A DNA stretch of 64,000 nucleotides from Pseudobacteriovorax antillogorgiicola. GTDB lineage: Bacteria; Bdellovibrionota_B; Oligoflexia; Oligoflexales; Oligoflexaceae. The notes beneath the pieces are model-generated. The model saw nothing but the letters and a program-made list of their open reading frames with translations, did no database searches and was not told the origin of the DNA. The stretch's first letter is position 1; the number at the start of each line of letters is the position of its first letter. The position numbers and the translations under genes were made by a program. Positions 1 through 64,000 of the stretch are shown here, one piece after another. The stretch is taken from the NCBI RefSeq assembly GCF_900177345.1, contig NZ_FWZT01000010.1:1-64000 (forward strand). The letters run 5' to 3'.

Positions 1-174
1 AAGCAATCTTGCTTAATAGACTTGCCGCCATCGGAAGAGTTAGCAGTCCCTTGGATTGTGACCGCCCTTCCAGGACTCCAGTTACACGCGAGAAATCGAC
101 ATTAACGGAGAGCGAATTACCTTTAATTTTAGATGGACCCAGGTTTGTCTAGGTTTTTAGGAGCGGACGCGACG

Positions 175-948
175 ATGAAACTTGTTATTAGCTTCATAAT
201 AATCACATTATGCCAACCAACCTTTTCTCAAGTTCATGGTGGCCCTACTGCAATTTTCCTTTCAGAACCCTTTCAAGCTACTCGTGTCAACAGCTATTCC
301 ACTGTCTTCGGAATTCACCTCCATGAGCCTGGGAAATTTGATCTACAAATCTCAGCAACCAGCCTCAACCAATCCAAGGTGGGATACGTGCAAGCACTCT
401 ACAAAGGGCTGTCTCTACTGGTCGAAAATATCGATTTTGGTGCCATTCTTGGCATCCGATCTGGATTAGGCCTTTTGGAGATTGATGGCCTTGGCTTCAC
501 AACCCAGCACGCTGCTCTAGGAGCATTTGTTCGATCAAATAGCAACCCGGTTACCATCGAGCTTTCCTATTTGACACTCATTCCGCAAACAGCTAGCAAA
601 GCCGATATTGACTCCTTCGAAATACGTTATAACCGCAAAGCTATCGAGAAATATAGCATCGATGCAGAAACCAGTGGGATGCTTAGTTTTGCGGCTGGGC
701 TCGACTACGTCTCAGCGGTAGAGGGTCGCTACGAATATATTGACTTTGAAGCAATTGATCGAACGGGCAGCACATTTTTTTGGTATGGTAAACTCAAAGT
801 CAGACTCAATCCCAATCTAAGCCTAGCTGTCGGTATCCATCAAGCCAACCAAGAAATTGATGAGCAAGTTTACGCTAGGGTGTTTGGTTCAGTGGCTGAT
901 CTCGAACTATTCCAGGGAGGCAGCCTTGCTTTACTCGCGACTCTTTAG
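175..948 (+). CDS. secreted protein of unknown function
   Basis: The 257-residue product starts with MKLVISFIIITLCQPTFSQ, a classical Sec signal peptide. An in-frame ATG 42 bases upstream (133) exists, but the ATG at 175 has an AGGAG at 159-163 and begins exactly at the signal peptide. The mature part is rich in alternating hydrophobic and polar residues, with phrases such as GLGLLEIDGLGF and a YFD-type beta-strand pattern, which would suit an outer-membrane or periplasmic beta protein. I do not recognise a family. It overlaps the next lipoprotein gene (926 start) and probably forms an operon with the two lipoprotein genes downstream. Confidence 0.75.
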   Translation: MKLVISFIIITLCQPTFSQVHGGPTAIFLSEPFQATRVNSYSTVFGIHLHEPGKFDLQISATSLNQSKVGYVQALYKGLSLLVENIDFGAILGIRSGLGLLEIDGLGFTTQHAALGAFVRSNSNPVTIELSYLTLIPQTASKADIDSFEIRYNRKAIEKYSIDAETSGMLSFAAGLDYVSAVEGRYEYIDFEAIDRTGSTFFWYGKLKVRLNPNLSLAVGIHQANQEIDEQVYARVFGSVADLELFQGGSLALLATL

Positions 949-1588
949 CCTAATATGCTTTGGGCTTTGCTTCCATGCCTGCAAGGCCGAAGAAGACAAG
1001 GCTGACGATGTCATCGCCGAAGAAACGGACCTCATTGATCTCACAATTACCGAGGGTAGTGAAGTCTACGACTATAACGATGATGTTGCGACGATTGGTA
1101 TTGATAGTCTAGAAAGTAGGTTCCTCTTACGCTTTCCAAGCTTTCTAAATCTATACGAGGAAGATGTCATCATTAGCTCTATTGCAAACTTAGAGATCGA
1201 GATCTACGCGGAAGATATTGCAATCAATCCAGCAAATATCCGCCTGAAGTTTTTGGCTCAAGAATGGACACCCTTCGCCAATTGGTATTCTCGCTTTAGC
1301 CTGGCAGATGGCTATGATTGGCTCGCAGCTGGTGGTGATTTTTTAGATTTAGACGATGCGACCCCAGATATTGAAGCATCTCAAGGAAATGTCAAAAAAC
1401 TATCGTTCAACGTTACCGATCAGACTCTAACAACGATCGAAACTGGTACTGTGATTCATGGCTTCGCCCTTGTGATTGAAGAAAGTTCTTTAAACAACCA
1501 GCAAGTACTAACGACCTACACATCGAATTCAAATTTCAAACCGAGAGCAATTCTTACCTTCAACAAGCGAGAGATTTTGAATCAATGA
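926..1588 (+). CDS. lipoprotein with DNRLRE-like beta domain
   Basis: Starting at the TTG at 926 the product begins MLYSRLFSLICFGLCFHAC, a lipoprotein signal with the modified Cys preceded by F-H-A. The TTG is preceded by AGGGAGG (914-920), spacing 5, whereas the longer ATG start at 857 gives a non-hydrophobic extension and lies inside the upstream gene. The 220-residue product resembles DNRLRE-type surface domains: an early LLRFPSF strand, a middle TPDIEASQGNV, and a final strand FKPRAILTF close to the C-terminus. This assignment is from pattern only. Its start overlaps the upstream gene by 23 bases and its stop overlaps the next gene by ATGA, so translational coupling is likely. Confidence 0.7.
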   Translation: MLYSRLFSLICFGLCFHACKAEEDKADDVIAEETDLIDLTITEGSEVYDYNDDVATIGIDSLESRFLLRFPSFLNLYEEDVIISSIANLEIEIYAEDIAINPANIRLKFLAQEWTPFANWYSRFSLADGYDWLAAGGDFLDLDDATPDIEASQGNVKKLSFNVTDQTLTTIETGTVIHGFALVIEESSLNNQQVLTTYTSNSNFKPRAILTFNKREILNQ

Positions 1589-2763
1589 GATGGCTCACTC
1601 TTTTCTGCATATGTTTGATAGGCTCATGTGAAAGCACCAGTGAATCTGAATCACCACAATTTGATCCCTCAGATATTGTCGAGATTTCTGGAACCTATCT
1701 CAACGATGATGGCAGCCCTGCTGCCAGAACCTATATCCACCTTCAAAACTTGAACACCTACGGCTATTACGATCCATTGTATACTAGCGTTGCCGACTTC
1801 CTACTAAAATTCTTTCAAAGAGTCGCCTTCTGGCCGTTCCCATTTTACAGCTGGGGTGATAACGACCGCGATAAAACGAGCCCTGGCTATTTTCTCGACG
1901 AGATTCGAACCAACGATGTCGGTCAGTTCAACTTCGAAGTCACAGCTGGTAGCTTTGTTCGGGATTCCTCTGGAGCCATCAATATTACACTGATCAACGA
2001 TGGCGATGAGTCTAGTGACCCCTACGGTCGTTTTACATTTGTTATCAAGGAGCAAGTCAGCGCCTTAGATGAACTGATCCTTTGTAAACTGGAGCCTCTA
2101 ACCCTAAGCGAAGGCGCTAGCACTATCGACATCAGCTGGCTCGCTCCAAGCTTTACAGTGGAATCCTACCAAATCAAGTTCGCGAATCCCGATGACAATT
2201 CTCCGATTTGGGTGTCAAGCGTCGAGGGTACGGAGACTACTATCTCACTACCAAAGTCAATCTTTGCCGACTATTCGGTGCGCTTTGCCATCGAAGCATT
2301 CTATCAAATTGATGGAGATAACGAATCACAGCTGAAGAAGTCCTGCCTCACGCCTAGCCAAGAATTTACAATCGCCACACCTACACCGAACTTGGCCGCG
2401 AATGCCTATGCCAGCTCACCAAGTATCGACTTCACTATTACATCACTAAGCAACGGCGAGTTCGACGACCCTTGGTACTTCGAAGCATTTGACACAAATA
2501 CACTGACAATTGATCTTGGCTCTGAAACAACCATTGAAAGTATCAACTTGCATAACCTGATGTTCAGCAGCAGCTCGTCTCAGACGATTGCTATCCAAGG
2601 TGCAAGCAGCGGCAACGAATCCGCTGACTTTAGTGAACTTATCGCCACTACTAGTGCGACACGATATATGAGTTTGTCATTGACTAGCCCCGCGACCGTA
2701 CGCTGGCTGAAAATTATTGCTAGTTCTACACTACTTGATCTTCAAGAAGTCTCGATCCAATAA
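1585..2763 (+). CDS. lipoprotein with Fn3-like and discoidin-like domains
   Basis: The 392-residue product begins MRWLTLFCICLIGSC, a lipoprotein signal (I-G-S-C). The N-terminal third (about 30-150) has a carboxypeptidase-regulatory-like look (VEISGTYLNDDGSPAARTY ... GQFNFEVTAGSF). Residues about 165-255 look like a fibronectin type III module (LSEGASTIDISWLAPS ... VRFAIEAFYQ). The last 120 residues, from NLAANAYASSPS to WLKIIASSTLLDLQEVSI, have the shape of an F5/8-type (discoidin) carbohydrate-binding domain. It starts within the stop codon of the upstream lipoprotein (ATGA). A surface-adhesion or carbohydrate-binding role is inference. Confidence 0.7.
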   Translation: MRWLTLFCICLIGSCESTSESESPQFDPSDIVEISGTYLNDDGSPAARTYIHLQNLNTYGYYDPLYTSVADFLLKFFQRVAFWPFPFYSWGDNDRDKTSPGYFLDEIRTNDVGQFNFEVTAGSFVRDSSGAINITLINDGDESSDPYGRFTFVIKEQVSALDELILCKLEPLTLSEGASTIDISWLAPSFTVESYQIKFANPDDNSPIWVSSVEGTETTISLPKSIFADYSVRFAIEAFYQIDGDNESQLKKSCLTPSQEFTIATPTPNLAANAYASSPSIDFTITSLSNGEFDDPWYFEAFDTNTLTIDLGSETTIESINLHNLMFSSSSSQTIAIQGASSGNESADFSELIATTSATRYMSLSLTSPATVRWLKIIASSTLLDLQEVSIQ

Positions 2764-2811
2764 TTCACTTCGACCAGAACTAAACATCAAGTCCTTGGTG
2801 AGTCGTGGCCT

Positions 2812-3684
2812 CTACTTCGGAGCAACCGCTATACGAATGACAGGCCCACGTTCAAACTGCAAACGGTCACCATACTTCAAGCGAATGACACCTCGCTCTC
2901 CGTCAAGGGCCAGAATACCGCTCGCACAGTGGTTTTCGATTTCAAGATCCCCCTCTCCATCAAAGTAGCCTTTGGCAACTTCGTTTTTCTGATTGTCGAA
3001 GAGGTAAAGCTCGCGCACAACAAATTGCAAGCGATCATCTATAGGATCTAGAGTTTCTCCCCCAGCAGCACTGATAGCCGCGGTGCTTCCAGTAGCCGTT
3101 GCGACCCAAAGACCACTGGACTTTTGGATCTCGATTTTATCCTTAAACGTAAGTTTGTAGCGAGTTGTTGAAGCTGGGTTTGAATTCGTATAAAGGAAGT
3201 CATTAAGTACAGGGAAAGTGGTGATCTCGGAGCGATCTTCAGCTTTGAAGACTCGGGCATAGATTCTATGACGTGATTGAAAAGTCAAAGTCCCCTGATG
3301 GAAGGCATCTAGAATGCTATCCACCTCTTCCAGGCCACCGGCACACAAGTAGCCAACGCTTGACTTGGATGACCGAATACCAATCACCGGGGTATCTGTT
3401 TCTACAGCATGACTCGCGGACAAGAGCGTCCCATCGCCTCCCACACTGATGATTGCCCTAAAGTTTCCATCGGGACGCATATCGCCTCGTTGGATCTCCA
3501 TCATGGGAATCGCAAGTTCCTGCAGTTTTTGCCGAACTCGGTCCAGGCACTCATAGTGCTCGTCATGAGACTCACGCAAAATCTTGATCTGAGCATTGCC
3601 CAAACCACCACTCTCAGCTTGGCTCTGGACCACATCACCATGCTGCTCAAGGTTGGTGGGCTTGCGAATGACTAGTACCGTCAC
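2812..3684 (-). CDS. nadK: NAD kinase
   Basis: This cytoplasmic enzyme makes NADP from NAD and ATP. The 290-residue product carries the family's GGDGTLL nucleotide-binding motif (SVGGDGTLLSASHAV), the conserved N-D segment (VLNDFLYTNSNPAST) and the glycine-rich ATATGSTAAISAAGG segment near residue 200, in the expected order. Length is normal for the family. The gene lies 178 bases downstream of the PpiC-type foldase gene on the same strand; the adjacency gives no further functional hint. Confidence 0.93.
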   Translation of the reverse strand: MTVLVIRKPTNLEQHGDVVQSQAESGGLGNAQIKILRESHDEHYECLDRVRQKLQELAIPMMEIQRGDMRPDGNFRAIISVGGDGTLLSASHAVETDTPVIGIRSSKSSVGYLCAGGLEEVDSILDAFHQGTLTFQSRHRIYARVFKAEDRSEITTFPVLNDFLYTNSNPASTTRYKLTFKDKIEIQKSSGLWVATATGSTAAISAAGGETLDPIDDRLQFVVRELYLFDNQKNEVAKGYFDGEGDLEIENHCASGILALDGERGVIRLKYGDRLQFERGPVIRIAVAPK

Positions 3685-3862
3685 AGTTCACCTCATTTTT
3701 CCAACGGACCTGAAAAATTCAGCTGAATCTTAGAGCCTACCAGTGGTAGCAGACTCTTGCCAATGATACAGATGCATTTTTCAATCCCGTTTTTGGCTAT
3801 AGTATACCGCAGGGAACCGCGTCAGCCACTAATAAGAGGGCTGATCGCGGCTTCTTGGTCGA

Positions 3863-5449
3863 CTAAGAGCCCGATTGTGATCTTAAGATCGCATCGTACT
3901 GCATATACTCTTCGTTACGATAGATACGATTCGCATCCTCGTAGGTTTTCTTCACATCTTGCGTCAACTTGTTGTACATCCAGAAGGCTTCGAGAAAACG
4001 ACTGCTATCAGCCAACTGCTCAAGCTCGTCGCTGCTCATTTTCTCAACTTCAGCCCCTTCACGGGACTTGAGACGCAGGATGTAATGGGAGCCACTAGCC
4101 TCAACAACTGAATCAGCAACATCACCAGCCTTCTCTAGGCTCAAAGCGGCTTCCTTAAGCTTAGGATCTGAACCGAGGCCACCTGGCAGAAAGCGAGCAT
4201 TCAATGCGAACTCACCGGTTGTTTTCCATTCAAGGCCAAGCTCTTTGAATACAGCCTCATTACCCGACTTAGCAGCTTCGAGAGCCTTCTCCGCTTGAGC
4301 CTTCGCTAGTTCAGGGCGCTTATCCTTGCTGACAAGCTTGCTGGCAATACTTCGTTTTGCATCGTCGAAGCTCGTATTCACTGCTGGCTTCGTATCTTCC
4401 ACTTTGATGATGTGAAAACCAAACTTACTTTCCACAATATTGCTGATCTCGCCCTTATTCATAGCAAAGGCAGCTTCCGAGAATTCCGGCACCATGTCAC
4501 CTTTCTTGAAGTAACCTAGATCGCCACCTTTGGTTTTACCACTGGCTTCGTCTGTATACTTCTTGACCACGGCTACGAAGTCGCCAGATTTTGCTTCCTT
4601 AAGAACTTTTTCTGCCAAGGCTTTCGCATCTTCTTTCGAACGCTTGGCTGCATCTCCAGTCGCCCGGCTTGCACCTTGGAAAGCAATCAGTACGTGGCGT
4701 GCTTTCACTTGAGCTTCTTTATTAAACTCTCTAGGATTCTGGTCGAAGTATTTTCGAACTTTTTCTTCGCCACCATCAGCTAGAAAAGCATCAATATCTT
4801 CGTCACTGACGTTGACGTTAACATTGCTAGGATTGACCTGGACAAACTCGACGTTGATCTTGGTATCGGTGAGAAGCTTATCAAGCTTCGCAGCTTCCCG
4901 AGAAACCCGATAGGTATCAGTTACAAAAGATCGTAGTTTACTGTTCACCAAGCTGCGGCGAATCTCTTCTGTGAAACTAGCTTCGGTGTGTCGTTGGGAA
5001 CGAAGGTAGCGTTGGAAAAGCTCTGGATCGAACTTGCCTTGCTCGTTCTGGAAGTACTGCCCCTCAATAATCACATTGGCAACTTCGTCATCTGATGCAT
5101 AAAGGCCATTGCGAACCGCTTCTTTGTAGTACACAAGCTGGTCAACCAAGCCATTCACGACTGCCTGTGAAATACCCAATTTGACTGGGTCAAAGTTATC
5201 TTTAAATTGCTGCTGCGCCTGTTGTGTGCGATTGATATGAGCACGGCGGAACTCCAGGGCTGAAACATCCATCCCGTCTACGCTTGCAGCCACTCCCGAG
5301 GGTCCGATCAAACGGTTGCCACTAGGCTCGCAAACTCCAAAGAACGTCATAGCGCCCACTGCCAAAGCAAGGATGACGTATGCAGGAATATTGCGTTTTA
5401 GTTTCCCCGAATCTAGGTCGCTTATATCCTTACCCTTCCAGCTAAACAT
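3863..5449 (-). CDS. PpiD/SurA-like periplasmic peptidyl-prolyl isomerase
   Basis: This 528-residue protein has a short cytoplasmic N-terminus, one membrane anchor (YVILALAVGAMTFFGVC, about 25-41), a SurA_N-type chaperone region (ALEFRRAHINRTQQ onward) and one parvulin/PpiC domain around residues 248-352. That domain shows the hallmark strings KARHVLIAF, GGDLGYFKKGDMVPEF and FGFHIIKVED. The architecture matches PpiD, the inner-membrane-anchored foldase that helps outer-membrane proteins through the periplasm. Only one parvulin domain is present, as in PpiD with its single recognisable domain, rather than the two of SurA. The downstream neighbour is nadK; a 413-base non-coding region separates it from the divergent mreB operon. 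Confidence 0.88.
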   Translation of the reverse strand: MFSWKGKDISDLDSGKLKRNIPAYVILALAVGAMTFFGVCEPSGNRLIGPSGVAASVDGMDVSALEFRRAHINRTQQAQQQFKDNFDPVKLGISQAVVNGLVDQLVYYKEAVRNGLYASDDEVANVIIEGQYFQNEQGKFDPELFQRYLRSQRHTEASFTEEIRRSLVNSKLRSFVTDTYRVSREAAKLDKLLTDTKINVEFVQVNPSNVNVNVSDEDIDAFLADGGEEKVRKYFDQNPREFNKEAQVKARHVLIAFQGASRATGDAAKRSKEDAKALAEKVLKEAKSGDFVAVVKKYTDEASGKTKGGDLGYFKKGDMVPEFSEAAFAMNKGEISNIVESKFGFHIIKVEDTKPAVNTSFDDAKRSIASKLVSKDKRPELAKAQAEKALEAAKSGNEAVFKELGLEWKTTGEFALNARFLPGGLGSDPKLKEAALSLEKAGDVADSVVEASGSHYILRLKSREGAEVEKMSSDELEQLADSSRFLEAFWMYNKLTQDVKKTYEDANRIYRNEEYMQYDAILRSQSGS

Positions 5450-6897
<1,448 letters not shown>

Positions 6898-6956
6898 TGC
6901 CCGAGTCAACTAATCGGATCGATGTTTGGATGAGGCACAAGCCGCTGGCTGCGGAT

Positions 6957-6982
6957 CAGTGCTCCTTCGAAAGGAAGCACTG
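6957..6982 (+). other. stem-loop between mreB and mreC
   Basis: CAGTGCTCCTT (6957-6967) can pair with AAGGAAGCACTG (6971-6982) with one bulge and a 3-base loop. The bases that follow (TCTGTACG) are not a T-tract, so this is not a canonical terminator. It could be an attenuator, or an mRNA stability element that makes mreB more abundant than the downstream genes. Confidence 0.4.
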
Positions 6983-7048
6983 TCTGTACGATGGGAATCC
7001 GTCTCTAACAAATATATCAATTTCGCTTGGCTCTAGATTGGTCGGAAC

Positions 7049-7933
7049 ATGATAACTCCTCGCACCCGTATATTTTGGCGATTGGTTTTGATTTCATCAC
7101 TCCTTTCGCCTTTCGTTTTTTTCGCATCAAGCATGCAGCCTTGGAGCACGACAAGCAGCCTTGGAATGCTTCTCCAAGAGGTCGCCTACCCATTTGAATA
7201 CGCCTGGAACACCACAACAGGCTTTGTATCATCCACCTGGCGACACTATATTGCCCTTAGTGAAACTGCTAAGGAAAACACTGATCTTCGTAGTGAAATC
7301 AACGGCCTTAAAACCAAGATTCTAGATTACGATGAAAAGGTTCAAGAAATATCCAGGCTCCGAAAGCTATTGGGTTTCGTTCAGCACTACGATCAGCGAC
7401 ACCTAGTTGCCGAGGTTATCGGCAGCTCCAAAGACTCTGCATTTCGATCCTTAAGGATCAACAAAGGGGAGTGGGATGGTGCACGGGTAGGCATGCCTAT
7501 TGTGACCGCTGATGGGGTAGTCGGACGCATCATTCGCACGGGCCAGAAATTCTCCGACGTTCACCTTTTATCGGACTCTAACTTTAATATCGATATCCTA
7601 CTCCAAAGGACCCGGGTTCGAGGGGTCCTCCAAGGCTATGGCAGCCATGCTATACTGACGCTCAACAGGCGAGCTGAGATTCGGATCGGCGACACGGTGA
7701 TTACATCAGGAATTGTCGGCGGCTTTCCCAAAGGCCTACCTGTTGGCCGAGTGGTAAAAATTAGCTACGAATCCGATCATATCTCGCAGTCGATCAAGGT
7801 CGAGCCTTGGGTTGATTTCGAGCGAGTGGAGGAGGTTATCGTGCTTGAAACTCACGATCCAGAAATCCAGAAAATTATCGAGAGTGCTGGTAAGGATTGG
7901 TTTAAGAGGCAAACTGGCAATGGAGAAGGCTAA
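7049..7933 (+). CDS. mreC: rod-shape-determining protein MreC
   Basis: MreC is a bitopic inner-membrane protein that links MreB to the periplasmic wall synthases. The 294-residue product has an N-terminal membrane segment (LVLISSLLSPFVFFASS), a coiled-coil stretch (about 70-110, ENTDLRSEINGLKTKIL and EISRLRKLLGF), then the periplasmic beta domain with VGMPIVTADGVVGRI and GDTVITSGIVGGFPKGLPVG, both typical MreC strings. Its 3' end overlaps mreD by 14 bases, indicating coupled translation. Confidence 0.95.
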   Translation: MITPRTRIFWRLVLISSLLSPFVFFASSMQPWSTTSSLGMLLQEVAYPFEYAWNTTTGFVSSTWRHYIALSETAKENTDLRSEINGLKTKILDYDEKVQEISRLRKLLGFVQHYDQRHLVAEVIGSSKDSAFRSLRINKGEWDGARVGMPIVTADGVVGRIIRTGQKFSDVHLLSDSNFNIDILLQRTRVRGVLQGYGSHAILTLNRRAEIRIGDTVITSGIVGGFPKGLPVGRVVKISYESDHISQSIKVEPWVDFERVEEVIVLETHDPEIQKIIESAGKDWFKRQTGNGEG

Positions 7934-8504
7934 TGTCGAAGGGTTGCGCCCCAACCCAACTATAGTGCAATTCAAACGCTTTCTCCAAGAATTGCGGCCA
8001 CGACCCAATTCGGGTTACTTCTATCGCGACGTCTTTTATCTCGTAGCGATTGGCTTTATCCAAAATACCATAGTACCCGCGCTGTCGGTGCTGGGGATCA
8101 CCATAGATCTGATGACACCATGGATCGTGATCACCGCTATCCGCCAAAACGCCCTCCCTGCAACGGCCCTAGCTTTTATCGCTGCTCTGATACTGGAGAT
8201 GCGCTCTACGGTGCCCGCGGGAATGTATTTAGTCATCTATTGGATCACGGTGAACCTCATCATACAAGTGCGCCTAGCCCTTTCTTGGCGCCATCGTATT
8301 CCTTGGTTTGTCACCTATCTGCTGGCTGCTGTGTGGGTCCATCTATTCGAAGTTTTTGTTGTATTTATGAGCCGAGGTATGGAGAGCATGACCTTGGTTT
8401 TCACAATCCAGCAGATTGTTAAAATTGTCACTGCTGTTGCTTTTGGAATGTTTATCTGCCAAGAGTGGCTAAGGTTTGATGCTGAAGAGCCGGTACCGCA
8501 ATGA
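7920..8504 (+). CDS. mreD: rod-shape-determining protein MreD
   Basis: This is a small polytopic inner-membrane partner of MreC. The 194-residue product (MEKANVEGLRP...) has about five hydrophobic segments (FYLVAIGFIQNTIVPALSVL, LPATALAFIAALILEM, MYLVIYWITVNLIIQV and others). I chose ATG 7920 because it lies in the mreC 3' end with GAGG about 10 bases upstream; a longer frame from 7812 would run far into mreC. The stop overlaps mrdA by ATGA (8501-8504). Identification rests on position and hydrophobic pattern, since MreD sequences are poorly conserved. Confidence 0.88.
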   Translation: MEKANVEGLRPNPTIVQFKRFLQELRPRPNSGYFYRDVFYLVAIGFIQNTIVPALSVLGITIDLMTPWIVITAIRQNALPATALAFIAALILEMRSTVPAGMYLVIYWITVNLIIQVRLALSWRHRIPWFVTYLLAAVWVHLFEVFVVFMSRGMESMTLVFTIQQIVKIVTAVAFGMFICQEWLRFDAEEPVPQ

Positions 8505-10411
8505 AACGTATTTTTAATCAAGAAAGCATCCTTGTTGAAAACCGCTTTATATGGGCGAGTCTTATTGTTGTTACGATTGCTGGCTCGCTTTTGTTCAGGC
8601 TCTGGTTTTTGCAGATCTATAAAGGCGACTATTATCAGAGCGTTTCTGAGCGCAATCGAGTGCGACGTATCGAGATCCCGGCCCGTCGTGGCATTATTTA
8701 CGATCGTCATGGGGAAGTTCTGATCGGCAACCGGCCATTCTATGATCTGGTCTATATTCCTCAGTATGTTCAGGATAAGGACACTACGTTTAAGGTCTTA
8801 TCTCGTCTTTTGCACGTGCCCGTTAGTAGCTTTGAAAAACGCCTGCGATCGGGTCGTGGTCGACCTAAGTTCTTGCCGATCAGCCTCAAACGCAACCTGT
8901 CTCAACACGAGGTCTCCACGATTGAAGCTAACAAAGTATTCCTACCCGGGATCGAGGTCCGCGTCGCCCCCAGGCGGGACTATACTCCAGAGATTCCTCC
9001 TCACATGGTGGGCTATCTGCGAGAGATCGATCAAGAAACTTTGGAAAGCCTCAATGATAAGCTGGGCGATAACCCCTACCTACCAGGAGACCTTGTCGGC
9101 AAGCAAGGTTTAGAATCCGAATGGGAGTCCTATCTTCGGGGTAAACGCGGTTATCGCCTCATACAGGTGGATGCCTATGGTCGCCAGACCCAAAACTCCG
9201 ATCAAGAGTGGCAATTTCCTAAAGTATCGGCGACCCCTGGGTCTGATTTGATCCTTACAATCGACAAAGAGCTTCAAAAATCAGTGAAAGAGGCATTTAA
9301 TGGTAAGTTCGGAGCCGTGGTGGTTCTCGATCCGCGAACGGGTGAAATCTTAGCCCAAGTGAGCGAGCCAGGGTTTGACCCCGAGATGATGCAAACAGGG
9401 CTGTCTCAAGAAGACTGGCGGAGGCTCACAAGCAACCCCTTTAAGCCATTCCTCGATAAAACAACAGGAGGCGAATTCCCTCCAGGGAGTATCTACAAGC
9501 CTGTGGTTGCCGCTGCCGCTCTGGAAGAGAAGGTCATCAACACAAGTACGACCTATCACTGCCCAGGATTCTTTACCTTAGGGGATCGCACTTTCCATTG
9601 CCACAACCGGGGTGGTCATGGCCTCGTTAACCTTCGCAAGGCCTTGGTCAATTCCTGCGATGTCTTCTTTTATCATGTTGGTGTGGAACTCGGGGTCGAC
9701 CAGATTGCTCGTTATGCTAAAGCTTTTGGCCTAGGTGAACGACTCGGCGTCAACCTCAATACGGAGCGCCCTGGGCTTATCCCCACCTCCGCTTGGAAGC
9801 AGTTAGTTCATCGTTTTCCCTGGACAAAGGGCGACACTCCAAACATCTCCATTGGCCAAGGCTACAACCTCATGACACCGATGCAGATGGCAAACCTCTA
9901 TGCGGCCCTTGCTAACTCGGGAGATGTTTGGCGACCGTTTCTGGTACGTAGTGTGACGAATCACATCGGTGAAACCGTGCTTGAAAAGCGCCCCGAAAAA
10001 ATTAAAACCGTGGATATCGTCAGTCCCAAAACCTTTGCCACCATGCGAAAAATCTTGGGCTATGTGGTTACCGATCCCAAAGGGACTGGGAAAAAAGCTG
10101 CTGTCCCCGGGCAGACGGTTGCGGGTAAAACCGGGTCGGCTCAGGTGGTCGGACTTAAGAAGAACCGGAACCAGGATGACGTGAGTCGCAAGTGGAAGGA
10201 ACACGCAATTTTCACTGCATTTTCCCCTGTTGAGAACGCTGAAATCGCTGTCGCTGTTGTATCTCAAAATGACAAGATTGGTGGTGGTGGCCGCGCTGCT
10301 GCCCCCATCGCTGGTAAGATCATCCAGCGCTACTGGGAGTTAAAAGACATCCGCAAAGCTCGAAAAATCGCCCTAAAAAAACAAAATGAGGCCGACCATG
10401 CCAAGCAATAG
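8501..10411 (+). CDS. mrdA: penicillin-binding protein 2 (elongasome transpeptidase)
   Basis: This class B PBP crosslinks lateral wall peptidoglycan together with RodA. The 636-residue product has one N-terminal membrane anchor (ASLIVVTIAGSLLFRLWFLQ), the non-catalytic domain opening with IPARRGIIYDRHGEVL, and the transpeptidase domain. The catalytic S-x-x-K is SIYK (in GEFPPGSIYKPV), the second motif is S-C-D (VNSCDVFFYHVG), and K-T-G occurs in VAGKTGSAQV. All three motifs are intact. It overlaps mreD by four bases and rodA by about 14, so the wall genes form a tightly coupled operon. Confidence 0.96.
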   Translation: MKRIFNQESILVENRFIWASLIVVTIAGSLLFRLWFLQIYKGDYYQSVSERNRVRRIEIPARRGIIYDRHGEVLIGNRPFYDLVYIPQYVQDKDTTFKVLSRLLHVPVSSFEKRLRSGRGRPKFLPISLKRNLSQHEVSTIEANKVFLPGIEVRVAPRRDYTPEIPPHMVGYLREIDQETLESLNDKLGDNPYLPGDLVGKQGLESEWESYLRGKRGYRLIQVDAYGRQTQNSDQEWQFPKVSATPGSDLILTIDKELQKSVKEAFNGKFGAVVVLDPRTGEILAQVSEPGFDPEMMQTGLSQEDWRRLTSNPFKPFLDKTTGGEFPPGSIYKPVVAAAALEEKVINTSTTYHCPGFFTLGDRTFHCHNRGGHGLVNLRKALVNSCDVFFYHVGVELGVDQIARYAKAFGLGERLGVNLNTERPGLIPTSAWKQLVHRFPWTKGDTPNISIGQGYNLMTPMQMANLYAALANSGDVWRPFLVRSVTNHIGETVLEKRPEKIKTVDIVSPKTFATMRKILGYVVTDPKGTGKKAAVPGQTVAGKTGSAQVVGLKKNRNQDDVSRKWKEHAIFTAFSPVENAEIAVAVVSQNDKIGGGGRAAAPIAGKIIQRYWELKDIRKARKIALKKQNEADHAKQ

Positions 10412-11531
10412 CAAAGTATTCCGTTTGGGAGAGGATAGCCTCAAAAAATCATCCGGTCATCAAGTGAGCTTCCTGGTGCTGGTTTTCTTAGCTTTGTTGT
10501 CTATTGGTTTGATCAACTTATACAGCGCCAGTGGTGGCAATCATTACTTCTGGGCCCAGCTTCGCAATATGGCAGTTACGGTAGGAGCATTTTTTATCTG
10601 TGGCTGGCTGGTTCCTATTAAAAAAGTGAATTCCTATGCCTACTGGATTGTAGGTACAATTTGCCTCATGCTTCTAGTAGTCCTTGCTCTCGGGCGGATT
10701 GCAGGAGGTGCCCAGCGTTGGATTTCCTTGGGGCCGATTGGCTTTCAGCCATCAGAATTTGCCAAACTGGGCACAGCAATTGTGGTGGCTCGATTCTTTG
10801 CAACCCATAAGAGCGATCTACCCTATCGCATCAGAGACCTTAGCCCGATTCTAGCCATTGTCGGCTTGATCTTTGCGATGATATTCTTACAGCCTGACTT
10901 CGGGACTGCCGGTATCTGCCTTCTAATTGCCGTATCACAAATGGCATTTGTTCGGATCGACCTTCGCAGTATTGCCATCGTTCTGATCTCGTCACCATTG
11001 GTTGCCCTTTTAGGCTGGCATCTGCTTTTGCGACCCTACCAGAAACTTAGGATCTTAAACCTCCTGAATCCTAACCTTGATCCACAAAACACAGGTTATA
11101 ACTCCATTCAATCCTTGATTGCAGTTGGTAGCGGCAACCTGTTTGGCAAGGGCTTCATGCAAGGCACCCAAGCCCACCTAAAATTCCTCCCCGAACGCCA
11201 CACCGACTTTGCCTTCTCGGTCTTCGCCGAAGAGCATGGTTTTTGGGGTGGAGCAGTGGTTTTCGCCCTGTTTGGCTTTCTCACGTTCACCGCCTTGGAC
11301 ATTGCAAAAAACACCAAAGACACATTTTCCGGAATGCTCGCCGTTGGTGTTGCCTCATTCATCTTCTGGGAATTTGTGATCAATGTCGCAATGGTACTCG
11401 GCGTATTCCCCGTTGTGGGCTTGCCTTTACCATTTTTCTCCTATGGTAGCTCCCTCCTTCTAACCGTTTGCGTTGCTCTGGGACTTCTGGTATCGATTAA
11501 CCGCACAAGATACGGACTGTCGAAAACCTAA
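10398..11531 (+). CDS. rodA: peptidoglycan glycosyltransferase RodA
   Basis: RodA is the SEDS-family glycan polymerase working with PBP2. The 377-residue polytopic protein has about ten membrane segments and family strings such as INLYSAS, GGAQRWISLGPIGFQPSEFAK, PDFGTA, LPERHTDFAFSVFAEEHGFWG and GLPLPFFSYGSS. The ATG at 10398 has GAGG at 10388-10391, whereas the earlier in-frame ATG at 10386 has no ribosome site. The start lies inside the end of mrdA. Confidence 0.96.
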   Translation: MPSNSKVFRLGEDSLKKSSGHQVSFLVLVFLALLSIGLINLYSASGGNHYFWAQLRNMAVTVGAFFICGWLVPIKKVNSYAYWIVGTICLMLLVVLALGRIAGGAQRWISLGPIGFQPSEFAKLGTAIVVARFFATHKSDLPYRIRDLSPILAIVGLIFAMIFLQPDFGTAGICLLIAVSQMAFVRIDLRSIAIVLISSPLVALLGWHLLLRPYQKLRILNLLNPNLDPQNTGYNSIQSLIAVGSGNLFGKGFMQGTQAHLKFLPERHTDFAFSVFAEEHGFWGGAVVFALFGFLTFTALDIAKNTKDTFSGMLAVGVASFIFWEFVINVAMVLGVFPVVGLPLPFFSYGSSLLLTVCVALGLLVSINRTRYGLSKT

Positions 11532-11546
11532 TCCCCGGAGGTAAAG

Positions 11547-12530
11547 ATGAAGGCTCTAAACCAGGCTTTGAACGAGATCTCATCGAGTTCAAACGGCCCT
11601 GAGGCAATACGCCAATTTGCTTACTATGGAATGAGCGATTCTCAAAAGGCGCAGTATGTGGCTGAGGGCTTCGAAGCATACCAGGGTAAGGTTAGAGAAT
11701 TACTAAAGAAGGATGAGACTCTTTACATCTTTCATACCGATCGCCTGACTGCCTTCGACAAGTACATCGGCATGGTGCCTTTTAAGGGTGCCATCCTTTC
11801 TGAAATTTCCCGCTTCTGGCTTCAAAACGTAGCGGACATCGCCCCAACTCATTTGGAAGCTGTCATCAATGAGCGAGTGTTAAAGGTAAAAGCTTGCGAG
11901 CCAGTCAAAGCAGAGGTGATTGTACGCGGCTATATGGCAGGTAGTATGCAGCGTGCCTATCAAAAAGGTATCCGTGAGTTTTGTGGGTGTACACTTCCTG
12001 ATGGCTTGCAAGACTACCAACAACTCCCTGAGCCAATCATAACTCCTACGACCAAGGCCGCAGCCTTCGAACATGATGAAGATGCCTCACCAGAAGAGCT
12101 GGTAGCACAAGGGGTTTGCACTGCTGATGAGTGGCAGCAAATATCAGAGCTTGCCTTCAAACTGTTCGCCCGAGGTCAGGAGGTTTATGGGGAAAAAGGC
12201 TGGATTCTGGTCGACACCAAGTATGAGTTCGGCCGGGATAAAAACGGCAAGATTATAGTGATCGATGAAATCCATACCCCAGACTCAAGTCGCCTTTGGG
12301 TCAAAGCTAGTTACGAAGCTCGGGTTAAAGCTGGAGAGGCCCCTGAAATGCTCGATAAGGAAAATGTCCGACGCTTTCTGATAAGTAAGGGATTTAGCGG
12401 GGAAGGCTCTGTTCCGGAAGTTCCTGCTGATGTCTTGGTATCTCTTGCTCAGGTCTACCTTAGAGTCGCCGAGACTCTCAAAGGTGAGCAGCTGCAGATC
12501 AGCCTCAGCCCCGACCATATAACTATCTAA
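11547..12530 (+). CDS. purC: SAICAR synthetase
   Basis: This enzyme of purine synthesis joins CAIR and aspartate to give SAICAR. The 327-residue product has the family strings YQGKVRELLK, DRLTAFDKYIGMVPFKG, EVIVRGYMAGSM, and ILVDTKYEFGRDKNGKI followed by IDEIHTPDSSR. The length and motifs fit the longer (yeast ADE1-like) version rather than the 240-residue enterobacterial form. The start has CGGAGGT just upstream. It sits 15 bases after rodA, so it is probably read from the wall operon, and a strong terminator follows. Confidence 0.95.
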   Translation: MKALNQALNEISSSSNGPEAIRQFAYYGMSDSQKAQYVAEGFEAYQGKVRELLKKDETLYIFHTDRLTAFDKYIGMVPFKGAILSEISRFWLQNVADIAPTHLEAVINERVLKVKACEPVKAEVIVRGYMAGSMQRAYQKGIREFCGCTLPDGLQDYQQLPEPIITPTTKAAAFEHDEDASPEELVAQGVCTADEWQQISELAFKLFARGQEVYGEKGWILVDTKYEFGRDKNGKIIVIDEIHTPDSSRLWVKASYEARVKAGEAPEMLDKENVRRFLISKGFSGEGSVPEVPADVLVSLAQVYLRVAETLKGEQLQISLSPDHITI

Positions 12531-12540
12531 AACTAAAGAA

Positions 12541-12565
12541 GTTGCTTCCCAGGAAGCAACTTTTT
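12541..12565 (+). terminator. rho-independent terminator after purC
   Basis: GTTGCTTC (12541-12548) pairs perfectly with GAAGCAAC (12553-12560) around the CCAG loop and is followed directly by TTTTT (12561-12565). It probably closes the mreB-purC transcription unit. Confidence 0.9.
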
Positions 12566-12618
12566 CATCAATATCTGCCAGCGCTTACCGATGGTCCTCC
12601 CGTACAGGAGGTATGACC

Positions 12619-14130
12619 ATGGTTCAGAAGAAAAAAAGCCCCAGACGGGTCGCCACGACGCAACATCAAGGAACGCCCTCAAGCATCGTCACAGCTCTCA
12701 TTGTGGCGTTGCCCCTATTCACAGCATTTGGAATTCGTGACGCTCTTCTTGCCAATCCCAATCGTCTCGGCCTCTTTACGATGGCCTGCTTGCTGATCCA
12801 AGGACTATTCCTTTGCTTCTTTTGGAAGCGCATCGCAAGTGGCCTTAAATCTTTCGTATCTTATATATTTGTGTTTTCTATTTGGGCCTACATGATTGCT
12901 CAGGCTGTCTCATCTTTTATTCCCATATCTCACTTTTGGATCGGTTTGATACCGTTGGCGTCAGTTGGCGGAATTGGAGTTTTGCTCATGCTTGCCTGGG
13001 CACAAGACTCAGGCAAAAACCCTAGTAACGGCTTAGCTGTCTTAGTAAGCCTGGCCTTGATTGTCACCACAGTTATCAAGATCCAGATGCCTGACACAGA
13101 TTTCAAACCAATGGAGCTTGCCGCAAAAAAACCACCGATCCAAGAATTTGAAGAGGGCACGATTCGAGCAGATGATATGGACGACACCATTCATGCCAGT
13201 GATGACCATGCCAGCGATAATGATCCCGCTGCGAGTGAGCCGAAGCACCTAACAGATACGATAGACAGCTCAATGAGCCATGACTCGCCTGAACCAGAGA
13301 AGTTTCTGCCTGTCGCCAATGAACACTCCCAGCACGATCAGGCACTTCAAAATCGCAACCATGAACAGATATCTGAGAGACCGATACCGAAGATGGCTAA
13401 CGATCGTCATGTGGAAAAGCTACCTACTAAACCAAAGAAACTTAATCCTTCTCCTAGGCCTTCTAAAAAGGCAGCCCGATGGGATTATCGTGGGAACCGT
13501 GGCCCCCATCAATGGGCCAGACTTAGCTCTGATTATAGGGTATGCAATCGTGGGAAAGAGCAGAGTCCCGTGAATATCCCTAGCGCGTGGGATCTATACG
13601 ATCATATTCGAATCTTTAACCGACCGATGGACTACGAAATTGTCGATGATGGCCATGGGATCAAGGTGCAAGTTAAACACGGAATTCAAACCTATATCGC
13701 CAAAAGACCTTATGAACTAAAGGCAATCAGCTTTCATAGCCCCTCTGAGCATCAATACGAGCGACGCTCATTCCCTATGGAGATTCAACTCAGACATGAG
13801 AATAAACAGGGTAAGAAAGCCTTTATCGGGGTGCTAGTCACTGAGGGCAAGCACAATAGCGAACTGGACAAGGTGTTTCAATACCTGCCCAAGTCACGCC
13901 ATCAGCCAATCGCCCCTACGGATGAAAAGATTGATGTAATCAACTTTCTGCCAAAAAGCTTAAAGTCATTTCACTACTTTGGCTCACTCACCCATCCTCC
14001 CTGTACCGAGGGGGTCAATTGGAATGTGCTTAACAACCCGATCGAAATGTCGAAGGAACAGATTCGCTCCTTCAGAGCAAAGTATCGAAACAATGCAAGG
14101 CCCCCACAGCTGCTCTACCATCGCAGCTAG
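12619..14130 (+). CDS. five-TM protein fused to a zinc-ligand-deficient alpha-carbonic anhydrase domain
   Basis: Residues about 1-165 hold five hydrophobic segments (for example LGLFTMACLLIQGLFLCFFW and FWIGLIPLASVGGIGVLLML). With the basic N-terminus inside, the rest would be periplasmic. A charged, His-rich linker follows. Residues about 295-500 are clearly an alpha-carbonic anhydrase: WDYRGNRGPHQW, EQSPVNIPSAW, FHSPSEH, FHYFGSLTHPPCTEGVNW. Compared with the classical FHFH...EMHLVH arrangement, two of three zinc His are replaced (Ser371 and Gln390; only His373 remains), and the Thr199-equivalent is His459. The domain is therefore predicted to be inactive, perhaps a binding domain. ATG 12619 is preferred over 12613 because AGGAGG (12606-12611) is 7 bases away. 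Confidence 0.85.
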   Translation: MVQKKKSPRRVATTQHQGTPSSIVTALIVALPLFTAFGIRDALLANPNRLGLFTMACLLIQGLFLCFFWKRIASGLKSFVSYIFVFSIWAYMIAQAVSSFIPISHFWIGLIPLASVGGIGVLLMLAWAQDSGKNPSNGLAVLVSLALIVTTVIKIQMPDTDFKPMELAAKKPPIQEFEEGTIRADDMDDTIHASDDHASDNDPAASEPKHLTDTIDSSMSHDSPEPEKFLPVANEHSQHDQALQNRNHEQISERPIPKMANDRHVEKLPTKPKKLNPSPRPSKKAARWDYRGNRGPHQWARLSSDYRVCNRGKEQSPVNIPSAWDLYDHIRIFNRPMDYEIVDDGHGIKVQVKHGIQTYIAKRPYELKAISFHSPSEHQYERRSFPMEIQLRHENKQGKKAFIGVLVTEGKHNSELDKVFQYLPKSRHQPIAPTDEKIDVINFLPKSLKSFHYFGSLTHPPCTEGVNWNVLNNPIEMSKEQIRSFRAKYRNNARPPQLLYHRS

Positions 14131-14133
14131 GTG

Positions 14134-14165
14134 CGATGACCTGCTCAGTCATCGTTGCAGGTTTT
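14134..14165 (+). terminator. candidate terminator after carbonic anhydrase-like gene
   Basis: CGATGAC (14134-14140) pairs with GTCATCG (14148-14154) around a 7-base loop; a GTTTTT run starts at 14161. The T-run is separated from the stem by six bases, so efficiency is doubtful. The right arm overlaps the end of the convergent small lipoprotein gene. Confidence 0.4.
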
Positions 14166-14444
14166 TATGCTTAAGACTTCTTTAGGGTAGGTTCCAGGCT
14201 TGACTTCCAGGGTATTATATCTAAAAGGCTTACCGTAAACAGCTTTAGCAAACGGTAGTTTTGCTTTCAGAAGGCAACGCTGCTTGTTGATAACGTAATT
14301 TCGTGCACAAAGAGCGACCCAACCAGGCTCAACCTTACTTGCATCGTCGGGCTCCGGGACCAAATACCACTCACACTTGTCTTTGTGGTACCAATCACAA
14401 CCGACTAAGATCAATGCAAAAATTAACAAGCACCATCTACTCAT
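14145..14444 (-). CDS. small Cys-rich lipoprotein downstream of motB
   Basis: The 99-residue product begins MSRWCLLIFALILVGC, a textbook lipobox (L-V-G-C). A longer TTG start at 14462 is possible, but ATG 14444 has AAGG at a 6-base spacing. The mature part has five further cysteines (CEWYLV, LCARN, QRCLLKA, KTC), suggesting disulfides in the periplasm. It overlaps the 3' end of motB by 8 bases, so it is translationally coupled to the stator genes and may be an accessory of that motor. No family recognised. Confidence 0.72.
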   Translation of the reverse strand: MSRWCLLIFALILVGCDWYHKDKCEWYLVPEPDDASKVEPGWVALCARNYVINKQRCLLKAKLPFAKAVYGKPFRYNTLEVKPGTYPKEVLSIKTCNDD

Positions 14445-15234
14445 AATGTACCTTGATTTCAATGCGTCGGTTCAAGCCTCGGCTTTCCGCAGTGGCGTTG
14501 CTAGCCACAGGGCGGGTATCTGCATAGCCTGCTGCAGATAGTTTAGTCGGGTCAAAGGTGGTTTTGCGAATGAAGAATTTTAAAACGTTGGATGCCCGAA
14601 GAGCAGACAGATCCCAGTTCGATCCCTCTCCGTTAAAGGGAACGTTGTCTGTATGGCCTTCAATGGTGATGGGTCGATTGAGTTCCTGCATCACGCGTGC
14701 CACTTCCTCTAGCTCGTCCAACACTTTCTTATTCTTGATTTTGTAGGAGCCTGGGTTAAAGAAATGAGATGCTAAAAGACGGACTCGAAAGCCATCACGA
14801 TCACGATGAATCGAAATGATTCTTGCTTGGCCTTTTGCTTGAAGCTCTCTAAATCGTTGATTCCCATAAAGCCTCAAATCGATCAATTCAGAGACCTTTT
14901 TCATTTCACGGCCAATAATTTGGGAATAGTCTGAGCTACCGGGAAATTTATTGTCTTCGTGGGGCTCTTCCCGATCCCCTTTCATATTCTCAAAAATACC
15001 GAATCCTGTGTCCGTAGGCCCAACCCGACGATTTTCAGGAATTTCTTCCATGACTTCATTAAATGCTTCCTGAATCGATGCCGCTGCTTGCTCTACCTGG
15101 CTGTCCTTGGCACCCTCTTCTTTCAATGCATAAAGTACCACAAAAACCGCAAACAGCAGGGTCATCATATCAGCAAATGATACTAACCAACGTTCATGGT
15201 TTTCAAATTCAGGGCACTTTTGCTTCTTAGCCAC
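14437..15234 (-). CDS. motB: MotB-type stator protein with OmpA/peptidoglycan-binding domain
   Basis: The 265-residue product begins with HERWLVSFADMMTLLFAVFV, the single MotB membrane helix bearing the ion-binding Asp (in FADMMT). The C-terminal half is an OmpA-like peptidoglycan-binding domain (ITIEGHTDNVPF, SNWDLSALRASNV, RGLNRRIEIKV). The start codon is GTG, with GAGG just upstream. It forms a two-gene unit with motA, 11 bases apart. Whether it serves the flagellum or another motor cannot be told from sequence, since a second MotAB-like pair is present at 45.1-46.6 kb. Confidence 0.92.
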   Translation of the reverse strand: MAKKQKCPEFENHERWLVSFADMMTLLFAVFVVLYALKEEGAKDSQVEQAAASIQEAFNEVMEEIPENRRVGPTDTGFGIFENMKGDREEPHEDNKFPGSSDYSQIIGREMKKVSELIDLRLYGNQRFRELQAKGQARIISIHRDRDGFRVRLLASHFFNPGSYKIKNKKVLDELEEVARVMQELNRPITIEGHTDNVPFNGEGSNWDLSALRASNVLKFFIRKTTFDPTKLSAAGYADTRPVASNATAESRGLNRRIEIKVHYE

Positions 15235-15245
15235 TCAAACCTCGG

Positions 15246-16016
15246 CTAGCCATCTTCACCACCAGCCTTCGACGTGAAGATTCTTAGTTTTTCTTCTATC
15301 ACTTTTGGATTTAAGCCCGAAAGAATACCCTCAATGCCGATAATCACCATTTCATAGGCATAGTTTTGGAGAATTAGCTTTCGTTTAAGCTTCTTGCCAA
15401 CGGGAATGCCCCAAATATTGGCGAATCCTACTCCGTATAGAGTCGCAACGAATGCCACAGATATACCAGGCCCGATAAGCTCTGGTTGATCGAGAACATT
15501 CATAACCTTCATCAAACCAATAACAGCACCCAAAATACCAACCGTTGGAGCCAAGGCACCAAAATCTTCCCAGAACTTGACAAAAACTTCACCCTCTTCC
15601 ATGGCAAAGTGAGCTTGGGTTTCTAGGGTCTCAGTCAAAACATGAGGGTCCGTACCATCCACCGCCATCTTCACCGCGTTTTTTAAAGGATCAAACGTAA
15701 TACCATCGCGCTTTTTCTCCAGGGCTAGAATGGACTCTTTTCGAGCCACCTGAGCTAGGTCAAGGATTTGCTCTAAAATAGCATCCCGGTCCGCTTCAGG
15801 ATTTTTGAGCCAGGTGCCGATAGCTTTGAAGGCATTGATAAAGTCGGGTAAGGGATAAGCGACCAATAACGCCCCAAAGGTGCCACCAATTACAATAAAC
15901 ACAGATGGTGGGTTGATTGCAATTTGTGGAATGAGGTCAGTCGCATGCTTAGCAACCATGCCAGCGATAATCATGCCGAGTGCGACAATGGGCCCCAAGA
16001 GGCTCGATAGATCCAT
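15246..16016 (-). CDS. motA: MotA-type stator protein
   Basis: This 256-residue inner-membrane protein has four hydrophobic segments and typical MotA strings: SVFIVIGGTFGALLVAYPL near the N-terminus, a cytoplasmic loop with RKESILALEKKRDGI, then ALAPTVGILGAVIGLMKVM and GISVAFVATLYGVGFANI in TM3-TM4. With MotB it would form an ion-driven stator. The start has GAGG 8 bases upstream. A 151-base region separates it from the divergent pseudo-receiver gene, which could share a regulatory region. Confidence 0.93.
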   Translation of the reverse strand: MDLSSLLGPIVALGMIIAGMVAKHATDLIPQIAINPPSVFIVIGGTFGALLVAYPLPDFINAFKAIGTWLKNPEADRDAILEQILDLAQVARKESILALEKKRDGITFDPLKNAVKMAVDGTDPHVLTETLETQAHFAMEEGEVFVKFWEDFGALAPTVGILGAVIGLMKVMNVLDQPELIGPGISVAFVATLYGVGFANIWGIPVGKKLKRKLILQNYAYEMVIIGIEGILSGLNPKVIEEKLRIFTSKAGGEDG

Positions 16017-16167
16017 TGGATAACCTCATCCAAAGTGTATAAACACGCATCCCAGGTTCTATTATATCTGTCTCGCCGGAAGCCTAGCAGGTAATTACTG
16101 CCTAAGATGCCTATCAAGCCTCGCGATGATTTTCCGATCGAATTGACAGAACCGCTGAAGGGTCGTC

Positions 16168-17958
16168 ATGAAGGCAAAAAGAATCTACTGGCTCATCGAA
16201 GCCAGGCATATGAACGAACAACATGAAGCAAAGATCAAGCTTCTAAAAAATAATCATATTGTTCCCATTATCCTTCATGACTTCGACTCCCTGTTCGAGC
16301 AATACAATCATAGGCGGACGAGCGTCGTGATCATTGGGGATGAGTTCAATGACAACGACCTATATTCTGGCTTTCAGCATATACTCGACCAACCAGAGCT
16401 AGCAGGTACCCGATTTATTGTTTCCTTATCACGATCAGACAACGATCTCGTCCACAAAGCAGTCCAACTTGGCTTTCGTGATATTCTCCCTTTAGATTTG
16501 CAAGATAAAGCTTGGCTCCAACGATTTGATTTTGCCAGTTCCGGTACGGGTGCGACCTTTGCTCAACCAGTTCCTCAGATGACTCTCAGAAATATTTGTG
16601 CTGTGAATATCCCTGCTCGCATGGTTTGGATCGGTGCAGACCATATACGTTTAGAAACTCGCATGAAAATTGACCCCGGCTCAAAGTTTAAACTCATGGG
16701 CGGTCTAGCGGAGTACTTAGGCACCAAGTGGCTAACCCTTACGGTGGTAGAACACCAGCGCACCAACCTACGCTATCGTTTCTCTGACGCCTACATTTGC
16801 CATTGGAGTTTGCCTGAGGCCCTCAAGACGAAACGAAAAGACCTTCTTGAGGGTCTATTTTATCAAAAAACCAAAGTACCTCATAAAGCTTATGTTGCGA
16901 TCAGTACTTACGACATTCGCAATCAGCTGATTTCCCGACTCAAGTCACCTCAAATTGATATAAACGTCGCGCTCCATAAAAACAGCATGGCTGAAGAACC
17001 TCGATTTTTGAATCCAGATATCGTATTCATCGAGGAAAAGTTGACCAAAGGAGCCAACAAAGAGCTTTTCAACACTATGATGAAGCATATTCGGGACGAT
17101 GCTCCAATCTATATCGTAGGACGAAATATCGATCAAACCTACTACAGTTACTGGGAAGAGCAAAGGCAACAGGAATTCATCTATATGACTCGCTTTACCC
17201 AAAATTTCTCGGCGATCGTGCACCGCAAGTTAGAGAAACTAAATCACGACTCTGAAACTGCCACAACATTCTACATTCGAAAAGATCATGCTCTATCCTT
17301 TGCTGAAATCAATTTATCCGCTCGTTTGGTAAAGATTCACCCAGAATCAGTCGAGCTAGCTGTTCCCTATGAAATAAGCAACTATGGGATCTTAGGAATT
17401 GAGTCACCATTACTACGAAAAGTTTTATCGCGAGCGATCTATGCTAAAGTCACAGCAGCGTTTCACCATGACGACCCAGACATTAGAAACTTCCCTTACC
17501 GAGTGCATGGCTATCTATCAGACTTGCTTAACCAGGATCGAGTAGCACTCGCTGAACATGTTGTGAGGCTCTTTGGGGAGCACATGAAACGTCAGGTTGA
17601 AAATCTCAAGGTAGCCCCCCTTAAATTCGAAGAGCAGCGCACCCCGGCGCCTCAAGCTGAAGACAGCGATATCATTATTTCTCCACCAACAGATGTTCCC
17701 GAGGAAGTTAGTCTCAAGGAAGATGATGTTCCCATTCTCTACCGGCCAAAACCCAAAGACACCCGATCTGGATATCAAAAGTTTGTCGATGGCTTTAAGA
17801 AGTATGGCCGGGATTTGAGAGTCTTAGCCATTGCTATTCTCATCCTTTTAGCATTCTACGCATTCGTCTTCTACGCCCGCCCCCCTGTGACCGAACAAGG
17901 CCGAGTTTACTCCGAGCAGCTACTCAAGTTTCAGCAACGTTTCCAGCAAGATCGCTGA
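16168..17958 (+). CDS. tail-anchored protein with degenerate receiver and PilZ-like domains
   Basis: I do not recognise a named family for this 596-residue protein. Residues 1-130 look like a response-regulator fold without the usual acidic triad and phospho-Asp (VVIIGDEFNDND, GTRFIVSLSRSDND, AVQLGFRDILPLD). Residues about 137-210 have a PilZ-like strand pattern (RMVWIGADHIRLETRM ... PGSKFKL). A second receiver-like block (NPDIVFIEEK ... DAPIYIVGRN) and a second PilZ-like block (ARLVKIHPESVELAVPYEIS) follow. After an acidic/Pro linker comes one membrane helix at about 552-570 (VLAIAILILLAFYAFVFYA) with a 26-residue periplasmic tail. It is divergent from motA and may tie a signalling input to the envelope motor; this is inference. 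Confidence 0.7.
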   Translation: MKAKRIYWLIEARHMNEQHEAKIKLLKNNHIVPIILHDFDSLFEQYNHRRTSVVIIGDEFNDNDLYSGFQHILDQPELAGTRFIVSLSRSDNDLVHKAVQLGFRDILPLDLQDKAWLQRFDFASSGTGATFAQPVPQMTLRNICAVNIPARMVWIGADHIRLETRMKIDPGSKFKLMGGLAEYLGTKWLTLTVVEHQRTNLRYRFSDAYICHWSLPEALKTKRKDLLEGLFYQKTKVPHKAYVAISTYDIRNQLISRLKSPQIDINVALHKNSMAEEPRFLNPDIVFIEEKLTKGANKELFNTMMKHIRDDAPIYIVGRNIDQTYYSYWEEQRQQEFIYMTRFTQNFSAIVHRKLEKLNHDSETATTFYIRKDHALSFAEINLSARLVKIHPESVELAVPYEISNYGILGIESPLLRKVLSRAIYAKVTAAFHHDDPDIRNFPYRVHGYLSDLLNQDRVALAEHVVRLFGEHMKRQVENLKVAPLKFEEQRTPAPQAEDSDIIISPPTDVPEEVSLKEDDVPILYRPKPKDTRSGYQKFVDGFKKYGRDLRVLAIAILILLAFYAFVFYARPPVTEQGRVYSEQLLKFQQRFQQDR

Positions 17959-18216
17959 GATTTAGAAACAACAATAAATTCCTGTTATTATTACTATTAT
18001 ATGCTACACGCCACGATTCAAAAATCTGTAGAAAAACCTGACAGCTCACTATGTCCCGTACAGCCCGATAGCCAAAAAGAGTTCTAATCTGCAACAATCT
18101 TAGGATCTTACGTTTTGGTACGAATGGCCTCCGCCTTGCATTTTGTTTAAGGTACCAGACCCAAGTCTGTTGATCCCGAAGTCGAGCGGAAATTTGTAGA
18201 AGTGGAGCCCGTTACA

Positions 18217-21200
18217 ATGCAACGATTAGTCTTTTTACTCTTTAGCTTGTTCGCTAGCGAAATGGTGCTAGCCCAGCGACCGATAGTTCCTCTGAACTAT
18301 TCAAGTCGCTACGTCCCCATGCTGGATGAATCTCTACGAGACCCCATGCTGGTTAAAAACTTGGTGCGCGACGACCTTGGCTTCGAGCACATCATGCAAG
18401 ATATCAATCTTCAAAGACAAGAACTTCCTACTGCGAGGGGCCTGAGACGCCTAGAGCTGCTGGAAAGCCTTTATCTAAAGTATCAAAATTTATCCTACTT
18501 TCTGATTGATGTAAAAGAAGGCAGAACAACAGTCACAGCTAACTACAGCCCTATCGACTCAAAGATTACAAATGTCCAAAAAAATGCAAACTACTATGCT
18601 GTTGAACTAGCTCGGTTTACCAAGAGCAATACCCAAAGAGCACGAGCTTTCTATCATCTCTACACGAATAGGTACCTCACAAGCAGTGCTAAAGGATCAT
18701 CGGTACGCTCCCTTAAGAAAGTTCAAAACCATTTGAATGGCTACCTCAAGCGTCGCGTGACCTTCCTAGAAGGTATGTATATGGCTGAGTACAAGAACCC
18801 TGATAAGGGTATCAAACTCATCCGGAGTGTGATCGGCTCAATGCCTGTGCGTGGTGGTATTTCAGGACGACTGGTCATTGCTAAGAAGCTGGCCGGACTA
18901 AACCTTCGGGGCAGACGGGTCCGTAAGACAGATTCTTCATACCGAAAGTACTTAGCAGCCGCTGCTTATCGCTCGCGAAACTTAGGCCGCAAAGAAAAAA
19001 GCGCCGTTTTTTCTTATACTCTTGGCGTCTGGCGCAGTGCTGAGGGACGAAACGCATCTTGGGCATCATACCCATTTAAAATCAGCCACTTCTCGGATTT
19101 ACCTGAAAGTTACGGCATGATCGAGCGAATTGCCATCAGTGATATGAAGTCGAAAGACTATAGAAAAGCGATTTCTAAGTATAGTGTGCTTTCAAACAAG
19201 TTAGCTGGTAGCCCATATGTTGAAAAAATCGACATGAGAATTATTAATCTCTATGAGAAGCGCTATAGCCACCACAAGACAGGCATAGCAATGCAGAAGA
19301 TCCTTGCTCAGTACCAAACAAAGTATAGCAAGCAAGAAAGCTCAAAGAATTACCGAACCATTCGCGCGAAGCACGCTCAGCTGATCAATCGCGAGCTTGC
19401 CAAAGGACTTCGTACCAAGACCACTGCCAATGTTCGTAACGCTGCCATCGCTGCGGCCTACCGATATCTCCAGAAATTTGCTTCCGATGGTGAAAAAATC
19501 ACAATCGAATCAAAGATCGCAAAGATCTATGCCAGGGCTGGCCAGCATCAAAAGGCTGTGAAAATCTATATGGCACTGAAAGATAAGGCTTCAGGTAAGC
19601 AATCCTTTAATTTCCTAAATCTAGCCATTGCATCCCAGAGAACTCTTGCTCACTGGCCGGCCGCTGCACCTTGGAATGGCATAAACAAGGCTCGTCCACA
19701 GAACCGGACAACGCTCCTGGCTATGATGGAACTAAAATACCAAAGCACCCAAGCTTGGGCCGACCTAGCTCATATTGGTCTTCTTAAAATCAACCTCAAT
19801 CGTGGTCCGGAAGCCTTCAGTGACTGGCTGGCAAAAATCAAAACCAATCCAAAAGGTCGACATCCCCAGCTTGCTACCGGTTTTATGGCGCTGGCGTACA
19901 AAGGTGCAAAACAGTGGCAGTCTTTGGAAGATCTTTCACGCCTTGCCATGGAACTCCGTATTACACCTAAATTTAAGGGCAAGACTTATAGTGCCTACAT
20001 CCTGCTTGCTGACGCTCTATTCTTCGGCGGTAAGGAGCTTTTTGCAAAGAACGATTGGCAAAATGCCATTGCTAAGCTCAAAGAATTCACCGATATTTAT
20101 GTGAAAGATCGCCGTCGAGCAGAAGGCTTCTTCGTGCTAGCACAAGCCTACCATAATAATGCAAATCACCCTGAGTCTATCGAAACATTGATGACTTTGG
20201 TGAATACTTACCCTAATAATAGCATGGAGCAACAAGCTCTCTTGTTTGGTGGCGAGTGGTCGATACCAATGGCTTATGAAGAACAGACAATCTTTTTCTA
20301 CCAACGATTCGTCAACAAATATCCTCACAACCGGAAGACTCTAGAGGTGCGTCGCATTCTAGCTGATCTTTATATTGGTCGCGAAATCTACGGCTATGCG
20401 GCTCGCATCTACCAGGATCAGAGCAAGGATAATCGAGTTCCACCTGAGGAGCGCTTGAGGGCAGCCTTAGCCGTTATGGACATTGAAGCTCGCCATGGTG
20501 AAGTTCGCCATGCTAAATGGGGAGCGCGACAAGTCAAGAAAATGGGATCTCATGATCACGATGCCATGGCCACAGTCTACTCATTTGAGACTAAGATCGC
20601 TGCCAGAGGAAATAACTTAAAAGAAGTTCGACGACTGGAAAGCAAGATCAATCGACTTTCTCTCAACCAGCGGTCTGTACGTGAGGCATTAGCACAGGCT
20701 CGCTTGATCCTCGCACAAGCGGATAGCAAGCGAACAAAGGCAGAGTTCTTCAACCTAGGTTTAACAGATCCTCAGAAGGTCTTGGACAAGCAATATGCTT
20801 TATTCTCTGATGTGAAGAAAAAGTTCGACGCAGTTTGTGAAATCGGAGAATCCAGCTTCTGCGCACCTGCAATGATGATTCTCTCTGAAACAACTAAGAA
20901 TACCTTAACAGCCATTGAAGATATTTCGATTCCACAGACGCTCGATGAAAGCATCGTCAGCAAGTTTGAGGAACGAAAGCTTGGCATTATCGCTTACCTT
21001 GACAAAGTATCCCGTGAAGCTGATGCCCAGGCCCTTGGAATTACCGAGGAAGGCCAAACAACCCCTGATTGGTCTCGGGAAGTTCAATGGACAAACGACG
21101 AACAACTTGAATTTGACCAGACAAATAGTACAGCAGGAAACGGCTTTGTGCAGTGGTCTCCTGTGATGGAAAAAGCTTCTGACGACTTCGGAGCAGATGT

Positions 21201-21219
21201 AGGAGACTCATCATGGTAA
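18217..21219 (+). CDS. large periplasmic TPR-like repeat protein
   Basis: The 1000-residue product begins MQRLVFLLFSLFASEMVLAQ, a signal peptide cleaved after VLA. The ATG at 18217 has GGAG at 18204-18207; the GTG at 18202 would place that site inside the gene. The body is almost entirely helical with many TPR-like units (for example KDYRKAISKYSVLSNKLAGSPY, QHQKAVKIYMALKDKA, RAEGFFVLAQAYHNNANHPE). It overlaps the following TPR lipoprotein gene by 7 bases. Size, secretion and pairing resemble the GltD/GltE pair of the Myxococcus gliding machine, but that link is inference, not homology I could test. Confidence 0.78.
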   Translation: MQRLVFLLFSLFASEMVLAQRPIVPLNYSSRYVPMLDESLRDPMLVKNLVRDDLGFEHIMQDINLQRQELPTARGLRRLELLESLYLKYQNLSYFLIDVKEGRTTVTANYSPIDSKITNVQKNANYYAVELARFTKSNTQRARAFYHLYTNRYLTSSAKGSSVRSLKKVQNHLNGYLKRRVTFLEGMYMAEYKNPDKGIKLIRSVIGSMPVRGGISGRLVIAKKLAGLNLRGRRVRKTDSSYRKYLAAAAYRSRNLGRKEKSAVFSYTLGVWRSAEGRNASWASYPFKISHFSDLPESYGMIERIAISDMKSKDYRKAISKYSVLSNKLAGSPYVEKIDMRIINLYEKRYSHHKTGIAMQKILAQYQTKYSKQESSKNYRTIRAKHAQLINRELAKGLRTKTTANVRNAAIAAAYRYLQKFASDGEKITIESKIAKIYARAGQHQKAVKIYMALKDKASGKQSFNFLNLAIASQRTLAHWPAAAPWNGINKARPQNRTTLLAMMELKYQSTQAWADLAHIGLLKINLNRGPEAFSDWLAKIKTNPKGRHPQLATGFMALAYKGAKQWQSLEDLSRLAMELRITPKFKGKTYSAYILLADALFFGGKELFAKNDWQNAIAKLKEFTDIYVKDRRRAEGFFVLAQAYHNNANHPESIETLMTLVNTYPNNSMEQQALLFGGEWSIPMAYEEQTIFFYQRFVNKYPHNRKTLEVRRILADLYIGREIYGYAARIYQDQSKDNRVPPEERLRAALAVMDIEARHGEVRHAKWGARQVKKMGSHDHDAMATVYSFETKIAARGNNLKEVRRLESKINRLSLNQRSVREALAQARLILAQADSKRTKAEFFNLGLTDPQKVLDKQYALFSDVKKKFDAVCEIGESSFCAPAMMILSETTKNTLTAIEDISIPQTLDESIVSKFEERKLGIIAYLDKVSREADAQALGITEEGQTTPDWSREVQWTNDEQLEFDQTNSTAGNGFVQWSPVMEKASDDFGADVGDSSW

Positions 21220-22286
21220 TCAAAGCGTTTGCTTTCGCTATTTTTTCTATTAGCTTCTTAACTAGCTGTGTCACAAGCTCAGGTGATCAAGAAACTGAGC
21301 AAGGTTCCGCTGATATACATGTTCATCAAACCAGCGGCCAGGATATCTTGAGCGAACTGAATCGCGATCAGTGGATCAATATTCGAAAGACCAGCAACAG
21401 TGATCAGATGAAGCTTTATTCGTCTCTAGGGACCCGCGAGTGGGATGTTGCCATCAACGATGCGAGAGCTTACCTAGAAAACCACCCGAAGGATATGGTT
21501 GCTCTTCAGGTGCTATCTATTGGATTGGCAATGAAGCAAAACTTTAGCCTTTCGGCCTACTACAGCCGACTCATTGAAAAGTATCATCCTGGGCAACTAG
21601 AAACCGCCAACATCCAGGGACTCGCTATTTTAAACCAACCAGGAGCTACCTTCGCGGATTTTCGCCGGGCCATGGTTAAGTTTGAGGAAGCCTTCGAAGG
21701 CAATAACCGCGAAGTGGCAAGCGGCTTAAATCTCGGTCACCTTCACCTTGAAATGGGTAATGGTGCCGCTGCCCGTGACGTGTTCAAAATTGTCCAGAAT
21801 CGATGTGGTAACTGCACCGCTGCCTTGCTTGGCTTCGGTGTAGCCTCCAGCCGAATCAAGGACTACGAAGAATCAAAAGAAGCCTTCGAAACCATCTTAG
21901 ATCGTGACCCCGATAATCTGCAGGCGAAGTACTACATAGCTATTATCGAGAACTATGGTTTTCAAAAGAAGGAAAAAGCCGTCAAAATTTTGGCTGATGT
22001 GGTGGATGATAAATCTACCAATGACCTGGATATCAAGCGTCGAGCTAACTTTTTGATGCGACGTCTCGAAGCTCAAATATACTCTGAAAAGAAACTGAGA
22101 GAGATCAATCTTGATCATGATGAAGACGCCAAGGACTCCGCTATTGTCTTCCAGGACGAGGACGAAGAAGCTTCTGGAACTGCTGAGCAGGAAGATATCA
22201 GTCCTTCTGGAATTCAATCTGGCGGCCAGAGTGACTCCATCATGCCAGCCAATGACTCTGGTTTGGAGGATGACCTGGATCTCTAA
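21213..22286 (+). CDS. TPR lipoprotein
   Basis: The 357-residue product starts MVIKAFAFAIFSISFLTSC, a lipoprotein signal (L-T-S-C). TPR units fill the middle (WDVAINDARAYLENHPKDMVA, EVASGLNLGHLHLEMGNGAAA, KDYEESKEAFETILDRDPDN, LQAKYYIAIIENYGF). The C-terminus is acidic (DEDEEASGTAEQEDISP). It is translationally coupled to the large TPR protein upstream, so the two probably form a complex with this partner anchored in a membrane. Outer-membrane retention is likely, since residue +2 after Cys is Val rather than Asp. Confidence 0.8.
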   Translation: MVIKAFAFAIFSISFLTSCVTSSGDQETEQGSADIHVHQTSGQDILSELNRDQWINIRKTSNSDQMKLYSSLGTREWDVAINDARAYLENHPKDMVALQVLSIGLAMKQNFSLSAYYSRLIEKYHPGQLETANIQGLAILNQPGATFADFRRAMVKFEEAFEGNNREVASGLNLGHLHLEMGNGAAARDVFKIVQNRCGNCTAALLGFGVASSRIKDYEESKEAFETILDRDPDNLQAKYYIAIIENYGFQKKEKAVKILADVVDDKSTNDLDIKRRANFLMRRLEAQIYSEKKLREINLDHDEDAKDSAIVFQDEDEEASGTAEQEDISPSGIQSGGQSDSIMPANDSGLEDDLDL

Positions 22287-22381
22287 TCCTAGGCAATCAG
22301 TGGCCTTCCTAGGCCGCTTTCCGATGATCTCATTCAGTGATATAATTTTATCATTAACCCAACCACCACACCTGGGTCGCT

Positions 22382-23437
22382 ATGAAGTATCCTTACCTTC
22401 TGAGCCTTGTCCTTGCCTTAGTTAGCTGCAAGAAACCCGTTAAGATAAGTACAACTGCGTATATCATCGGAACCAACGATATCACCACTTTCGAACCTAT
22501 GGCAGAGAGTCTGCCCTTTGAAGGCTTATCACACAGCTCTGCTCTCATCACTGTCCCCATGGACAACGGTCAACTCAAATTCTGTTCTGGTTCTCTCATA
22601 GAAGGGGAAACCCCTCAAAGTGCTCCCCGTGTGATTACCAATCATCACTGCTTCACTCAGGACATTGAAGAGAAAACCCAAGCTTCAACCGGTCTAGTTG
22701 AAAATCATTGCAAGGGAGCAAAGGTATTTCTTGGCTTTCTAAAAGCTGATATCGAAAATAAAGAGGTACGACGATGTCGCCTAGGGTCTTTTCGCAGCGA
22801 CTCTATCCTCGACCTAGCCACCTTCGAGCTGGACCAAACTCCTGATCAACGATTTTCACCACTAACCCTTGCTGATCCCAGTCAGTTAGAAAGTCGCGAA
22901 GGTGCTGTAATCATCCACTACCCGAAGATAGACGAGAGTGATCCAGAGCTAAAAAGTAAGGTTCATATGGATTTGGACACACAAATTCCACTTCCTTTCG
23001 CCCAGATTACCTCTCGCGACTGCCACACCCTAGGCCCATTTCCACCGGAAGAATGGGCTCTAGACCTAAGCCTTGGATTTGGTATTAAACATAGCTGCGA
23101 CCAACTCAAGGGCAGTAGTGGCTCGGCACTGATCAATCGTACGACAGGTCATCTGCTCGGGGTAAACTGGGGTGGCATTAAGATTGGCTATGGCGGTGAT
23201 CGTGGTGAAATGGTTGTAAACGTCGCCACTGCAAGTCCCTATGTTGCAATGTTTCTGGAGGGTGATGTAGATGAGGTTAAGAAAGAAGTTGATGCGATTG
23301 CTCAGAATCCACCCAAACCTTCGAGTGATCCAAGTCGCTGCGGCTCCATTAGCGCTTCTGCCCCAATGCCAGGATTCTGGCTCCTAGCTCTAAGCCCCTG
23401 TTTGATTCTCGCCTTGAGAAAGGACACATTATCTTGA
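22382..23437 (+). CDS. trypsin-like serine protease, lipoprotein with C-terminal anchor-like tail
   Basis: The 351-residue product begins MKYPYLLSLVLALVSC, a lipoprotein signal. The chymotrypsin-fold catalytic triad is visible: His in VITNHHCF, Asp in SILDLATFEL, Ser in LKGSSGSALI. Disulfide cysteines flank the active site. The C-terminus is odd: CGSISASAPMPGF, then a hydrophobic stretch WLLALSPCLILAL and R-K, resembling MYXO-CTERM-like sorting tails (Cys/Gly, helix, basic end). A protein that is both lipidated and C-terminally anchored would be unusual. It overlaps the next gene by 4 bases. Confidence 0.8.
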   Translation: MKYPYLLSLVLALVSCKKPVKISTTAYIIGTNDITTFEPMAESLPFEGLSHSSALITVPMDNGQLKFCSGSLIEGETPQSAPRVITNHHCFTQDIEEKTQASTGLVENHCKGAKVFLGFLKADIENKEVRRCRLGSFRSDSILDLATFELDQTPDQRFSPLTLADPSQLESREGAVIIHYPKIDESDPELKSKVHMDLDTQIPLPFAQITSRDCHTLGPFPPEEWALDLSLGFGIKHSCDQLKGSSGSALINRTTGHLLGVNWGGIKIGYGGDRGEMVVNVATASPYVAMFLEGDVDEVKKEVDAIAQNPPKPSSDPSRCGSISASAPMPGFWLLALSPCLILALRKDTLS

Positions 23438-24027
23438 ACTTGAAGTACTCAACCTTCTGCTTACTACTGAGCATATCGCTATTTGCCTCCTCAGCCAGCA
23501 TTGCCAAGGGCTTTGGCCACTATGCCCTCTTAGGAGAAATCTTGGAGGCTCAGTCGCAGATTTTGAACAAGTCGTATAAGGGTGCTGCTAAGACTCTTTG
23601 GGGCCTAAAACCGAAACCAACTGAATTTCAAAGATTAACGAAGTCCCTGCAAAAGGACAATTCACTGAACCTATCTTGGGTAAGCCCTTTAGTATTACCG
23701 ACTATTCCTAAGTGCGTTGAAGTTGTGTCAATTCGCTGCCACATTACGAACGAAGTTGTGATGAGCCTGAAAACGGACACTTGGACATCTACCATGGAAC
23801 TATTCGAGCGCCTTCATCAAAACAACCATCCCATACTGACTGAGATAAACATGGGTACTCTCTACTCTGGATTGCTCGTCAAGCATCGTAACTTTCGCCG
23901 CTCTTTGCTCGTCCTATTTCCATTGATACAAAAGGAAAAGGCTTTAGCCATACCCTACGAGTTGATCCAACAGCTTTACAACCATTCCGACCGATCCGAC
24001 GGTAAAGTGGCAATCAAAAACCTGTAG
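23434..24027 (+). CDS. secreted protein of unknown function
   Basis: The 197-residue product begins (TTG start at 23434; a second TTG at 23440 is also possible) with KYSTFCLLLSISLFASSASIAKG, a signal peptide. The mature protein is mostly helical, with an early GHYALLGEILEAQSQILNKS, one pair of cysteines (KCVEVVSIRCHI), and no family I recognise. It overlaps the stop of the serine protease lipoprotein, so it may be its partner, for example an inhibitor or substrate; that is only a suggestion from the coupling. Confidence 0.6.
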   Translation: MNLKYSTFCLLLSISLFASSASIAKGFGHYALLGEILEAQSQILNKSYKGAAKTLWGLKPKPTEFQRLTKSLQKDNSLNLSWVSPLVLPTIPKCVEVVSIRCHITNEVVMSLKTDTWTSTMELFERLHQNNHPILTEINMGTLYSGLLVKHRNFRRSLLVLFPLIQKEKALAIPYELIQQLYNHSDRSDGKVAIKNL

Positions 24028-24127
24028 AATCTAGCTAGATGATTTTACCTTCCTAATTGTTTGCGATTCCTCTAGACTGGACTGTCAATGAACACAGTTT
24101 AGTTTGAATCTCTGGGAATTGAAATTT

Positions 24128-26005
24128 ATGAGCGCTCGACTCTCTTTTACAGAAGTCCTTAGTCAGAAAATAGCCTTACTATTCGATGGTGCTACCGGTA
24201 CTGAACTATATAATCGCGGTCTGTTTATCAACCGCTGCTTTGAAGAAGCTAACCTCAGCAATCCAAACCTTATCCGAGAGCTTCACGAAGACTATGTGAA
24301 AGCCGGGGCTCAGGTTTTATCGACCAATAGTTGGGGAGCTAACTCCTTTAAACTACGGACTCACAACCTTCACGACAAAACCTATGAAATCAACAAGAAG
24401 GCTGCGAGTATAGCCCGCGAGGCCATAGGCCCTGATGGATATGTAGCTGGCTCAGTAGGGCCGTTAGGTGTGCGAATTGAGCCCTGGGGTCCAACATCTT
24501 TCGAAGAGGCAAAGAACTCCTTCAAAGAGCAGATCAAAGGGCTGGTCGATGGTGGCGTTGATGTGATTAGTTTGGAAACTTTCGGTGATATCTCAGAATT
24601 ACAGCAGGCAATCCTCGCCTCGCGAGAGTTAAACCCGAAGATGCCTGTGATTGCCATGATCACCATTAACCCAGAAGGTCAAATGCCGGTGGGTACTCCG
24701 GCGGAGTGGGCCATAAAGAAGATTACAGAATGGGGCGTGGATGCCTTGGGCTTTAATTGCTCTGTGGGCCCTCAACCAATCATGTCCGCTGTTAAGAAGA
24801 TTCAAAATACAACACGCTGCCCTATTGTAGTGCAGCCTAATGCAGGCCTTCCCAAACAGGTAGACGGCCGCACAATCTACATGTGCACCCCGGAATATAT
24901 GGCTGAGTTCACCAAGCACTTTCTTGAGGCTGGTGTCCAATTTGTTGGTGGGTGCTGTGGAACATCACCTCAGCATATCAAAAGCATGGCTCAGGCCTTC
25001 CGCCACCAGAAGGCGATGCGACACTCAGAAGGAGATCTGTCACCAGAGTTTTCAAGCATCGAACACACTAGCTCTGGGGATATCTGTGCCGAAGGCTGTG
25101 AACGGGTTCCTCTAGAGAAAAAATCCAAGTGGGCCCAAAAAATCGCCAATGGTCAGATGGTATCCAGCGTCGAGTTACTGCCACCATCGAGCGTCTTGCC
25201 AGATAAAATCCTAGAGCGTTCCAAACAGCTAAAAGACGCTGGCGTCGATGCCATCAACATCCCGGACGGCCCTCGTGCTAGCGCCCGTATGAGTGCTATT
25301 CTCACGTCGGTGATGATTGAGCAGAAGGTTGGAATTGAAACAGTTCTTCACTACACCTGCCGGGATCGTAACCTTCTAGGCATGCAATCTGATATGATGG
25401 GTGCCCATGCCATTGGTTTGCGTAATATGCTTCTTGTCACTGGTGATCCTCCCAAGCTTGGCAACTATCCCGATGCCACCGGCGTCTTTGATATTGATGC
25501 CATTGGCCTCACCAATATGGTTCATAGACTGAATGGTGGCCTTGACTTAGGTGGTCGCCCGATTGGAGAACCAACAGCATTAACTATTGGCGTTGGTGTT
25601 AATCCTGTGCACCGAGACTTCGACTATGAAATGAAGCGTTTCAAATACAAGGTGGAAGCCGGTGCCGAGTGGGCCATCACCCAACCGGTTTTCGATCTGA
25701 GAGCGCTCTATAAGTTTATCGATCATATTGAAAAAGAGAATATCAAGATCCCGATCATCGCTGGGATTTGGCCTCTGCTTAGCTTCCGTAACGCTCAGTT
25801 TATGAACAACGAGGTTCCTGGTGTGGTGATTCCCGATGAAATCATGAAGCGGATGGCTGAGCCTCAGTCACCCGAGGACGCTAAAAAAGTGGGAGTTGAG
25901 ATCGCTCATACCATGGTCGAGGAACTTGGCGATAGCGTTCAAGGCATCCAGGTATCAGCTCCATTCGGACGCGCTGACCTTGCTCTCAAAGTTCTTGGCA
26001 AGTAG
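24128..26005 (+). CDS. homocysteine S-methyltransferase / methylenetetrahydrofolate reductase fusion
   Basis: This 625-residue protein joins two one-carbon enzymes. Residues about 1-290 are a homocysteine methyltransferase barrel: FDGATGTELYNRG, VLSTNSWGAN, GFNCSVGPQP and GGCCGTSPQHI supply the zinc-binding Cys residues. After a linker, residues about 325-620 form a MTHFR-type FAD barrel (SVELLPPSS, HYTCRDRNLLGMQ, LLVTGDPPK, WAITQPVFD). The arrangement matches the YitJ-type bifunctional proteins that provide methionine. ATG 24128 was chosen over the upstream in-frame TTG (24104). Confidence 0.92.
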   Translation: MSARLSFTEVLSQKIALLFDGATGTELYNRGLFINRCFEEANLSNPNLIRELHEDYVKAGAQVLSTNSWGANSFKLRTHNLHDKTYEINKKAASIAREAIGPDGYVAGSVGPLGVRIEPWGPTSFEEAKNSFKEQIKGLVDGGVDVISLETFGDISELQQAILASRELNPKMPVIAMITINPEGQMPVGTPAEWAIKKITEWGVDALGFNCSVGPQPIMSAVKKIQNTTRCPIVVQPNAGLPKQVDGRTIYMCTPEYMAEFTKHFLEAGVQFVGGCCGTSPQHIKSMAQAFRHQKAMRHSEGDLSPEFSSIEHTSSGDICAEGCERVPLEKKSKWAQKIANGQMVSSVELLPPSSVLPDKILERSKQLKDAGVDAINIPDGPRASARMSAILTSVMIEQKVGIETVLHYTCRDRNLLGMQSDMMGAHAIGLRNMLLVTGDPPKLGNYPDATGVFDIDAIGLTNMVHRLNGGLDLGGRPIGEPTALTIGVGVNPVHRDFDYEMKRFKYKVEAGAEWAITQPVFDLRALYKFIDHIEKENIKIPIIAGIWPLLSFRNAQFMNNEVPGVVIPDEIMKRMAEPQSPEDAKKVGVEIAHTMVEELGDSVQGIQVSAPFGRADLALKVLGK

Positions 26006-26090
26006 CCAGACACCCAAAAGGGCGTGGATTACGAGCTATAGCGACAGAATATAGCCAAAGTGTATACCGATTAAGCGGCTATTATGTTAT

Positions 26091-26108
26091 GACCCTCCTC
26101 GGAGGGTC
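26091..26108 (+). promoter_or_regulatory. hairpin burying the ribosome binding site of the glycosyltransferase-like gene
   Basis: GACCCTC (26091-26097) can pair with GAGGGTC (26102-26108) around CTCG. The right arm contains the GGAGGG ribosome binding site of the gene starting at 26113. In RNA the site would be fully base-paired, so initiation may be conditional. Confidence 0.5.
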
Positions 26109-26112
26109 TGAA

Positions 26113-27432
26113 ATGAATACTAAGTACCTTAAAAATCAGGGCGAGCCAGAGGCAGTCGAACTGGCTCAAATCCTAAAGAATAGGCAGTGGGATCACTATA
26201 TTGCAATACCTTGCTGCGGTGAGCATGAGCTACTTCCTGGCACCCTCGACAGTCTTGACGCTATGGAAAAAAGCGGCCACTTGCTTGTATTCTTACTGAT
26301 CAATGAAGGGCCAGATACAGATCAAACTCTGAAACAAAGCAACCAGCAGACCCTTGCATACCTACAAAACCGATATACACTTGAGCCTTTGAAAACCTCC
26401 CCGAGGGCTTACCTTGGGGAAGGACCAAGCTACAGCCTGCTAGTCTTAGATCGCACTGGAGACCATTGTTTTCCCCCGAAGAAGGGAGTGGGTTTAGCTC
26501 GTAAGATTGGAGCTGATATCGGACTCGCACTTTTCCAGCAGTCAGTCTTGAAAAGTCCATGGATACATAACACTGATAGTGACGCCAGGCTACCGGTAGA
26601 CTACCTAAGTCAGCTTCAAAATCAGATTCCTGAAAAAGCCTCGACTGTTCTTCATCGCTACCGTCACGTGCCAAGTAGTAGCCAGGAGCAAACCACCCAC
26701 TGGCAAGCAGCCATGCATTACGAATCATGGCTAAGATACTACGTCCTTGGTTTACGCTCAGCTGGCTCTCCTTGGGCCTTTCCTACGATCGGTAGCACGA
26801 TCTCAATTCATGCACCATCCTATGCAGCTGTTCATGGGTTCCCCAAACGTCAGGCCGGAGAAGATTTCTACCTACTCAATAAACTGGCAAAAGTTGGAGA
26901 GGTCTATCAAGCCAGGGGCCAACCCGTTATTCTTCAAGATAGGCGCTCCCATCGGGTGCCGTTCGGCACAGGGCAGGGCACACAAAAAATCGAAACCATG
27001 CTCCAGGATGGACAGCCCTATATGGTTTATCACCCGGCGAGCTTTATAGCATTGCGATGCTATTTGAATGCCGTGAAAGCTGCCATATTTGAAGGACAAT
27101 CTTTCAAAGACGGCTTGCAGTGGAGCGGCGATTTATCTCTTGAAAGTGATTCCGAGCTTTTGAATATCACAGAAACCGAGTCTGCCATCAAAGCGGCGAA
27201 AACCCGTGCCCGAACTTTGGATGGGGCTTGGAAGCAATTTCATCATTGGTTCGATGCCTTCCGAACTTTGAAGTTTATACATCTCTGGCGAGATAAAAGG
27301 TTTGGGGAGTTAAGTTTAAAGGATGCCTTAAGTGCCTCGGACTTTTGGTCGGAGCCGGTAGCTGACCTACCAGCTTTATTGGAAAGACTTCGTCACCATG
27401 AAGAGACTGTTATAATTCAACATATGAACTAG
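26113..27432 (+). CDS. glycosyltransferase family 2-like protein
   Basis: The 439-residue product has an N-terminal GT-A-type opening (YIAIPCCGEHELLPGTLDSL), a DxD-like NTDSDARLPVDYL near residue 165, and a GEDFYLLNKLAK acidic motif later, all in the order expected for GT2 enzymes. No membrane segment is obvious, so it is probably cytoplasmic or peripheral. ATG 26113 follows GGAGGG (26101-26106); the in-frame ATG at 26089 has no such site. The stop codon TAG lies in the CTAG duplication that borders the downstream MITE. Sugar donor and acceptor cannot be inferred. Confidence 0.65.
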   Translation: MNTKYLKNQGEPEAVELAQILKNRQWDHYIAIPCCGEHELLPGTLDSLDAMEKSGHLLVFLLINEGPDTDQTLKQSNQQTLAYLQNRYTLEPLKTSPRAYLGEGPSYSLLVLDRTGDHCFPPKKGVGLARKIGADIGLALFQQSVLKSPWIHNTDSDARLPVDYLSQLQNQIPEKASTVLHRYRHVPSSSQEQTTHWQAAMHYESWLRYYVLGLRSAGSPWAFPTIGSTISIHAPSYAAVHGFPKRQAGEDFYLLNKLAKVGEVYQARGQPVILQDRRSHRVPFGTGQGTQKIETMLQDGQPYMVYHPASFIALRCYLNAVKAAIFEGQSFKDGLQWSGDLSLESDSELLNITETESAIKAAKTRARTLDGAWKQFHHWFDAFRTLKFIHLWRDKRFGELSLKDALSASDFWSEPVADLPALLERLRHHEETVIIQHMN

Positions 27433-27555
27433 TGCTTAGTCACATTGGGTTCTCTGCGTTGTTGTCTTCGTCTCTCAATCGTCGCTGTACGGGAGTACTA
27501 TCTCCTCATTCATTCCTCGACGCCTAGCCGAGAATCCAATGTGACTAAGCACTAG
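27429..27555. mobile_element. 119-bp MITE-like element with 22-bp terminal inverted repeats and CTAG duplication
   Basis: Left end TGCTTAGTCACATTGG... (27433-27454) and right end ...CCAATGTGACTAAGCA (27530-27551) match at 21 of 22 positions as inverted repeats. Both ends are bordered by CTAG (27429-27432 and 27552-27555), consistent with a 4-base target duplication like that of IS5-group elements. No ORF lies inside, so it is non-autonomous. The interior contains GTACGGGAGTAC, a further small palindrome. The left CTAG supplies the stop codon of the upstream gene. Confidence 0.75.
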
Positions 27556-27794
27556 TCTGAGAAGCCAGCACAGGGAAGACATCACACTATCGATCTGGAT
27601 TTATGAAATATTAACCTGTAAATTAGACACTTATCGATAGCTCGACTGAAAACCTAAAAAAATTCTATTTTAGGATGGCATCTTCCTCCAAGTTTTTGTT
27701 ATATAGCCCTTCGGCCGAAAAATTCAGGTCTATTTTTAAAACCCCAAAAATACTCAACGAACAACCATCATGTTGTCCAAACTAGGAGATTTTC
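27556..27794. other. intergenic region after the MITE
   Basis: AT-rich leader of the downstream secreted protein. It has no ORF of note. AGGAG at about 27785 is the ribosome binding site of the gene at 27795. I see no convincing -35/-10 pair. Confidence 0.4.
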
Positions 27795-28298
27795 ATGAAA
27801 ATCACTGCCATCCTTTTTGCTCAGTTTTTGCTTTCCAGCATCGCATTTAGTTCTGTGGAGGCGCTCTACACTCTTGCCGATGACATGGATGGAGTTTACC
27901 GCGCGACTGGCAACGATTATGCCCGCGACAACAACTTCTTAGATGCTGAAGTAATGGACAAGGCTGCATTTAAAAAGCTAGTTGAAGGCCGCACTGTAAG
28001 CGAAGTCAGCAGCTATAGCCAACAGAAGAATGCACTCAGTGAGTGTGTTTTCTACACAAAAGGCGCATACACAAATCCAAATCGTCCTGAAACGAACCAT
28101 ATCAGCGTTGCAACTTCCATGAGGCTTGCCGGAAAATTCACATCGATCACTCGTCGCGATGATTCCCTAGTTAAATTGGTTCGCATTGAAGGTAAAGGTC
28201 TTCTTGACCTTTTCATCCACTTTACAGCTCCTTGCGCTGTTGCTTTCTATGATGTTGAAGGCAATATTCTTGTAATCCAAGGTAACGGCACAGACTAA
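27795..28298 (+). CDS. secreted protein of unknown function
   Basis: The 167-residue product begins MKITAILFAQFLLSSIAFSS, a Sec signal peptide, with TAGGAG 8 bases before the ATG. The mature protein is small and has two cysteines (ALSECVFYT and TAPCAVAFYD) that could form a disulfide; the second lies in a strand-rich C-terminal part (LVKLVRIEGKGLLDLFIHF). No family recognised. It converges with the TIGR02147-type regulator gene and has its own promoter region containing the MITE, so it is monocistronic. Confidence 0.65.
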   Translation: MKITAILFAQFLLSSIAFSSVEALYTLADDMDGVYRATGNDYARDNNFLDAEVMDKAAFKKLVEGRTVSEVSSYSQQKNALSECVFYTKGAYTNPNRPETNHISVATSMRLAGKFTSITRRDDSLVKLVRIEGKGLLDLFIHFTAPCAVAFYDVEGNILVIQGNGTD

Positions 28299-28305
28299 AC
28301 TCTGA

Positions 28306-28321
28306 GGCTCGCTTGCGAGCC
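28306..28321. terminator. short stem-loop between convergent genes
   Basis: GGCTCGC (28306-28312) pairs with GCGAGCC (28315-28321), a 7-bp GC-rich stem with a very tight loop. There is no T-tract on the plus side (CTCTCTATC) and only GTTT on the minus side, so it is a weak candidate for a shared terminator. Confidence 0.4.
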
Positions 28322-28329
28322 CTCTCTAT

Positions 28330-29133
28330 CTAATATAAGTCAATCCCAATATGAAACACATCATCTAGATCCTGACTATCTCGCACCTTTTTTTGCGATT
28401 CAACGATGGCTTGCTTCAGAATTTCTTTGATTTGAATCTTAGTTTTTTCATTGCCACTAAAGGTTGCCGAGAGGTGGAAATCTGCATGACTCGCCTCACC
28501 ATGACTCAGCTTATGAAGGGTTTCAATTCGCCAATTCCTATGATTATCGATCGATGCTGGATGACTTTCTTCTAAGTGAATGGATCTCTTGAGAACCTTA
28601 ATCTCACCGCCTTCCCGTGAAATAATTTTCAATTGCTCAAGTTTCTTAAGCTCCTGGCCTAGTAGCTTTTCAGAAATTCTCAGTTTCTTTTGCAGCATCA
28701 TCACATGAAAACGGAACTTAGGAATTGTAAGCAACATGTGAACACGTGCTGTGAGAGTCGAACTGTAGTAGGTGGCGATATTTTCTTCAGAAAGTGGTGC
28801 GCAGACACCCTGAAGCTTGTCAATCACCTTGGAGTGCATCCGTCGACATTCATCGATCTTATTTTTAATATATGTCTTGTGACTGTGGAGACCACTTCGA
28901 GACAAATCTCCAAGCAGCAAGAAATAATCCAGCCGCCAATTATAAAGCCCAAGCACCTTTCCGATAGCATAGAGTTGCTCATTGGAGAAATCCGCTCCTA
29001 ACTTCATCACCCGCGAAAAATAGCTGGTGTGAATACCGGATTCCTGGGCTATCTGTCTCTGGGTACAGTGAGTTTCCTTGACGAAAGCCAAGATGACATC
29101 TCGGTAGCAATCATGTTCTAGGATGGTATTCAT
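28330..29133 (-). CDS. TIGR02147/DUF4423-type transcriptional regulator
   Basis: The 267-residue product has an N-terminal XRE-like helix-turn-helix (TQRQIAQESGIHTSYFSRVM) and a C-terminal DUF4423-like part: EENIATYYSSTLTARVHMLL, SEKLLGQELKKLEQLKIIS, a beta wing with EGGEIKVLKRS, and a final strand VFHIGIDLY. This family is typical of Bdellovibrionota and Fibrobacteres. The target is unknown; it is divergent from the metalloprotease gene at 29232 with a short shared AT-rich region, so local control is plausible. Confidence 0.8.
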   Translation of the reverse strand: MNTILEHDCYRDVILAFVKETHCTQRQIAQESGIHTSYFSRVMKLGADFSNEQLYAIGKVLGLYNWRLDYFLLLGDLSRSGLHSHKTYIKNKIDECRRMHSKVIDKLQGVCAPLSEENIATYYSSTLTARVHMLLTIPKFRFHVMMLQKKLRISEKLLGQELKKLEQLKIISREGGEIKVLKRSIHLEESHPASIDNHRNWRIETLHKLSHGEASHADFHLSATFSGNEKTKIQIKEILKQAIVESQKKVRDSQDLDDVFHIGIDLY

Positions 29134-29231
29134 TTACTAATCGTCAATTTTAAGGCTCATATATATTTATTTTTTAGTATTCAATGGCCCACGGTCAGCC
29201 TAAAGTCAAGACTGAACCGAAGGAGGCAGAC

Positions 29232-30536
29232 ATGAGGTTATTGAGCATTCTCACTACTTTATTAATCTTAACTTTTGAAACCGCGACAATCGCAAACTCC
29301 CTAACTCTTGGTGACGCTATCGATGCCAAGATTGACCGGAGGCAAATCCATAGATACGATTTAAACCGCTTGGCTGAGCAGGAAGGGGGCGGTTGGTCGG
29401 GTAACGGCGGCGGGTCCTTAGCTCAAGATAACATTTGGTTTTTGGGCAGTGATCGGACTGTTCGCTACTGCATCGAACGGGCTCCCCAATACCCCATCTC
29501 AAGACTAAGGCTAAGAGTTATGGTACGCAAATCCATCGATCAGTGGCTAGGGTTTTTGAATCGCTACCATTTGGGTCAGGCGCAGATCGATCGACTCATC
29601 AGCCTCAATGCACCAGCTATGACACTTAAATTCGAACAAGAAGCTTGCCAAGAAACCACAGATTTAGTGTTTCTCTTTGGAGTCTCCAACCAGCTAATCG
29701 ATAGCTACCGGTATCTCCAATCTGAAGATGGGCTAGGGCTGGCCATACGCCGAAGCTACAATCATGAGACACGCTGGAATCCCGGCTATATCTGGATCGA
29801 TAGCTTTAGCACTCAAGCTGAGAAAGTTCATCATCTACTCCTTCACGAACTAGGTCATGTATTTGGCCTAAAGCATGACTCCGTATTCGTTATGGGGAAT
29901 CACATCGATGCCCGATTGCGATCAGATTACTTTGATGGCCCTTACTTTGGCAGAATTGAGTCAGAAGCTTGGCCCTTTGATCTTCGTATGAACGAAGAAC
30001 GGATCTTATCATCAAGCCTAGGTATCAAAGAACATATTCTTCCTTTTAGAGAATGCGATGTCTGGTCTATTTCAAGTCAATCCATTCCTAAGGTACTACG
30101 GGATACCCTTCACCTTCAGCCTCAAAGCTGCTACAAAATTACGCTTAGAAAAACGGATCGCCAAGACCAACTCCACAGTTTCAAGCTTGCGTTTATCAAC
30201 CAAACATCAAATAAGAGACTAGAGTTTTCTGGTAGCTTTACAGATACCAAGGTCGAGACGGGCCACCCAGGACCTGGGGTATACAGTCATTGGGCCGCTA
30301 GCTCTGCTGCAAAGGCCTTTGAAGGAGATGTTTGGGCTTACGTACCTTTTACGAAAGGTCTTCAACAACGGCGGAAGAATGGTTGCTTTATAGTTAGCAC
30401 ACAGCAGTGCATTCCAGCCAGTATCAACTTTTCTAGGGGATTGAGCCTGGATATGTTCGATGGGAAAAGCCAGTGGTGGAGCTTAAATACCCCAGAGCTG
30501 CGGCTCCTAGAGGCAAAAAAGCAGGCTCCATTTTAA
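29232..30536 (+). CDS. secreted matrixin-like zinc metalloprotease
   Basis: The 434-residue product begins MRLLSILTTLLILTFETATI, a signal peptide, with AGGAGG upstream of ATG 29232; the longer frame from 29184 lacks this. The zinc site is HHLLLHELGHVFGLKHD (HExxHxxGxxH), followed by a VMGNH segment that could provide the Met-turn, as in metzincins. A C-terminal region of about 200 residues with four or more Cys (FRECDVW, QSCYKIT, NGCFIVSTQQC) may be a substrate-binding domain. It is divergent from the regulator gene and ends close to the convergent Pro-Asp-repeat protein gene. Confidence 0.85.
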   Translation: MRLLSILTTLLILTFETATIANSLTLGDAIDAKIDRRQIHRYDLNRLAEQEGGGWSGNGGGSLAQDNIWFLGSDRTVRYCIERAPQYPISRLRLRVMVRKSIDQWLGFLNRYHLGQAQIDRLISLNAPAMTLKFEQEACQETTDLVFLFGVSNQLIDSYRYLQSEDGLGLAIRRSYNHETRWNPGYIWIDSFSTQAEKVHHLLLHELGHVFGLKHDSVFVMGNHIDARLRSDYFDGPYFGRIESEAWPFDLRMNEERILSSSLGIKEHILPFRECDVWSISSQSIPKVLRDTLHLQPQSCYKITLRKTDRQDQLHSFKLAFINQTSNKRLEFSGSFTDTKVETGHPGPGVYSHWAASSAAKAFEGDVWAYVPFTKGLQQRRKNGCFIVSTQQCIPASINFSRGLSLDMFDGKSQWWSLNTPELRLLEAKKQAPF

Positions 30537-30561
30537 GCCGACTCCAGCCCTGACCTAGAAA

Positions 30562-31689
30562 TCAAAACGATAGATAGTAAGGGTTATCTCCCCTCACTGT
30601 TCGGTTTGTCGAGCCATCCACAGCTAAACAAGAACCATCGCGGATACTAAGGATGCCAGCGTAGCGCTGGCTGTCGATATCAATGAAACATAAGGTGCGA
30701 GAAATTGTGCGTTCAATATCAATGGCCTTACTTCGATCAAAGGTAAATTTAAAATTATTGTTATCCTGTAGAAGACTCACATTGGAACCTGTTGTTTTTA
30801 AGTTACCCACACCATCGGAAAAAACACACTCTCCAGACGAAGGTCGATACGCTCCCAAAAAGAGAAATCCAATATAGTCTCCAAGACAAAGGTATTCCTG
30901 CCGCTGTCCATCTATCATAAAGGCTTTTGCCAGTTCACTGGTAGGTATCTCGATCGGCTTTTTTTCAGGACCAGGTTCTGGATCGGGATCGGGATCGGGA
31001 TCGGGATCGGGATCGGGATCGGGATCGGGATCGGGATCGGGATCGGGATCGGGATCGGGACCGGGATCATCAGGGTTGCTTGCCCCCACTTCCTCGTAGA
31101 GTGTCACGACCATGCCATTGACGATGATTGGTGGACCCTGCGAAATAATCTCTAGGCGATACAGCTCGCCTTCACTTTCAATTTTGAAGGGAATCTTTTC
31201 AAGCTTCAGAGGACCAATTGGGACTGTAATCGCGGTATTAACTTCTTGTACCTTCTTTCGTTGGCTGCCTGTGAGCTGATAGATATTGAGTCTATGGTCT
31301 AATTGTCCTCGCTCATCAAAGAAAGCAAAGCCTACGTCGTAGTCGCCCGGAGGGAGGCCGTCTAGCTCGATACCAAGCTTCGTGCAAGCACAAAGGATAT
31401 CCTGGGTAAGTGAATGGTAGAAAACATCCAAGTTGCCATTACGTGCCACATAGTTGAGGCCGCATGAGCTGCTTAGCGTGACATTGAGTGGATTATAGTT
31501 AAAGGCATCTTCAAAAACCCTAGAGTCTTTTTTAAGAGTGCGGCTAGATCCCTGCCAAGGGTACCAGAAAGTTTGAACATCTGTTTCCAGGGTTCCAAAG
31601 TCGATTTCCAAGCGAATCTTTGGAACTAGCTCTCCATGTGCTACAGAGCAGAGAAGAAGGAGTATCAGGCCCATGGCAGTGAGTCTCAT
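30562..31689 (-). CDS. secreted two-domain protein with Pro-Asp repeat linker
   Basis: The 375-residue product begins MRLTAMGLILLLLCSVAHGE, a signal peptide. An N-terminal domain (about 20-200) with an immunoglobulin-like pattern and Cys residues (SSSCGLNYV, ILCACTKLGI) and a C-terminal domain (about 250-375, with EYLCLGDYIGF, GECVFSD, RTLCFIDID and GSCLAVDG) are joined by a run of about 17 Pro-Asp pairs. The linker is encoded by a pure hexanucleotide repeat, so its length can change in frame. Function unknown; a surface-exposed binding protein is plausible. Confidence 0.72.
   Translation of the reverse strand: MRLTAMGLILLLLCSVAHGELVPKIRLEIDFGTLETDVQTFWYPWQGSSRTLKKDSRVFEDAFNYNPLNVTLSSSCGLNYVARNGNLDVFYHSLTQDILCACTKLGIELDGLPPGDYDVGFAFFDERGQLDHRLNIYQLTGSQRKKVQEVNTAITVPIGPLKLEKIPFKIESEGELYRLEIISQGPPIIVNGMVVTLYEEVGASNPDDPGPDPDPDPDPDPDPDPDPDPDPDPDPDPEPGPEKKPIEIPTSELAKAFMIDGQRQEYLCLGDYIGFLFLGAYRPSSGECVFSDGVGNLKTTGSNVSLLQDNNNFKFTFDRSKAIDIERTISRTLCFIDIDSQRYAGILSIRDGSCLAVDGSTNRTVRGDNPYYLSF
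30981..31058. repeat. hexanucleotide microsatellite (GATCGG)13
   Basis: Thirteen perfect tandem copies of GATCGG, followed by a GACCGG variant. Read on the minus strand, each unit encodes Pro-Asp in the linker of the secreted protein. Because the unit is 6 bases, slippage changes linker length without a frameshift. Confidence 0.97.
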
Positions 31690-31809
31690 TTTTTACCCTT
31701 TCAGTCGAGTTATCACCAGACTACCAATGTCATAGAGCTTGCTACGATTGATGCTTTTGAAATTGATTCAGTGAACTTCTTTTATTTTGATCAGTTTGCG
31801 AACCAAGCC

Positions 31810-31926
31810 TCAACCCTCTCCAGTGACCGCCATGACAACATTACCAGCCACTAGCCCGGCAAAAGGCACTGCTGCCATATAGGATGTCGCCTTAAAAAAG
31901 CCTCGCCTACTATAAGTTCTCGTCAT
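31810..31926 (-). CDS. 38-residue stand-alone Tat signal peptide
   Basis: A short ORF reads MTRTYSRRGFFKATSYMAAV followed by a hydrophobic stretch PFAGLVAGNVVMAVTGEG and stop (TGA 31810-31812). S-R-R-G-F-F-K is a near-perfect twin-arginine motif. AAAGGAG (31935-31941) precedes ATG 31926 by 8 bases; a GTG at 31929 is also usable. No mature domain follows in any frame and there is no AxA cleavage site, so it may stay as a membrane-inserted microprotein. An extended -10 (TGGTATAGT on the minus strand near 31975) lies upstream. It is not a shadow of another gene. Confidence 0.6.
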   Translation of the reverse strand: MTRTYSRRGFFKATSYMAAVPFAGLVAGNVVMAVTGEG

Positions 31927-32050
31927 CACGTTAACTCCTTTGTAAATGCTTCTTCAGTACGTGAGGCGACACTATACCAGCAAACAAGGCAGGGCTCGAT
32001 TACAAAACAATGGCAATCTATACCTTAAACACCATGGGCTTGAGGGACGG
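31927..32050. promoter_or_regulatory. leader region of the Tat microprotein
   Basis: This 124-base gap, with the remainder up to 31690 on the other side of the microprotein, makes up the 361-base space between the secreted protein gene and the aminotransferase gene. On the minus strand it has TGGTATAGT (extended -10-like), but no -35. The stretch 31690-31809 shows no feature. Confidence 0.3.
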
Positions 32051-33292
32051 CTAGCGTTGACTTAATAGATCCTTCAGACGCCCCAAACCCTTCTCTAATG
32101 CCGCCATCTCAGGACCATAACTAAACCGCACATAGCCTTTAAGACGCGAGGGAATATGACGCCGTCGCCGCCCAGGGTTCACATCAAAAAACTCCCCTGG
32201 AACACAGATCACCTTCTCCTTCAGCAACTGCTCAAAGAGGTCCATACCGTCAGTAAACCCTTTAAGATTCTCCAGGGAAGCAAAACAATAGAAACTACCG
32301 TTGCAGGAGCTAGGCATCACAAAGCCCATATCTTTAAGCTCACTCATCATGAAGCGACGCTTTTCAGAGAAATGTTTTTGAATGGCTGCCGCCTGACCAT
32401 TCGCAACCTCTGGATCAAGAAGTGAAATGGCTGCCTGCTGAATCGGATGAGCCGCCCCCCCATCGAGAAAGGAGCCTGCAGAACTCACGCGATCAATCAG
32501 GTCTTCAGGTCCAATGGTCCATGAGAGCCTTAGCCCTGGGTAACGCCAATTCTTGGTAAGTCCATCGACAATGACCACAGGGTCCCGATTAACATCATCC
32601 ACATAGCGAGCAGCGCTTACGTAGGGATGCTGGCTGTCGTATATATAGTGGGAGTAGAACTCATCGTAGATTTGGAAACTGGATGTTCGTCTAGCAATAT
32701 CAACAAAGTCTCTAAGGTCATCCCCCAGAATCACTTCGCCCGTTGGATTGCAGGGATTCGATAGTAGAATCGCCCCTAGCCCACGGGCAACCACCTCCAT
32801 TTCTAGTAGCTCTGGCGCCAGCTTGAATCCATCTTTGGCGTGAACCACAATGGGAATCGGAACAAACGCTTTAAAGGCTTCAAATAGCTCCTCGTAGGCG
32901 GTGTAGTCCGGCAAAAAATGACCCAAATTCACGTTCCCAAGGGCTGCCGCAATGCGGGTGAGACCAGCACGGCCACCAGCAGAAATTGCCACGTTGCGAT
33001 AGGTATACTGGGATGAGCAGCCTTTGCGATACCGCTCGTTATAAAGCTTAGCCACTTGGGTACGAAGCTCGCGATTGCCCGCCACAGGACTATATTCGCT
33101 ATTCTCAATATTGACCATGATCGATTCCAAACGAGGAATCGCCGCACCGATATCACCTGTCTCGGGGGCCCCCTGGCCGAGATTGACCCAATCTGGATCT
33201 TGGTAAGAAAAGCCCAGTTCTTCGGCCCGTGACATCACGTAGATGACACCAGTTTTCGGCACCGATCGAAAACTTTTTGCAATCTGACTCAT
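32051..33292 (-). CDS. PLP-dependent aminotransferase, class I/II
   Basis: The 413-residue cytoplasmic enzyme has the fold-type I signature: WVNLGQGAPETGDI near the N-terminus, LLSNPCNPTGEVI (Asn binding PLP), FQIYDEFYSHYIY (Asp/Tyr), the Schiff-base Lys in VDGLTKNWRYPGLRLSW, and a C-terminal RLKGYVRFSYG containing the carboxylate-binding Arg. Substrate cannot be inferred from sequence. It stands alone on the minus strand, divergent from the PilT-family gene 119 bases away. Confidence 0.88.
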   Translation of the reverse strand: MSQIAKSFRSVPKTGVIYVMSRAEELGFSYQDPDWVNLGQGAPETGDIGAAIPRLESIMVNIENSEYSPVAGNRELRTQVAKLYNERYRKGCSSQYTYRNVAISAGGRAGLTRIAAALGNVNLGHFLPDYTAYEELFEAFKAFVPIPIVVHAKDGFKLAPELLEMEVVARGLGAILLSNPCNPTGEVILGDDLRDFVDIARRTSSFQIYDEFYSHYIYDSQHPYVSAARYVDDVNRDPVVIVDGLTKNWRYPGLRLSWTIGPEDLIDRVSSAGSFLDGGAAHPIQQAAISLLDPEVANGQAAAIQKHFSEKRRFMMSELKDMGFVMPSSCNGSFYCFASLENLKGFTDGMDLFEQLLKEKVICVPGEFFDVNPGRRRRHIPSRLKGYVRFSYGPEMAALEKGLGRLKDLLSQR

Positions 33293-33411
33293 ACAAATTC
33301 ACCCTCTCTTGATTCCCTACCTCAATTCTATCATTCCCTAAGGTGTTGGAATGAAATACCGAAAAGACTTCGACACTAAATGTTTTATGCAATGCCCACA
33401 AGACGGACTTT

Positions 33412-35445
33412 ATGGAAAATTTCAAAAAAGCCCTAAAAGTTGCCATTACGGAGGAAGTTGAGGGGATTCGCTTTGATGCCAATCAGCCCCCTGTCCTCAT
33501 TCAATTCGCCAACGAGAAGCCCCTACCCGAGCTTGGGGTTTTGGAAGACTCCGTGGTTGACGAAATTGTACGGTCATTGATTCCAGACTCATCAAGTCAA
33601 CCGGGGGAGCCCACTAAGGGGGAGCTCTCGATTGTCAACTTCGGTGAGCTCAAGCTGATTGGTTGCACAGGAGAGCAGCCGGTCCTGTATGTGTTTATTC
33701 CCCCCCAAGGCAATCAGCTCTACGTACAAACCTGGAATCAGCTCACCGAAGAACCACAAGAGACCCCTGAGCCTCCCTCGCTATCCGAAGGCGTGGATGT
33801 TAGCGGTATGTTTTCCATCTCATCCATCCACGATGAAGAGCCTAGCACTGGTGAAGACTCTCAAAATGAAATCTCTGCCGAACATTCTATCCCTAGCTTG
33901 AGTCATGAAATGGCTTCGGACCCAAGCCCTGAAGAGTCCTTCGAATCATCCGCTACCACTCAGCATCGGGATAACCCCTTCCAAGGGGTGGCCTTATCCT
34001 CAGCCCCAGATGACGAATCGGAGGACCAAAACACCGCTCAAAGCGACCTAGCTTCCCTAGGTTTTAGCCAAGACGCGGTCTCCGATCTGCCTGACCATAC
34101 CCACACCAACACATCAGCATCACCGCGGAAAACCGTATTCAGCGAGCAGCCGCCACCCATGGCAGGCTTAGGCCAAACCACTATGGTTCCTCCAGAGGAA
34201 TCACCTCTTCCCACGGTTGCCCAAACTTACCAGCCGGAACCGAGCCCTGAGTCAGCAAGGCTATCGTCGATGCCCTCTGCCCATGAGCCAAACACCGAAG
34301 AGTCTAGTGCCACCATCCACTTCGGTGCAACGTTACCTGACGAAATGATCGACCCGAACCAACGAAACCCAATCGATGAAATCTTAAGAGTCATGGTTTC
34401 ACAAAATGCCAGCGACATGCACCTGACTCAGAATGAACCCATATGCTTCCGGGTGGACGGCGAGATTCTGAGAATCAATCAAGATCCGATCGATACTGCG
34501 ACTATGGAAAGCCTTCTCCTGCCGATCATGCCTCCTAAAAATCGCCGGGAGTTTGCAGCCATTAGCGACACGGATTTTGCTTATGCCGTGCCAGGATTAG
34601 CTCGCTTTAGGGTTAATATCTTTAGAGACTTACAAGGTGTTGGAGCGGTTCTTCGCCAAATACCAGATACCGTTCTCACCGCCGATCAATTGGGTCTTCC
34701 TGAGTCGATTCGAAAGCTATGCTACCTATCCAAAGGTCTGGTTGTGGTAACCGGACCCACTGGAAGTGGTAAATCGACGACCCTGGCAGCCATGATTGAT
34801 CTCATTAACGAGACCCGAAAAGAGCACATCCTAACCATCGAAGATCCCGTAGAGTTTGTCCATAAGCAGAAGCAGTGCCTGGTTAACCAACGAGAGGTTC
34901 ACAAACATACGGAAAGCTTTTCAAGAGCCCTTCGTGCTGCCCTACGGGAAGATCCCGATATTATTCTCATTGGCGAGATGAGGGATTTAGAAACCGTTGC
35001 CATTGCCATCGAAACCGCCGAGACGGGCCACCTAGTCTTTGGTACCCTTCATACTAATACAGCGATATCGACAGTGGATCGACTGGTTGATCAGTTCCCC
35101 GCAGACCAACAGGAACAGATCCGTGTGATGCTCGCTGAATCCCTAAAGGGTGTGGTTGCCCAAACCCTCGTCAAGAAAATCGGGGGTGGTCGCTGTGCGG
35201 CCCAGGAGATATTGATTGTCGATCGAGCTGTCAGCTCACTTATACGCGAAGGTAATACTCATATGATGCAGAATCATATGCAGACCCAAAAGTCGAAGGG
35301 GAACATACTCCTCAACGAAGCCCTACTCAAACTTGTCTTGGAAGGCAAGGTGAGTGCTCAGGACGCGTGGATGAAAGCAGTGGACAAGGATGCATTTGCC
35401 AATCTTGCCCAAAGTAAGGGTGTGAGCCTCGAAAAAGCATCGTAA
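33412..35445 (+). CDS. pilT: PilT-family twitching ATPase with long N-terminal extension
   Basis: PilT powers type IV pilus retraction as a cytoplasmic hexameric ATPase. The last 370 residues are a full PilT core: NPIDEILRVMVSQNASDMHL, Walker A GPTGSGKSTT at about 448-457, the Asp box (ILTIEDPVEFVH), Walker B IILIGEMRDLETV, and the His box GHLVFGTLHTNTAIS. Residues 1-about 310 are extra: an N-terminal folded-looking stretch of about 110 residues, then 200 residues of acidic, Ser/Pro-rich low complexity. Classical PilT lacks this, so it may be a regulated or specialised paralogue. It stands alone, with no pilus genes in the window. Confidence 0.88.
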   Translation: MENFKKALKVAITEEVEGIRFDANQPPVLIQFANEKPLPELGVLEDSVVDEIVRSLIPDSSSQPGEPTKGELSIVNFGELKLIGCTGEQPVLYVFIPPQGNQLYVQTWNQLTEEPQETPEPPSLSEGVDVSGMFSISSIHDEEPSTGEDSQNEISAEHSIPSLSHEMASDPSPEESFESSATTQHRDNPFQGVALSSAPDDESEDQNTAQSDLASLGFSQDAVSDLPDHTHTNTSASPRKTVFSEQPPPMAGLGQTTMVPPEESPLPTVAQTYQPEPSPESARLSSMPSAHEPNTEESSATIHFGATLPDEMIDPNQRNPIDEILRVMVSQNASDMHLTQNEPICFRVDGEILRINQDPIDTATMESLLLPIMPPKNRREFAAISDTDFAYAVPGLARFRVNIFRDLQGVGAVLRQIPDTVLTADQLGLPESIRKLCYLSKGLVVVTGPTGSGKSTTLAAMIDLINETRKEHILTIEDPVEFVHKQKQCLVNQREVHKHTESFSRALRAALREDPDIILIGEMRDLETVAIAIETAETGHLVFGTLHTNTAISTVDRLVDQFPADQQEQIRVMLAESLKGVVAQTLVKKIGGGRCAAQEILIVDRAVSSLIREGNTHMMQNHMQTQKSKGNILLNEALLKLVLEGKVSAQDAWMKAVDKDAFANLAQSKGVSLEKAS

Positions 35446-35607
35446 AATTAGGTAGGATGTAGCAATACGATTCCCCGCTGTAGCAATTTTCTACATTGCT
35501 AGCCCTGTTCAAAGCCCCAAAAGCGCCTCGACCCGCCCAAATCTAATGGCACACATTATGCTTTTCCCTAGGTCAGGAGTTTGGACATTTCTTAAGGAGA
35601 TAGAACA

Positions 35608-35718
35608 ATGTCTAAAGCAGCATCAAAAAAGAAAAACGAAGTAATCGAAGCGAAGCCTGCAACTGCAAAGAAGAAGGCCAGCAAGCCCAAAGCAAAGAAG
35701 AAAAAGAAAGCAAACTAG
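35608..35718 (+). CDS. 36-residue lysine-rich peptide
   Basis: The ORF begins MSKAASKKKNEVIEAKPATA and ends KAKKKKKAN. Fifteen of 36 residues are Lys, most others Ala, Ser, Pro, resembling histone H1-like or nucleic-acid-binding tails. AAGGAG (35594-35599) lies 8 bases before the ATG and a good terminator follows the stop, so it forms a complete transcription unit. It is too short for family assignment; DNA- or RNA-binding is inference from charge. Confidence 0.65.
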   Translation: MSKAASKKKNEVIEAKPATAKKKASKPKAKKKKKAN

Positions 35719-35727
35719 CGACAACTT

Positions 35728-35750
35728 GGGAGTCACGTGACTCCCTTTGT
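35728..35750 (+). terminator. terminator after the Lys-rich peptide gene
   Basis: GGGAGTC (35728-35734) pairs with GACTCCC (35739-35745) around ACGT and is followed by TTTGT. The stem is a perfect palindrome. Confidence 0.7.
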
Positions 35751-35771
35751 CCCAAGAACGAAAGGTAGATC

Positions 35772-36074
35772 ATGAAGCAACAAGCAATCAATGCGTCCCT
35801 ACTTACACTTGGATTACTCATGAGTGGATTTAGCTGCAAAACAGCCAACTCAGATTATCCCAAAGAAGCCGTAGGAGAGGCAGATGCACTAGAGGCAGAA
35901 GCCATCGAAATGGACTCAATTGATAGCGATAGCCTAGGCGGAACTGATATGATGGATACACCTGACCCCAACCAAGGCTCTGACGACAGCGATGATTCCG
36001 TAGACCCAGTCGACCCGGGAGACAGCGATGACTACAACGATCCTACAGACAGCGACGTTGACCCAGAGTACTAA
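35772..36074 (+). CDS. small acidic lipoprotein
   Basis: The 100-residue product begins MKQQAINASLLTLGLLMSGF and has its lipid-modified Cys at FSC. The mature part is one of the most acidic in the window, with runs such as DSDDYNDPTDSDVDPEY and no aromatic core, so it is probably disordered, perhaps binding Ca2+ or a cationic partner. The ATG has AAAGG 7 bases upstream. It lies just after the Lys-rich peptide gene; the opposite charges are notable, but a functional link is not shown. Confidence 0.65.
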   Translation: MKQQAINASLLTLGLLMSGFSCKTANSDYPKEAVGEADALEAEAIEMDSIDSDSLGGTDMMDTPDPNQGSDDSDDSVDPVDPGDSDDYNDPTDSDVDPEY

Positions 36075-36111
36075 GCAATATGATCGGGGGGCATCTACAA
36101 GCCCCTTCGAT

Positions 36112-37044
36112 TTAGTGCACAGACTTCTGGATCATCGCCCGAGCATCATGAGCATGGAGGCTTTCATGATGGATCGTTTCCACGGTAACCCTCCTTGCAT
36201 AAGATACCGATTGCATCGCCTTATAGATGTTACGAACCGCGTCCTCTACAAACATCAGATTTGCAGCATTTAGCCTTGCAAACTCTTGCTCATCTTCTCT
36301 CTTAACCGCTGTCTGTACAGGTGTTTGTAACTTATCTTCCAAGTGACGGACCAGATGAACTAAATCAAGCCCATAGATATTATCGAGTGAGAACGATACC
36401 TTAGCCGTTGAGCGTTGGCTATGGGGGACTCCACAGATGGAGCTTTCTTTACCCAACCAAGCAAGCATTTCACCCGCCGATACTGTATTCTCGCCCCCAA
36501 AGTCTTGGCGAAATTTATCTTGAATCAATTGCCTAGAGAGGCTCGCAGAGCATGGGCAGGTGCTCGAATATTGCAGCTCTAGACTCACTTGATGATGAAA
36601 ACCTTGACCGTCTTTTTTAGATTCGATCACAACGGGATATAGACGCCAGCCACTATGAGTCGAGATAAGCGCTGGGCGCTTTATCGGAAGCTTAAAAGCC
36701 AGTCTTAGGTAAGCACTGTCGCTTATGTCTTGGTGTGATGCTAGGAAATCCTCCAAGAGTTGTTCCACCAGATTCATGCTGAAAGGCTCACTCTCCATTC
36801 TCTGGGTGAGACGCAGGTAGAGGCGAGACATGTGGATGCCTTTGGACTGGGGATTAATCATATTCACGCTAACAGCAGCTTCAGCGAATTGGGTTTGATG
36901 ACCCAATTCATTGAGATCGAGGTTGATCGGAACCGCAATTTTGGTCATTCCCGATTGATCAATCCCTATGGACCAGGGGCTGGAAGAATCGGCTGCCACA
37001 TCTGACAATTTGTCTGTGGCCAGAGCTTTCTCACTATCTAGCAT
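36112..37044 (-). CDS. folE2: GTP cyclohydrolase I, type IB
   Basis: This enzyme makes dihydroneopterin triphosphate for folate. The 310-residue product has the type IB signature YSSTCPCSASLSRQ with the metal-binding Cys, CGVPHSQRSTAKVSF, and a C-terminal MQSVSYARRVTVETIHHES. Type IB enzymes are less dependent on zinc than the classical FolE and in many bacteria are induced by zinc starvation through Zur. Here the gene follows a MerC-like gene by 20 bases, and the pair has a palindromic candidate operator upstream, which fits a metal-responsive unit. Confidence 0.93.
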   Translation of the reverse strand: MLDSEKALATDKLSDVAADSSSPWSIGIDQSGMTKIAVPINLDLNELGHQTQFAEAAVSVNMINPQSKGIHMSRLYLRLTQRMESEPFSMNLVEQLLEDFLASHQDISDSAYLRLAFKLPIKRPALISTHSGWRLYPVVIESKKDGQGFHHQVSLELQYSSTCPCSASLSRQLIQDKFRQDFGGENTVSAGEMLAWLGKESSICGVPHSQRSTAKVSFSLDNIYGLDLVHLVRHLEDKLQTPVQTAVKREDEQEFARLNAANLMFVEDAVRNIYKAMQSVSYARRVTVETIHHESLHAHDARAMIQKSVH

Positions 37045-37064
37045 GGTTTATTTACCTTTTCATT

Positions 37065-37424
37065 CTAGGCCCACCGGCCGTAATCTTTTTCAGAGTTTTT
37101 AGCTGCCATCATATTGGAATAATGAGCCCCAAGCAGGGCAAGGCTACCCAGACAATTGAGGAGGGTTTCATACCAAGCTCCGTGGAATTGATACGCAAGA
37201 CCCAACAAAGCCAAACCAAGAAGGGACATAAGCTTAATCATGACAGAGCCGTAAGGCATCAGAAATCGAACCGAATAAAGACTCACAATCACTAGCAATG
37301 CAACATGCACGGACTCTTGATCAAACCAAGGCCCAAGGGATGGAATCAACGGAAGTAGGAAGGGGGCTCCTAGGCAGTGGAGCAGGCAGGCTAGCGATAA
37401 GCCCATGCCCATCATATCTTTCAT
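37065..37424 (-). CDS. MerC-like small membrane protein
   Basis: The 119-residue product has four hydrophobic helices and begins MKDMMGMGLSLACLLHCLGA: the C-L-L-H-C pair in TM1 is the metal-binding feature of MerC-type transporters. Its partner gene is folE2, not mer genes, which suggests transport of another metal, plausibly zinc, as seen for MerC-like genes in Zur-controlled clusters; this is inference. TAGGAG is 6-11 bases before the ATG and sits inside a 12-bp stem (see 37425-37458). Confidence 0.78.
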   Translation of the reverse strand: MKDMMGMGLSLACLLHCLGAPFLLPLIPSLGPWFDQESVHVALLVIVSLYSVRFLMPYGSVMIKLMSLLGLALLGLAYQFHGAWYETLLNCLGSLALLGAHYSNMMAAKNSEKDYGRWA

Positions 37425-37458
37425 AATAGTCTCCTATGGCACACCGTAGGAGACTATT
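37425..37458 (-). promoter_or_regulatory. SD-sequestering 12-bp stem-loop upstream of MerC-like gene
   Basis: AATAGTCTCCTA (plus strand 37425-37436) and TAGGAGACTATT (37447-37458) are perfect inverted repeats with a 10-base loop. In the minus-strand mRNA the 3' arm, containing the TAGGAG ribosome binding site, ends right at the ATG (37424). Folding would block translation. The stem is not followed by T residues, so it does not look like a terminator. Confidence 0.7.
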
Positions 37459-37464
37459 AGCAAA

Positions 37465-37478
37465 TGCAAATATTTGCA
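37465..37478. promoter_or_regulatory. 14-bp palindrome TGCAAATATTTGCA, candidate operator
   Basis: TGCAAATATTTGCA (37465-37478) is a perfect palindrome in the 78-base gap before the MerC-like/folE2 pair. Candidate binding site for a metal-responsive repressor such as Zur, given the genes it would control. The sequence does not match the enterobacterial Zur box closely. Confidence 0.45.
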
Positions 37479-37502
37479 ACTATATCTTGGTAGCGCTTCT
37501 AT

Positions 37503-38999
37503 CTAAGGCTTGCGATAACCCCAAAGATCTCCGCTATCAGCCATTATGGCTTCAAAAATACTGTTGAATGATGCTCCCGTAGCACCAAACGTTGATCCAG
37601 GATAATCGCTGCTCCAGTTCCAAGTAGAGGCAAAAATATCAAAATGGATCATGGGCCCATCCACGAACTCTTTCAAAAAGTGTCCGGCAATGTTGGAACC
37701 ACCACCGATATTGGCGCTGGCGGGTAGACGCCCCATATTGGTGAGATCGGAGACCTTGCCTTTATTTGCCCACTTGAACGGCAAAAAAGAATCCCAAAAG
37801 GTGAAGTTTTCGCCAAATCTGTGAGCCTGCTCGCGAAGACTCAACTCGAACTGATGATTGGCAAAGTGAACCGGCGTAAAGTAGCCACTAAACTGCCGCA
37901 GTGCAGCTGTTGTGAGGGTCGCTGCAGTCAAGGTCAGACAAGGTTTGAGCTGCTCCTCGCCATACGCCAAGGCATCAGCTAGGATCAAACGACCTTCTGC
38001 ATCGGTGTGGTCTACAACAACGCTGTGCCCTTTATAACTTTTATAAATCGCCCCCGGCTTCATAGAGCGTTCCGCCACCAGATTCTCACAGGCGGGAATC
38101 ACCAATGCTAATGGCTTATCGTAGCCAGCTTTCACCAGAGCCATAAACAAGTTGCTCATGAGTGCGGCCCCACCCATGTCGTTTTTCATAGCATTGACAA
38201 AGCCTTCATAAGGCTTCACGTTGATGCCTCCGGTATCAAACGTTATCCCCTTACCAACAAGCATCAACGGCCGGTCGCCTGGCTTGATATTCGAGCCAAC
38301 CATATAAAGTCGTGAAGGAGAAAGCTCACTGGCTTGCCCCACCGCGAGCAGTAGATTCATTCCAAGTTCTTTGAGGCGCTCCCGATCGAACTCTTGGAAG
38401 TCACACTGATGACTTTTTGCAAAGGATTGCAAACGTCGACCGATTTCCAAAGATGTCATCACATCCGGCTCTTCGTTGATCCATTGACGATAGCCTTTCT
38501 GGTATTGAAGCCGTGGCTGAGCAAAGGCATCGCACTGCCTTAAGTCACCAAGATTTTTCACCATGGCGCGCACGGACGAGAGCTTAAGTTCGTTATAACT
38601 ATGATCACAGTAGGAGAAAAAGGTATCCTCGGCCATCGCTAGCTGCCACGGTTCAATCTCATCCCCTGCTAAGTAGATTGCTAGTTTCTGAATCGACTCA
38701 AATTGAGTTTTTAACTTTTTTACCAACTGCCCAAGCAACCATCGCTTTTCTAAGCTTGGCGTGTCGAAGGCTGTCCAACGAACAACGACAAAGGGTTTGT
38801 GCTGACTTTTGGAAAAGCCAACAAAGGTCTTAAGGTATTCGATCTCTCTGGAAAGGCTGGGGATCGCTTCTTGCTCTAGGGAAATGATCCAGTTTTCCTG
38901 CTCGCTTTGCTCACGTGTGATTACCAGTAGTAATTCATCATTTTGATGAGAATCTGGAAAACCCTCTCCCACCGATTCCCAATTTAAACTCGCCATCAA
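37503..38999 (-). CDS. M17 leucyl aminopeptidase family protein
   Basis: The 498-residue product has the M17 catalytic core: GKGITFDTGGINVKPYEG (metal-binding Lys and Asp), MKNDMGGAALMSN (Asp) and VVDHTDAEGRLILADALAYG (Asp, Glu, Arg). The N-terminal half is the divergent family domain. Such enzymes remove N-terminal residues from peptides in the cytoplasm. It overlaps the upstream DUF455/ATP-grasp gene by ATGA (38996-38999), so the two are translationally coupled, which is an unusual partnership. The canonical N-T-D-A-E-G-R is H-T-D-A-E-G-R here. Confidence 0.88.
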   Translation of the reverse strand: MMASLNWESVGEGFPDSHQNDELLLVITREQSEQENWIISLEQEAIPSLSREIEYLKTFVGFSKSQHKPFVVVRWTAFDTPSLEKRWLLGQLVKKLKTQFESIQKLAIYLAGDEIEPWQLAMAEDTFFSYCDHSYNELKLSSVRAMVKNLGDLRQCDAFAQPRLQYQKGYRQWINEEPDVMTSLEIGRRLQSFAKSHQCDFQEFDRERLKELGMNLLLAVGQASELSPSRLYMVGSNIKPGDRPLMLVGKGITFDTGGINVKPYEGFVNAMKNDMGGAALMSNLFMALVKAGYDKPLALVIPACENLVAERSMKPGAIYKSYKGHSVVVDHTDAEGRLILADALAYGEEQLKPCLTLTAATLTTAALRQFSGYFTPVHFANHQFELSLREQAHRFGENFTFWDSFLPFKWANKGKVSDLTNMGRLPASANIGGGSNIAGHFLKEFVDGPMIHFDIFASTWNWSSDYPGSTFGATGASFNSIFEAIMADSGDLWGYRKP

Positions 39000-41092
39000 T
39001 CACCCCTCAGATGCAGGTTGAATTTTTTGTCCAATAGTCTAAGCACGTTCTGATCCCCAAGTAAAAATGAAACTGCACCAAGAGCTGTTTCAGGGTCATT
39101 CGTAAACAAAATATCTTGTTCACTGGCAACTTGTTCCTTAATCTCATTTGCCAGTGTCTTCACCGAGTCATAGCCCGCTTGCTTGACCTCTGATAGGGTT
39201 ATCGTGAGCCAAAGGTGAGGGCGTTGCAAACGGAGATTTTTTTCTAGGGCAGTTGCAACATGAGCCATGGTCATCCGGCCATTGATTTCACCGAGTATTT
39301 TACAATACAGTTGCCCATCATGAGGCCAACGAAACACAAAAAAATCGACTCCTGCTGGTCCCTTGTAACCTTTCTCTCGAACATAAGTCTGGAGCTTTTT
39401 CCCAGCTTTTAAGATCTGATCAAGACGGGCTTGCCCGGTGTGATCGTGCCCCAAAACATAGGGACGAAGACTAGGCGCGATCTTCTGCGCTAAGGGGCCG
39501 AGCTTATGGCCTCGGTACCGCCCCTTATCATCAGTGAGGAAAAACGTGGCCTGAACATCAGAATCACTATGGTTCCAAATTAACGACCCATCTAGCACTC
39601 GATCAAGCCATGGCTCGACAATGACTTTGCCATGCAAACTGAGCTGCTTGGCAATCCAACCTCTTTGGGAGTCACTGCCAGACTCTCTAAGAAATATGCG
39701 ACACTGACCAGCCCCGGAAAAGCCGAAAGGCGACTTAACTACCCCATGAAGCCCTGAGTCGTGAAGCCCTTGAATCATATTCCAGACACTTTGGCTATCA
39801 AAGGCAATCTTTCCATCGCATACCTGAGGACCCATAAGAGAATCCCAGTCTGGATTCTGGCGTAAGCCGTGGCGCAGATCAGGGCAGTGAGTCTTTTCAA
39901 ATAAGCTCTTAATAGACATGTTAAACTCAGGGCCTTTTTGAAAGCGAAACGACTTCGCTTCGATAGCAGCTTCCAATTCCTTAGCTCGGGGAGTCCAACC
40001 CCAAGGCTGCAAAGCCGAGAAACTTCGATAAGCGCAAAGGTCCCTTAGCTCTGCCTTACTTCCCTGCCAAGGAATAAACTCTACGAGCTTGCCAATCCGA
40101 TCTTTTAGGTAGCGCTGATAAGACAAGCTCGGTGGATTCTGACAAAGCAAAGCGTCGCCGTTGCTTGCTACGAACATTGGCAAAAGCTCAAAGTCTGCCA
40201 TCAAACGCTTCACCCCAGCACTCGGCGAATACCCTGGTTTACCATGGGCATTTTCCAGCTCACAGTCTGCGTTGTACCAATAAAGCTTAGGACATCGCCC
40301 TTTAGGGTTTTCAAAAACTTCCATTGCGTCTACATACTCTCCGCTAAAACCTGCCCGTAGCCTACCATCACGATCGAAGCCGATGCCTTTGGCCCGCGCG
40401 ATCGTTAGGGGTTGCCTGCCAAACATAGCAAGACGGTGAGACGACCACTGGCTCCGTTCATGGGATCGCCAACGATCAAACCACGTGACTCCATATTTCA
40501 CATGTCCAATCTCGTCCTGATAAACCTTGTCAAGCAAGGTAGAGGTCTCATGATCGCCAATTCTATTCATGAGCCTAATATAGTGGCGACTATAATCCAA
40601 ATTAGCTTGCTCAAAAGTCATACTCATGCCTGTAACATAATCCATGGGCGAAGCCATGTCTTTGAGCGAGTTCCAAAAGAAGTCGTTCACAGCAATCTCG
40701 CCGAGCTCCATACCCAAAGACTCCATTCGCTTCTGGTAAAGGATCATATGGTCTTGCTCTTCGAAAATGGTCTCGGCAATGCCCCGCCGAAAGGCCTTGG
40801 GAGCGTCTGGAAATTTTAATAAGGCTAAGGCCATGAGTTCCATGGCAAGCAGCTCATGATTGGCGAAAAAGTGAAGGATGGCCGCTCGGTTTTCGCCCTG
40901 GTCAAGCTGGTGATCTTTAGGAAACGGGCGCCGGGTTTTCAAACCCGGCATCAGTATCAGGGGTCGGCCTGGGAATTGCGGGCGATCGATGGAGTTCCAA
41001 GGCTGATCATCAGTTAAAACTTCTGGGCGAAGTAGTTTATCTTTGAGACTTGTTCCAAAAAGAATAGCCTCGGCGAACTCTCGAATCTCCAT
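38996..41092 (-). CDS. DUF455 (ferritin-like) and ATP-grasp fusion protein
   Basis: Residues about 30-230 match the DUF455 ferritin-like fold: FFANHELLAMELMALALL, ETIFEEQDHMILYQKRM, TFEQANLDYSRHY and VYQDEIGHVKYGVTWF supply the Glu/His ligand pairs for a di-iron site. Residues about 420-640 look like an ATP-grasp ligase (VVKSPFGFSGAGQCRIF, VIVEPWLDRVLDGSLIW, GPAGVDFFVF, and a metal-binding ILGEINGRMTM). The whole 698-residue protein begins 10 bases after trpS and overlaps the M17 peptidase gene. A role in oxidising or ligating an amino acid or peptide is inferred; I know no characterised homologue of this fusion. Confidence 0.78.
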   Translation of the reverse strand: MEIREFAEAILFGTSLKDKLLRPEVLTDDQPWNSIDRPQFPGRPLILMPGLKTRRPFPKDHQLDQGENRAAILHFFANHELLAMELMALALLKFPDAPKAFRRGIAETIFEEQDHMILYQKRMESLGMELGEIAVNDFFWNSLKDMASPMDYVTGMSMTFEQANLDYSRHYIRLMNRIGDHETSTLLDKVYQDEIGHVKYGVTWFDRWRSHERSQWSSHRLAMFGRQPLTIARAKGIGFDRDGRLRAGFSGEYVDAMEVFENPKGRCPKLYWYNADCELENAHGKPGYSPSAGVKRLMADFELLPMFVASNGDALLCQNPPSLSYQRYLKDRIGKLVEFIPWQGSKAELRDLCAYRSFSALQPWGWTPRAKELEAAIEAKSFRFQKGPEFNMSIKSLFEKTHCPDLRHGLRQNPDWDSLMGPQVCDGKIAFDSQSVWNMIQGLHDSGLHGVVKSPFGFSGAGQCRIFLRESGSDSQRGWIAKQLSLHGKVIVEPWLDRVLDGSLIWNHSDSDVQATFFLTDDKGRYRGHKLGPLAQKIAPSLRPYVLGHDHTGQARLDQILKAGKKLQTYVREKGYKGPAGVDFFVFRWPHDGQLYCKILGEINGRMTMAHVATALEKNLRLQRPHLWLTITLSEVKQAGYDSVKTLANEIKEQVASEQDILFTNDPETALGAVSFLLGDQNVLRLLDKKFNLHLRGD

Positions 41093-41102
41093 AACCTGCT
41101 TT

Positions 41103-42107
41103 CTACGGCATTACGAAGCCAACCCGCTCGTAAACTCGTTTGATTGTCTGCTCAGCTCGCTCGCGAGCCTTTTCAGCACCATTGCGAAGAATGCGCTCTA
41201 GTTCAGTGCGATCCGAAAGAAGCTCTTGGGTGCGTGCCCTGATCGGGTCAAGCTCAGCATTGACGATTTCAGCCGTATCGACTTTAAGGTGGCCATACAT
41301 TTTACCTTCGTAGGACTGCACCAGCTCCTCGGTACTCTTGCCAGTTATCGCTGACTGGATATCAAGCAAGTTGCAGATTCCCGGCTTCCCGTCCCGATCA
41401 TAGGTAATTTCCGAGCCTGAATCAGTCATGGCCCGTTTTAACTTTTTCTCAACCTGCTTGGCGGAGTCTGCCAAGAAGATGGTCCCCGCCTCAGATTCGG
41501 CACTCTTCGACATTTTAGATGTCGGGTTTTGTAAATCCATAATCTTTGCCCCCGCTTTGGGAATGTAGACTTCCGGCACCACAAAGGTATCATCCCCATA
41601 GAGTCCATTCATTCTTTGCCCAAGATCACGGGTTAATTCCACGTGCTGCTTTTGGTCTTGCCCCACGGGCACCAAATGAGTGTCATAAAGCAGAATATCT
41701 GCTGCCATAAGCAACGGATACGTGTAGAGGCCGACTGGAATGTTTGCTCCCGCCCGGGTGGACTTGTCCTTAAACTGAGTCATCCGGTTGAGCTCACCCA
41801 TATAGCCATAGCAATTCAAAACCCAGGCCAGCTGAGTGTGTTGGCCAACGTGGGATTGCGCAAACAGAAAACTTTTTTCGGGATCGATACCAGAAGCGAT
41901 GTAGGTGGCAATAGCAAACCATGTGTTTTCACGGAGTTTTTCTGGTTCCTGACGAACAGTGATAGCATGTTGGTCAACAACCATAAAAAAGCAGGTGTAC
42001 TCATTCTGCAACTTGACCCAGTTCTTGATGGCCCCGAGATAATTTCCAAGTGTCAGATTAGCAGTGGGTTGGATTCCAGAAAGTATGTTTTTTTTAGTCA
42101 TAGTCAC
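41103..42107 (-). CDS. trpS: tryptophanyl-tRNA synthetase
   Basis: This class I synthetase charges tRNA-Trp. The 334-residue product has the HIGH-type motif in its common variant (LTLGNYLGAIKNW), the Trp-binding segment AADILLYDTHLVPVGQDQKQ, and KMSKS (in PTSKMSKS). Length is normal. It is the promoter-proximal gene of a tight block with the DUF455/ATP-grasp fusion (10 bases) and M17 peptidase. A 150-base gap with a stem-loop separates it from clpA upstream. Confidence 0.95.
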   Translation of the reverse strand: MTMTKKNILSGIQPTANLTLGNYLGAIKNWVKLQNEYTCFFMVVDQHAITVRQEPEKLRENTWFAIATYIASGIDPEKSFLFAQSHVGQHTQLAWVLNCYGYMGELNRMTQFKDKSTRAGANIPVGLYTYPLLMAADILLYDTHLVPVGQDQKQHVELTRDLGQRMNGLYGDDTFVVPEVYIPKAGAKIMDLQNPTSKMSKSAESEAGTIFLADSAKQVEKKLKRAMTDSGSEITYDRDGKPGICNLLDIQSAITGKSTEELVQSYEGKMYGHLKVDTAEIVNAELDPIRARTQELLSDRTELERILRNGAEKARERAEQTIKRVYERVGFVMP

Positions 42108-42229
42108 ATCCTTAAGTCACATAGACGCTATAGCCCTACGGCAATAGGGTGTTTTACCTCGATTGATCAGATTTCTCTACTGTTGAACGGCAGTCAATGT
42201 ACCAAGAGTGGTTGTTTGAAGGGCATAGA

Positions 42230-42253
42230 GCTGCCTCCCGGATAGGAGGCAGC
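42230..42253 (-). terminator. stem-loop downstream of clpA
   Basis: GCTGCCTCC (42230-42238) pairs with GGAGGCAGC (42245-42253) around six bases, a strong 9-bp GC-rich stem 6 bases after the clpA stop. On the minus strand it is followed by TCTATGCCC, not a T-tract, so it could be a terminator of uncertain strength or a processing/stability element. Confidence 0.5.
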
Positions 42254-42258
42254 GAGTC

Positions 42259-44544
42259 TTATGACTTTTTCGGAAAGTTGAATCTTAGCTTCTTGTCTTC
42301 AATGGTGACTTTCACAAGGCCACCTTTTTCAAGGCTGCCGAATAGCAACTCATCAGCCAGAGGTTTCTTCACTTCCTCCTGCACCAGACGCTTGATTGGT
42401 CTGGCACCGTAAGCCTCTTCATAGCCATTCCTTGCGATCCATTCCACGGCCTCTTCATCAAACTCCAGGCTCACTTTCTTTTCGGCTAGCTTCAAGTTGA
42501 TCTCGCCGATAAACTTGCGAGCGACCATCTTGACAACTTCGAACGGTAGCGGCCCGAAGGTGATAATGCCGTTCAAACGATTGCGGAATTCTGGTGAAAA
42601 GCTGTCTTTCACCGCTTTAGACACCTGCTTACCATCCAGCTTTGCCTTGGTTCCCTGATCGAATCCAATGGACTGGGATGTCAGCTCCTTGGCCCCCGCA
42701 TTGGTAGTCATGATGATGATTACGTTGCGGAAGTCGGATTTACGACCGTTATTATCAGTCAAAGTGCCATGATCCATCACTTGCAGCAAAATATTCTGCA
42801 TCTCGGGGTGAGCCTTTTCAATCTCATCCAAGAGCAAGACCGCATGAGGCGTTTTGTTTACAGCCTCGGTCAATAGGCCACCCTGATCGAAACCAACGTA
42901 GCCCGGAGGTGCACCGATCAAGCGAGACACGGAATGCCGTTCCATGTACTCACTCATGTCAAAACGAATCAACTCAATCCCCATCACATTGGCTAGCTGC
43001 TTGGCCACCTCTGTCTTACCAACCCCTGTTGGGCCGCTAAAGAGAAAGCTACCGATAGGCTGATTCTCTTCGCCTAACCCAGAGCGAGACATCTTGATGG
43101 CCGTTGCCAATGAGTCAATCGCATCATCTTGGCCAAAGACTTTCGACTTAAGTTTGTCGCCTAAGTTTTTCAGAGAGTCACGGTCAGACTGAGTGACCTT
43201 CTGGACAGGAATTCTTGCCATTTTCGAAACAATATTTTGAACCATGTCCACAGAGATGGTTTTGCGCTTGTCGCGGTTGGCATCAGTTTTCTTAAGGGCC
43301 ACAGAAGCAGCGACCTCGTCAATCACATCGATGGCCTTATCCGGCAACTTGCGATCGGTAATATAGCGAGCCGAGAGATCAACAGCGGCCTTGATCGCAC
43401 CAGAGGAGTACTTCACATGGTGGAAGTCTTCGTAGCGACTCTTCAGCCCTTGCAAAATCTTGATAGCATCCATTCGCGTCGGTTCGTTGATATCGAGTTT
43501 TTGAAAACGCCTTGTAAGAGCGTGATCGCCCTCAAAATGACTTCGGAACTCCTTAAACGTCGTCGAACCCATGCACCTCAATTCACCGGATGCTAAGGCT
43601 GGCTTTAGAATGTTAGAGGCATCCAGTGCTCCTCCCCCAACAGCACCAGCACCAATGATCGTGTGGATCTCATCGATGAAGAGCAAATGCTTGTCATATT
43701 TCTGTAGTTCACGAACAACATTTTTTAAACGTTGTTCGAAGTCACCCCTAAACTTAGACCCGGCAACAAGGGACCCCATGTCGAGAGCGAAAACTTGTGT
43801 ACCCTTGAGTGCATCCGGTACTTCGTCGTTGACGATACGAACCGCAAGGCCCTCTGCTAGTGCCGTTTTACCAACACCAGCATCACCCACGCAAAGTGGG
43901 TTATTCTTCCGGCGCCTGCAAAGGATCTGCATGATTCGCTCAAGCTCTTCGTCACGACCAATCAAAGGATCGATCTTACCTTCACGAGCCTTCTCGCATA
44001 GATCTACCGCATACTTCTCCAGGGCTGAACCGCGACCGGGAGCTTCGCCGTCTGCTGATGGATCGTCTTCCCCTTCGCTACTCCCTGGGAGATACGTAGA
44101 CTCCTCACCGCCCTCTTTCGTGATGCCGTGAGAGATGTACTGGATCACGTCCAAGCGGGTGATCTTTTCCTTCTCCAGGTAGAATACGGCAAAAGAGTCT
44201 TTTTCAGAAAAGATCGCAACCAGAACGTTGGATCCCTGAATCTTTTCCTTGCCGCTAGATTGAACATGCTGCGCTGCTCTTTGGATCACCCGTTGAAAAC
44301 CAATCGTGGGCTGTGGCAGCTGGCCTTGTTTAAGAGCATTACCATCAATATGCTCTTCGAAAAATTTTTCTAAATCGTCACGAACCCGCTCAATGCTACC
44401 ACCACAGGCTTCAATCGCTTCCCTGGCTGTAGCATTGTGTAATAAAGCGTATAGGATGTGTTCTACCGTAATAAATTGGTGTCCACGCCTCGTCGCCTCA
44501 CTAACGGCCAAATTCAAACTGACTTCAAGGTCTTGGCTAAGCAC
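42259..44544 (-). CDS. clpA: ATP-dependent Clp protease ATP-binding subunit ClpA
   Basis: ClpA is the AAA+ unfoldase that feeds ClpP. The 761-residue product has the N-terminal double Clp-N repeat (ATRRGHQFITVEHILYALL), a first AAA domain with Walker A GDAGVGKTAL, Walker B HLLFIDEIHTIIGAGA and arginine-finger region, and a second AAA domain with GPTGVGKTEVAKQL, AVLLLDEIEKAH and the C-terminal sensor YGARPIKRLVQ. It starts 9 bases after the clpS stop. Identity as ClpA rather than ClpB follows from the length, lack of the middle coiled coil, and the clpS neighbour. Confidence 0.96.
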   Translation of the reverse strand: MLSQDLEVSLNLAVSEATRRGHQFITVEHILYALLHNATAREAIEACGGSIERVRDDLEKFFEEHIDGNALKQGQLPQPTIGFQRVIQRAAQHVQSSGKEKIQGSNVLVAIFSEKDSFAVFYLEKEKITRLDVIQYISHGITKEGGEESTYLPGSSEGEDDPSADGEAPGRGSALEKYAVDLCEKAREGKIDPLIGRDEELERIMQILCRRRKNNPLCVGDAGVGKTALAEGLAVRIVNDEVPDALKGTQVFALDMGSLVAGSKFRGDFEQRLKNVVRELQKYDKHLLFIDEIHTIIGAGAVGGGALDASNILKPALASGELRCMGSTTFKEFRSHFEGDHALTRRFQKLDINEPTRMDAIKILQGLKSRYEDFHHVKYSSGAIKAAVDLSARYITDRKLPDKAIDVIDEVAASVALKKTDANRDKRKTISVDMVQNIVSKMARIPVQKVTQSDRDSLKNLGDKLKSKVFGQDDAIDSLATAIKMSRSGLGEENQPIGSFLFSGPTGVGKTEVAKQLANVMGIELIRFDMSEYMERHSVSRLIGAPPGYVGFDQGGLLTEAVNKTPHAVLLLDEIEKAHPEMQNILLQVMDHGTLTDNNGRKSDFRNVIIIMTTNAGAKELTSQSIGFDQGTKAKLDGKQVSKAVKDSFSPEFRNRLNGIITFGPLPFEVVKMVARKFIGEINLKLAEKKVSLEFDEEAVEWIARNGYEEAYGARPIKRLVQEEVKKPLADELLFGSLEKGGLVKVTIEDKKLRFNFPKKS

Positions 44545-44553
44545 TTGTACCTC

Positions 44554-44892
44554 CTAGGCCCTTTCCAGGACACACTGCAATGGATGTCCGCTTTGTCTTG
44601 CTTCTTCGGTCACTAAAGTGACCTTGGTTTCGGCGATCTCGTATGTGTAAATACCACAAATTGCTCGCCCTTCGTTATGGACCTTCAGCATAATGTCTGT
44701 TGCCGCTGCATGATCCTTGTTAAAGTGTCTTTCCAAGATGCTGACAACAAACTCCATCGGAGTGTAGTCGTCATTTAATAAAATCACACTATACAGGGGT
44801 GGTTTCTTTGCTCTAACGACTTCTTTGACCACGACTCCTGTATCATTTTCAGTTTCGTCATGGGATCTTGGGACGATCTGTTTGTCCGTCAT
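44554..44892 (-). CDS. clpS: ClpA adaptor protein ClpS
   Basis: ClpS delivers N-degron substrates to ClpA. The 112-residue product has the family core PPLYSVILLNDDYTPMEFVV, HFNKDHAAATDIMLKVHNEG and GIYTYEIAETKV, with a charged N-terminal tail. It precedes clpA by 9 bases, the usual operon arrangement. The substrate-binding pocket residues (N-D-D, M, H) are intact. Confidence 0.96.
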   Translation of the reverse strand: MTDKQIVPRSHDETENDTGVVVKEVVRAKKPPLYSVILLNDDYTPMEFVVSILERHFNKDHAAATDIMLKVHNEGRAICGIYTYEIAETKVTLVTEEARQSGHPLQCVLERA

Positions 44893-45118
44893 ATTCCACC
44901 AACCTCTTAATTACAGCTGAAACTCTCATTGCTTAACAAACGCTCGCTCTTTACTATATCGTCGAAACAGCAGTTCCGTCGACACTTACCCACAAGTTTG
45001 AGCATAAATCCGATTTCGAGCCTGTCAAGGTGGGTCAATAATGATATTAGGGAATGGATGGGTTGGTGTACGGGACTTATGCTACTAAAATCACTTTAAG
45101 TTTGCTTTTCTACTGTCT
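44893..45118. other. intergenic region before clpS
   Basis: This 226-base gap should contain the clpS-clpA promoter on the minus strand and the end of the upstream MotB-like gene's transcript. I see no clear -35/-10 pair or hairpin terminator in it. Confidence 0.4.
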
Positions 45119-45784
45119 CTAATCGATGCGGATCACAACCCGGCGGTTGCTAGCCCTGGCCCGGCGCAGCGCCTCGCCCTTTCGGCCGCTGATTGCCACC
45201 TTGGGCTTGGTATCAGCATAGGCAACCACCCGCATTCGTGACCTTTGCACACCTTTACCCGCGAAATGATTGAGCAAAGAGATCCCTCGCGCGGCACTCA
45301 AATCCCAGTTTGAAGCGTATTTTCGATGGCCTATCAACGGTGTGTCATCTGTGTGACCTTCAATGGTGATCTTATACTTTTCGGGCGACTTCGAGATAAT
45401 TTTCATGACCTTAGACGCCTCCCGCTGGAGGCTACGAGATGGCTTTGCTGATCCCGGACGGAAAACTAAACGATCTTTAAGCTCGATGGCCAATCCATCT
45501 GCATCAAGCTTTACCTGAGCGGACTTTTCTAGCTTTCGCTTTTTAATCTCTTTCTTAATTTTCTGTGCCAGCTCTTTTAATCCATCCTCTTTTTTGGTTT
45601 GGTACTTCGGGGTCTGCACCATCCCATTTACAACATTATCGAACTTTTGTTTGTTGGGTTTAGAGAAGGAAATAAGTAAGGCAAAAAAGCACATAAGGAT
45701 AAAGCTAAGATCAGCAAAGGTCATCATCCAAAGAGCTTCGCTTTTCTTAGTTTTCGCTTTTTTAATGCCTTCTAATTCTCCCAA
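45119..45784 (-). CDS. MotB-like stator protein (second set)
   Basis: The 221-residue product has one membrane helix MMTFADLSFILMCFFALLISF with the ion-channel Asp, and an OmpA-like peptidoglycan-binding domain (ITIEGHTDDTPLIG, SNWDLSAARGISLLNHF, ASNRRVVIRI). The inter-domain linker is shorter than in the 14.4 kb MotB. The start is TTG (45784), just 3 bases after the stop of the motA-like gene. It may power a flagellar stator variant or a non-flagellar machine such as gliding; undetermined. Confidence 0.88.
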   Translation of the reverse strand: MGELEGIKKAKTKKSEALWMMTFADLSFILMCFFALLISFSKPNKQKFDNVVNGMVQTPKYQTKKEDGLKELAQKIKKEIKKRKLEKSAQVKLDADGLAIELKDRLVFRPGSAKPSRSLQREASKVMKIISKSPEKYKITIEGHTDDTPLIGHRKYASNWDLSAARGISLLNHFAGKGVQRSRMRVVAYADTKPKVAISGRKGEALRRARASNRRVVIRID

Positions 45785-45787
45785 GGA

Positions 45788-46561
45788 TCAGCGACTCCTA
45801 GCTTTCTTTTGGCCTTGTGGCTGGTTGCGGTTGGAGTAGGTACTCATAATGTCTTTCATGTGAACGCTAGATTTCTTAGCTTTAAGGCTCGTCACACCTT
45901 CGAGCACCATCAGGTCGATCTCCAAGCTCTTTTCAGCCTCCAGTGAGATCTTTTCGGAGCAAGGAGCATAAACCACTGTACCGAGCAGCAAACCATAGAG
46001 GGTGGTGATCATTGCCAGTGCCATGCCACCACCGATCTGACTAGGGTCTTTAAGATTAATCATCATCGCGATCAGGCCCAGGATGGTACCAATCATGCCG
46101 ACACCGGGGCTGACCTTTGACATATTCTCAAAAAGATTCGATGCGAGGCTCATACGCATCTGCTTGGAATTAATTTTATTCTGTAAATTATGTCGAATTT
46201 CTTCCTGTGTGAAGTCGTTGACAATCAGAGAAAGTCCGTCACGTAGTAGATCATAACCGACCTGATTGCGAACTTTCACCAGAGACCCGATTCCTTCAGA
46301 TCGCACCATTTGAGACGATCGTGTCAGAACATTGATGACTTCAGTCTCTTTGCGACTGGTCGTAAATAGAGCCTTAAATAGGGTTACAAAACCTACATAG
46401 AAGTCTTTTAAGGAGTGAGAAAGAAGCATAATACTGGGTGGCATGATTCCCAAAAGAATCATAGAAGGCTTATCAAAATACCCTTGGAAGCCAGATGATG
46501 GGTTGGTGAAAACAAAGTAAAGACTCAAGCTGATGCCTGCGATCGCCAATAGCGGGGACAT
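45788..46561 (-). CDS. MotA-like stator protein (second set)
   Basis: The 257-residue product has four membrane segments, MotA-type cytoplasmic loop residues, and TM3-TM4 strings MSKVSPGVGMIGTILGLIAMM and GGMALAMITTLYGLLLGTVV. The N-terminus is MotA-like (LLAIAGISLSLYFVFT). It differs clearly from the MotA at 15.2-16.0 kb, so the organism has at least two ion-driven motors of this type. The start has GAGG 5 bases upstream; the MotB-like gene follows within 3 bases. Confidence 0.88.
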   Translation of the reverse strand: MSPLLAIAGISLSLYFVFTNPSSGFQGYFDKPSMILLGIMPPSIMLLSHSLKDFYVGFVTLFKALFTTSRKETEVINVLTRSSQMVRSEGIGSLVKVRNQVGYDLLRDGLSLIVNDFTQEEIRHNLQNKINSKQMRMSLASNLFENMSKVSPGVGMIGTILGLIAMMINLKDPSQIGGGMALAMITTLYGLLLGTVVYAPCSEKISLEAEKSLEIDLMVLEGVTSLKAKKSSVHMKDIMSTYSNRNQPQGQKKARSR

Positions 46562-46900
46562 AGCAACCTCACAAAGTTTAGTGTGCCACCTATCATTTTA
46601 AAACCCAGCCAAGCGGAATACAGTAGGCAGATTTTTACCGTCGAGACATTACCGTGCCAGCGAAGTCGGCCTTAAGTTGCGAATAGAGATTCACCAACTA
46701 GAAATCCACAGATGTGAAAACAGCAGTTGGAAATATTTCAACACCTAGATTGACCGACCCATAATATGGTGTTAAAAGGAGGAAAAGGGAAGATTGAGTA
46801 AATAGCAGTTAGCACGTGACGCCACCAGATTTTGGCATAGTGGGGTTACGAATTGTTACTATCTGGTGTTTGCACCTGTATAGGGAGGCGTGTCTCGCTC
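46562..46900. other. intergenic region between second motA-like gene and the XRE/IrrE-like gene
   Basis: Divergent promoter region of 339 bases without an ORF of note. CACCAGAT (46823-46830) and ATCTGGTG (46861-46868) form an 8-bp inverted repeat around a candidate promoter (TTGGCA 46832-46837, TACTAT 46857-46862, 19-base spacer), which would suit autoregulation by the downstream HTH protein. AGGGAGG at 46882-46888 is the likely ribosome binding site for 46901, with a wide 12-base spacing. Confidence 0.4.
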
Positions 46901-47815
46901 ATGAAAAGAGAAACATCTATCAAGTATCCCCATTCGGCTAGTCTTTTTCAGTTTTGTCGCAAAGTGCTAGACCAAAAATTTGGTGGAATACGGGTTATAG
47001 ACCAGGACGTGGGTCAGATTCTTGGGTTTGACCCTGCTGACTGCAGCCACTGGAAGAAGGGGAAGAAGAATATCCGCTCTATCCAAGCCATGAAGTCGAT
47101 AGCCAAGCACCTTGGTGTCGATGAAAAACTAGTGGTTGATGTTGCCTCAGGTGAGATGGCGGATTGGGAAGCATTTCAAGAGTACAGCGGCTATGGACAC
47201 TTTGAAATAGACCCCAAGTTATTCGATACCGCAAAAAAAGAATTTTATCGCAAGCACGCTAACACCTGGACCCGCGAAAAAGAGCAGGAATTCAAAAACC
47301 AGTTTACCATCGATGAAGATCGCATAGATCAGGTCATAACAAGGATTCACGAGACCATCCAATTTAAGGAAGCCCCCCTTTACCTTCCTGAGATCGTCTC
47401 CCACTTTCCAAGTCTCACGATGAAACCCTTTGAAGCCACTGAAGAAGAAACAGAACTAGCTAAGATTCGCCTCACCAACCTCGGGGATCAAACCGTGATT
47501 GAATACCCCATGGATGTAAAGATGCGACCATTCATCCGCTTTAGCATCGCAAAGGCCATGGGTCAGTTCTTCTTCGACAAAGAAGGCATTACCGTTACCA
47601 ATGATTTTGGAGATCATGGTAGGGAAATTTCCGAAGTTCAGTACAACCTTTTTGCTGCAAAGCTGTTGACGCCAGCCTACCTGATTAAGCAAGAGATGAA
47701 TAATATCGATATTCAGAAGGATATTGTTAGCCAGCTGTCTGAGATTTTTTGGGTATCTAAGACGTTTATGAATAGTCGCTTGAAGGATATTTTGCAGGGT
47801 GGGCGGCGGATTTAG
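46901..47815 (+). CDS. XRE-type HTH protein with ImmA/IrrE-like domain lacking HExxH
   Basis: The 304-residue product has an N-terminal helix-turn-helix (GQILGFDPADCSHWKKGKKN, LGVDEKLVVDVA), a middle helical region, and a C-terminal part that follows the ImmA/IrrE pattern: MRPFIRFSIAKAMGQFF in place of RFTLAHELGH, then YNLFAAKLLTPAYLIKQEM and SEIFWVSKTFMNSRL, matching the FAxxLLMP and VS...RL hallmarks. The zinc HExxH is replaced by K-A-M-G-Q, so the protease would be inactive. Start ATG 46901. It may be a repressor that senses a signal without self-cleavage; this is inference. Confidence 0.65.
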   Translation: MKRETSIKYPHSASLFQFCRKVLDQKFGGIRVIDQDVGQILGFDPADCSHWKKGKKNIRSIQAMKSIAKHLGVDEKLVVDVASGEMADWEAFQEYSGYGHFEIDPKLFDTAKKEFYRKHANTWTREKEQEFKNQFTIDEDRIDQVITRIHETIQFKEAPLYLPEIVSHFPSLTMKPFEATEEETELAKIRLTNLGDQTVIEYPMDVKMRPFIRFSIAKAMGQFFFDKEGITVTNDFGDHGREISEVQYNLFAAKLLTPAYLIKQEMNNIDIQKDIVSQLSEIFWVSKTFMNSRLKDILQGGRRI

Positions 47816-47822
47816 GAAAGAT

Positions 47823-47862
47823 CCCCGCGGCAACGGGGGTAGTGCATTTAGGCCTAAGTGCA
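47823..47862. repeat. paired inverted repeats downstream of the IrrE-like gene
   Basis: CCCCG (47823-47827) with CGGGG (47834-47838), then TGCATTTAGG / CCTAAGTGCA (47843-47862, one mismatch). There is no T-tract, so terminator function is not assured; the second repeat could be a binding site. Confidence 0.35.
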
Positions 47863-47878
47863 TGTATTGGAGTGAAGG

Positions 47879-48415
47879 CTACTTGTCACAAATAACTCCT
47901 ACTTGACAACCATTTGGTGAGGGGTTCATTCGTTTCTCATCTGCATTTAGCTTCTTAATACCATCAATATCGTCTTGGGTTAGTGTAGATTGATTGCACA
48001 TAATCGAATCTGGTTGTCCCTCCTTACATGTCCAAACATCCTCGATATATGTGTCCGCCAATCCAAGTACATGACCGATCTCATGGAGAACTGTTCTGTA
48101 TGTGGAGTTACTATAAAGAACAACTGAATCGAAATTTCTGACAAAGGCTCGCCCTGAACCTGGACGCAACTCTACTGAAAAATCCTTGATCGATCTTGTA
48201 CAGCTTTTTTGTGTGTATATCGGATCTTCATGTCCAATATGTTTCAACCATTCAGTCAAAGCACGATCGATTTGTCCTTTAACCCGAGCCCTAGCTGCTT
48301 GATCTCCTCCCAACCAACATACATCGATAGTATCTGAAGTATCGATGAGCCCATCTGGGTAAGTTATGAAGGACTTGATACTTGAGCTTACTCTGCTCCT
48401 GGACATCTTGACCAC
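47879..48415 (-). CDS. zinc metalloprotease with HExxHxxGxxD motif
   Basis: The 178-residue product contains VLHEIGHVLGLADTY, a HExxHxxGxxD motif where Asp replaces the third His, as in snapalysin (M7)-type metzincins. IMCNQ about 15 residues later could be the Met-turn. Cysteines (TIDVCWLG, QKSCTRS, TCKEG, IMCNQ, GCQVGVIC) are consistent with secretion, yet no signal peptide is encoded: a TAG sits two codons upstream of the GTG start (48415). The gene may have lost its signal-encoding 5' end, or use another route. Confidence 0.65.
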   Translation of the reverse strand: MVKMSRSRVSSSIKSFITYPDGLIDTSDTIDVCWLGGDQAARARVKGQIDRALTEWLKHIGHEDPIYTQKSCTRSIKDFSVELRPGSGRAFVRNFDSVVLYSNSTYRTVLHEIGHVLGLADTYIEDVWTCKEGQPDSIMCNQSTLTQDDIDGIKKLNADEKRMNPSPNGCQVGVICDK

Positions 48416-48764
48416 ATGAAACTAGGATTGAACAAAACGCCAGTACCTGAAAGCCTGCTGTAAAACTTCATCGGGAAGTACCTCATGGAAAAAATCACAA
48501 TATAGATCTACCAATCATGGTCAGTTTGCACTGCTGATATTGCAGCTGCCCTAACAGCGTCCATTTTACATACTCCATAATAACTACTAATGATTAGTCT
48601 CAAGCAGTAAGTCTCTGATCTTAAAAATTTCTATGGAAAATCTCAGTCAATTTATTACTTCTTAAGATAACTATAAAAACACAATGCAGTTTTTTAATTT
48701 GATTGGGCGGCCAATGAGTGGTAATACCTACATTATGACCTGTATAGACAAGAGGAGCGTATAC
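48416..48764. promoter_or_regulatory. 349-base divergent region with palindrome ACTAATGATTAGT
   Basis: Region upstream of the TonB receptor gene. ACTAATGATTAGT (48586-48598) is a perfect 13-bp palindrome, AT-rich like iron- or metal-repressor sites, though not a consensus Fur box. The minus-strand remnant at 48422-48514 also lies here. GAGGAG (48752-48757) is the receptor's ribosome binding site. Confidence 0.4.
48422..48514 (-). pseudogene. short ORF, possible remnant of a larger gene
   Basis: A 30-codon frame on the minus strand (TTG at 48514, stop 48422-48424) reads MVDLYCDFFHEVLPDEVLQQ and ends AFRYWRFVQS, a protein-like composition immediately before the truncated metalloprotease. No ribosome binding site was seen. 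It looks like the 3' end of a disrupted gene, but I cannot name the family. Confidence 0.25.
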
Positions 48765-51449
48765 ATGACAAACAGTAGCAAATTATACAGCCTTTCGGTT
48801 TTGCTTACGGCACTGGCAATCCCAGTTCCCAGTGCATTAGCCCAAGACGGTGAGAAAGTTGAAAGAGTCAAAGTCACAGGCTCCCGCATCAAAAGAACTT
48901 CCGTGGAATCCTCCAACCCTAAAATAACAATTAGTAGAGACGATCTTGAAAAAGAGGGTATTACCAGTGTAGGCGACCTACTAAGAGGCCGAACATTCTC
49001 TACATCAGGAAGCTTTTCAGGATCTAGCGGCTATATCCGCTCAGGGTCTCAGACAGCCAACCTTTATGGCCTAGGACCAGGTAGAACGCTTGTATTGCTT
49101 GATGGCAACCGCCTCCCTAAAGTTCAATATACCGGGGGTACAAACCTAGAAAACATACCTGTTTCGATCATTGAAAGGGTCGAAATCATCGCTGGAGCTA
49201 AATCCTCCATTTACGGCTCGGATGCTGTGGCAGGGGTTGTAAATATCATCACGAGGAAGGATGTTGAAGGCAGCTCTGTAAAGCTATACCAATCAAAGCC
49301 TGAAGAAAAAGGCGGAGATGAATCTACGTTATCCCTAACAAACGGAACCAGTTTTGGTAATGTGAACATGTTCACAACCTTGAACTACAACAAACAATCC
49401 AAAGTACTTAGCCGCGATCGCGATCTCTCGTATGGCAATGGTGACTATGCCTACAGCCGATACTTCCATCCAGAAGGAACGTATTCATATCGAAAAGTTG
49501 ATGAGAGTGGAAACCCGATTGAGGGAGAGTTATGGCAAGCCAGCGCCAACTGCCCCGAAGGCAATGCGAAGCCCCTCGCTGTTAGACCTAGTCTAGGCAC
49601 ATTTTGCCAAGGTGCATTGAAAGAGCGCGATGACTCGGAGTTATTCCCAGAGCAGTGGGGATGGTCTGCAACTAATAATATCGCATGGGAGATTACTCCA
49701 ACTACTCTTTTCCGCAGTTTTTTGATTTACGATTATAAGAATACAGACAGTAACTACGGAAACTATTTTTCAGGATATAACTACCAGACAGGTCGACGCC
49801 AAATTCTTAGAAACACAGCTGCAAGTGAATATATTGATGGCTTGGATGGAAATGGCGCTGAGGTTTATGTTGTAGATCCGGCTGCCCCACTAAGAACTAA
49901 TGAAAACATCGACAAGACATATGGTGGAAACGCGAGTATTGAAACCGACATCGGTGATTTCTGGACCCTAGAGACAGGCATATCCAGCTACAAGTCAACA
50001 AACCGACGTAACTTCAATAACGTCATTAATAAGAACGAATACGAGAACCTTTTTCACCCATCCGATTTCAACCCAGAATATACTCCAATTGATCCGAACA
50101 GAAACTCAGCTTTGCTAAACAATACAGTTAGTGACTTGGTAACTAAAGAGTCTCTAACCACTGCAAACTTTCACGCAACGATTTCTGGCGAGACGCCTTT
50201 TGAATTGCCCGGCGGTCCTTTAGCAGTTGCTGCTGGATTTAATCGAAGAATGGAGAAATACAAGCAAACTCCTGACGCACTCGATGTTGAGAATTTTACC
50301 TCATATAAGCAGCCTGTCTATACTGGATCTGCCTCAGTCAGTGGTGAAGGCCAACGCCAAGCTGGTTCAATTTTCGCCGAAGCGATTGCACCTGTTTATC
50401 AAGGAATTGAGCTTGATGCTTCATTGCGCTTCGATAGCTTCTCTGACTTCGATTCTGCATTCACGTATGGCTTCGGCACCAAGATACAAGCTACCTCATT
50501 TCTAAATGTTGTAGCGTCTTATGGAACAAGCTACCGAGCCCCAGAATTATCAGACATTCACCAGGAAGGCGGAGGAGGCTACACGTATATCAAAGACACA
50601 AATTACTGTGAAGCTAACCCCGATAACTGTACATCTGGACAAGAGTACCAAGTTTACTACAGCAATGCCGGCAATAAAGACTTAAAACCAGAAGAAGGGA
50701 AAAGTTACAACATAGGCTTGATCTTGGAGCCTAGTAGTAAGTTTTTTGCAAGAGCGGACTATATTTCCTACAACATCAAAAATCTTTTCAACACAAGGGC
50801 TTTACAAGATGTCATTGATGATGCCAATGACAATAAAGATACAGGCCCGAACAGCGTACTTTTCGAAGGTGAAGGTACAGAGCGTAAGGTCGCAAGAGCC
50901 GTTCTTTCAACAGAAAACCTCGGTGAGAGAAATCTTGAACTTATGCAACTTAAAGGTGGCTATTTCGATCGATTCGGTGACTTAGGCCTTTCATTAAACA
51001 CGGAATACACCCAGAACATGGTTGTCAACGAAACTAAGGCCAATGGAACCAAAGTAGATCTAAAAGGGCGATATTTTGGCGACAATGCGAGCTATAGCTT
51101 CCCTCTATGGAAGTGGAACAATACTTTAACACTTGAATACGACCAACTAGCTTGGAGCCTCCTCGCGAAAACTGTTTCAAAGATAAAGCCAGATCCAGAA
51201 GTTGTTGAAGGTGCTCAGGATGGTGAGTACAACGACCAATATGATCAGTTTACCCAATACGATACTTCGATTTCGTGGAAGCATAACTACAACGGTGACG
51301 TAACATTTGGAATTAACAACGTTCTAAACGAAATTGGCGGAAAGCATAGGGCTCAGAATACAAGTGGCGCTGAAAGCTCTAGGTCTTTCCTATACGGCAG
51401 CTCCATTTATGGCCGTACGTTTTATGCTAGCTTAACACAAAGATTCTAA
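48765..51449 (+). CDS. TonB-dependent outer-membrane receptor
   Basis: The 894-residue product begins MTNSSKLYSLSVLLTALAIP, a signal peptide ending SALAQ. ATG 48765 has GAGGAG at a 7-base spacing; an in-frame ATG at 48684 has none. The plug domain is evident: KVTGSRIKRTSVESSNP, ITSVGDLLRGRTF, GLGPGRTLVLLDGNRLP, RVEIIAGAKSSIYGSDAVAG. The rest is a large beta-barrel ending in the aromatic TFYASLTQRF needed for outer-membrane assembly. It imports a chelate, vitamin or carbohydrate; the substrate is not predictable. No TonB/ExbBD genes are nearby. Confidence 0.93.
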   Translation: MTNSSKLYSLSVLLTALAIPVPSALAQDGEKVERVKVTGSRIKRTSVESSNPKITISRDDLEKEGITSVGDLLRGRTFSTSGSFSGSSGYIRSGSQTANLYGLGPGRTLVLLDGNRLPKVQYTGGTNLENIPVSIIERVEIIAGAKSSIYGSDAVAGVVNIITRKDVEGSSVKLYQSKPEEKGGDESTLSLTNGTSFGNVNMFTTLNYNKQSKVLSRDRDLSYGNGDYAYSRYFHPEGTYSYRKVDESGNPIEGELWQASANCPEGNAKPLAVRPSLGTFCQGALKERDDSELFPEQWGWSATNNIAWEITPTTLFRSFLIYDYKNTDSNYGNYFSGYNYQTGRRQILRNTAASEYIDGLDGNGAEVYVVDPAAPLRTNENIDKTYGGNASIETDIGDFWTLETGISSYKSTNRRNFNNVINKNEYENLFHPSDFNPEYTPIDPNRNSALLNNTVSDLVTKESLTTANFHATISGETPFELPGGPLAVAAGFNRRMEKYKQTPDALDVENFTSYKQPVYTGSASVSGEGQRQAGSIFAEAIAPVYQGIELDASLRFDSFSDFDSAFTYGFGTKIQATSFLNVVASYGTSYRAPELSDIHQEGGGGYTYIKDTNYCEANPDNCTSGQEYQVYYSNAGNKDLKPEEGKSYNIGLILEPSSKFFARADYISYNIKNLFNTRALQDVIDDANDNKDTGPNSVLFEGEGTERKVARAVLSTENLGERNLELMQLKGGYFDRFGDLGLSLNTEYTQNMVVNETKANGTKVDLKGRYFGDNASYSFPLWKWNNTLTLEYDQLAWSLLAKTVSKIKPDPEVVEGAQDGEYNDQYDQFTQYDTSISWKHNYNGDVTFGINNVLNEIGGKHRAQNTSGAESSRSFLYGSSIYGRTFYASLTQRF

Positions 51450-51476
51450 GAACTGTTCTATTCAAACGATTGAGGT

Positions 51477-51512
51477 AGCCCGGGGCTTATGCCTTCCGGG
51501 CTTTCTTTTTTT
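51477..51512 (+). terminator. terminator after TonB receptor
   Basis: AGCCCGG (51477-51483) pairs with CCGGGCT (51496-51502) around a 12-base loop and is followed by TTCTTTTTTT. A good rho-independent terminator that overlaps the convergent gene's stop by two bases. Confidence 0.85.
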
Positions 51513-52296
51513 AGATCGACTCACCTTCCGGCAAAGAAATCCACTGCTCAGAACTCAGCTCTCGCAGCTTCACTTTGCGCTTCCTAAGAAGCTTGGAAGG
51601 ATCAGAAACCTCACGCTTGCGGCAACGCTCAATTTTATAAACTTTCGAGTAGTAGGAAACATACTGGCCATTGATCCCAGCGCAAGCCTCTTGTAGAGGA
51701 ATCACATCAGACTCCGCTTCCAAGACCTCCTGCTCGCGAAATTCGCGGTCCAAAACTGAAGGGATCTCTGCTCCAGACTGGAGTTTCGCAAACTCCTGCT
51801 CACTTAGTTCATACACTTTTTTCGAGCGACGTTTCTTTGAGTGATCCACATAAGTTTCCCAGTCAGGAAAAAGCCTCTTCTTGCAAGCCTCCACAAAATA
51901 CATATCACCGCCCACTGAAAGTAGGTAGCGACCATTGAGCTGCGTGCAGGAGCGATTGGATTCCGCCGCCTCGAAAGGCTCCCCAGGTGGAATCATGGCC
52001 ACAGTTTCACTTTCCACCTCACGAACATCGACCCGCCGCTTCATGAGTGATTTCACTTGAGAGCTATCCAGCTCTCGCCTTTTACAATCTTCTATTTTAT
52101 AGACCTTACCGTAATAGCCAATGAAGCGATTGCGGTACTTGCGACACTCGGCTTTTATCTGCTCAGGGGTAAAACTAAGCTTTTTCGGTGGGGCCCACCC
52201 AGGTTCACCACCTTTGGGTTTCTGAGGACTTGACTCTTGCCCCATAGCCATTGAGGAGCAAAATAGGAGTGAACAGATTTTTGTGATTGTCCTCAT
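51511..52296 (-). CDS. secreted protein with three tandem Cys-pair repeats
   Basis: The 261-residue product begins MRTITKICSLLFCSSMAMGQ, a signal peptide. The mature protein consists of three copies of a repeat of about 60 residues, each with two Cys: ECRKYRNRFIGYYGKVYKIE then DCKRRELD; SCTQLNGRYLLSVGGDMYF then ACKKRLFP; and ACAGINGQYVSYYSKVYKIE then RCRKREVS. Each ends in a (R/K)-rich, E-L/P-G segment such as WISLPEGESI. The repeat suggests a small disulfide-linked beta unit. I do not recognise it. The gene stands alone, convergent with the TonB receptor gene. Confidence 0.7.
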   Translation of the reverse strand: MRTITKICSLLFCSSMAMGQESSPQKPKGGEPGWAPPKKLSFTPEQIKAECRKYRNRFIGYYGKVYKIEDCKRRELDSSQVKSLMKRRVDVREVESETVAMIPPGEPFEAAESNRSCTQLNGRYLLSVGGDMYFVEACKKRLFPDWETYVDHSKKRRSKKVYELSEQEFAKLQSGAEIPSVLDREFREQEVLEAESDVIPLQEACAGINGQYVSYYSKVYKIERCRKREVSDPSKLLRKRKVKLRELSSEQWISLPEGESI

Positions 52297-52617
52297 GTAG
52301 ATTTCCTTTTACACAGTTCTCATCGGGCCAGCAGACCCATTATGGTAGCAGATCAACATGATCTCAATCTAAGATTGAGTATTTCACTCAGGCTCCTCGA
52401 CACAGCAAGGAGAAGGGTTGAGAAAATGCCAAAGGGACTGCTCTGGACCAGCTGTTTAGATTCTGGACACACGCCTAAAAGAGCGTCAAAAACTTTGTCA
52501 TTTTATCACATAAGATACTGTTTTTATTGCATTGGAGCGACGTCACGGCTTTTGCACCTCAACCACTAGCTGTTGCTGCTGTTGCCCTTATGTTGTTGCT
52601 GTTTCTGGAGAGTTATT
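52297..52617. other. 321-base divergent intergenic region
   Basis: No convincing ORF; a 75-codon open frame here has no ribosome site and low-complexity composition. A TTGTCA (52495-52500) and TACTGT (52516-52521) pair has a short 15-base spacer and is weak. A GTTGCTGCT-type stretch around 52570-52600 has no known meaning. GGAG (52607-52610) serves the gene at 52618. Confidence 0.4.
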
Positions 52618-53058
52618 ATGGAAAAACTGAGTAAGTTTTTAGAATTTGGCTGCATTGATCATCGTCTTTATTGGCGTATACCTGACCGCCAGGCCCGAGA
52701 ACTTTATGAAGTTCAATGGCGAAAAGATCACCCTACCCCTTGGCGTTACCGCCGTCTTGGCGATATATTTTGGAAGCTTTGTAAAGGTGAGCAGATTGCT
52801 GAAGCCCTAGAGAAAGAAGGCGTCGACGTCCTGGCCCTAGAGACCAAGGTCCGCTATTCGGTTCTTCAACAAGTCGCTTTTGCCGACAAGATTGTTGACG
52901 ATGCTCGTAAGCAATTTGGCAAAGAAACTGTTGACCAAGCGATCGAAGAGAACCAACAATTCATGGCTCAGCTAGAAGCTGCAGTGATGAGACTTACGAC
53001 TCAAGGTCAAAAAAACCAAAACCCTAAGCGACCTCGCCTTCAGCTCATCAAGAACTAG
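52618..53058 (+). CDS. small cytoplasmic protein of unknown function
   Basis: The 146-residue product begins MEKLSKFLEFGCIDHRLYWR. It has no signal peptide or membrane segment, is strongly charged, and has a helical C-terminal half with heptad-like hydrophobics (DDARKQFGKETVDQAIEENQ) ending in a basic tail. GGAG is 7 bases before ATG 52618; a longer frame from 52573 begins in a low-complexity stretch. The next gene, a Nudix hydrolase, follows 38 bases later. No family recognised. Confidence 0.6.
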   Translation: MEKLSKFLEFGCIDHRLYWRIPDRQARELYEVQWRKDHPTPWRYRRLGDIFWKLCKGEQIAEALEKEGVDVLALETKVRYSVLQQVAFADKIVDDARKQFGKETVDQAIEENQQFMAQLEAAVMRLTTQGQKNQNPKRPRLQLIKN

Positions 53059-53096
53059 TACTTCTCTAATAGCTAGCTTCTTGGTAATCTGGAACT

Positions 53097-53696
53097 ATGA
53101 GTCGTGATAGCGGTGAAGGGGTCCTCCTAATGGACTCCTTACATGTTCAAAACCTACTCGCACTTCCTCCAGCCTGGTCTCAATACAAAGGTGATCGGCA
53201 ATCTGCGGTTCTGTGCCTGATTGTACGCGACCTTTCGGATAAGAAATCCTTAAAATTAATTCTCACAAAGCGAAGCACGAAGGTCCGCAGCCATCGAGGA
53301 CAAATAGGCTTTCCTGGCGGACATAGAGAAGACGAAGACAATACTCCAGTGGACACAGCACTCCGCGAGGCTCATGAAGAAATCGGTCTGCCTCCGGAAG
53401 TCGTTCAGGTGATGGGTAGCCTACCCGCTGTGACTTCTCTTAAAGGTAAGGCTGTCATCCCTATCGTTGGGCTCGCCGAAATCGACCCTCGGGAACTGAT
53501 TCCTTGTGAGATGGAGGTCGGTAGTATCATTCATGCTCCGATCCACCACTTTCTTCAAAGCGAAGTAACCGACCTGAACTTTAAGATGTTTGGTATCAAT
53601 CGTCACAGCTACATCTACCGCTATGAGAGCCACTCGATTTGGGGCTTAACAGCCCGAATGATTCAGAGTGCTGGGTTTTATTTAGGGTCTAGTTGA
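53097..53696 (+). CDS. Nudix CoA pyrophosphatase (NudL-like)
   Basis: The 199-residue product carries the CoA-hydrolase version of the Nudix signature: LTKRSTKVRSHRGQIGFPGG followed by HREDEDNTPVDTALREAHEE and IGL, giving the catalytic GX5EX7REXXEEXG with Glu residues intact. This subfamily hydrolyses CoA, acyl-CoA and related dinucleotides in the cytoplasm. The start has a weak TGGA upstream; an internal ATG at 53130 is the alternative. Confidence 0.85.
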   Translation: MSRDSGEGVLLMDSLHVQNLLALPPAWSQYKGDRQSAVLCLIVRDLSDKKSLKLILTKRSTKVRSHRGQIGFPGGHREDEDNTPVDTALREAHEEIGLPPEVVQVMGSLPAVTSLKGKAVIPIVGLAEIDPRELIPCEMEVGSIIHAPIHHFLQSEVTDLNFKMFGINRHSYIYRYESHSIWGLTARMIQSAGFYLGSS

Positions 53697-53785
53697 TCGA
53701 TGCCGCCTATCCACCACAACTGAACATAGCAATCCATAGCTCCGCTATATTCTTTCCCCGATAACTTACCTATTGAGGCCCCAAT

Positions 53786-54103
53786 CTAACTGCGACTATA
53801 TTCTAAGTGAGTGCTCAACCAAGCATTTAATTCTTGCAATACCTCAATAAAACGAACAGGTAATTTCAAATCACTAGCGACTTTTCCTAAACGCCTTAAA
53901 TTAAAGTTCCATGTGTCGAAAAAGCTGTATTGAGCGATGTGGCTGAAACAGAGTATTCTTTGCTAGAGGGCAGATTCAAAAAAGAGCCCAGATATTAGAC
54001 TTTAGAATCGACTGATTGGAAATTTATCCATCCAGTTGACCAGCCATTTAAGGTAGGTGTTCCCATGCCGGAGACTGTCTGCAGCATGAGAAGAACGAAA
54101 CAT
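53786..54103 (-). pseudogene. remnant of a broken gene in two frames
   Basis: The 416 bases downstream of pgi hold two protein-like fragments on the minus strand: an ORF from ATG 54103 (MFRSSHAADSLRHGNTYLKW, ending WMDKFPISRF, stop 54002-54004) and a frame 53962-53786 with no start codon (LCFSHIAQYSFFDTWNFNLR through LNAWLSTHLEYSRS). The composition is coding-like and the pieces lie in different frames, as for a decayed gene. I could not name the family; a transposase or phage origin is only a guess. Confidence 0.35.
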
Positions 54104-54112
54104 ACAAAGCAA

Positions 54113-55471
54113 CTAGAGCCTAGTTTTCAACTCTTGCCCCAAATCCTCAAACCCAGGCTTCCCCATCAGACCGAATAGATTCTTCTTATAGGCCTCGACT
54201 CCAGGCTGATCGAAGGGATTGACATCAAGCATCAAGCAGCTCACCGCACATGCCGTTTCAAAAAAGGCAAACAATGCACCGATCGTTTTTTCACTTAGTG
54301 ATGGCGCTTGAATTTCTACACAAGGAACCTGACCATCAAAGTGAGCTATTTTGGTGGCTACCATCGCCCCGTAATTGATATCGTTGATGCGCTTACCTTC
54401 TAGATAACCAATCTGATCGACGTTGGATTCACTTACGGGAACCTTCAATTGCTGCTCCACAGCTCCCCTATGGGATGTGCTGGCATCATCGAAGTGAATG
54501 AAGGTTTCGAAAAGATTACGAACCCCTTCTTGAACATACTGCCCTAAAGAGTGAAGATCGGTTGTATAGGCTAGGCCTGCAGGGAAAAGCCCCTTACCAT
54601 CCTTGCCTTCGGACTCGCCAAACAACTGCTTCCACCATTCAACAACGTAAAATAATTTTGGGTTGATGTAAGATAGAATTTCGATTCTTTTATCCGACTC
54701 ATAAGCCACGTTCCGAGCCGCGGCGTAGCGTAGCACTGGATGGTTATTGAGATCACCACTCTTGAGTTCATTGAAAACCTGATGGGCACCCTCCATCAAA
54801 GCTTCCACATCGATTTTCGCGAGTGCAAGGGGTACGATACCAACAGGAGAGAGAACTGAATAGCGACCACCAATGTCGTCTGGAACCACAAAACTTTTAT
54901 ATCCCAAATCTTGAGACACCTGTCGGAGAGCCCCTTTATCCTTATCTGTGGTTGCGATAATCCGCTTGGAAGCCTCATCCTTTCCAAAACGGTCTTCCAT
55001 ATACTTACGAACCACTCGGAAGGCCACTGAAGGTTCCGTAGTTGTTCCTGATTTACTGATGACGTTAACAATAGGCTGTCGCTCGTCTAGAAGATCAAGA
55101 ACTTCAATCATCGCTGTTTCTGAAAGATGATGCCCTAAAAAACTGATCAAAGGCTTATCACTGTTCACCAATCCTTGGTAACTGTGCTGCATGGCAGATG
55201 ATACAGCTCTCGTGCCCAGGTACGATCCACCGATTCCAATCACAAGAACGAGATCATAGGCCACATCGAGAGAATTAATATAGGCCTGCACATCTTTAAC
55301 CAGATTAAACCCGTAGATCTGGGGATAATCCCACCATCCGGTATACTCAGATCCGACACAAGATTTCTCTTGAATGCTGTGAAGTTTTTCGACAGCAACA
55401 CTCATCTTGGCATCAACTTTTTCGCGAAGCTCTGTTCCTAAGAACTTCTCGTCTAACTTAATCAGTGACAT
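54113..55471 (-). CDS. pgi: glucose-6-phosphate isomerase
   Basis: This glycolytic enzyme interconverts G6P and F6P. The 452-residue product has VIGIGGSYLGTRAVSSAM, VISKSGTTTEPSVAFRVV, a catalytic Glu segment GGRYSVLSPVG, and DVNPFDQPGVEAYKKN with the catalytic Lys, a normal set for the bacterial short form. ATG 55471 (MSLIKLDEK) was chosen because GGAG lies 7 bases upstream; a longer frame from 55507 starts deep inside hflX. It overlaps the hflX end. Confidence 0.95.
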   Translation of the reverse strand: MSLIKLDEKFLGTELREKVDAKMSVAVEKLHSIQEKSCVGSEYTGWWDYPQIYGFNLVKDVQAYINSLDVAYDLVLVIGIGGSYLGTRAVSSAMQHSYQGLVNSDKPLISFLGHHLSETAMIEVLDLLDERQPIVNVISKSGTTTEPSVAFRVVRKYMEDRFGKDEASKRIIATTDKDKGALRQVSQDLGYKSFVVPDDIGGRYSVLSPVGIVPLALAKIDVEALMEGAHQVFNELKSGDLNNHPVLRYAAARNVAYESDKRIEILSYINPKLFYVVEWWKQLFGESEGKDGKGLFPAGLAYTTDLHSLGQYVQEGVRNLFETFIHFDDASTSHRGAVEQQLKVPVSESNVDQIGYLEGKRINDINYGAMVATKIAHFDGQVPCVEIQAPSLSEKTIGALFAFFETACAVSCLMLDVNPFDQPGVEAYKKNLFGLMGKPGFEDLGQELKTRL

Positions 55472-56807
55472 AGTCTGGCTCCATGCTCTTTTCTTCTGAA
55501 GACTCATCGTCTTCTAGCTCAACAATATACTTTCTAAGTTTTGCCATCGTCGCGCGGGTCGACTGCACATAAAAAACCATTTTTCCGGTTTCATCATAAT
55601 CCGTCTTTAGGATGAGACAATTGTTATAAACCTTCGATAGAGCAGTCTGCTCTGAAATATCTATTGCGACTGAATAACTCACAAGGTTCTTGCGAAAAAA
55701 CCCGTAGATGTGATCGCGAAGCTGATTCACTTCCTCAGGAGAGTTTGCCGAAAGTGTCTGGCTTCCTGGGTAAGCAGCCTTCAGAACCCTTGGTAAGATT
55801 GGATCATCTAAAAGATCAGACTTATTAAAAACCATGAGCTGGGGAACGTCGCCAGCACCAATTTCTTCAAGGACCTGTCTGGTGATACGAATGTGATCTT
55901 CGTAGGAGTGGTAACTAACATCAACCACATGTAGCAATAGATCCGCTTCTCGAACCTCGTCGAGAGTGGATTTAAAGGATTCCACAAGGCTATGAGGAAG
56001 ATTACGAATGAACCCTACGGTGTCGGATAATAAAATCTTCGGTCTTGTTCTGGGATCGATAGCCTTGATATTGGTATCGAGGGTTGCGAACAACTCGTTT
56101 TTGCCAGCCACAGTAGCTCGGGTAAGCGACTTCATTAAAGTCGTCTTGCCTGAATTCGTATACCCCACAATCGCCACTTTAAGCTCTTGAGAGCGGGCTT
56201 TGCGTTGGGTTTGCTTTTCCTTGCGAATTTGATCGAGCTGTTTTTGCAGCTTAGCAATCCGCTCACGGGCACGACGACGGTCGATTTCGATCTGCTTCTC
56301 ACCCATACCACGAGATCGCACACCACCACCTGCCTGCCTTTGAAAGTGAGTCCACGCTCCGGTCAAACGAGGCAGCAAATATTCCAACCTTGCAATTTCA
56401 ACTTGGGTCTTGGCTTGATTCGTACGGGCGTGCTTCGAAAAGATCTCAAGAATCACCCCAGTTCTATCCATGACACTTTTACACGTCATCTCTTCAAGGT
56501 TTCTCACTTGTGGAGGGGACAAGGCTCGATCGAAAACCACCCAATCAGCGTTGTAAGACTCGGCTAGTTCTTTTATTTCGTCGACTTTACCAGTCCCCAA
56601 TAGCGTCTTGGCCGTCAGCCTATGCCTTTTTTGCACAATACGACCATGGACGCGAACACCTAAAGTGTCGAGCAGCGACTCTAACTCGTCGAGATCTTCT
56701 TTCAATTTTTCAAAAGATTCACCACTCAGCAGAATTCCAACTAGAATGGCTCCGGCGGGCTCTGATTGACTTGATACCACTTCTTGAATCGTTGATTCCT
56801 CCATCAA
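55458..56807 (-). CDS. hflX: ribosome-associated GTPase HflX
   Basis: HflX splits stalled ribosomes and recycles subunits. The 449-residue product has the N-terminal HflX domain (LVGILLSGESFEKLKEDL, GTGKVDEIKELAESYNADW), a glycine-rich GGGVRSRGMGEKQIEIDRRR helix linker, and the G domain with VGYTNSGKTTLMKSL (G1), ATLDTN (G2 region), LSDTVGFIRNLPHSL (G3) and VFNKSDL (G4). It is promoter-proximal to pgi and overlaps it by 14 bases. Confidence 0.95.
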   Translation of the reverse strand: MMEESTIQEVVSSQSEPAGAILVGILLSGESFEKLKEDLDELESLLDTLGVRVHGRIVQKRHRLTAKTLLGTGKVDEIKELAESYNADWVVFDRALSPPQVRNLEEMTCKSVMDRTGVILEIFSKHARTNQAKTQVEIARLEYLLPRLTGAWTHFQRQAGGGVRSRGMGEKQIEIDRRRARERIAKLQKQLDQIRKEKQTQRKARSQELKVAIVGYTNSGKTTLMKSLTRATVAGKNELFATLDTNIKAIDPRTRPKILLSDTVGFIRNLPHSLVESFKSTLDEVREADLLLHVVDVSYHSYEDHIRITRQVLEEIGAGDVPQLMVFNKSDLLDDPILPRVLKAAYPGSQTLSANSPEEVNQLRDHIYGFFRKNLVSYSVAIDISEQTALSKVYNNCLILKTDYDETGKMVFYVQSTRATMAKLRKYIVELEDDESSEEKSMEPDYVTD

Positions 56808-57151
56808 TGTTCAACACTTCTACACTACTCGGAATTGGCTCTAAAAACGACTCTGAATTTTACCAGCATGCCATTTATTCCTACCTGGATCGGCAGACTT
56901 CGAGCTTCTATTGAGTACCTAAGTTGAACACTTCTTACCAAGAGGTAGATTTTTAATGATTGTCGCAGAGATTTGCCAAGATTTTATAGAGCGACCTATG
57001 GATTTCGATCCATGATTTAAAAGTGAATCGTTTTCTGCAATGAAAGATTACGAGATATAAAAGCACAGATTGAGTATAACGCTTTCCACGAAAGAATTTC
57101 TCGTTATTAAACTACAAAAATATCTTATTTTATCGTGTCATCTGAAGGTTG

Positions 57152-57180
57152 TTGACACCCTATATTGTAGCATCTAGACT
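57152..57180 (+). promoter_or_regulatory. sigma70 promoter candidate for aceB-aceA
   Basis: A perfect TTGACA and TAGACT with a 17-base spacer, 181 bases before the aceB start codon. The long leader it implies fits post-transcriptional or transcriptional control of the shunt. Confidence 0.55.
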
Positions 57181-57255
57181 TCAAAGCAGATCAGAACTAG
57201 TCTATAGATCCATGACCACGATAGATACTTGCAGTTATCAAAGGGAGGCGAACAC

Positions 57256-57294
57256 TTGAGTCATCGCTTGAACAAGTTGGTATCTGCACCTTAA
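57256..57294 (+). CDS. 12-residue leader ORF upstream of aceB
   Basis: TTG at 57256 opens a 12-residue reading frame (MSHRLNKLVSAP, stop 57292-57294) preceded by a strong AGGGAGG (57242-57248) at a 7-base spacing. It could be a regulatory leader peptide or only a chance ribosome site. Confidence 0.3.
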   Translation: MSHRLNKLVSAP

Positions 57295-57360
57295 AACAAT
57301 TCCATTGTGAATGGTTTCCAGAATTTTGTCTCTCCTTGACCAGAAGGGAAACGGAGAACT

Positions 57361-58971
57361 GTGCTTAAAATGAGGAATTTAATCATGTACAACATCTCTG
57401 GATTAAAGCTACAGGCTGCAACTGAATCGAAACACATTGATCATGTCCTCACTAAGCCTGCAGTCGAATTTCTGGTCAAACTCCAACGAAAGTTTAACTC
57501 CCAACGCCTATCCCTTCTTGAAAAGCGGATAAAACGCCAAGAGCAGCTCGACCAAGGAGAACTTCCAACTTTTCTATCGGATACGCAAGAGATTCGCGAA
57601 AGGGATTGGCAAGTGGCAGCAACTCCTCACGATCTTCAAGATCGCCGAGTTGAAATCACTGGCCCCACAGATGCGAAAATGATCATTAATGCTCTGAACT
57701 CTGGAGCAAAGGTTTTCATGGCCGACTTAGAGGATGCTTCGTCTCCTACCTGGGAGAACATGCTCGATGGCCAGCTTAACCTTAAGGCTGCCGTTCGCCA
57801 TCAACTTTCATTTACAAACCCCAGCAATGGTAAAACCTATAAGCTAAAACCAGACAGTGAAATTGCGACATTGCTTGTTCGGCCTCGCGGCTGGCACCTC
57901 ACAGAAAAAAATCTCCTCGTCGATGACATCGAAATGTCAGCGAGCCTCTTCGACTTTGGGCTATATTTCTTTCACAACGCCAAGGAAAGACTGGCTCGTA
58001 ATACAGCACCATATTTCTACTTGCCCAAGATGGAAAGTCATCTTGAAGCCCGCTTATGGAACGACGTTTTTATCTTTGCCCAAGAGGAACTAGGAATTCC
58101 AAAAGGTACTATTCGTGCTACCTGCCTGATTGAAAACATCCTAGCAGCTTTTGAGATGAACGAAATCCTCTTTGAGCTTAAGGATCACGCTTCAGGCTTA
58201 AATGCCGGACGCTGGGACTACATTTTTAGTGTAATTAAGAAATTTAAATCTCATCGTTCAGCTTTGCTACCAGATCGTAGCCTTGTGACGATGCATGCCC
58301 CATTTATGAAGGCTTATACGGAGCTTTTGATAAAGACTTGCCACAAGCGAAATGCTCATGCCATAGGTGGAATGGCCGCATTTATTCCAAGTCGCAAAGA
58401 TGAAAAAATAAATGAAATTGCAATTTCTAAGGTTACAGCAGATAAACAGCAGGAAGCTAGTTCTGGCTGCGACGGCACTTGGGTTGCCCATCCAGATCTC
58501 GTGCCAGTAGCTAACGGAGTCTTCACGGAGGCATTCGGGGATCACGCTCATCAAAAGCACGTCCTCCGTGAAGACGTTCACATCCGTCCGCAAGATCTTT
58601 GCAACTTTTCTCTCGATAACTTTCGTATCACTGAAGATGGCGTTCGAAGCAATATTCGTATCGCGATTCAATATATGAACCATTGGCTAAACGGACTCGG
58701 AGCTGTGGCATTGCATCACCTCATGGAAGATGCAGCAACCGCAGAAATCTCGCGAGCTCAACTTTGGCAATGGGTCCACTTAAAGGCTGAGCTGGACGAT
58801 GGACGAGTGGTGACCCCGGAGTTATATAGCGAACTAAGACAGCAAGAACTAGAGGCCCTGGGCGGCGTTTATGAAGGCCGACACCAAGAGGTTATCGAAA
58901 TCCTTGATGGCTTGGTGCTAAGCCCCGAGTTCACTGACTTCCTCACTCTTCCGGCTTATCGTTTGCTTTAA
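57361..58971 (+). CDS. aceB: malate synthase A
   Basis: This glyoxylate-shunt enzyme condenses glyoxylate and acetyl-CoA. The 536-residue product has QVAATPHDLQDRRVEITGPT, VFMADLEDASSPTWENMLDG, YFYLPKMESHLEARLWNDVF, GTIRATCLIENILAAFEMNE and NGLGAVALHHLMEDAATAEI, in the order of the A-type family and with the typical length. The GTG at 57361 has GGAG 4 bases upstream; an ATG at 57370 gives the same protein three residues shorter. It is followed 24 bases later by isocitrate lyase, forming the shunt operon. Confidence 0.95.
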   Translation: MLKMRNLIMYNISGLKLQAATESKHIDHVLTKPAVEFLVKLQRKFNSQRLSLLEKRIKRQEQLDQGELPTFLSDTQEIRERDWQVAATPHDLQDRRVEITGPTDAKMIINALNSGAKVFMADLEDASSPTWENMLDGQLNLKAAVRHQLSFTNPSNGKTYKLKPDSEIATLLVRPRGWHLTEKNLLVDDIEMSASLFDFGLYFFHNAKERLARNTAPYFYLPKMESHLEARLWNDVFIFAQEELGIPKGTIRATCLIENILAAFEMNEILFELKDHASGLNAGRWDYIFSVIKKFKSHRSALLPDRSLVTMHAPFMKAYTELLIKTCHKRNAHAIGGMAAFIPSRKDEKINEIAISKVTADKQQEASSGCDGTWVAHPDLVPVANGVFTEAFGDHAHQKHVLREDVHIRPQDLCNFSLDNFRITEDGVRSNIRIAIQYMNHWLNGLGAVALHHLMEDAATAEISRAQLWQWVHLKAELDDGRVVTPELYSELRQQELEALGGVYEGRHQEVIEILDGLVLSPEFTDFLTLPAYRLL

Positions 58972-58995
58972 TAGGGCTATTTTTTGGAGGGCACG

Positions 58996-60276
58996 ATGAA
59001 CAAGCAAGAGATGATTGAAAAGATTCACAAGGACTGGGATGAAAATCCACGGTGGGATGGCATCACGCGCAATTACACCGCTGATGAAGTGGTAAAGCTC
59101 ATGCCTTCCATTCCAGTGGATCATTCACTGGCAAATGCTGGGTCAAATCGATTCACGAAGTTACTTAAAGAAGAAGCCTATGTGAATTCGCTAGGAGCAC
59201 TAACGGGATCTCAGGCTGTTCAGATGGTTAAGGCGGGGCTGCAGGCCATCTACATGAGTGGCTGGCAGGTTGCTGCAGACGCCAATCAATCTGGACAAAC
59301 GTACCCCGATCAATCATTGTACCCAAGCAATAGCGTTCCACAGCTTGTCAAACGTTTGAACAACGCCTTGATGCGAGCCGACTTACTCAATCGTGTAGAA
59401 GGCAAGGAAGATATCTATTGGTATGCGCCAATCGTTGCAGATGCCGAGGCTGGATTTGGCGGCCCTCTTCATGCGTTCGAACTTATGAAGGGCATGATCG
59501 AAGCTGGAGCCGCTGCGGTTCATTTCGAAGATCAACTTGCGTCTGAGAAAAAGTGTGGTCACCTTGGGGGTAAAGTTCTTGTGCCTACCTCTCAATTTAT
59601 TAGGACTTTGACCGGAGCTCGCTTGGCTGCTGATGTATGCAACGTACCCAGCTACATCATCGCCCGAACGGACTCCTTGGCAGCGACTCTCATGACCTCC
59701 GATATCGATCCTGTGGATGCACCGTTCCTCACTGGCGAACGAACTCCGGAAGGCTATTTCAAAGTTAAGCCTGGGCTAGATTCTGCTATCGCTCGTGGCT
59801 TGAGTTACGCTCCATATGCAGATCTTATCTGGTTTGAAACATCAGTTCCTGACATCGGTGAAGCTAAAGAATTTGCAGCAGCTATCAAAGAAAAATATCC
59901 TAATAAGATGTTGGCTTATAACTGCTCGCCGTCTTTCAATTGGGAAGCCAAGCTAGATAAGACGTCGATCGCTAAGTTTCAAACCGACTTGGCAGAATTT
60001 GGTTACAAATTTCAATTTATCACCTTAGCTGGATGGCATTCCATCAATTACCACATGTTCGATCTTGCTAAGGCATATAAAACCACTGGCATGACAGCTT
60101 TTGTAGATCTTCAATCACGAGAATTTAAGCGGGAGAGCGATGGCTATACAGCTGTCAAGCATCAACGTGAAGTTGGTACTGGCTACTTCGATAACGTTCT
60201 CATGACGATCACCGGTGGCGAAGCTTCAACTGCGGCACTTGCTGGCTCTACTGAAGAAGAGCAGTTCAACAAGTAA
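58996..60276 (+). CDS. aceA: isocitrate lyase
   Basis: This enzyme splits isocitrate to succinate and glyoxylate. The 426-residue product has the signature [18 protein letters not shown] with the catalytic Cys, plus [50 protein letters not shown] and an intact C-terminal region. ATG 58996 has GGAGG at a 5-base spacing; an earlier in-frame TTG is less likely. It follows aceB by 24 bases and is closed by a good terminator, so the pair allows growth on acetate or fatty acids. Confidence 0.96.
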
Positions 60277-60296
60277 TAAGACTACCTCACTCCTGG

Positions 60297-60330
60297 AAGG
60301 CAGCCTGGCTCAGGCTGCCTTTCATTTTTC
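60297..60330 (+). terminator. terminator after aceA
   Basis: AAGGCAGCCTG (60297-60307) pairs perfectly with CAGGCTGCCTT (60311-60321) around GCT, followed by TCATTTTTC. A strong rho-independent terminator with an 11-bp stem. Confidence 0.9.
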
Positions 60331-60417
60331 TAAAGTTTGCCTGCCAATCACCGAAATCTTAATCGTATCAATCAACTCCACCGTTGGCGACCCTTCGGAT
60401 ACCCTAAGAGGTAAATT

Positions 60418-61167
60418 GTGTACTCCGGGCCTATTCTGTTCTTGATTTTACTGCTTGCCGGTTCCCAAGCTAAGGGCAGCACCTTGCAATCTGAAGGTAC
60501 CCGAAGCCCTTCACAGGAGACCCCACCTCCCCGAGGGACACTAACTTTTGCAGAAAATTTTCATGTTTTTTTGGTTTATAACAATGGCTCTCTGAACCTG
60601 GATCTTGGTGACCCAGACAGTTTACCAGAAACACCACAGTCAGGGCTTTATAGTGACAATGCTCCAGCTTCCGGTTCATTTTTCGATGGTTCGGTTCGGG
60701 AATTTCGCTCGGTACTAGCTTTGTTATTTAGCCGCAGGCAACAGTTGTTTCATGTAGGAATTGGATTGAGTAATATGGAGCTTGGCAAACCAGGACCTGA
60801 CCTTACCAAAGGTCGAGCGAAGACCAACCTACATATTAATTCCCTCAGCACTGAGATTGCTGTTTTGAAGAAAATTCCCAAGTTCGGTTACACCAAGGGA
60901 ACTGTTATCCTAGATACTATGATCGATGGTAGAATACGAACCCAGTATGATACTACTGCCGATGGCGCTACCGCAATTGTCGATAGTCAGCTCAAATCTG
61001 GCTTCAAACTTGCCATTGGTGGGGAGTATCACATCAACATCACCGAAGGCCTAAGTCTTGGCGTAAACGCTGGCATTCAATATGGAATCATGAGCTTTGA
61101 CAACCGCAAGAAAACATCTTCACTCTATGGGCTAAGCTATGGCTTGGCTTGTCTGCTAAGAATCTAA
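60418..61167 (+). CDS. secreted protein of unknown function, beta-barrel-like
   Basis: The 249-residue product starts at GTG 60418, preceded by AGAGG, and begins MYSGPILFLILLLAGSQAKG, a signal peptide. The mature part has many alternating strands and periodic Gly/aromatics (LALLFSRRQQLFHVGIGL, KLAIGGEYHINITEGLSLGV, GIQYGIMSF), and ends YGLACLLRI. An outer-membrane barrel of about 8-10 strands is plausible but not proven. It stands alone between the aceA terminator and the flagellin gene. Confidence 0.6.
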   Translation: MYSGPILFLILLLAGSQAKGSTLQSEGTRSPSQETPPPRGTLTFAENFHVFLVYNNGSLNLDLGDPDSLPETPQSGLYSDNAPASGSFFDGSVREFRSVLALLFSRRQQLFHVGIGLSNMELGKPGPDLTKGRAKTNLHINSLSTEIAVLKKIPKFGYTKGTVILDTMIDGRIRTQYDTTADGATAIVDSQLKSGFKLAIGGEYHINITEGLSLGVNAGIQYGIMSFDNRKKTSSLYGLSYGLACLLRI

Positions 61168-61403
61168 ACCCCAAAACGAAACCTTACTCCCCGACTCTCA
61201 CAAAAATCTATTAATTCCCATAAGTTAGATAGGCAAATTTTTCCTAGGGTAAGGTTCTCTGAGTTTTTTTCAATTTTTTAGATTAATAAAATCAAAGGTC
61301 TATCAGATTTTCGGGTCGACTTTGTTAATGGCGTCAGACAATTGGCGAATAGGCTTATGAAGTCGTTACCCAGTGTGTAAAAGCCTAAGACAGGAGGTCA
61401 TGG
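61168..61403. other. upstream region of flagellin gene
   Basis: This 236-base stretch is AT-rich with no ORF. A good fit to the sigma28 or sigma54 flagellar promoter consensus was not found. CAGGAGGT at about 61392 is the flagellin ribosome binding site. Confidence 0.4.
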
Positions 61404-62330
61404 ATGGGTTTAAGAATTAGGACCAACGTAGCATCGATTAACTCTCAACGGCGCTTGGAGAGATCGACTCTAGCAGTGACCGATTCTGCTGGAAAGTTGG
61501 CATCAGGTAAGCGCATCAACAAGGCAGCAGATGATGCCGCTGGCTTAGCCATTGCATCAAACTTACATGCCGATGTTCGATCTTTGCTGCAGGCGAAACG
61601 AAATGCCAATGATGGTATATCTCTCGTCCAAACTGCTGAGGGTGGCCTTATGGAAACCACAGCCATGCTCACGCGATTGCGAGAGCTAGCTGTTCAAGCG
61701 GCAAGTGACACTGTCGGCCAAACGGAAAGAGGCTTTCTCGACCAAGAGTTTATCGCTCTGAAGGAAGAAATCGACCGAATTGCAAGCTCGGTTGAATTCA
61801 ACGGCACGCGACTACTGGTTGGTGAGAAGGACATCCCCGAGGAATTGGCCAATGCTGATGGTACGTTCCCTCTCGAAATCCAGGTCAGTAAGGACTACTA
61901 CCAGGAAGTAGACGACGTGTCCCAACGAAACCAGGTCAACATCATCAAAATTGATCTGGGTCGGGTGAACGCCTTTACCGATGGAGAGGGTAGTCTTAAT
62001 ATCGGAGAGGCCGAAGACGGTACCCGAGTCAATGGCAAGGAGATCGCTCAGAACAGTATCATGAAACTCGATGATGCGATCATCAAAGTATCTGAACATC
62101 GCGCCTACCTAGGTTCGATCCAGAACAGACTCGGTTCTACCATTAACAACTTGGGAGTCCAGGTCGAGAACTTAACAGCCGCTCGAAGCCGAATCGAGGA
62201 TACAGATTTCGCGCACGAAACCGCAAGGTTTACATCCGAGAAGATTCTCCAGCAGGCCGGTACAGCTGTTCTCAGCCAAGCCAACACATTCCCACAAACT
62301 GCACTGAACTTAGTCCAAGCCCTAGGCTAA
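61404..62330 (+). CDS. fliC: flagellin
   Basis: This secreted structural protein forms the flagellar filament. The 308-residue product has the conserved N-terminal D0/D1 region (GLRIRTNVASINSQRRLE, LASGKRINKAADDAAGLAIA, SLVQTAEGGLMETTAMLTRL, RELAVQAASDT) and C-terminal D1/D0 (LGSIQNRLGSTINNLGVQVE, LTAARSRIEDTDFAHETARF, TSEKILQQAGTAVLSQANTF). The variable middle is short, so this is a small flagellin. The start is ATG 61404, with GGAGG; an ATG 4 bases earlier is out of frame. A perfect terminator follows. Confidence 0.97.
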   Translation: MGLRIRTNVASINSQRRLERSTLAVTDSAGKLASGKRINKAADDAAGLAIASNLHADVRSLLQAKRNANDGISLVQTAEGGLMETTAMLTRLRELAVQAASDTVGQTERGFLDQEFIALKEEIDRIASSVEFNGTRLLVGEKDIPEELANADGTFPLEIQVSKDYYQEVDDVSQRNQVNIIKIDLGRVNAFTDGEGSLNIGEAEDGTRVNGKEIAQNSIMKLDDAIIKVSEHRAYLGSIQNRLGSTINNLGVQVENLTAARSRIEDTDFAHETARFTSEKILQQAGTAVLSQANTFPQTALNLVQALG

Positions 62331-62339
62331 TACACCTAC

Positions 62340-62375
62340 AAAGCATAGAGCCTTCTGGCTCTATGCTTTCTTCTT
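62340..62375. terminator. bidirectional terminator between fliC and gltD
   Basis: AAAGCATAGAGCC (62340-62352) pairs perfectly with GGCTCTATGCTTT (62357-62369) around TTCT, followed by CTTCTT. The 13-bp stem lies just before the gltD stop and can serve both strands. Confidence 0.92.
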
Positions 62376-63819
62376 ACGGTGATAGATAGCGATGAATCGA
62401 CTCCGCCGCTTGACGCCCTTCTTGAATAGCCCAAACAACAAGCGACTGGCCTCGCCTCATATCACCAGCAGTAAAAACTCCAGGTACTGAAGTCAGGTAA
62501 TCTAAATCGTTCGCCTCAATATTACCGCTCTTGCCTAGCTTGAGATGAGCATCCTGCACAAGGCCCTCAGTTTCTGGGCCAGTAAAGCCAATGGCGAGAA
62601 GTGCTAAATCACAAGGCCATTCTTTTTCCGACCCTGGCACCAACTCCAGTCGCCTATCTGCCCCTTGCCCCATCCATCGCACCTGTTCGGTGACCAAGCC
62701 AGTAACCTGACCCTGGTCATTCCCCACAAAGCGCTTGGTTTGCAGACACCAGTGACGATCCACCCCCTCCTCGTGAGACGTGGATGTTCGCAGCATATAA
62801 GGCCAGTTAGGCCAAGGAGATCGCGGGTCTCTCTCCAATGCTCTTGGGTACTTTCCAAGGCTCGGAGGCATCTCCATAATTTCAAATTGGGTGATAGACT
62901 TGGCCCCTTGACGGTTGGAAGTCCCGACACAGTCAGATCCCGTATCACCTCCTCCAATAACAACAACGTGCTTACCTTTAGCCGTCACTTCGTTTTCATG
63001 GATCACATCACCTAGCACGCGGCGCGTTGATTGCCGCAATATAGTATCAGCAAAATAGATGCCTTGTAACTCTCGACCATCAATTGGCAAATCTCGCTTT
63101 TTAGTCGCACCACAGCTTAAGAGAACTGCATCGAAATCCTTTTTAAGCTGCTCAAGACTCATATCGCGACCAATGTGAACCCCGCAGCGGATGCTAACAC
63201 CTTCGTCTTGGATCTGCTTCACACGACGGAAGACCTTAGCCTTCTCGAGCTTGAAGTCCGGAATACCATAGGTCAGCAAGCCCCCAGGCCGATCGTCTCG
63301 CTCGAAAACCGTTACATGATGACCTTTTCTGTTGAGTTGTTGAGCTGCCGCCAGGCCCGCAGGGCCACTTCCCACCACAGCTACAGACTTTCCTGTACGA
63401 ATTGCAGGAGGCTGTGGCTGAACCCAACCTTCAGCGAAGCCACGATCAGCCAGCGCCATCTCTATCGCCTCGATCGATACTGGATCTTCATTGATGCCAA
63501 GAACGCAAGATGTCTCGCAGGGAGCTGGGCAAACCCGCCCTGTAAACTCAGGAAAGTTGTTTGTACTATGCAAAACTTCTAGAGCTTCTTGCCAGTGACC
63601 AGCAGAGCTTAGATCATTCCACTCTGGGATAAGATTACCTAAAGGACAGCCTTGATGACAAAAGGGAACCCCACAATCCATACATCGCGCCCCTTGCTCG
63701 CGAAGGGACTCATCACTCAACGGCTCGACAAATTCTTTAAAGTGTTGAACTCTATTTTCAACAGGTTGTTTTCTGGGAACTTCTCGTGAGTAGCTTCGAA
63801 ATCCATTTAATTCACCCAT
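62374..63819 (-). CDS. gltD: glutamate synthase small subunit
   Basis: This NADPH-binding iron-sulfur flavoprotein reduces the glutamate synthase large subunit. The 481-residue product has cysteine clusters for the 4Fe-4S centres (ARCMDCGVPFCHQGCPLGNL, RVCPAPCETSCVLG), an FAD site VAVVGSGPAGLAAAQQLNRK, and an NADPH site VVVIGGGDTGSDCVGTSNRQ. It starts within the stop of gltB (CATGGGTGA overlap) with CAAGGAGG upstream, the usual gltBD operon. Confidence 0.95.
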   Translation of the reverse strand: MGELNGFRSYSREVPRKQPVENRVQHFKEFVEPLSDESLREQGARCMDCGVPFCHQGCPLGNLIPEWNDLSSAGHWQEALEVLHSTNNFPEFTGRVCPAPCETSCVLGINEDPVSIEAIEMALADRGFAEGWVQPQPPAIRTGKSVAVVGSGPAGLAAAQQLNRKGHHVTVFERDDRPGGLLTYGIPDFKLEKAKVFRRVKQIQDEGVSIRCGVHIGRDMSLEQLKKDFDAVLLSCGATKKRDLPIDGRELQGIYFADTILRQSTRRVLGDVIHENEVTAKGKHVVVIGGGDTGSDCVGTSNRQGAKSITQFEIMEMPPSLGKYPRALERDPRSPWPNWPYMLRTSTSHEEGVDRHWCLQTKRFVGNDQGQVTGLVTEQVRWMGQGADRRLELVPGSEKEWPCDLALLAIGFTGPETEGLVQDAHLKLGKSGNIEANDLDYLTSVPGVFTAGDMRRGQSLVVWAIQEGRQAAESIHRYLSP

Positions 63820-64000
63820 GAAAACCTCCTTGCTCCAATTTGTTTGTTCCTAAATGATCATCGTAGCCTGAGGCTGAAATATCTAGTTCGACTGTTTCCG
63901 GCAGAAAGCTGGTTTTGCCACCGGTGGCTCCTGGGATAACTCTAACAAACTTACTTAATTCATTATCCCAGTCATCAAGAATGCGGCGCGCCTTACGACT
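63812..64000 (-). CDS. gltB: glutamate synthase large subunit, C-terminal fragment (cut by window edge)
   Basis: Reading the minus strand from the window edge gives SRKARRILDDWDNELSKFVR and ends LEQGGFHG with stop at 63812-63814. This matches the typical GltB C-terminus, where a KARRILxDWDxExxKFxRVxP tail follows the FAD/FMN domains. Its stop overlaps the gltD start. Only about 62 residues are inside the window. Confidence 0.8.
   Translation of the reverse strand, partial: SRKARRILDDWDNELSKFVRVIPGATGGKTSFLPETVELDISASGYDDHLGTNKLEQGGFHG

Follow-up and report, generated by a model that had tools for sequence, protein, structure and literature searches.

A putative ferritin-like di-iron oxidase and ATP-grasp ligase module, fused in Pseudobacteriovorax antillogorgiicola and paired in distant bacteria

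In a stretch of 64,000 nucleotides from Pseudobacteriovorax antillogorgiicola (the window), we identify one 698-residue protein that bears two predicted activities. Its N-terminal half is assigned from sequence and model as a four-helix domain of the ferritin-like kind that has every di-iron ligand of the bacterioferritin set, and its C-terminal half as a pre-ATP-grasp/ATP-grasp protein of the PGM1/LdmS type with putative ATP and Mg residues intact. The conserved partner is internal to the fusion, DUF455 with the ATP-grasp protein, and sequence comparisons indicate that distant lineages retain the two as a pair, be they fused, adjacent, or unlinked but co-occurring. We propose, at roughly even confidence, that the fusion is a bifunctional, self-contained two-step enzyme in which the ligase would create an amide bond on an amino acid or a short peptide, and the di-iron half would oxidize the substrate or the product. 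More tentatively, it may represent an undescribed module of ferritin-like di-iron oxidase and ATP-grasp ligase, core-like in distant bacteria and fused at least once, that makes or tailors a conserved amide or short-peptide metabolite outside gene clusters. An earlier note on this DNA had read trpS, the fusion and an M17 aminopeptidase as a single system; the fusion, as a conserved oxidase-ligase module, is a better finding than the three-gene block.

The fusion gene (38996-41092, minus strand) is single copy in the genome. On the same strand it is preceded by trpS, encoding tryptophanyl-tRNA synthetase (41103-42107), and followed by a gene of the M17 leucyl-aminopeptidase family (37503-38999). 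Profile matches, ligands, fold and residues place the putative DUF455 domain at residues 1-260 (40313-41092, minus strand) and the predicted pre-ATP-grasp and ATP-grasp ligase part at residues 265-698 (38999-40300, minus strand). Open reading frames, Pfam and fold bear out the three genes and the 698-residue fusion that had been described, and the coordinates agree with the 10-base gap noted between trpS and the fusion. The ATGA overlap reported between the fusion and the M17 gene is corrected here: the junction reads ...GGTGATTGATGGCG, where the fusion stop TGA at 38998-38996 shares its final A with the M17 ATG at 38996, and the overlap is TGATG, or TTGA if the M17 gene starts at TTG. The likely start is the ATG at 38996, which has AGGGG ahead of it. 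Upstream, clpS-clpA ends 151 bases ahead of trpS; downstream of the M17 gene lie a MerC-like gene and folE2.

The N-terminal half matches DUF455 (PF04305) over residues 36-254 with E=4.9e-44, and its 151.2 bits exceed the curated cut-off of 34.3. Modelled alone, it gives a pLDDT of 95.8 and resembles bacterioferritins, Dps-like proteins and aldehyde-deformylating oxygenase (match probability 1.0, with modest E-values), with N- and C-terminal additions outside the four-helix core. The six candidate di-iron ligands of the fusion (E80, E112, H115, E161, E194 and H197) are all intact, and they are invariant in 67/67 DUF455 sequences from all lineages. Their computed spacing, E80-E112xxH115-E161-E194xxH197, matches E..ExxH..E..ExxH, the di-iron ligand pattern of bacterioferritins. 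The modeled four-helix bundle and its ligands together identify a putative ferritin-like di-iron protein. Ordinary DUF455/PF04305 proteins, such as that of Sinorhizobium, carry the same di-iron ligands; however, for the ordinary member examined in its annotated context no ligase gene lies alongside, whereas the subfamily of the fusion is tied to a ligase. In the literature searched, no function is assigned to DUF455, COG2833, PF04305 or DUF3182.

For the C-terminal half, the window protein alone gave no ATP-grasp model above threshold in Pfam or NCBIfam and no match in a phmmer search of the PDB. The assignment holds because fusion orthologues match DUF3182 (7e-9), PreAtp-grasp (8e-6) and ATP-grasp_3, and because both profile and predicted fold fit solved ATP-grasp ligases. 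The top Foldseek matches of this half are a Streptomyces peptide ligase (8ynd, 3e-13) and PGM1 (3wvq, 3e-12), with LdmS (7r8p, 4e-10) and BesA (8yi6, 4e-9) further down. A profile that included stand-alone relatives, searched against the PDB, retrieved LdmS (7r8p, 8e-10), 8ynd (2e-4) and PGM1 (9e-3); these nearest solved ligases are only ~13-17% identical to the fusion across the fold match. DUF3182 has itself been recognized as an ATP-grasp fold (PMC4431377). The AlphaFold model of the whole fusion reaches a pLDDT of 89.2 and a pTM of 0.87, and its candidate ligase residues are K453, E493, D583 and E602-x-N604-x-R606. D583, N604 and R606 are invariant in 68/68 ligase sequences, among which E or D stands at position 602 and K at position 453, the latter replaced by R in four.

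The predicted fold, with its lysine, G-rich loop, aspartate and E-x-N-x-R set of Mg/ATP residues, places this half in the ATP-grasp superfamily. Both Foldseek and the PDB profile search thereby uphold the earlier note, which had read the C-terminal half as ATP-grasp and named a fold comparison as the check; likewise, the Glu/His motifs it saw as intact and the di-iron and ATP-Mg sites it wished modeled are found as complete residue sets in a confident fold. Because these residues are nearly or fully invariant across lineages, both predicted active sites are kept by selection. An end-to-end alignment of 23 divergent fusion orthologues argues that the joining of the two halves is more than chance.

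How firmly the halves are paired is best judged across lineages. The fusion is found in 40/58 genomes of the phylum. An initial contig scan had yielded only four near relatives; in a comparison of 383 relatives' genomes, the DUF455 subfamily closest to that of the fusion (over 200 bits) is found outside the phylum in five genomes from three families, and all five also hold an ATP-grasp relative, which is present in only 10/325 extra-phylum genomes. In the class of genome G185, the two genes are adjacent in 4/4 positive genomes. The order of G304 has matches in 123/184 genomes; where an ATP-grasp match is among the matches listed (27 genomes), the genes are adjacent on one strand in 24, on different contigs in two and 3.3 kb apart in one. 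Complete fusions occur in two genomes of this order besides those 27, G723 (L161, E 9e-199) and G780 (L162, 4.5e-177). Within the class of G330 the loci are unlinked, with both genes present in 54/199 genomes and neither in 145/199; in the family of G330, at least two matches occur in 150/170 genomes, nearly always one of each, and the 16 genomes with one match are mostly incomplete assemblies. Genomes within each lineage count are related, so p-values computed from them exaggerate the evidence; the weight of these numbers lies in repetition over four lineages far apart from one another and over three ways of arranging the genes. In whole families the genes are core-like.

Phylogeny adds to this picture for one half. 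In the DUF455 tree, a single group (support 96/94) takes in the DUF455 part of every fusion, and the split forms branch immediately outside it; branches are long in the ATP-grasp tree, which leaves undecided whether fused or split forms came first. One apparent fusion, in G385, is actually two genes about 30 bases apart. The fusions of G723 and G780 sit in an order that otherwise has separate genes, and they may have been exchanged horizontally with the Oligoflexus group, in either direction.

ATP-grasp enzymes of the LdmS/PGM1/BesA type join an ATP-activated carboxylate to an amine, and a ferritin-like di-iron center can oxidize a bound substrate using O2. By analogy, the ATP-grasp half of the fusion would convert a carboxylate to an acyl phosphate and join it to an amine, giving an amide or short peptide from an amino-acid-like substrate. 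The di-iron half may perform an O2-driven oxidation (hydroxylation, desaturation or cleavage) of substrate or product, and fusion or proximity would hand the intermediate from one half to the other. The bond is a guess, since the ATP-grasp superfamily also has members that ligate carboxylates to thiols or to hydroxyls, as well as kinases (PMC4431377). The earlier note's reading of the domains and its idea of a ligating and oxidizing enzyme are supported; its M17 cleavage partner is not, as that linkage is not conserved.

No shared third neighbor was found in the fusion's own order, in ten genomes of the G330 class or at 21 loci of the G304 order, apart from antisense shadow open reading frames. 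Elsewhere the fusion adjoins unrelated genes, among them Tsp protease with a DCC1-like gene, MnmA, adenine deaminase, U32, ABC-F, acyl-CoA dehydrogenase and FliL/FliM. As neither gene has a constant third neighbor, the two probably act on a common cell metabolite and not on something made by a dedicated cluster. In some cases the ligase can do without the oxidase, since stand-alone relatives lack this DUF455: no DUF455 match is listed in the Prevotella and Bacteroides plasmid records that hold a ligase relative. The presence of a ligase relative in these records from anaerobes suggests that ligation is the core and oxidation an add-on in oxygen-using bacteria. The relatives in question (L108:5995-7104 and L107:5986-7191) are labeled hypothetical or are unannotated.

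Comparison with known systems sets the fusion apart from each of them. Among solved proteins, LdmS, the L-aspartate-L-methionine ligase (SAOUHSC_02373, PDB 7r8p, NF047900), scores best against the ligase half by sequence and shares its ATP-grasp fold and residues; unlike the fusion, it has no di-iron domain. The ligase of the fusion is not an LdmS, because relatives score at most ~21 bits against an NF047900 cut-off of 475 and the ligase half of the window protein gives no match. PGM1 (pheganomycin peptide ligase, 3wvq) and 8ynd, its top fold matches, have the pre-ATP-grasp plus ATP-grasp layout in common with it. PGM1, which couples an amino acid with a peptide, is encoded in an antibiotic gene cluster (PMC8939145), whereas the fusion gene lies in no cluster and is joined to DUF455. 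The loci read have no shared neighbors that could supply the precursor peptide and tailoring genes of a PGM1-type cluster, and the gaps of 10 bases and 1 base between the three genes here are too short to accommodate a precursor gene.

Precedent for combining the two chemistries comes from HDO di-iron oxidases, whose genes were found in the vicinity of ATP-grasp ligase genes in no fewer than 25 types of gene cluster, that of mangotoxin among them (PMC13185094). Mangotoxin/BesA-type pathways likewise pair an O2-dependent di-iron enzyme with an ATP-grasp amino-acid ligase (PMC13185094), but there the oxidase has a haem-oxygenase-like fold and the enzymes are separate and clustered, whereas here the fold is ferritin-like, the enzymes are fused and no cluster is seen. 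This combination of a fusion, a ferritin-like fold with an ATP-grasp ligase and the lack of a cluster is not described in the literature searched. With our data, the known pairing of di-iron oxidase and ATP-grasp ligase comes to include the ferritin-like fold and a natural fusion. One DUF455 subfamily is linked to a ligase of the amino-acid or peptide type, and its function becomes testable, as a single protein bears both predicted activities. If a conserved small molecule is indeed made, it would count as a new core metabolite or modification that mining of genomes by cluster overlooks, its genes sitting in no cluster.

Two other readings of the module bear weighing. The first, to which we give a low probability, is that it modifies a macromolecule, the ligase coupling an amino acid either to RNA or to a protein, at a side chain or a terminus in the manner of RimK, and the di-iron half hydroxylating the target. 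MiaE is a ferritin-like enzyme that hydroxylates tRNA. The core-like status of the genes in whole families, without biosynthetic neighbors, is consistent with such a role, as is the weak match of some ligase relatives to RimK_fam. Some copies also adjoin RNA genes, namely trpS in the fusion's own family, MnmA in G008 and a gene of the U32 peptidase family in G033, and MiaA adjoins the stand-alone ligase in G205. However, RNA-type neighbors are few and unsystematic, with most neighbors unrelated (flagellar, ABC-F, protease, dehydrogenase), and the top-scoring solved relatives are amino-acid or peptide ligases.

The second reading, to which we assign a slim chance, denies the ferritin-like half any tailoring role and casts it in iron storage or oxidation, peroxide removal, or sensing of O2 or iron that gates the ligase. 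Ferritin-like domains also serve as ferroxidases, peroxidases or sensors, and this account draws on the fold matches to bacterioferritins and Dps-like proteins alongside aldehyde-deformylating oxygenase, on a weak Pfam match of the fusion to Rubrerythrin, and on the related ligases without DUF455 on Bacteroidota plasmids. A single-copy fusion, or a fixed pairing with one ligase subfamily, would nevertheless be odd for storage, and the additions at both termini reach beyond the four-helix core. The two-step oxidase-ligase enzyme is our preferred reading.

The genes on either side of the fusion keep its company over a much shorter range. The trpS product is a clear synthetase (tRNA-synt_1b E=4.1e-80 in Pfam; TIGR00233 E=1.9e-108) whose gene stands ahead of the fusion in six genomes of the same family; among the families of the order that were read, no other has it there. 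It is not a specialized second copy, as the genome holds one trpS only. The aminopeptidase matches PF00883 (E=3.2e-69) and conserves K250, D255, K262, D274, D333, E335 and R337, the metal and catalytic residues of M17 enzymes, which places it in that family; its orthologues, 48-56% identical, form a distinct subfamily. Where this subfamily and the fusion both occur (19 genomes), the genes are adjacent in 4, all of the same family, 10-13 kb apart in 2 and on other contigs in 13. Although 19/20 genomes with an M17 orthologue hold the fusion, the orthologue is missing from 21/40 fusion genomes, and M17 as a conserved fusion partner was rejected since the linkage is lost outside the family.

These counts, which the earlier note had called for, go against its single trpS-fusion-M17 system, and nothing supports tryptophan as substrate or a tie to ClpS-ClpA or N-degron turnover, clpS-clpA being next door in only one relative among the loci read. 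Despite the tight gene spacing, the clpS-clpA-trpS-fusion-M17 order also found in G001, the fusion-M17 order in G002 and G003, and the near-constant presence of the fusion alongside M17, we consider one peptide- or amino-acid-modifying system, Trp-specific or N-degron-tied or otherwise, highly improbable: it is largely refuted by the loss of linkage, the trpS involved is the sole copy of the genome, and M17 more commonly has a T2SSE ATPase gene next to it or belongs to an operon of the gamma-glutamyl-amine type. The two genes are probably the local company of the fusion, either bystanders or lineage-specific co-transcribed genes, and the M17 gene, probably co-transcribed, lies outside the conserved module. 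An anti-phage defense role was also set aside, as no PADLOC profile matched any of the three proteins.

Several features of the surrounding sequence may be recorded. A T2SSE/PilT-like ATPase gene (33412-35445 in the window) is found near the M17 gene in 8 genomes of two families, adjoining it in several and lying a few genes off in the window, a link more durable than that between M17 and the fusion. In another family (L113:5413-11603), M17 is the last gene of an operon that also holds glutamine-synthetase-like (GS-like), Fe-ADH, C26/PuuD-like peptidase and aldehyde dehydrogenase genes and that looks like a pathway for breakdown of a gamma-glutamyl-amine (ethanolamine or putrescine). The P. 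antillogorgiicola genome has five genes of the M17 family (G000:C5, C12, C26), of which the window copy has the lowest Pfam score. The MerC-like gene between M17 and folE2 (37065-37424, E=3.7e-14) encodes a small membrane protein and is absent from the relatives' loci read. Just past clpA and ahead of trpS, at 42233-42250, lies a GC-rich inverted repeat, GCCTCC-tatcc-GGGAGGC, with no T run.
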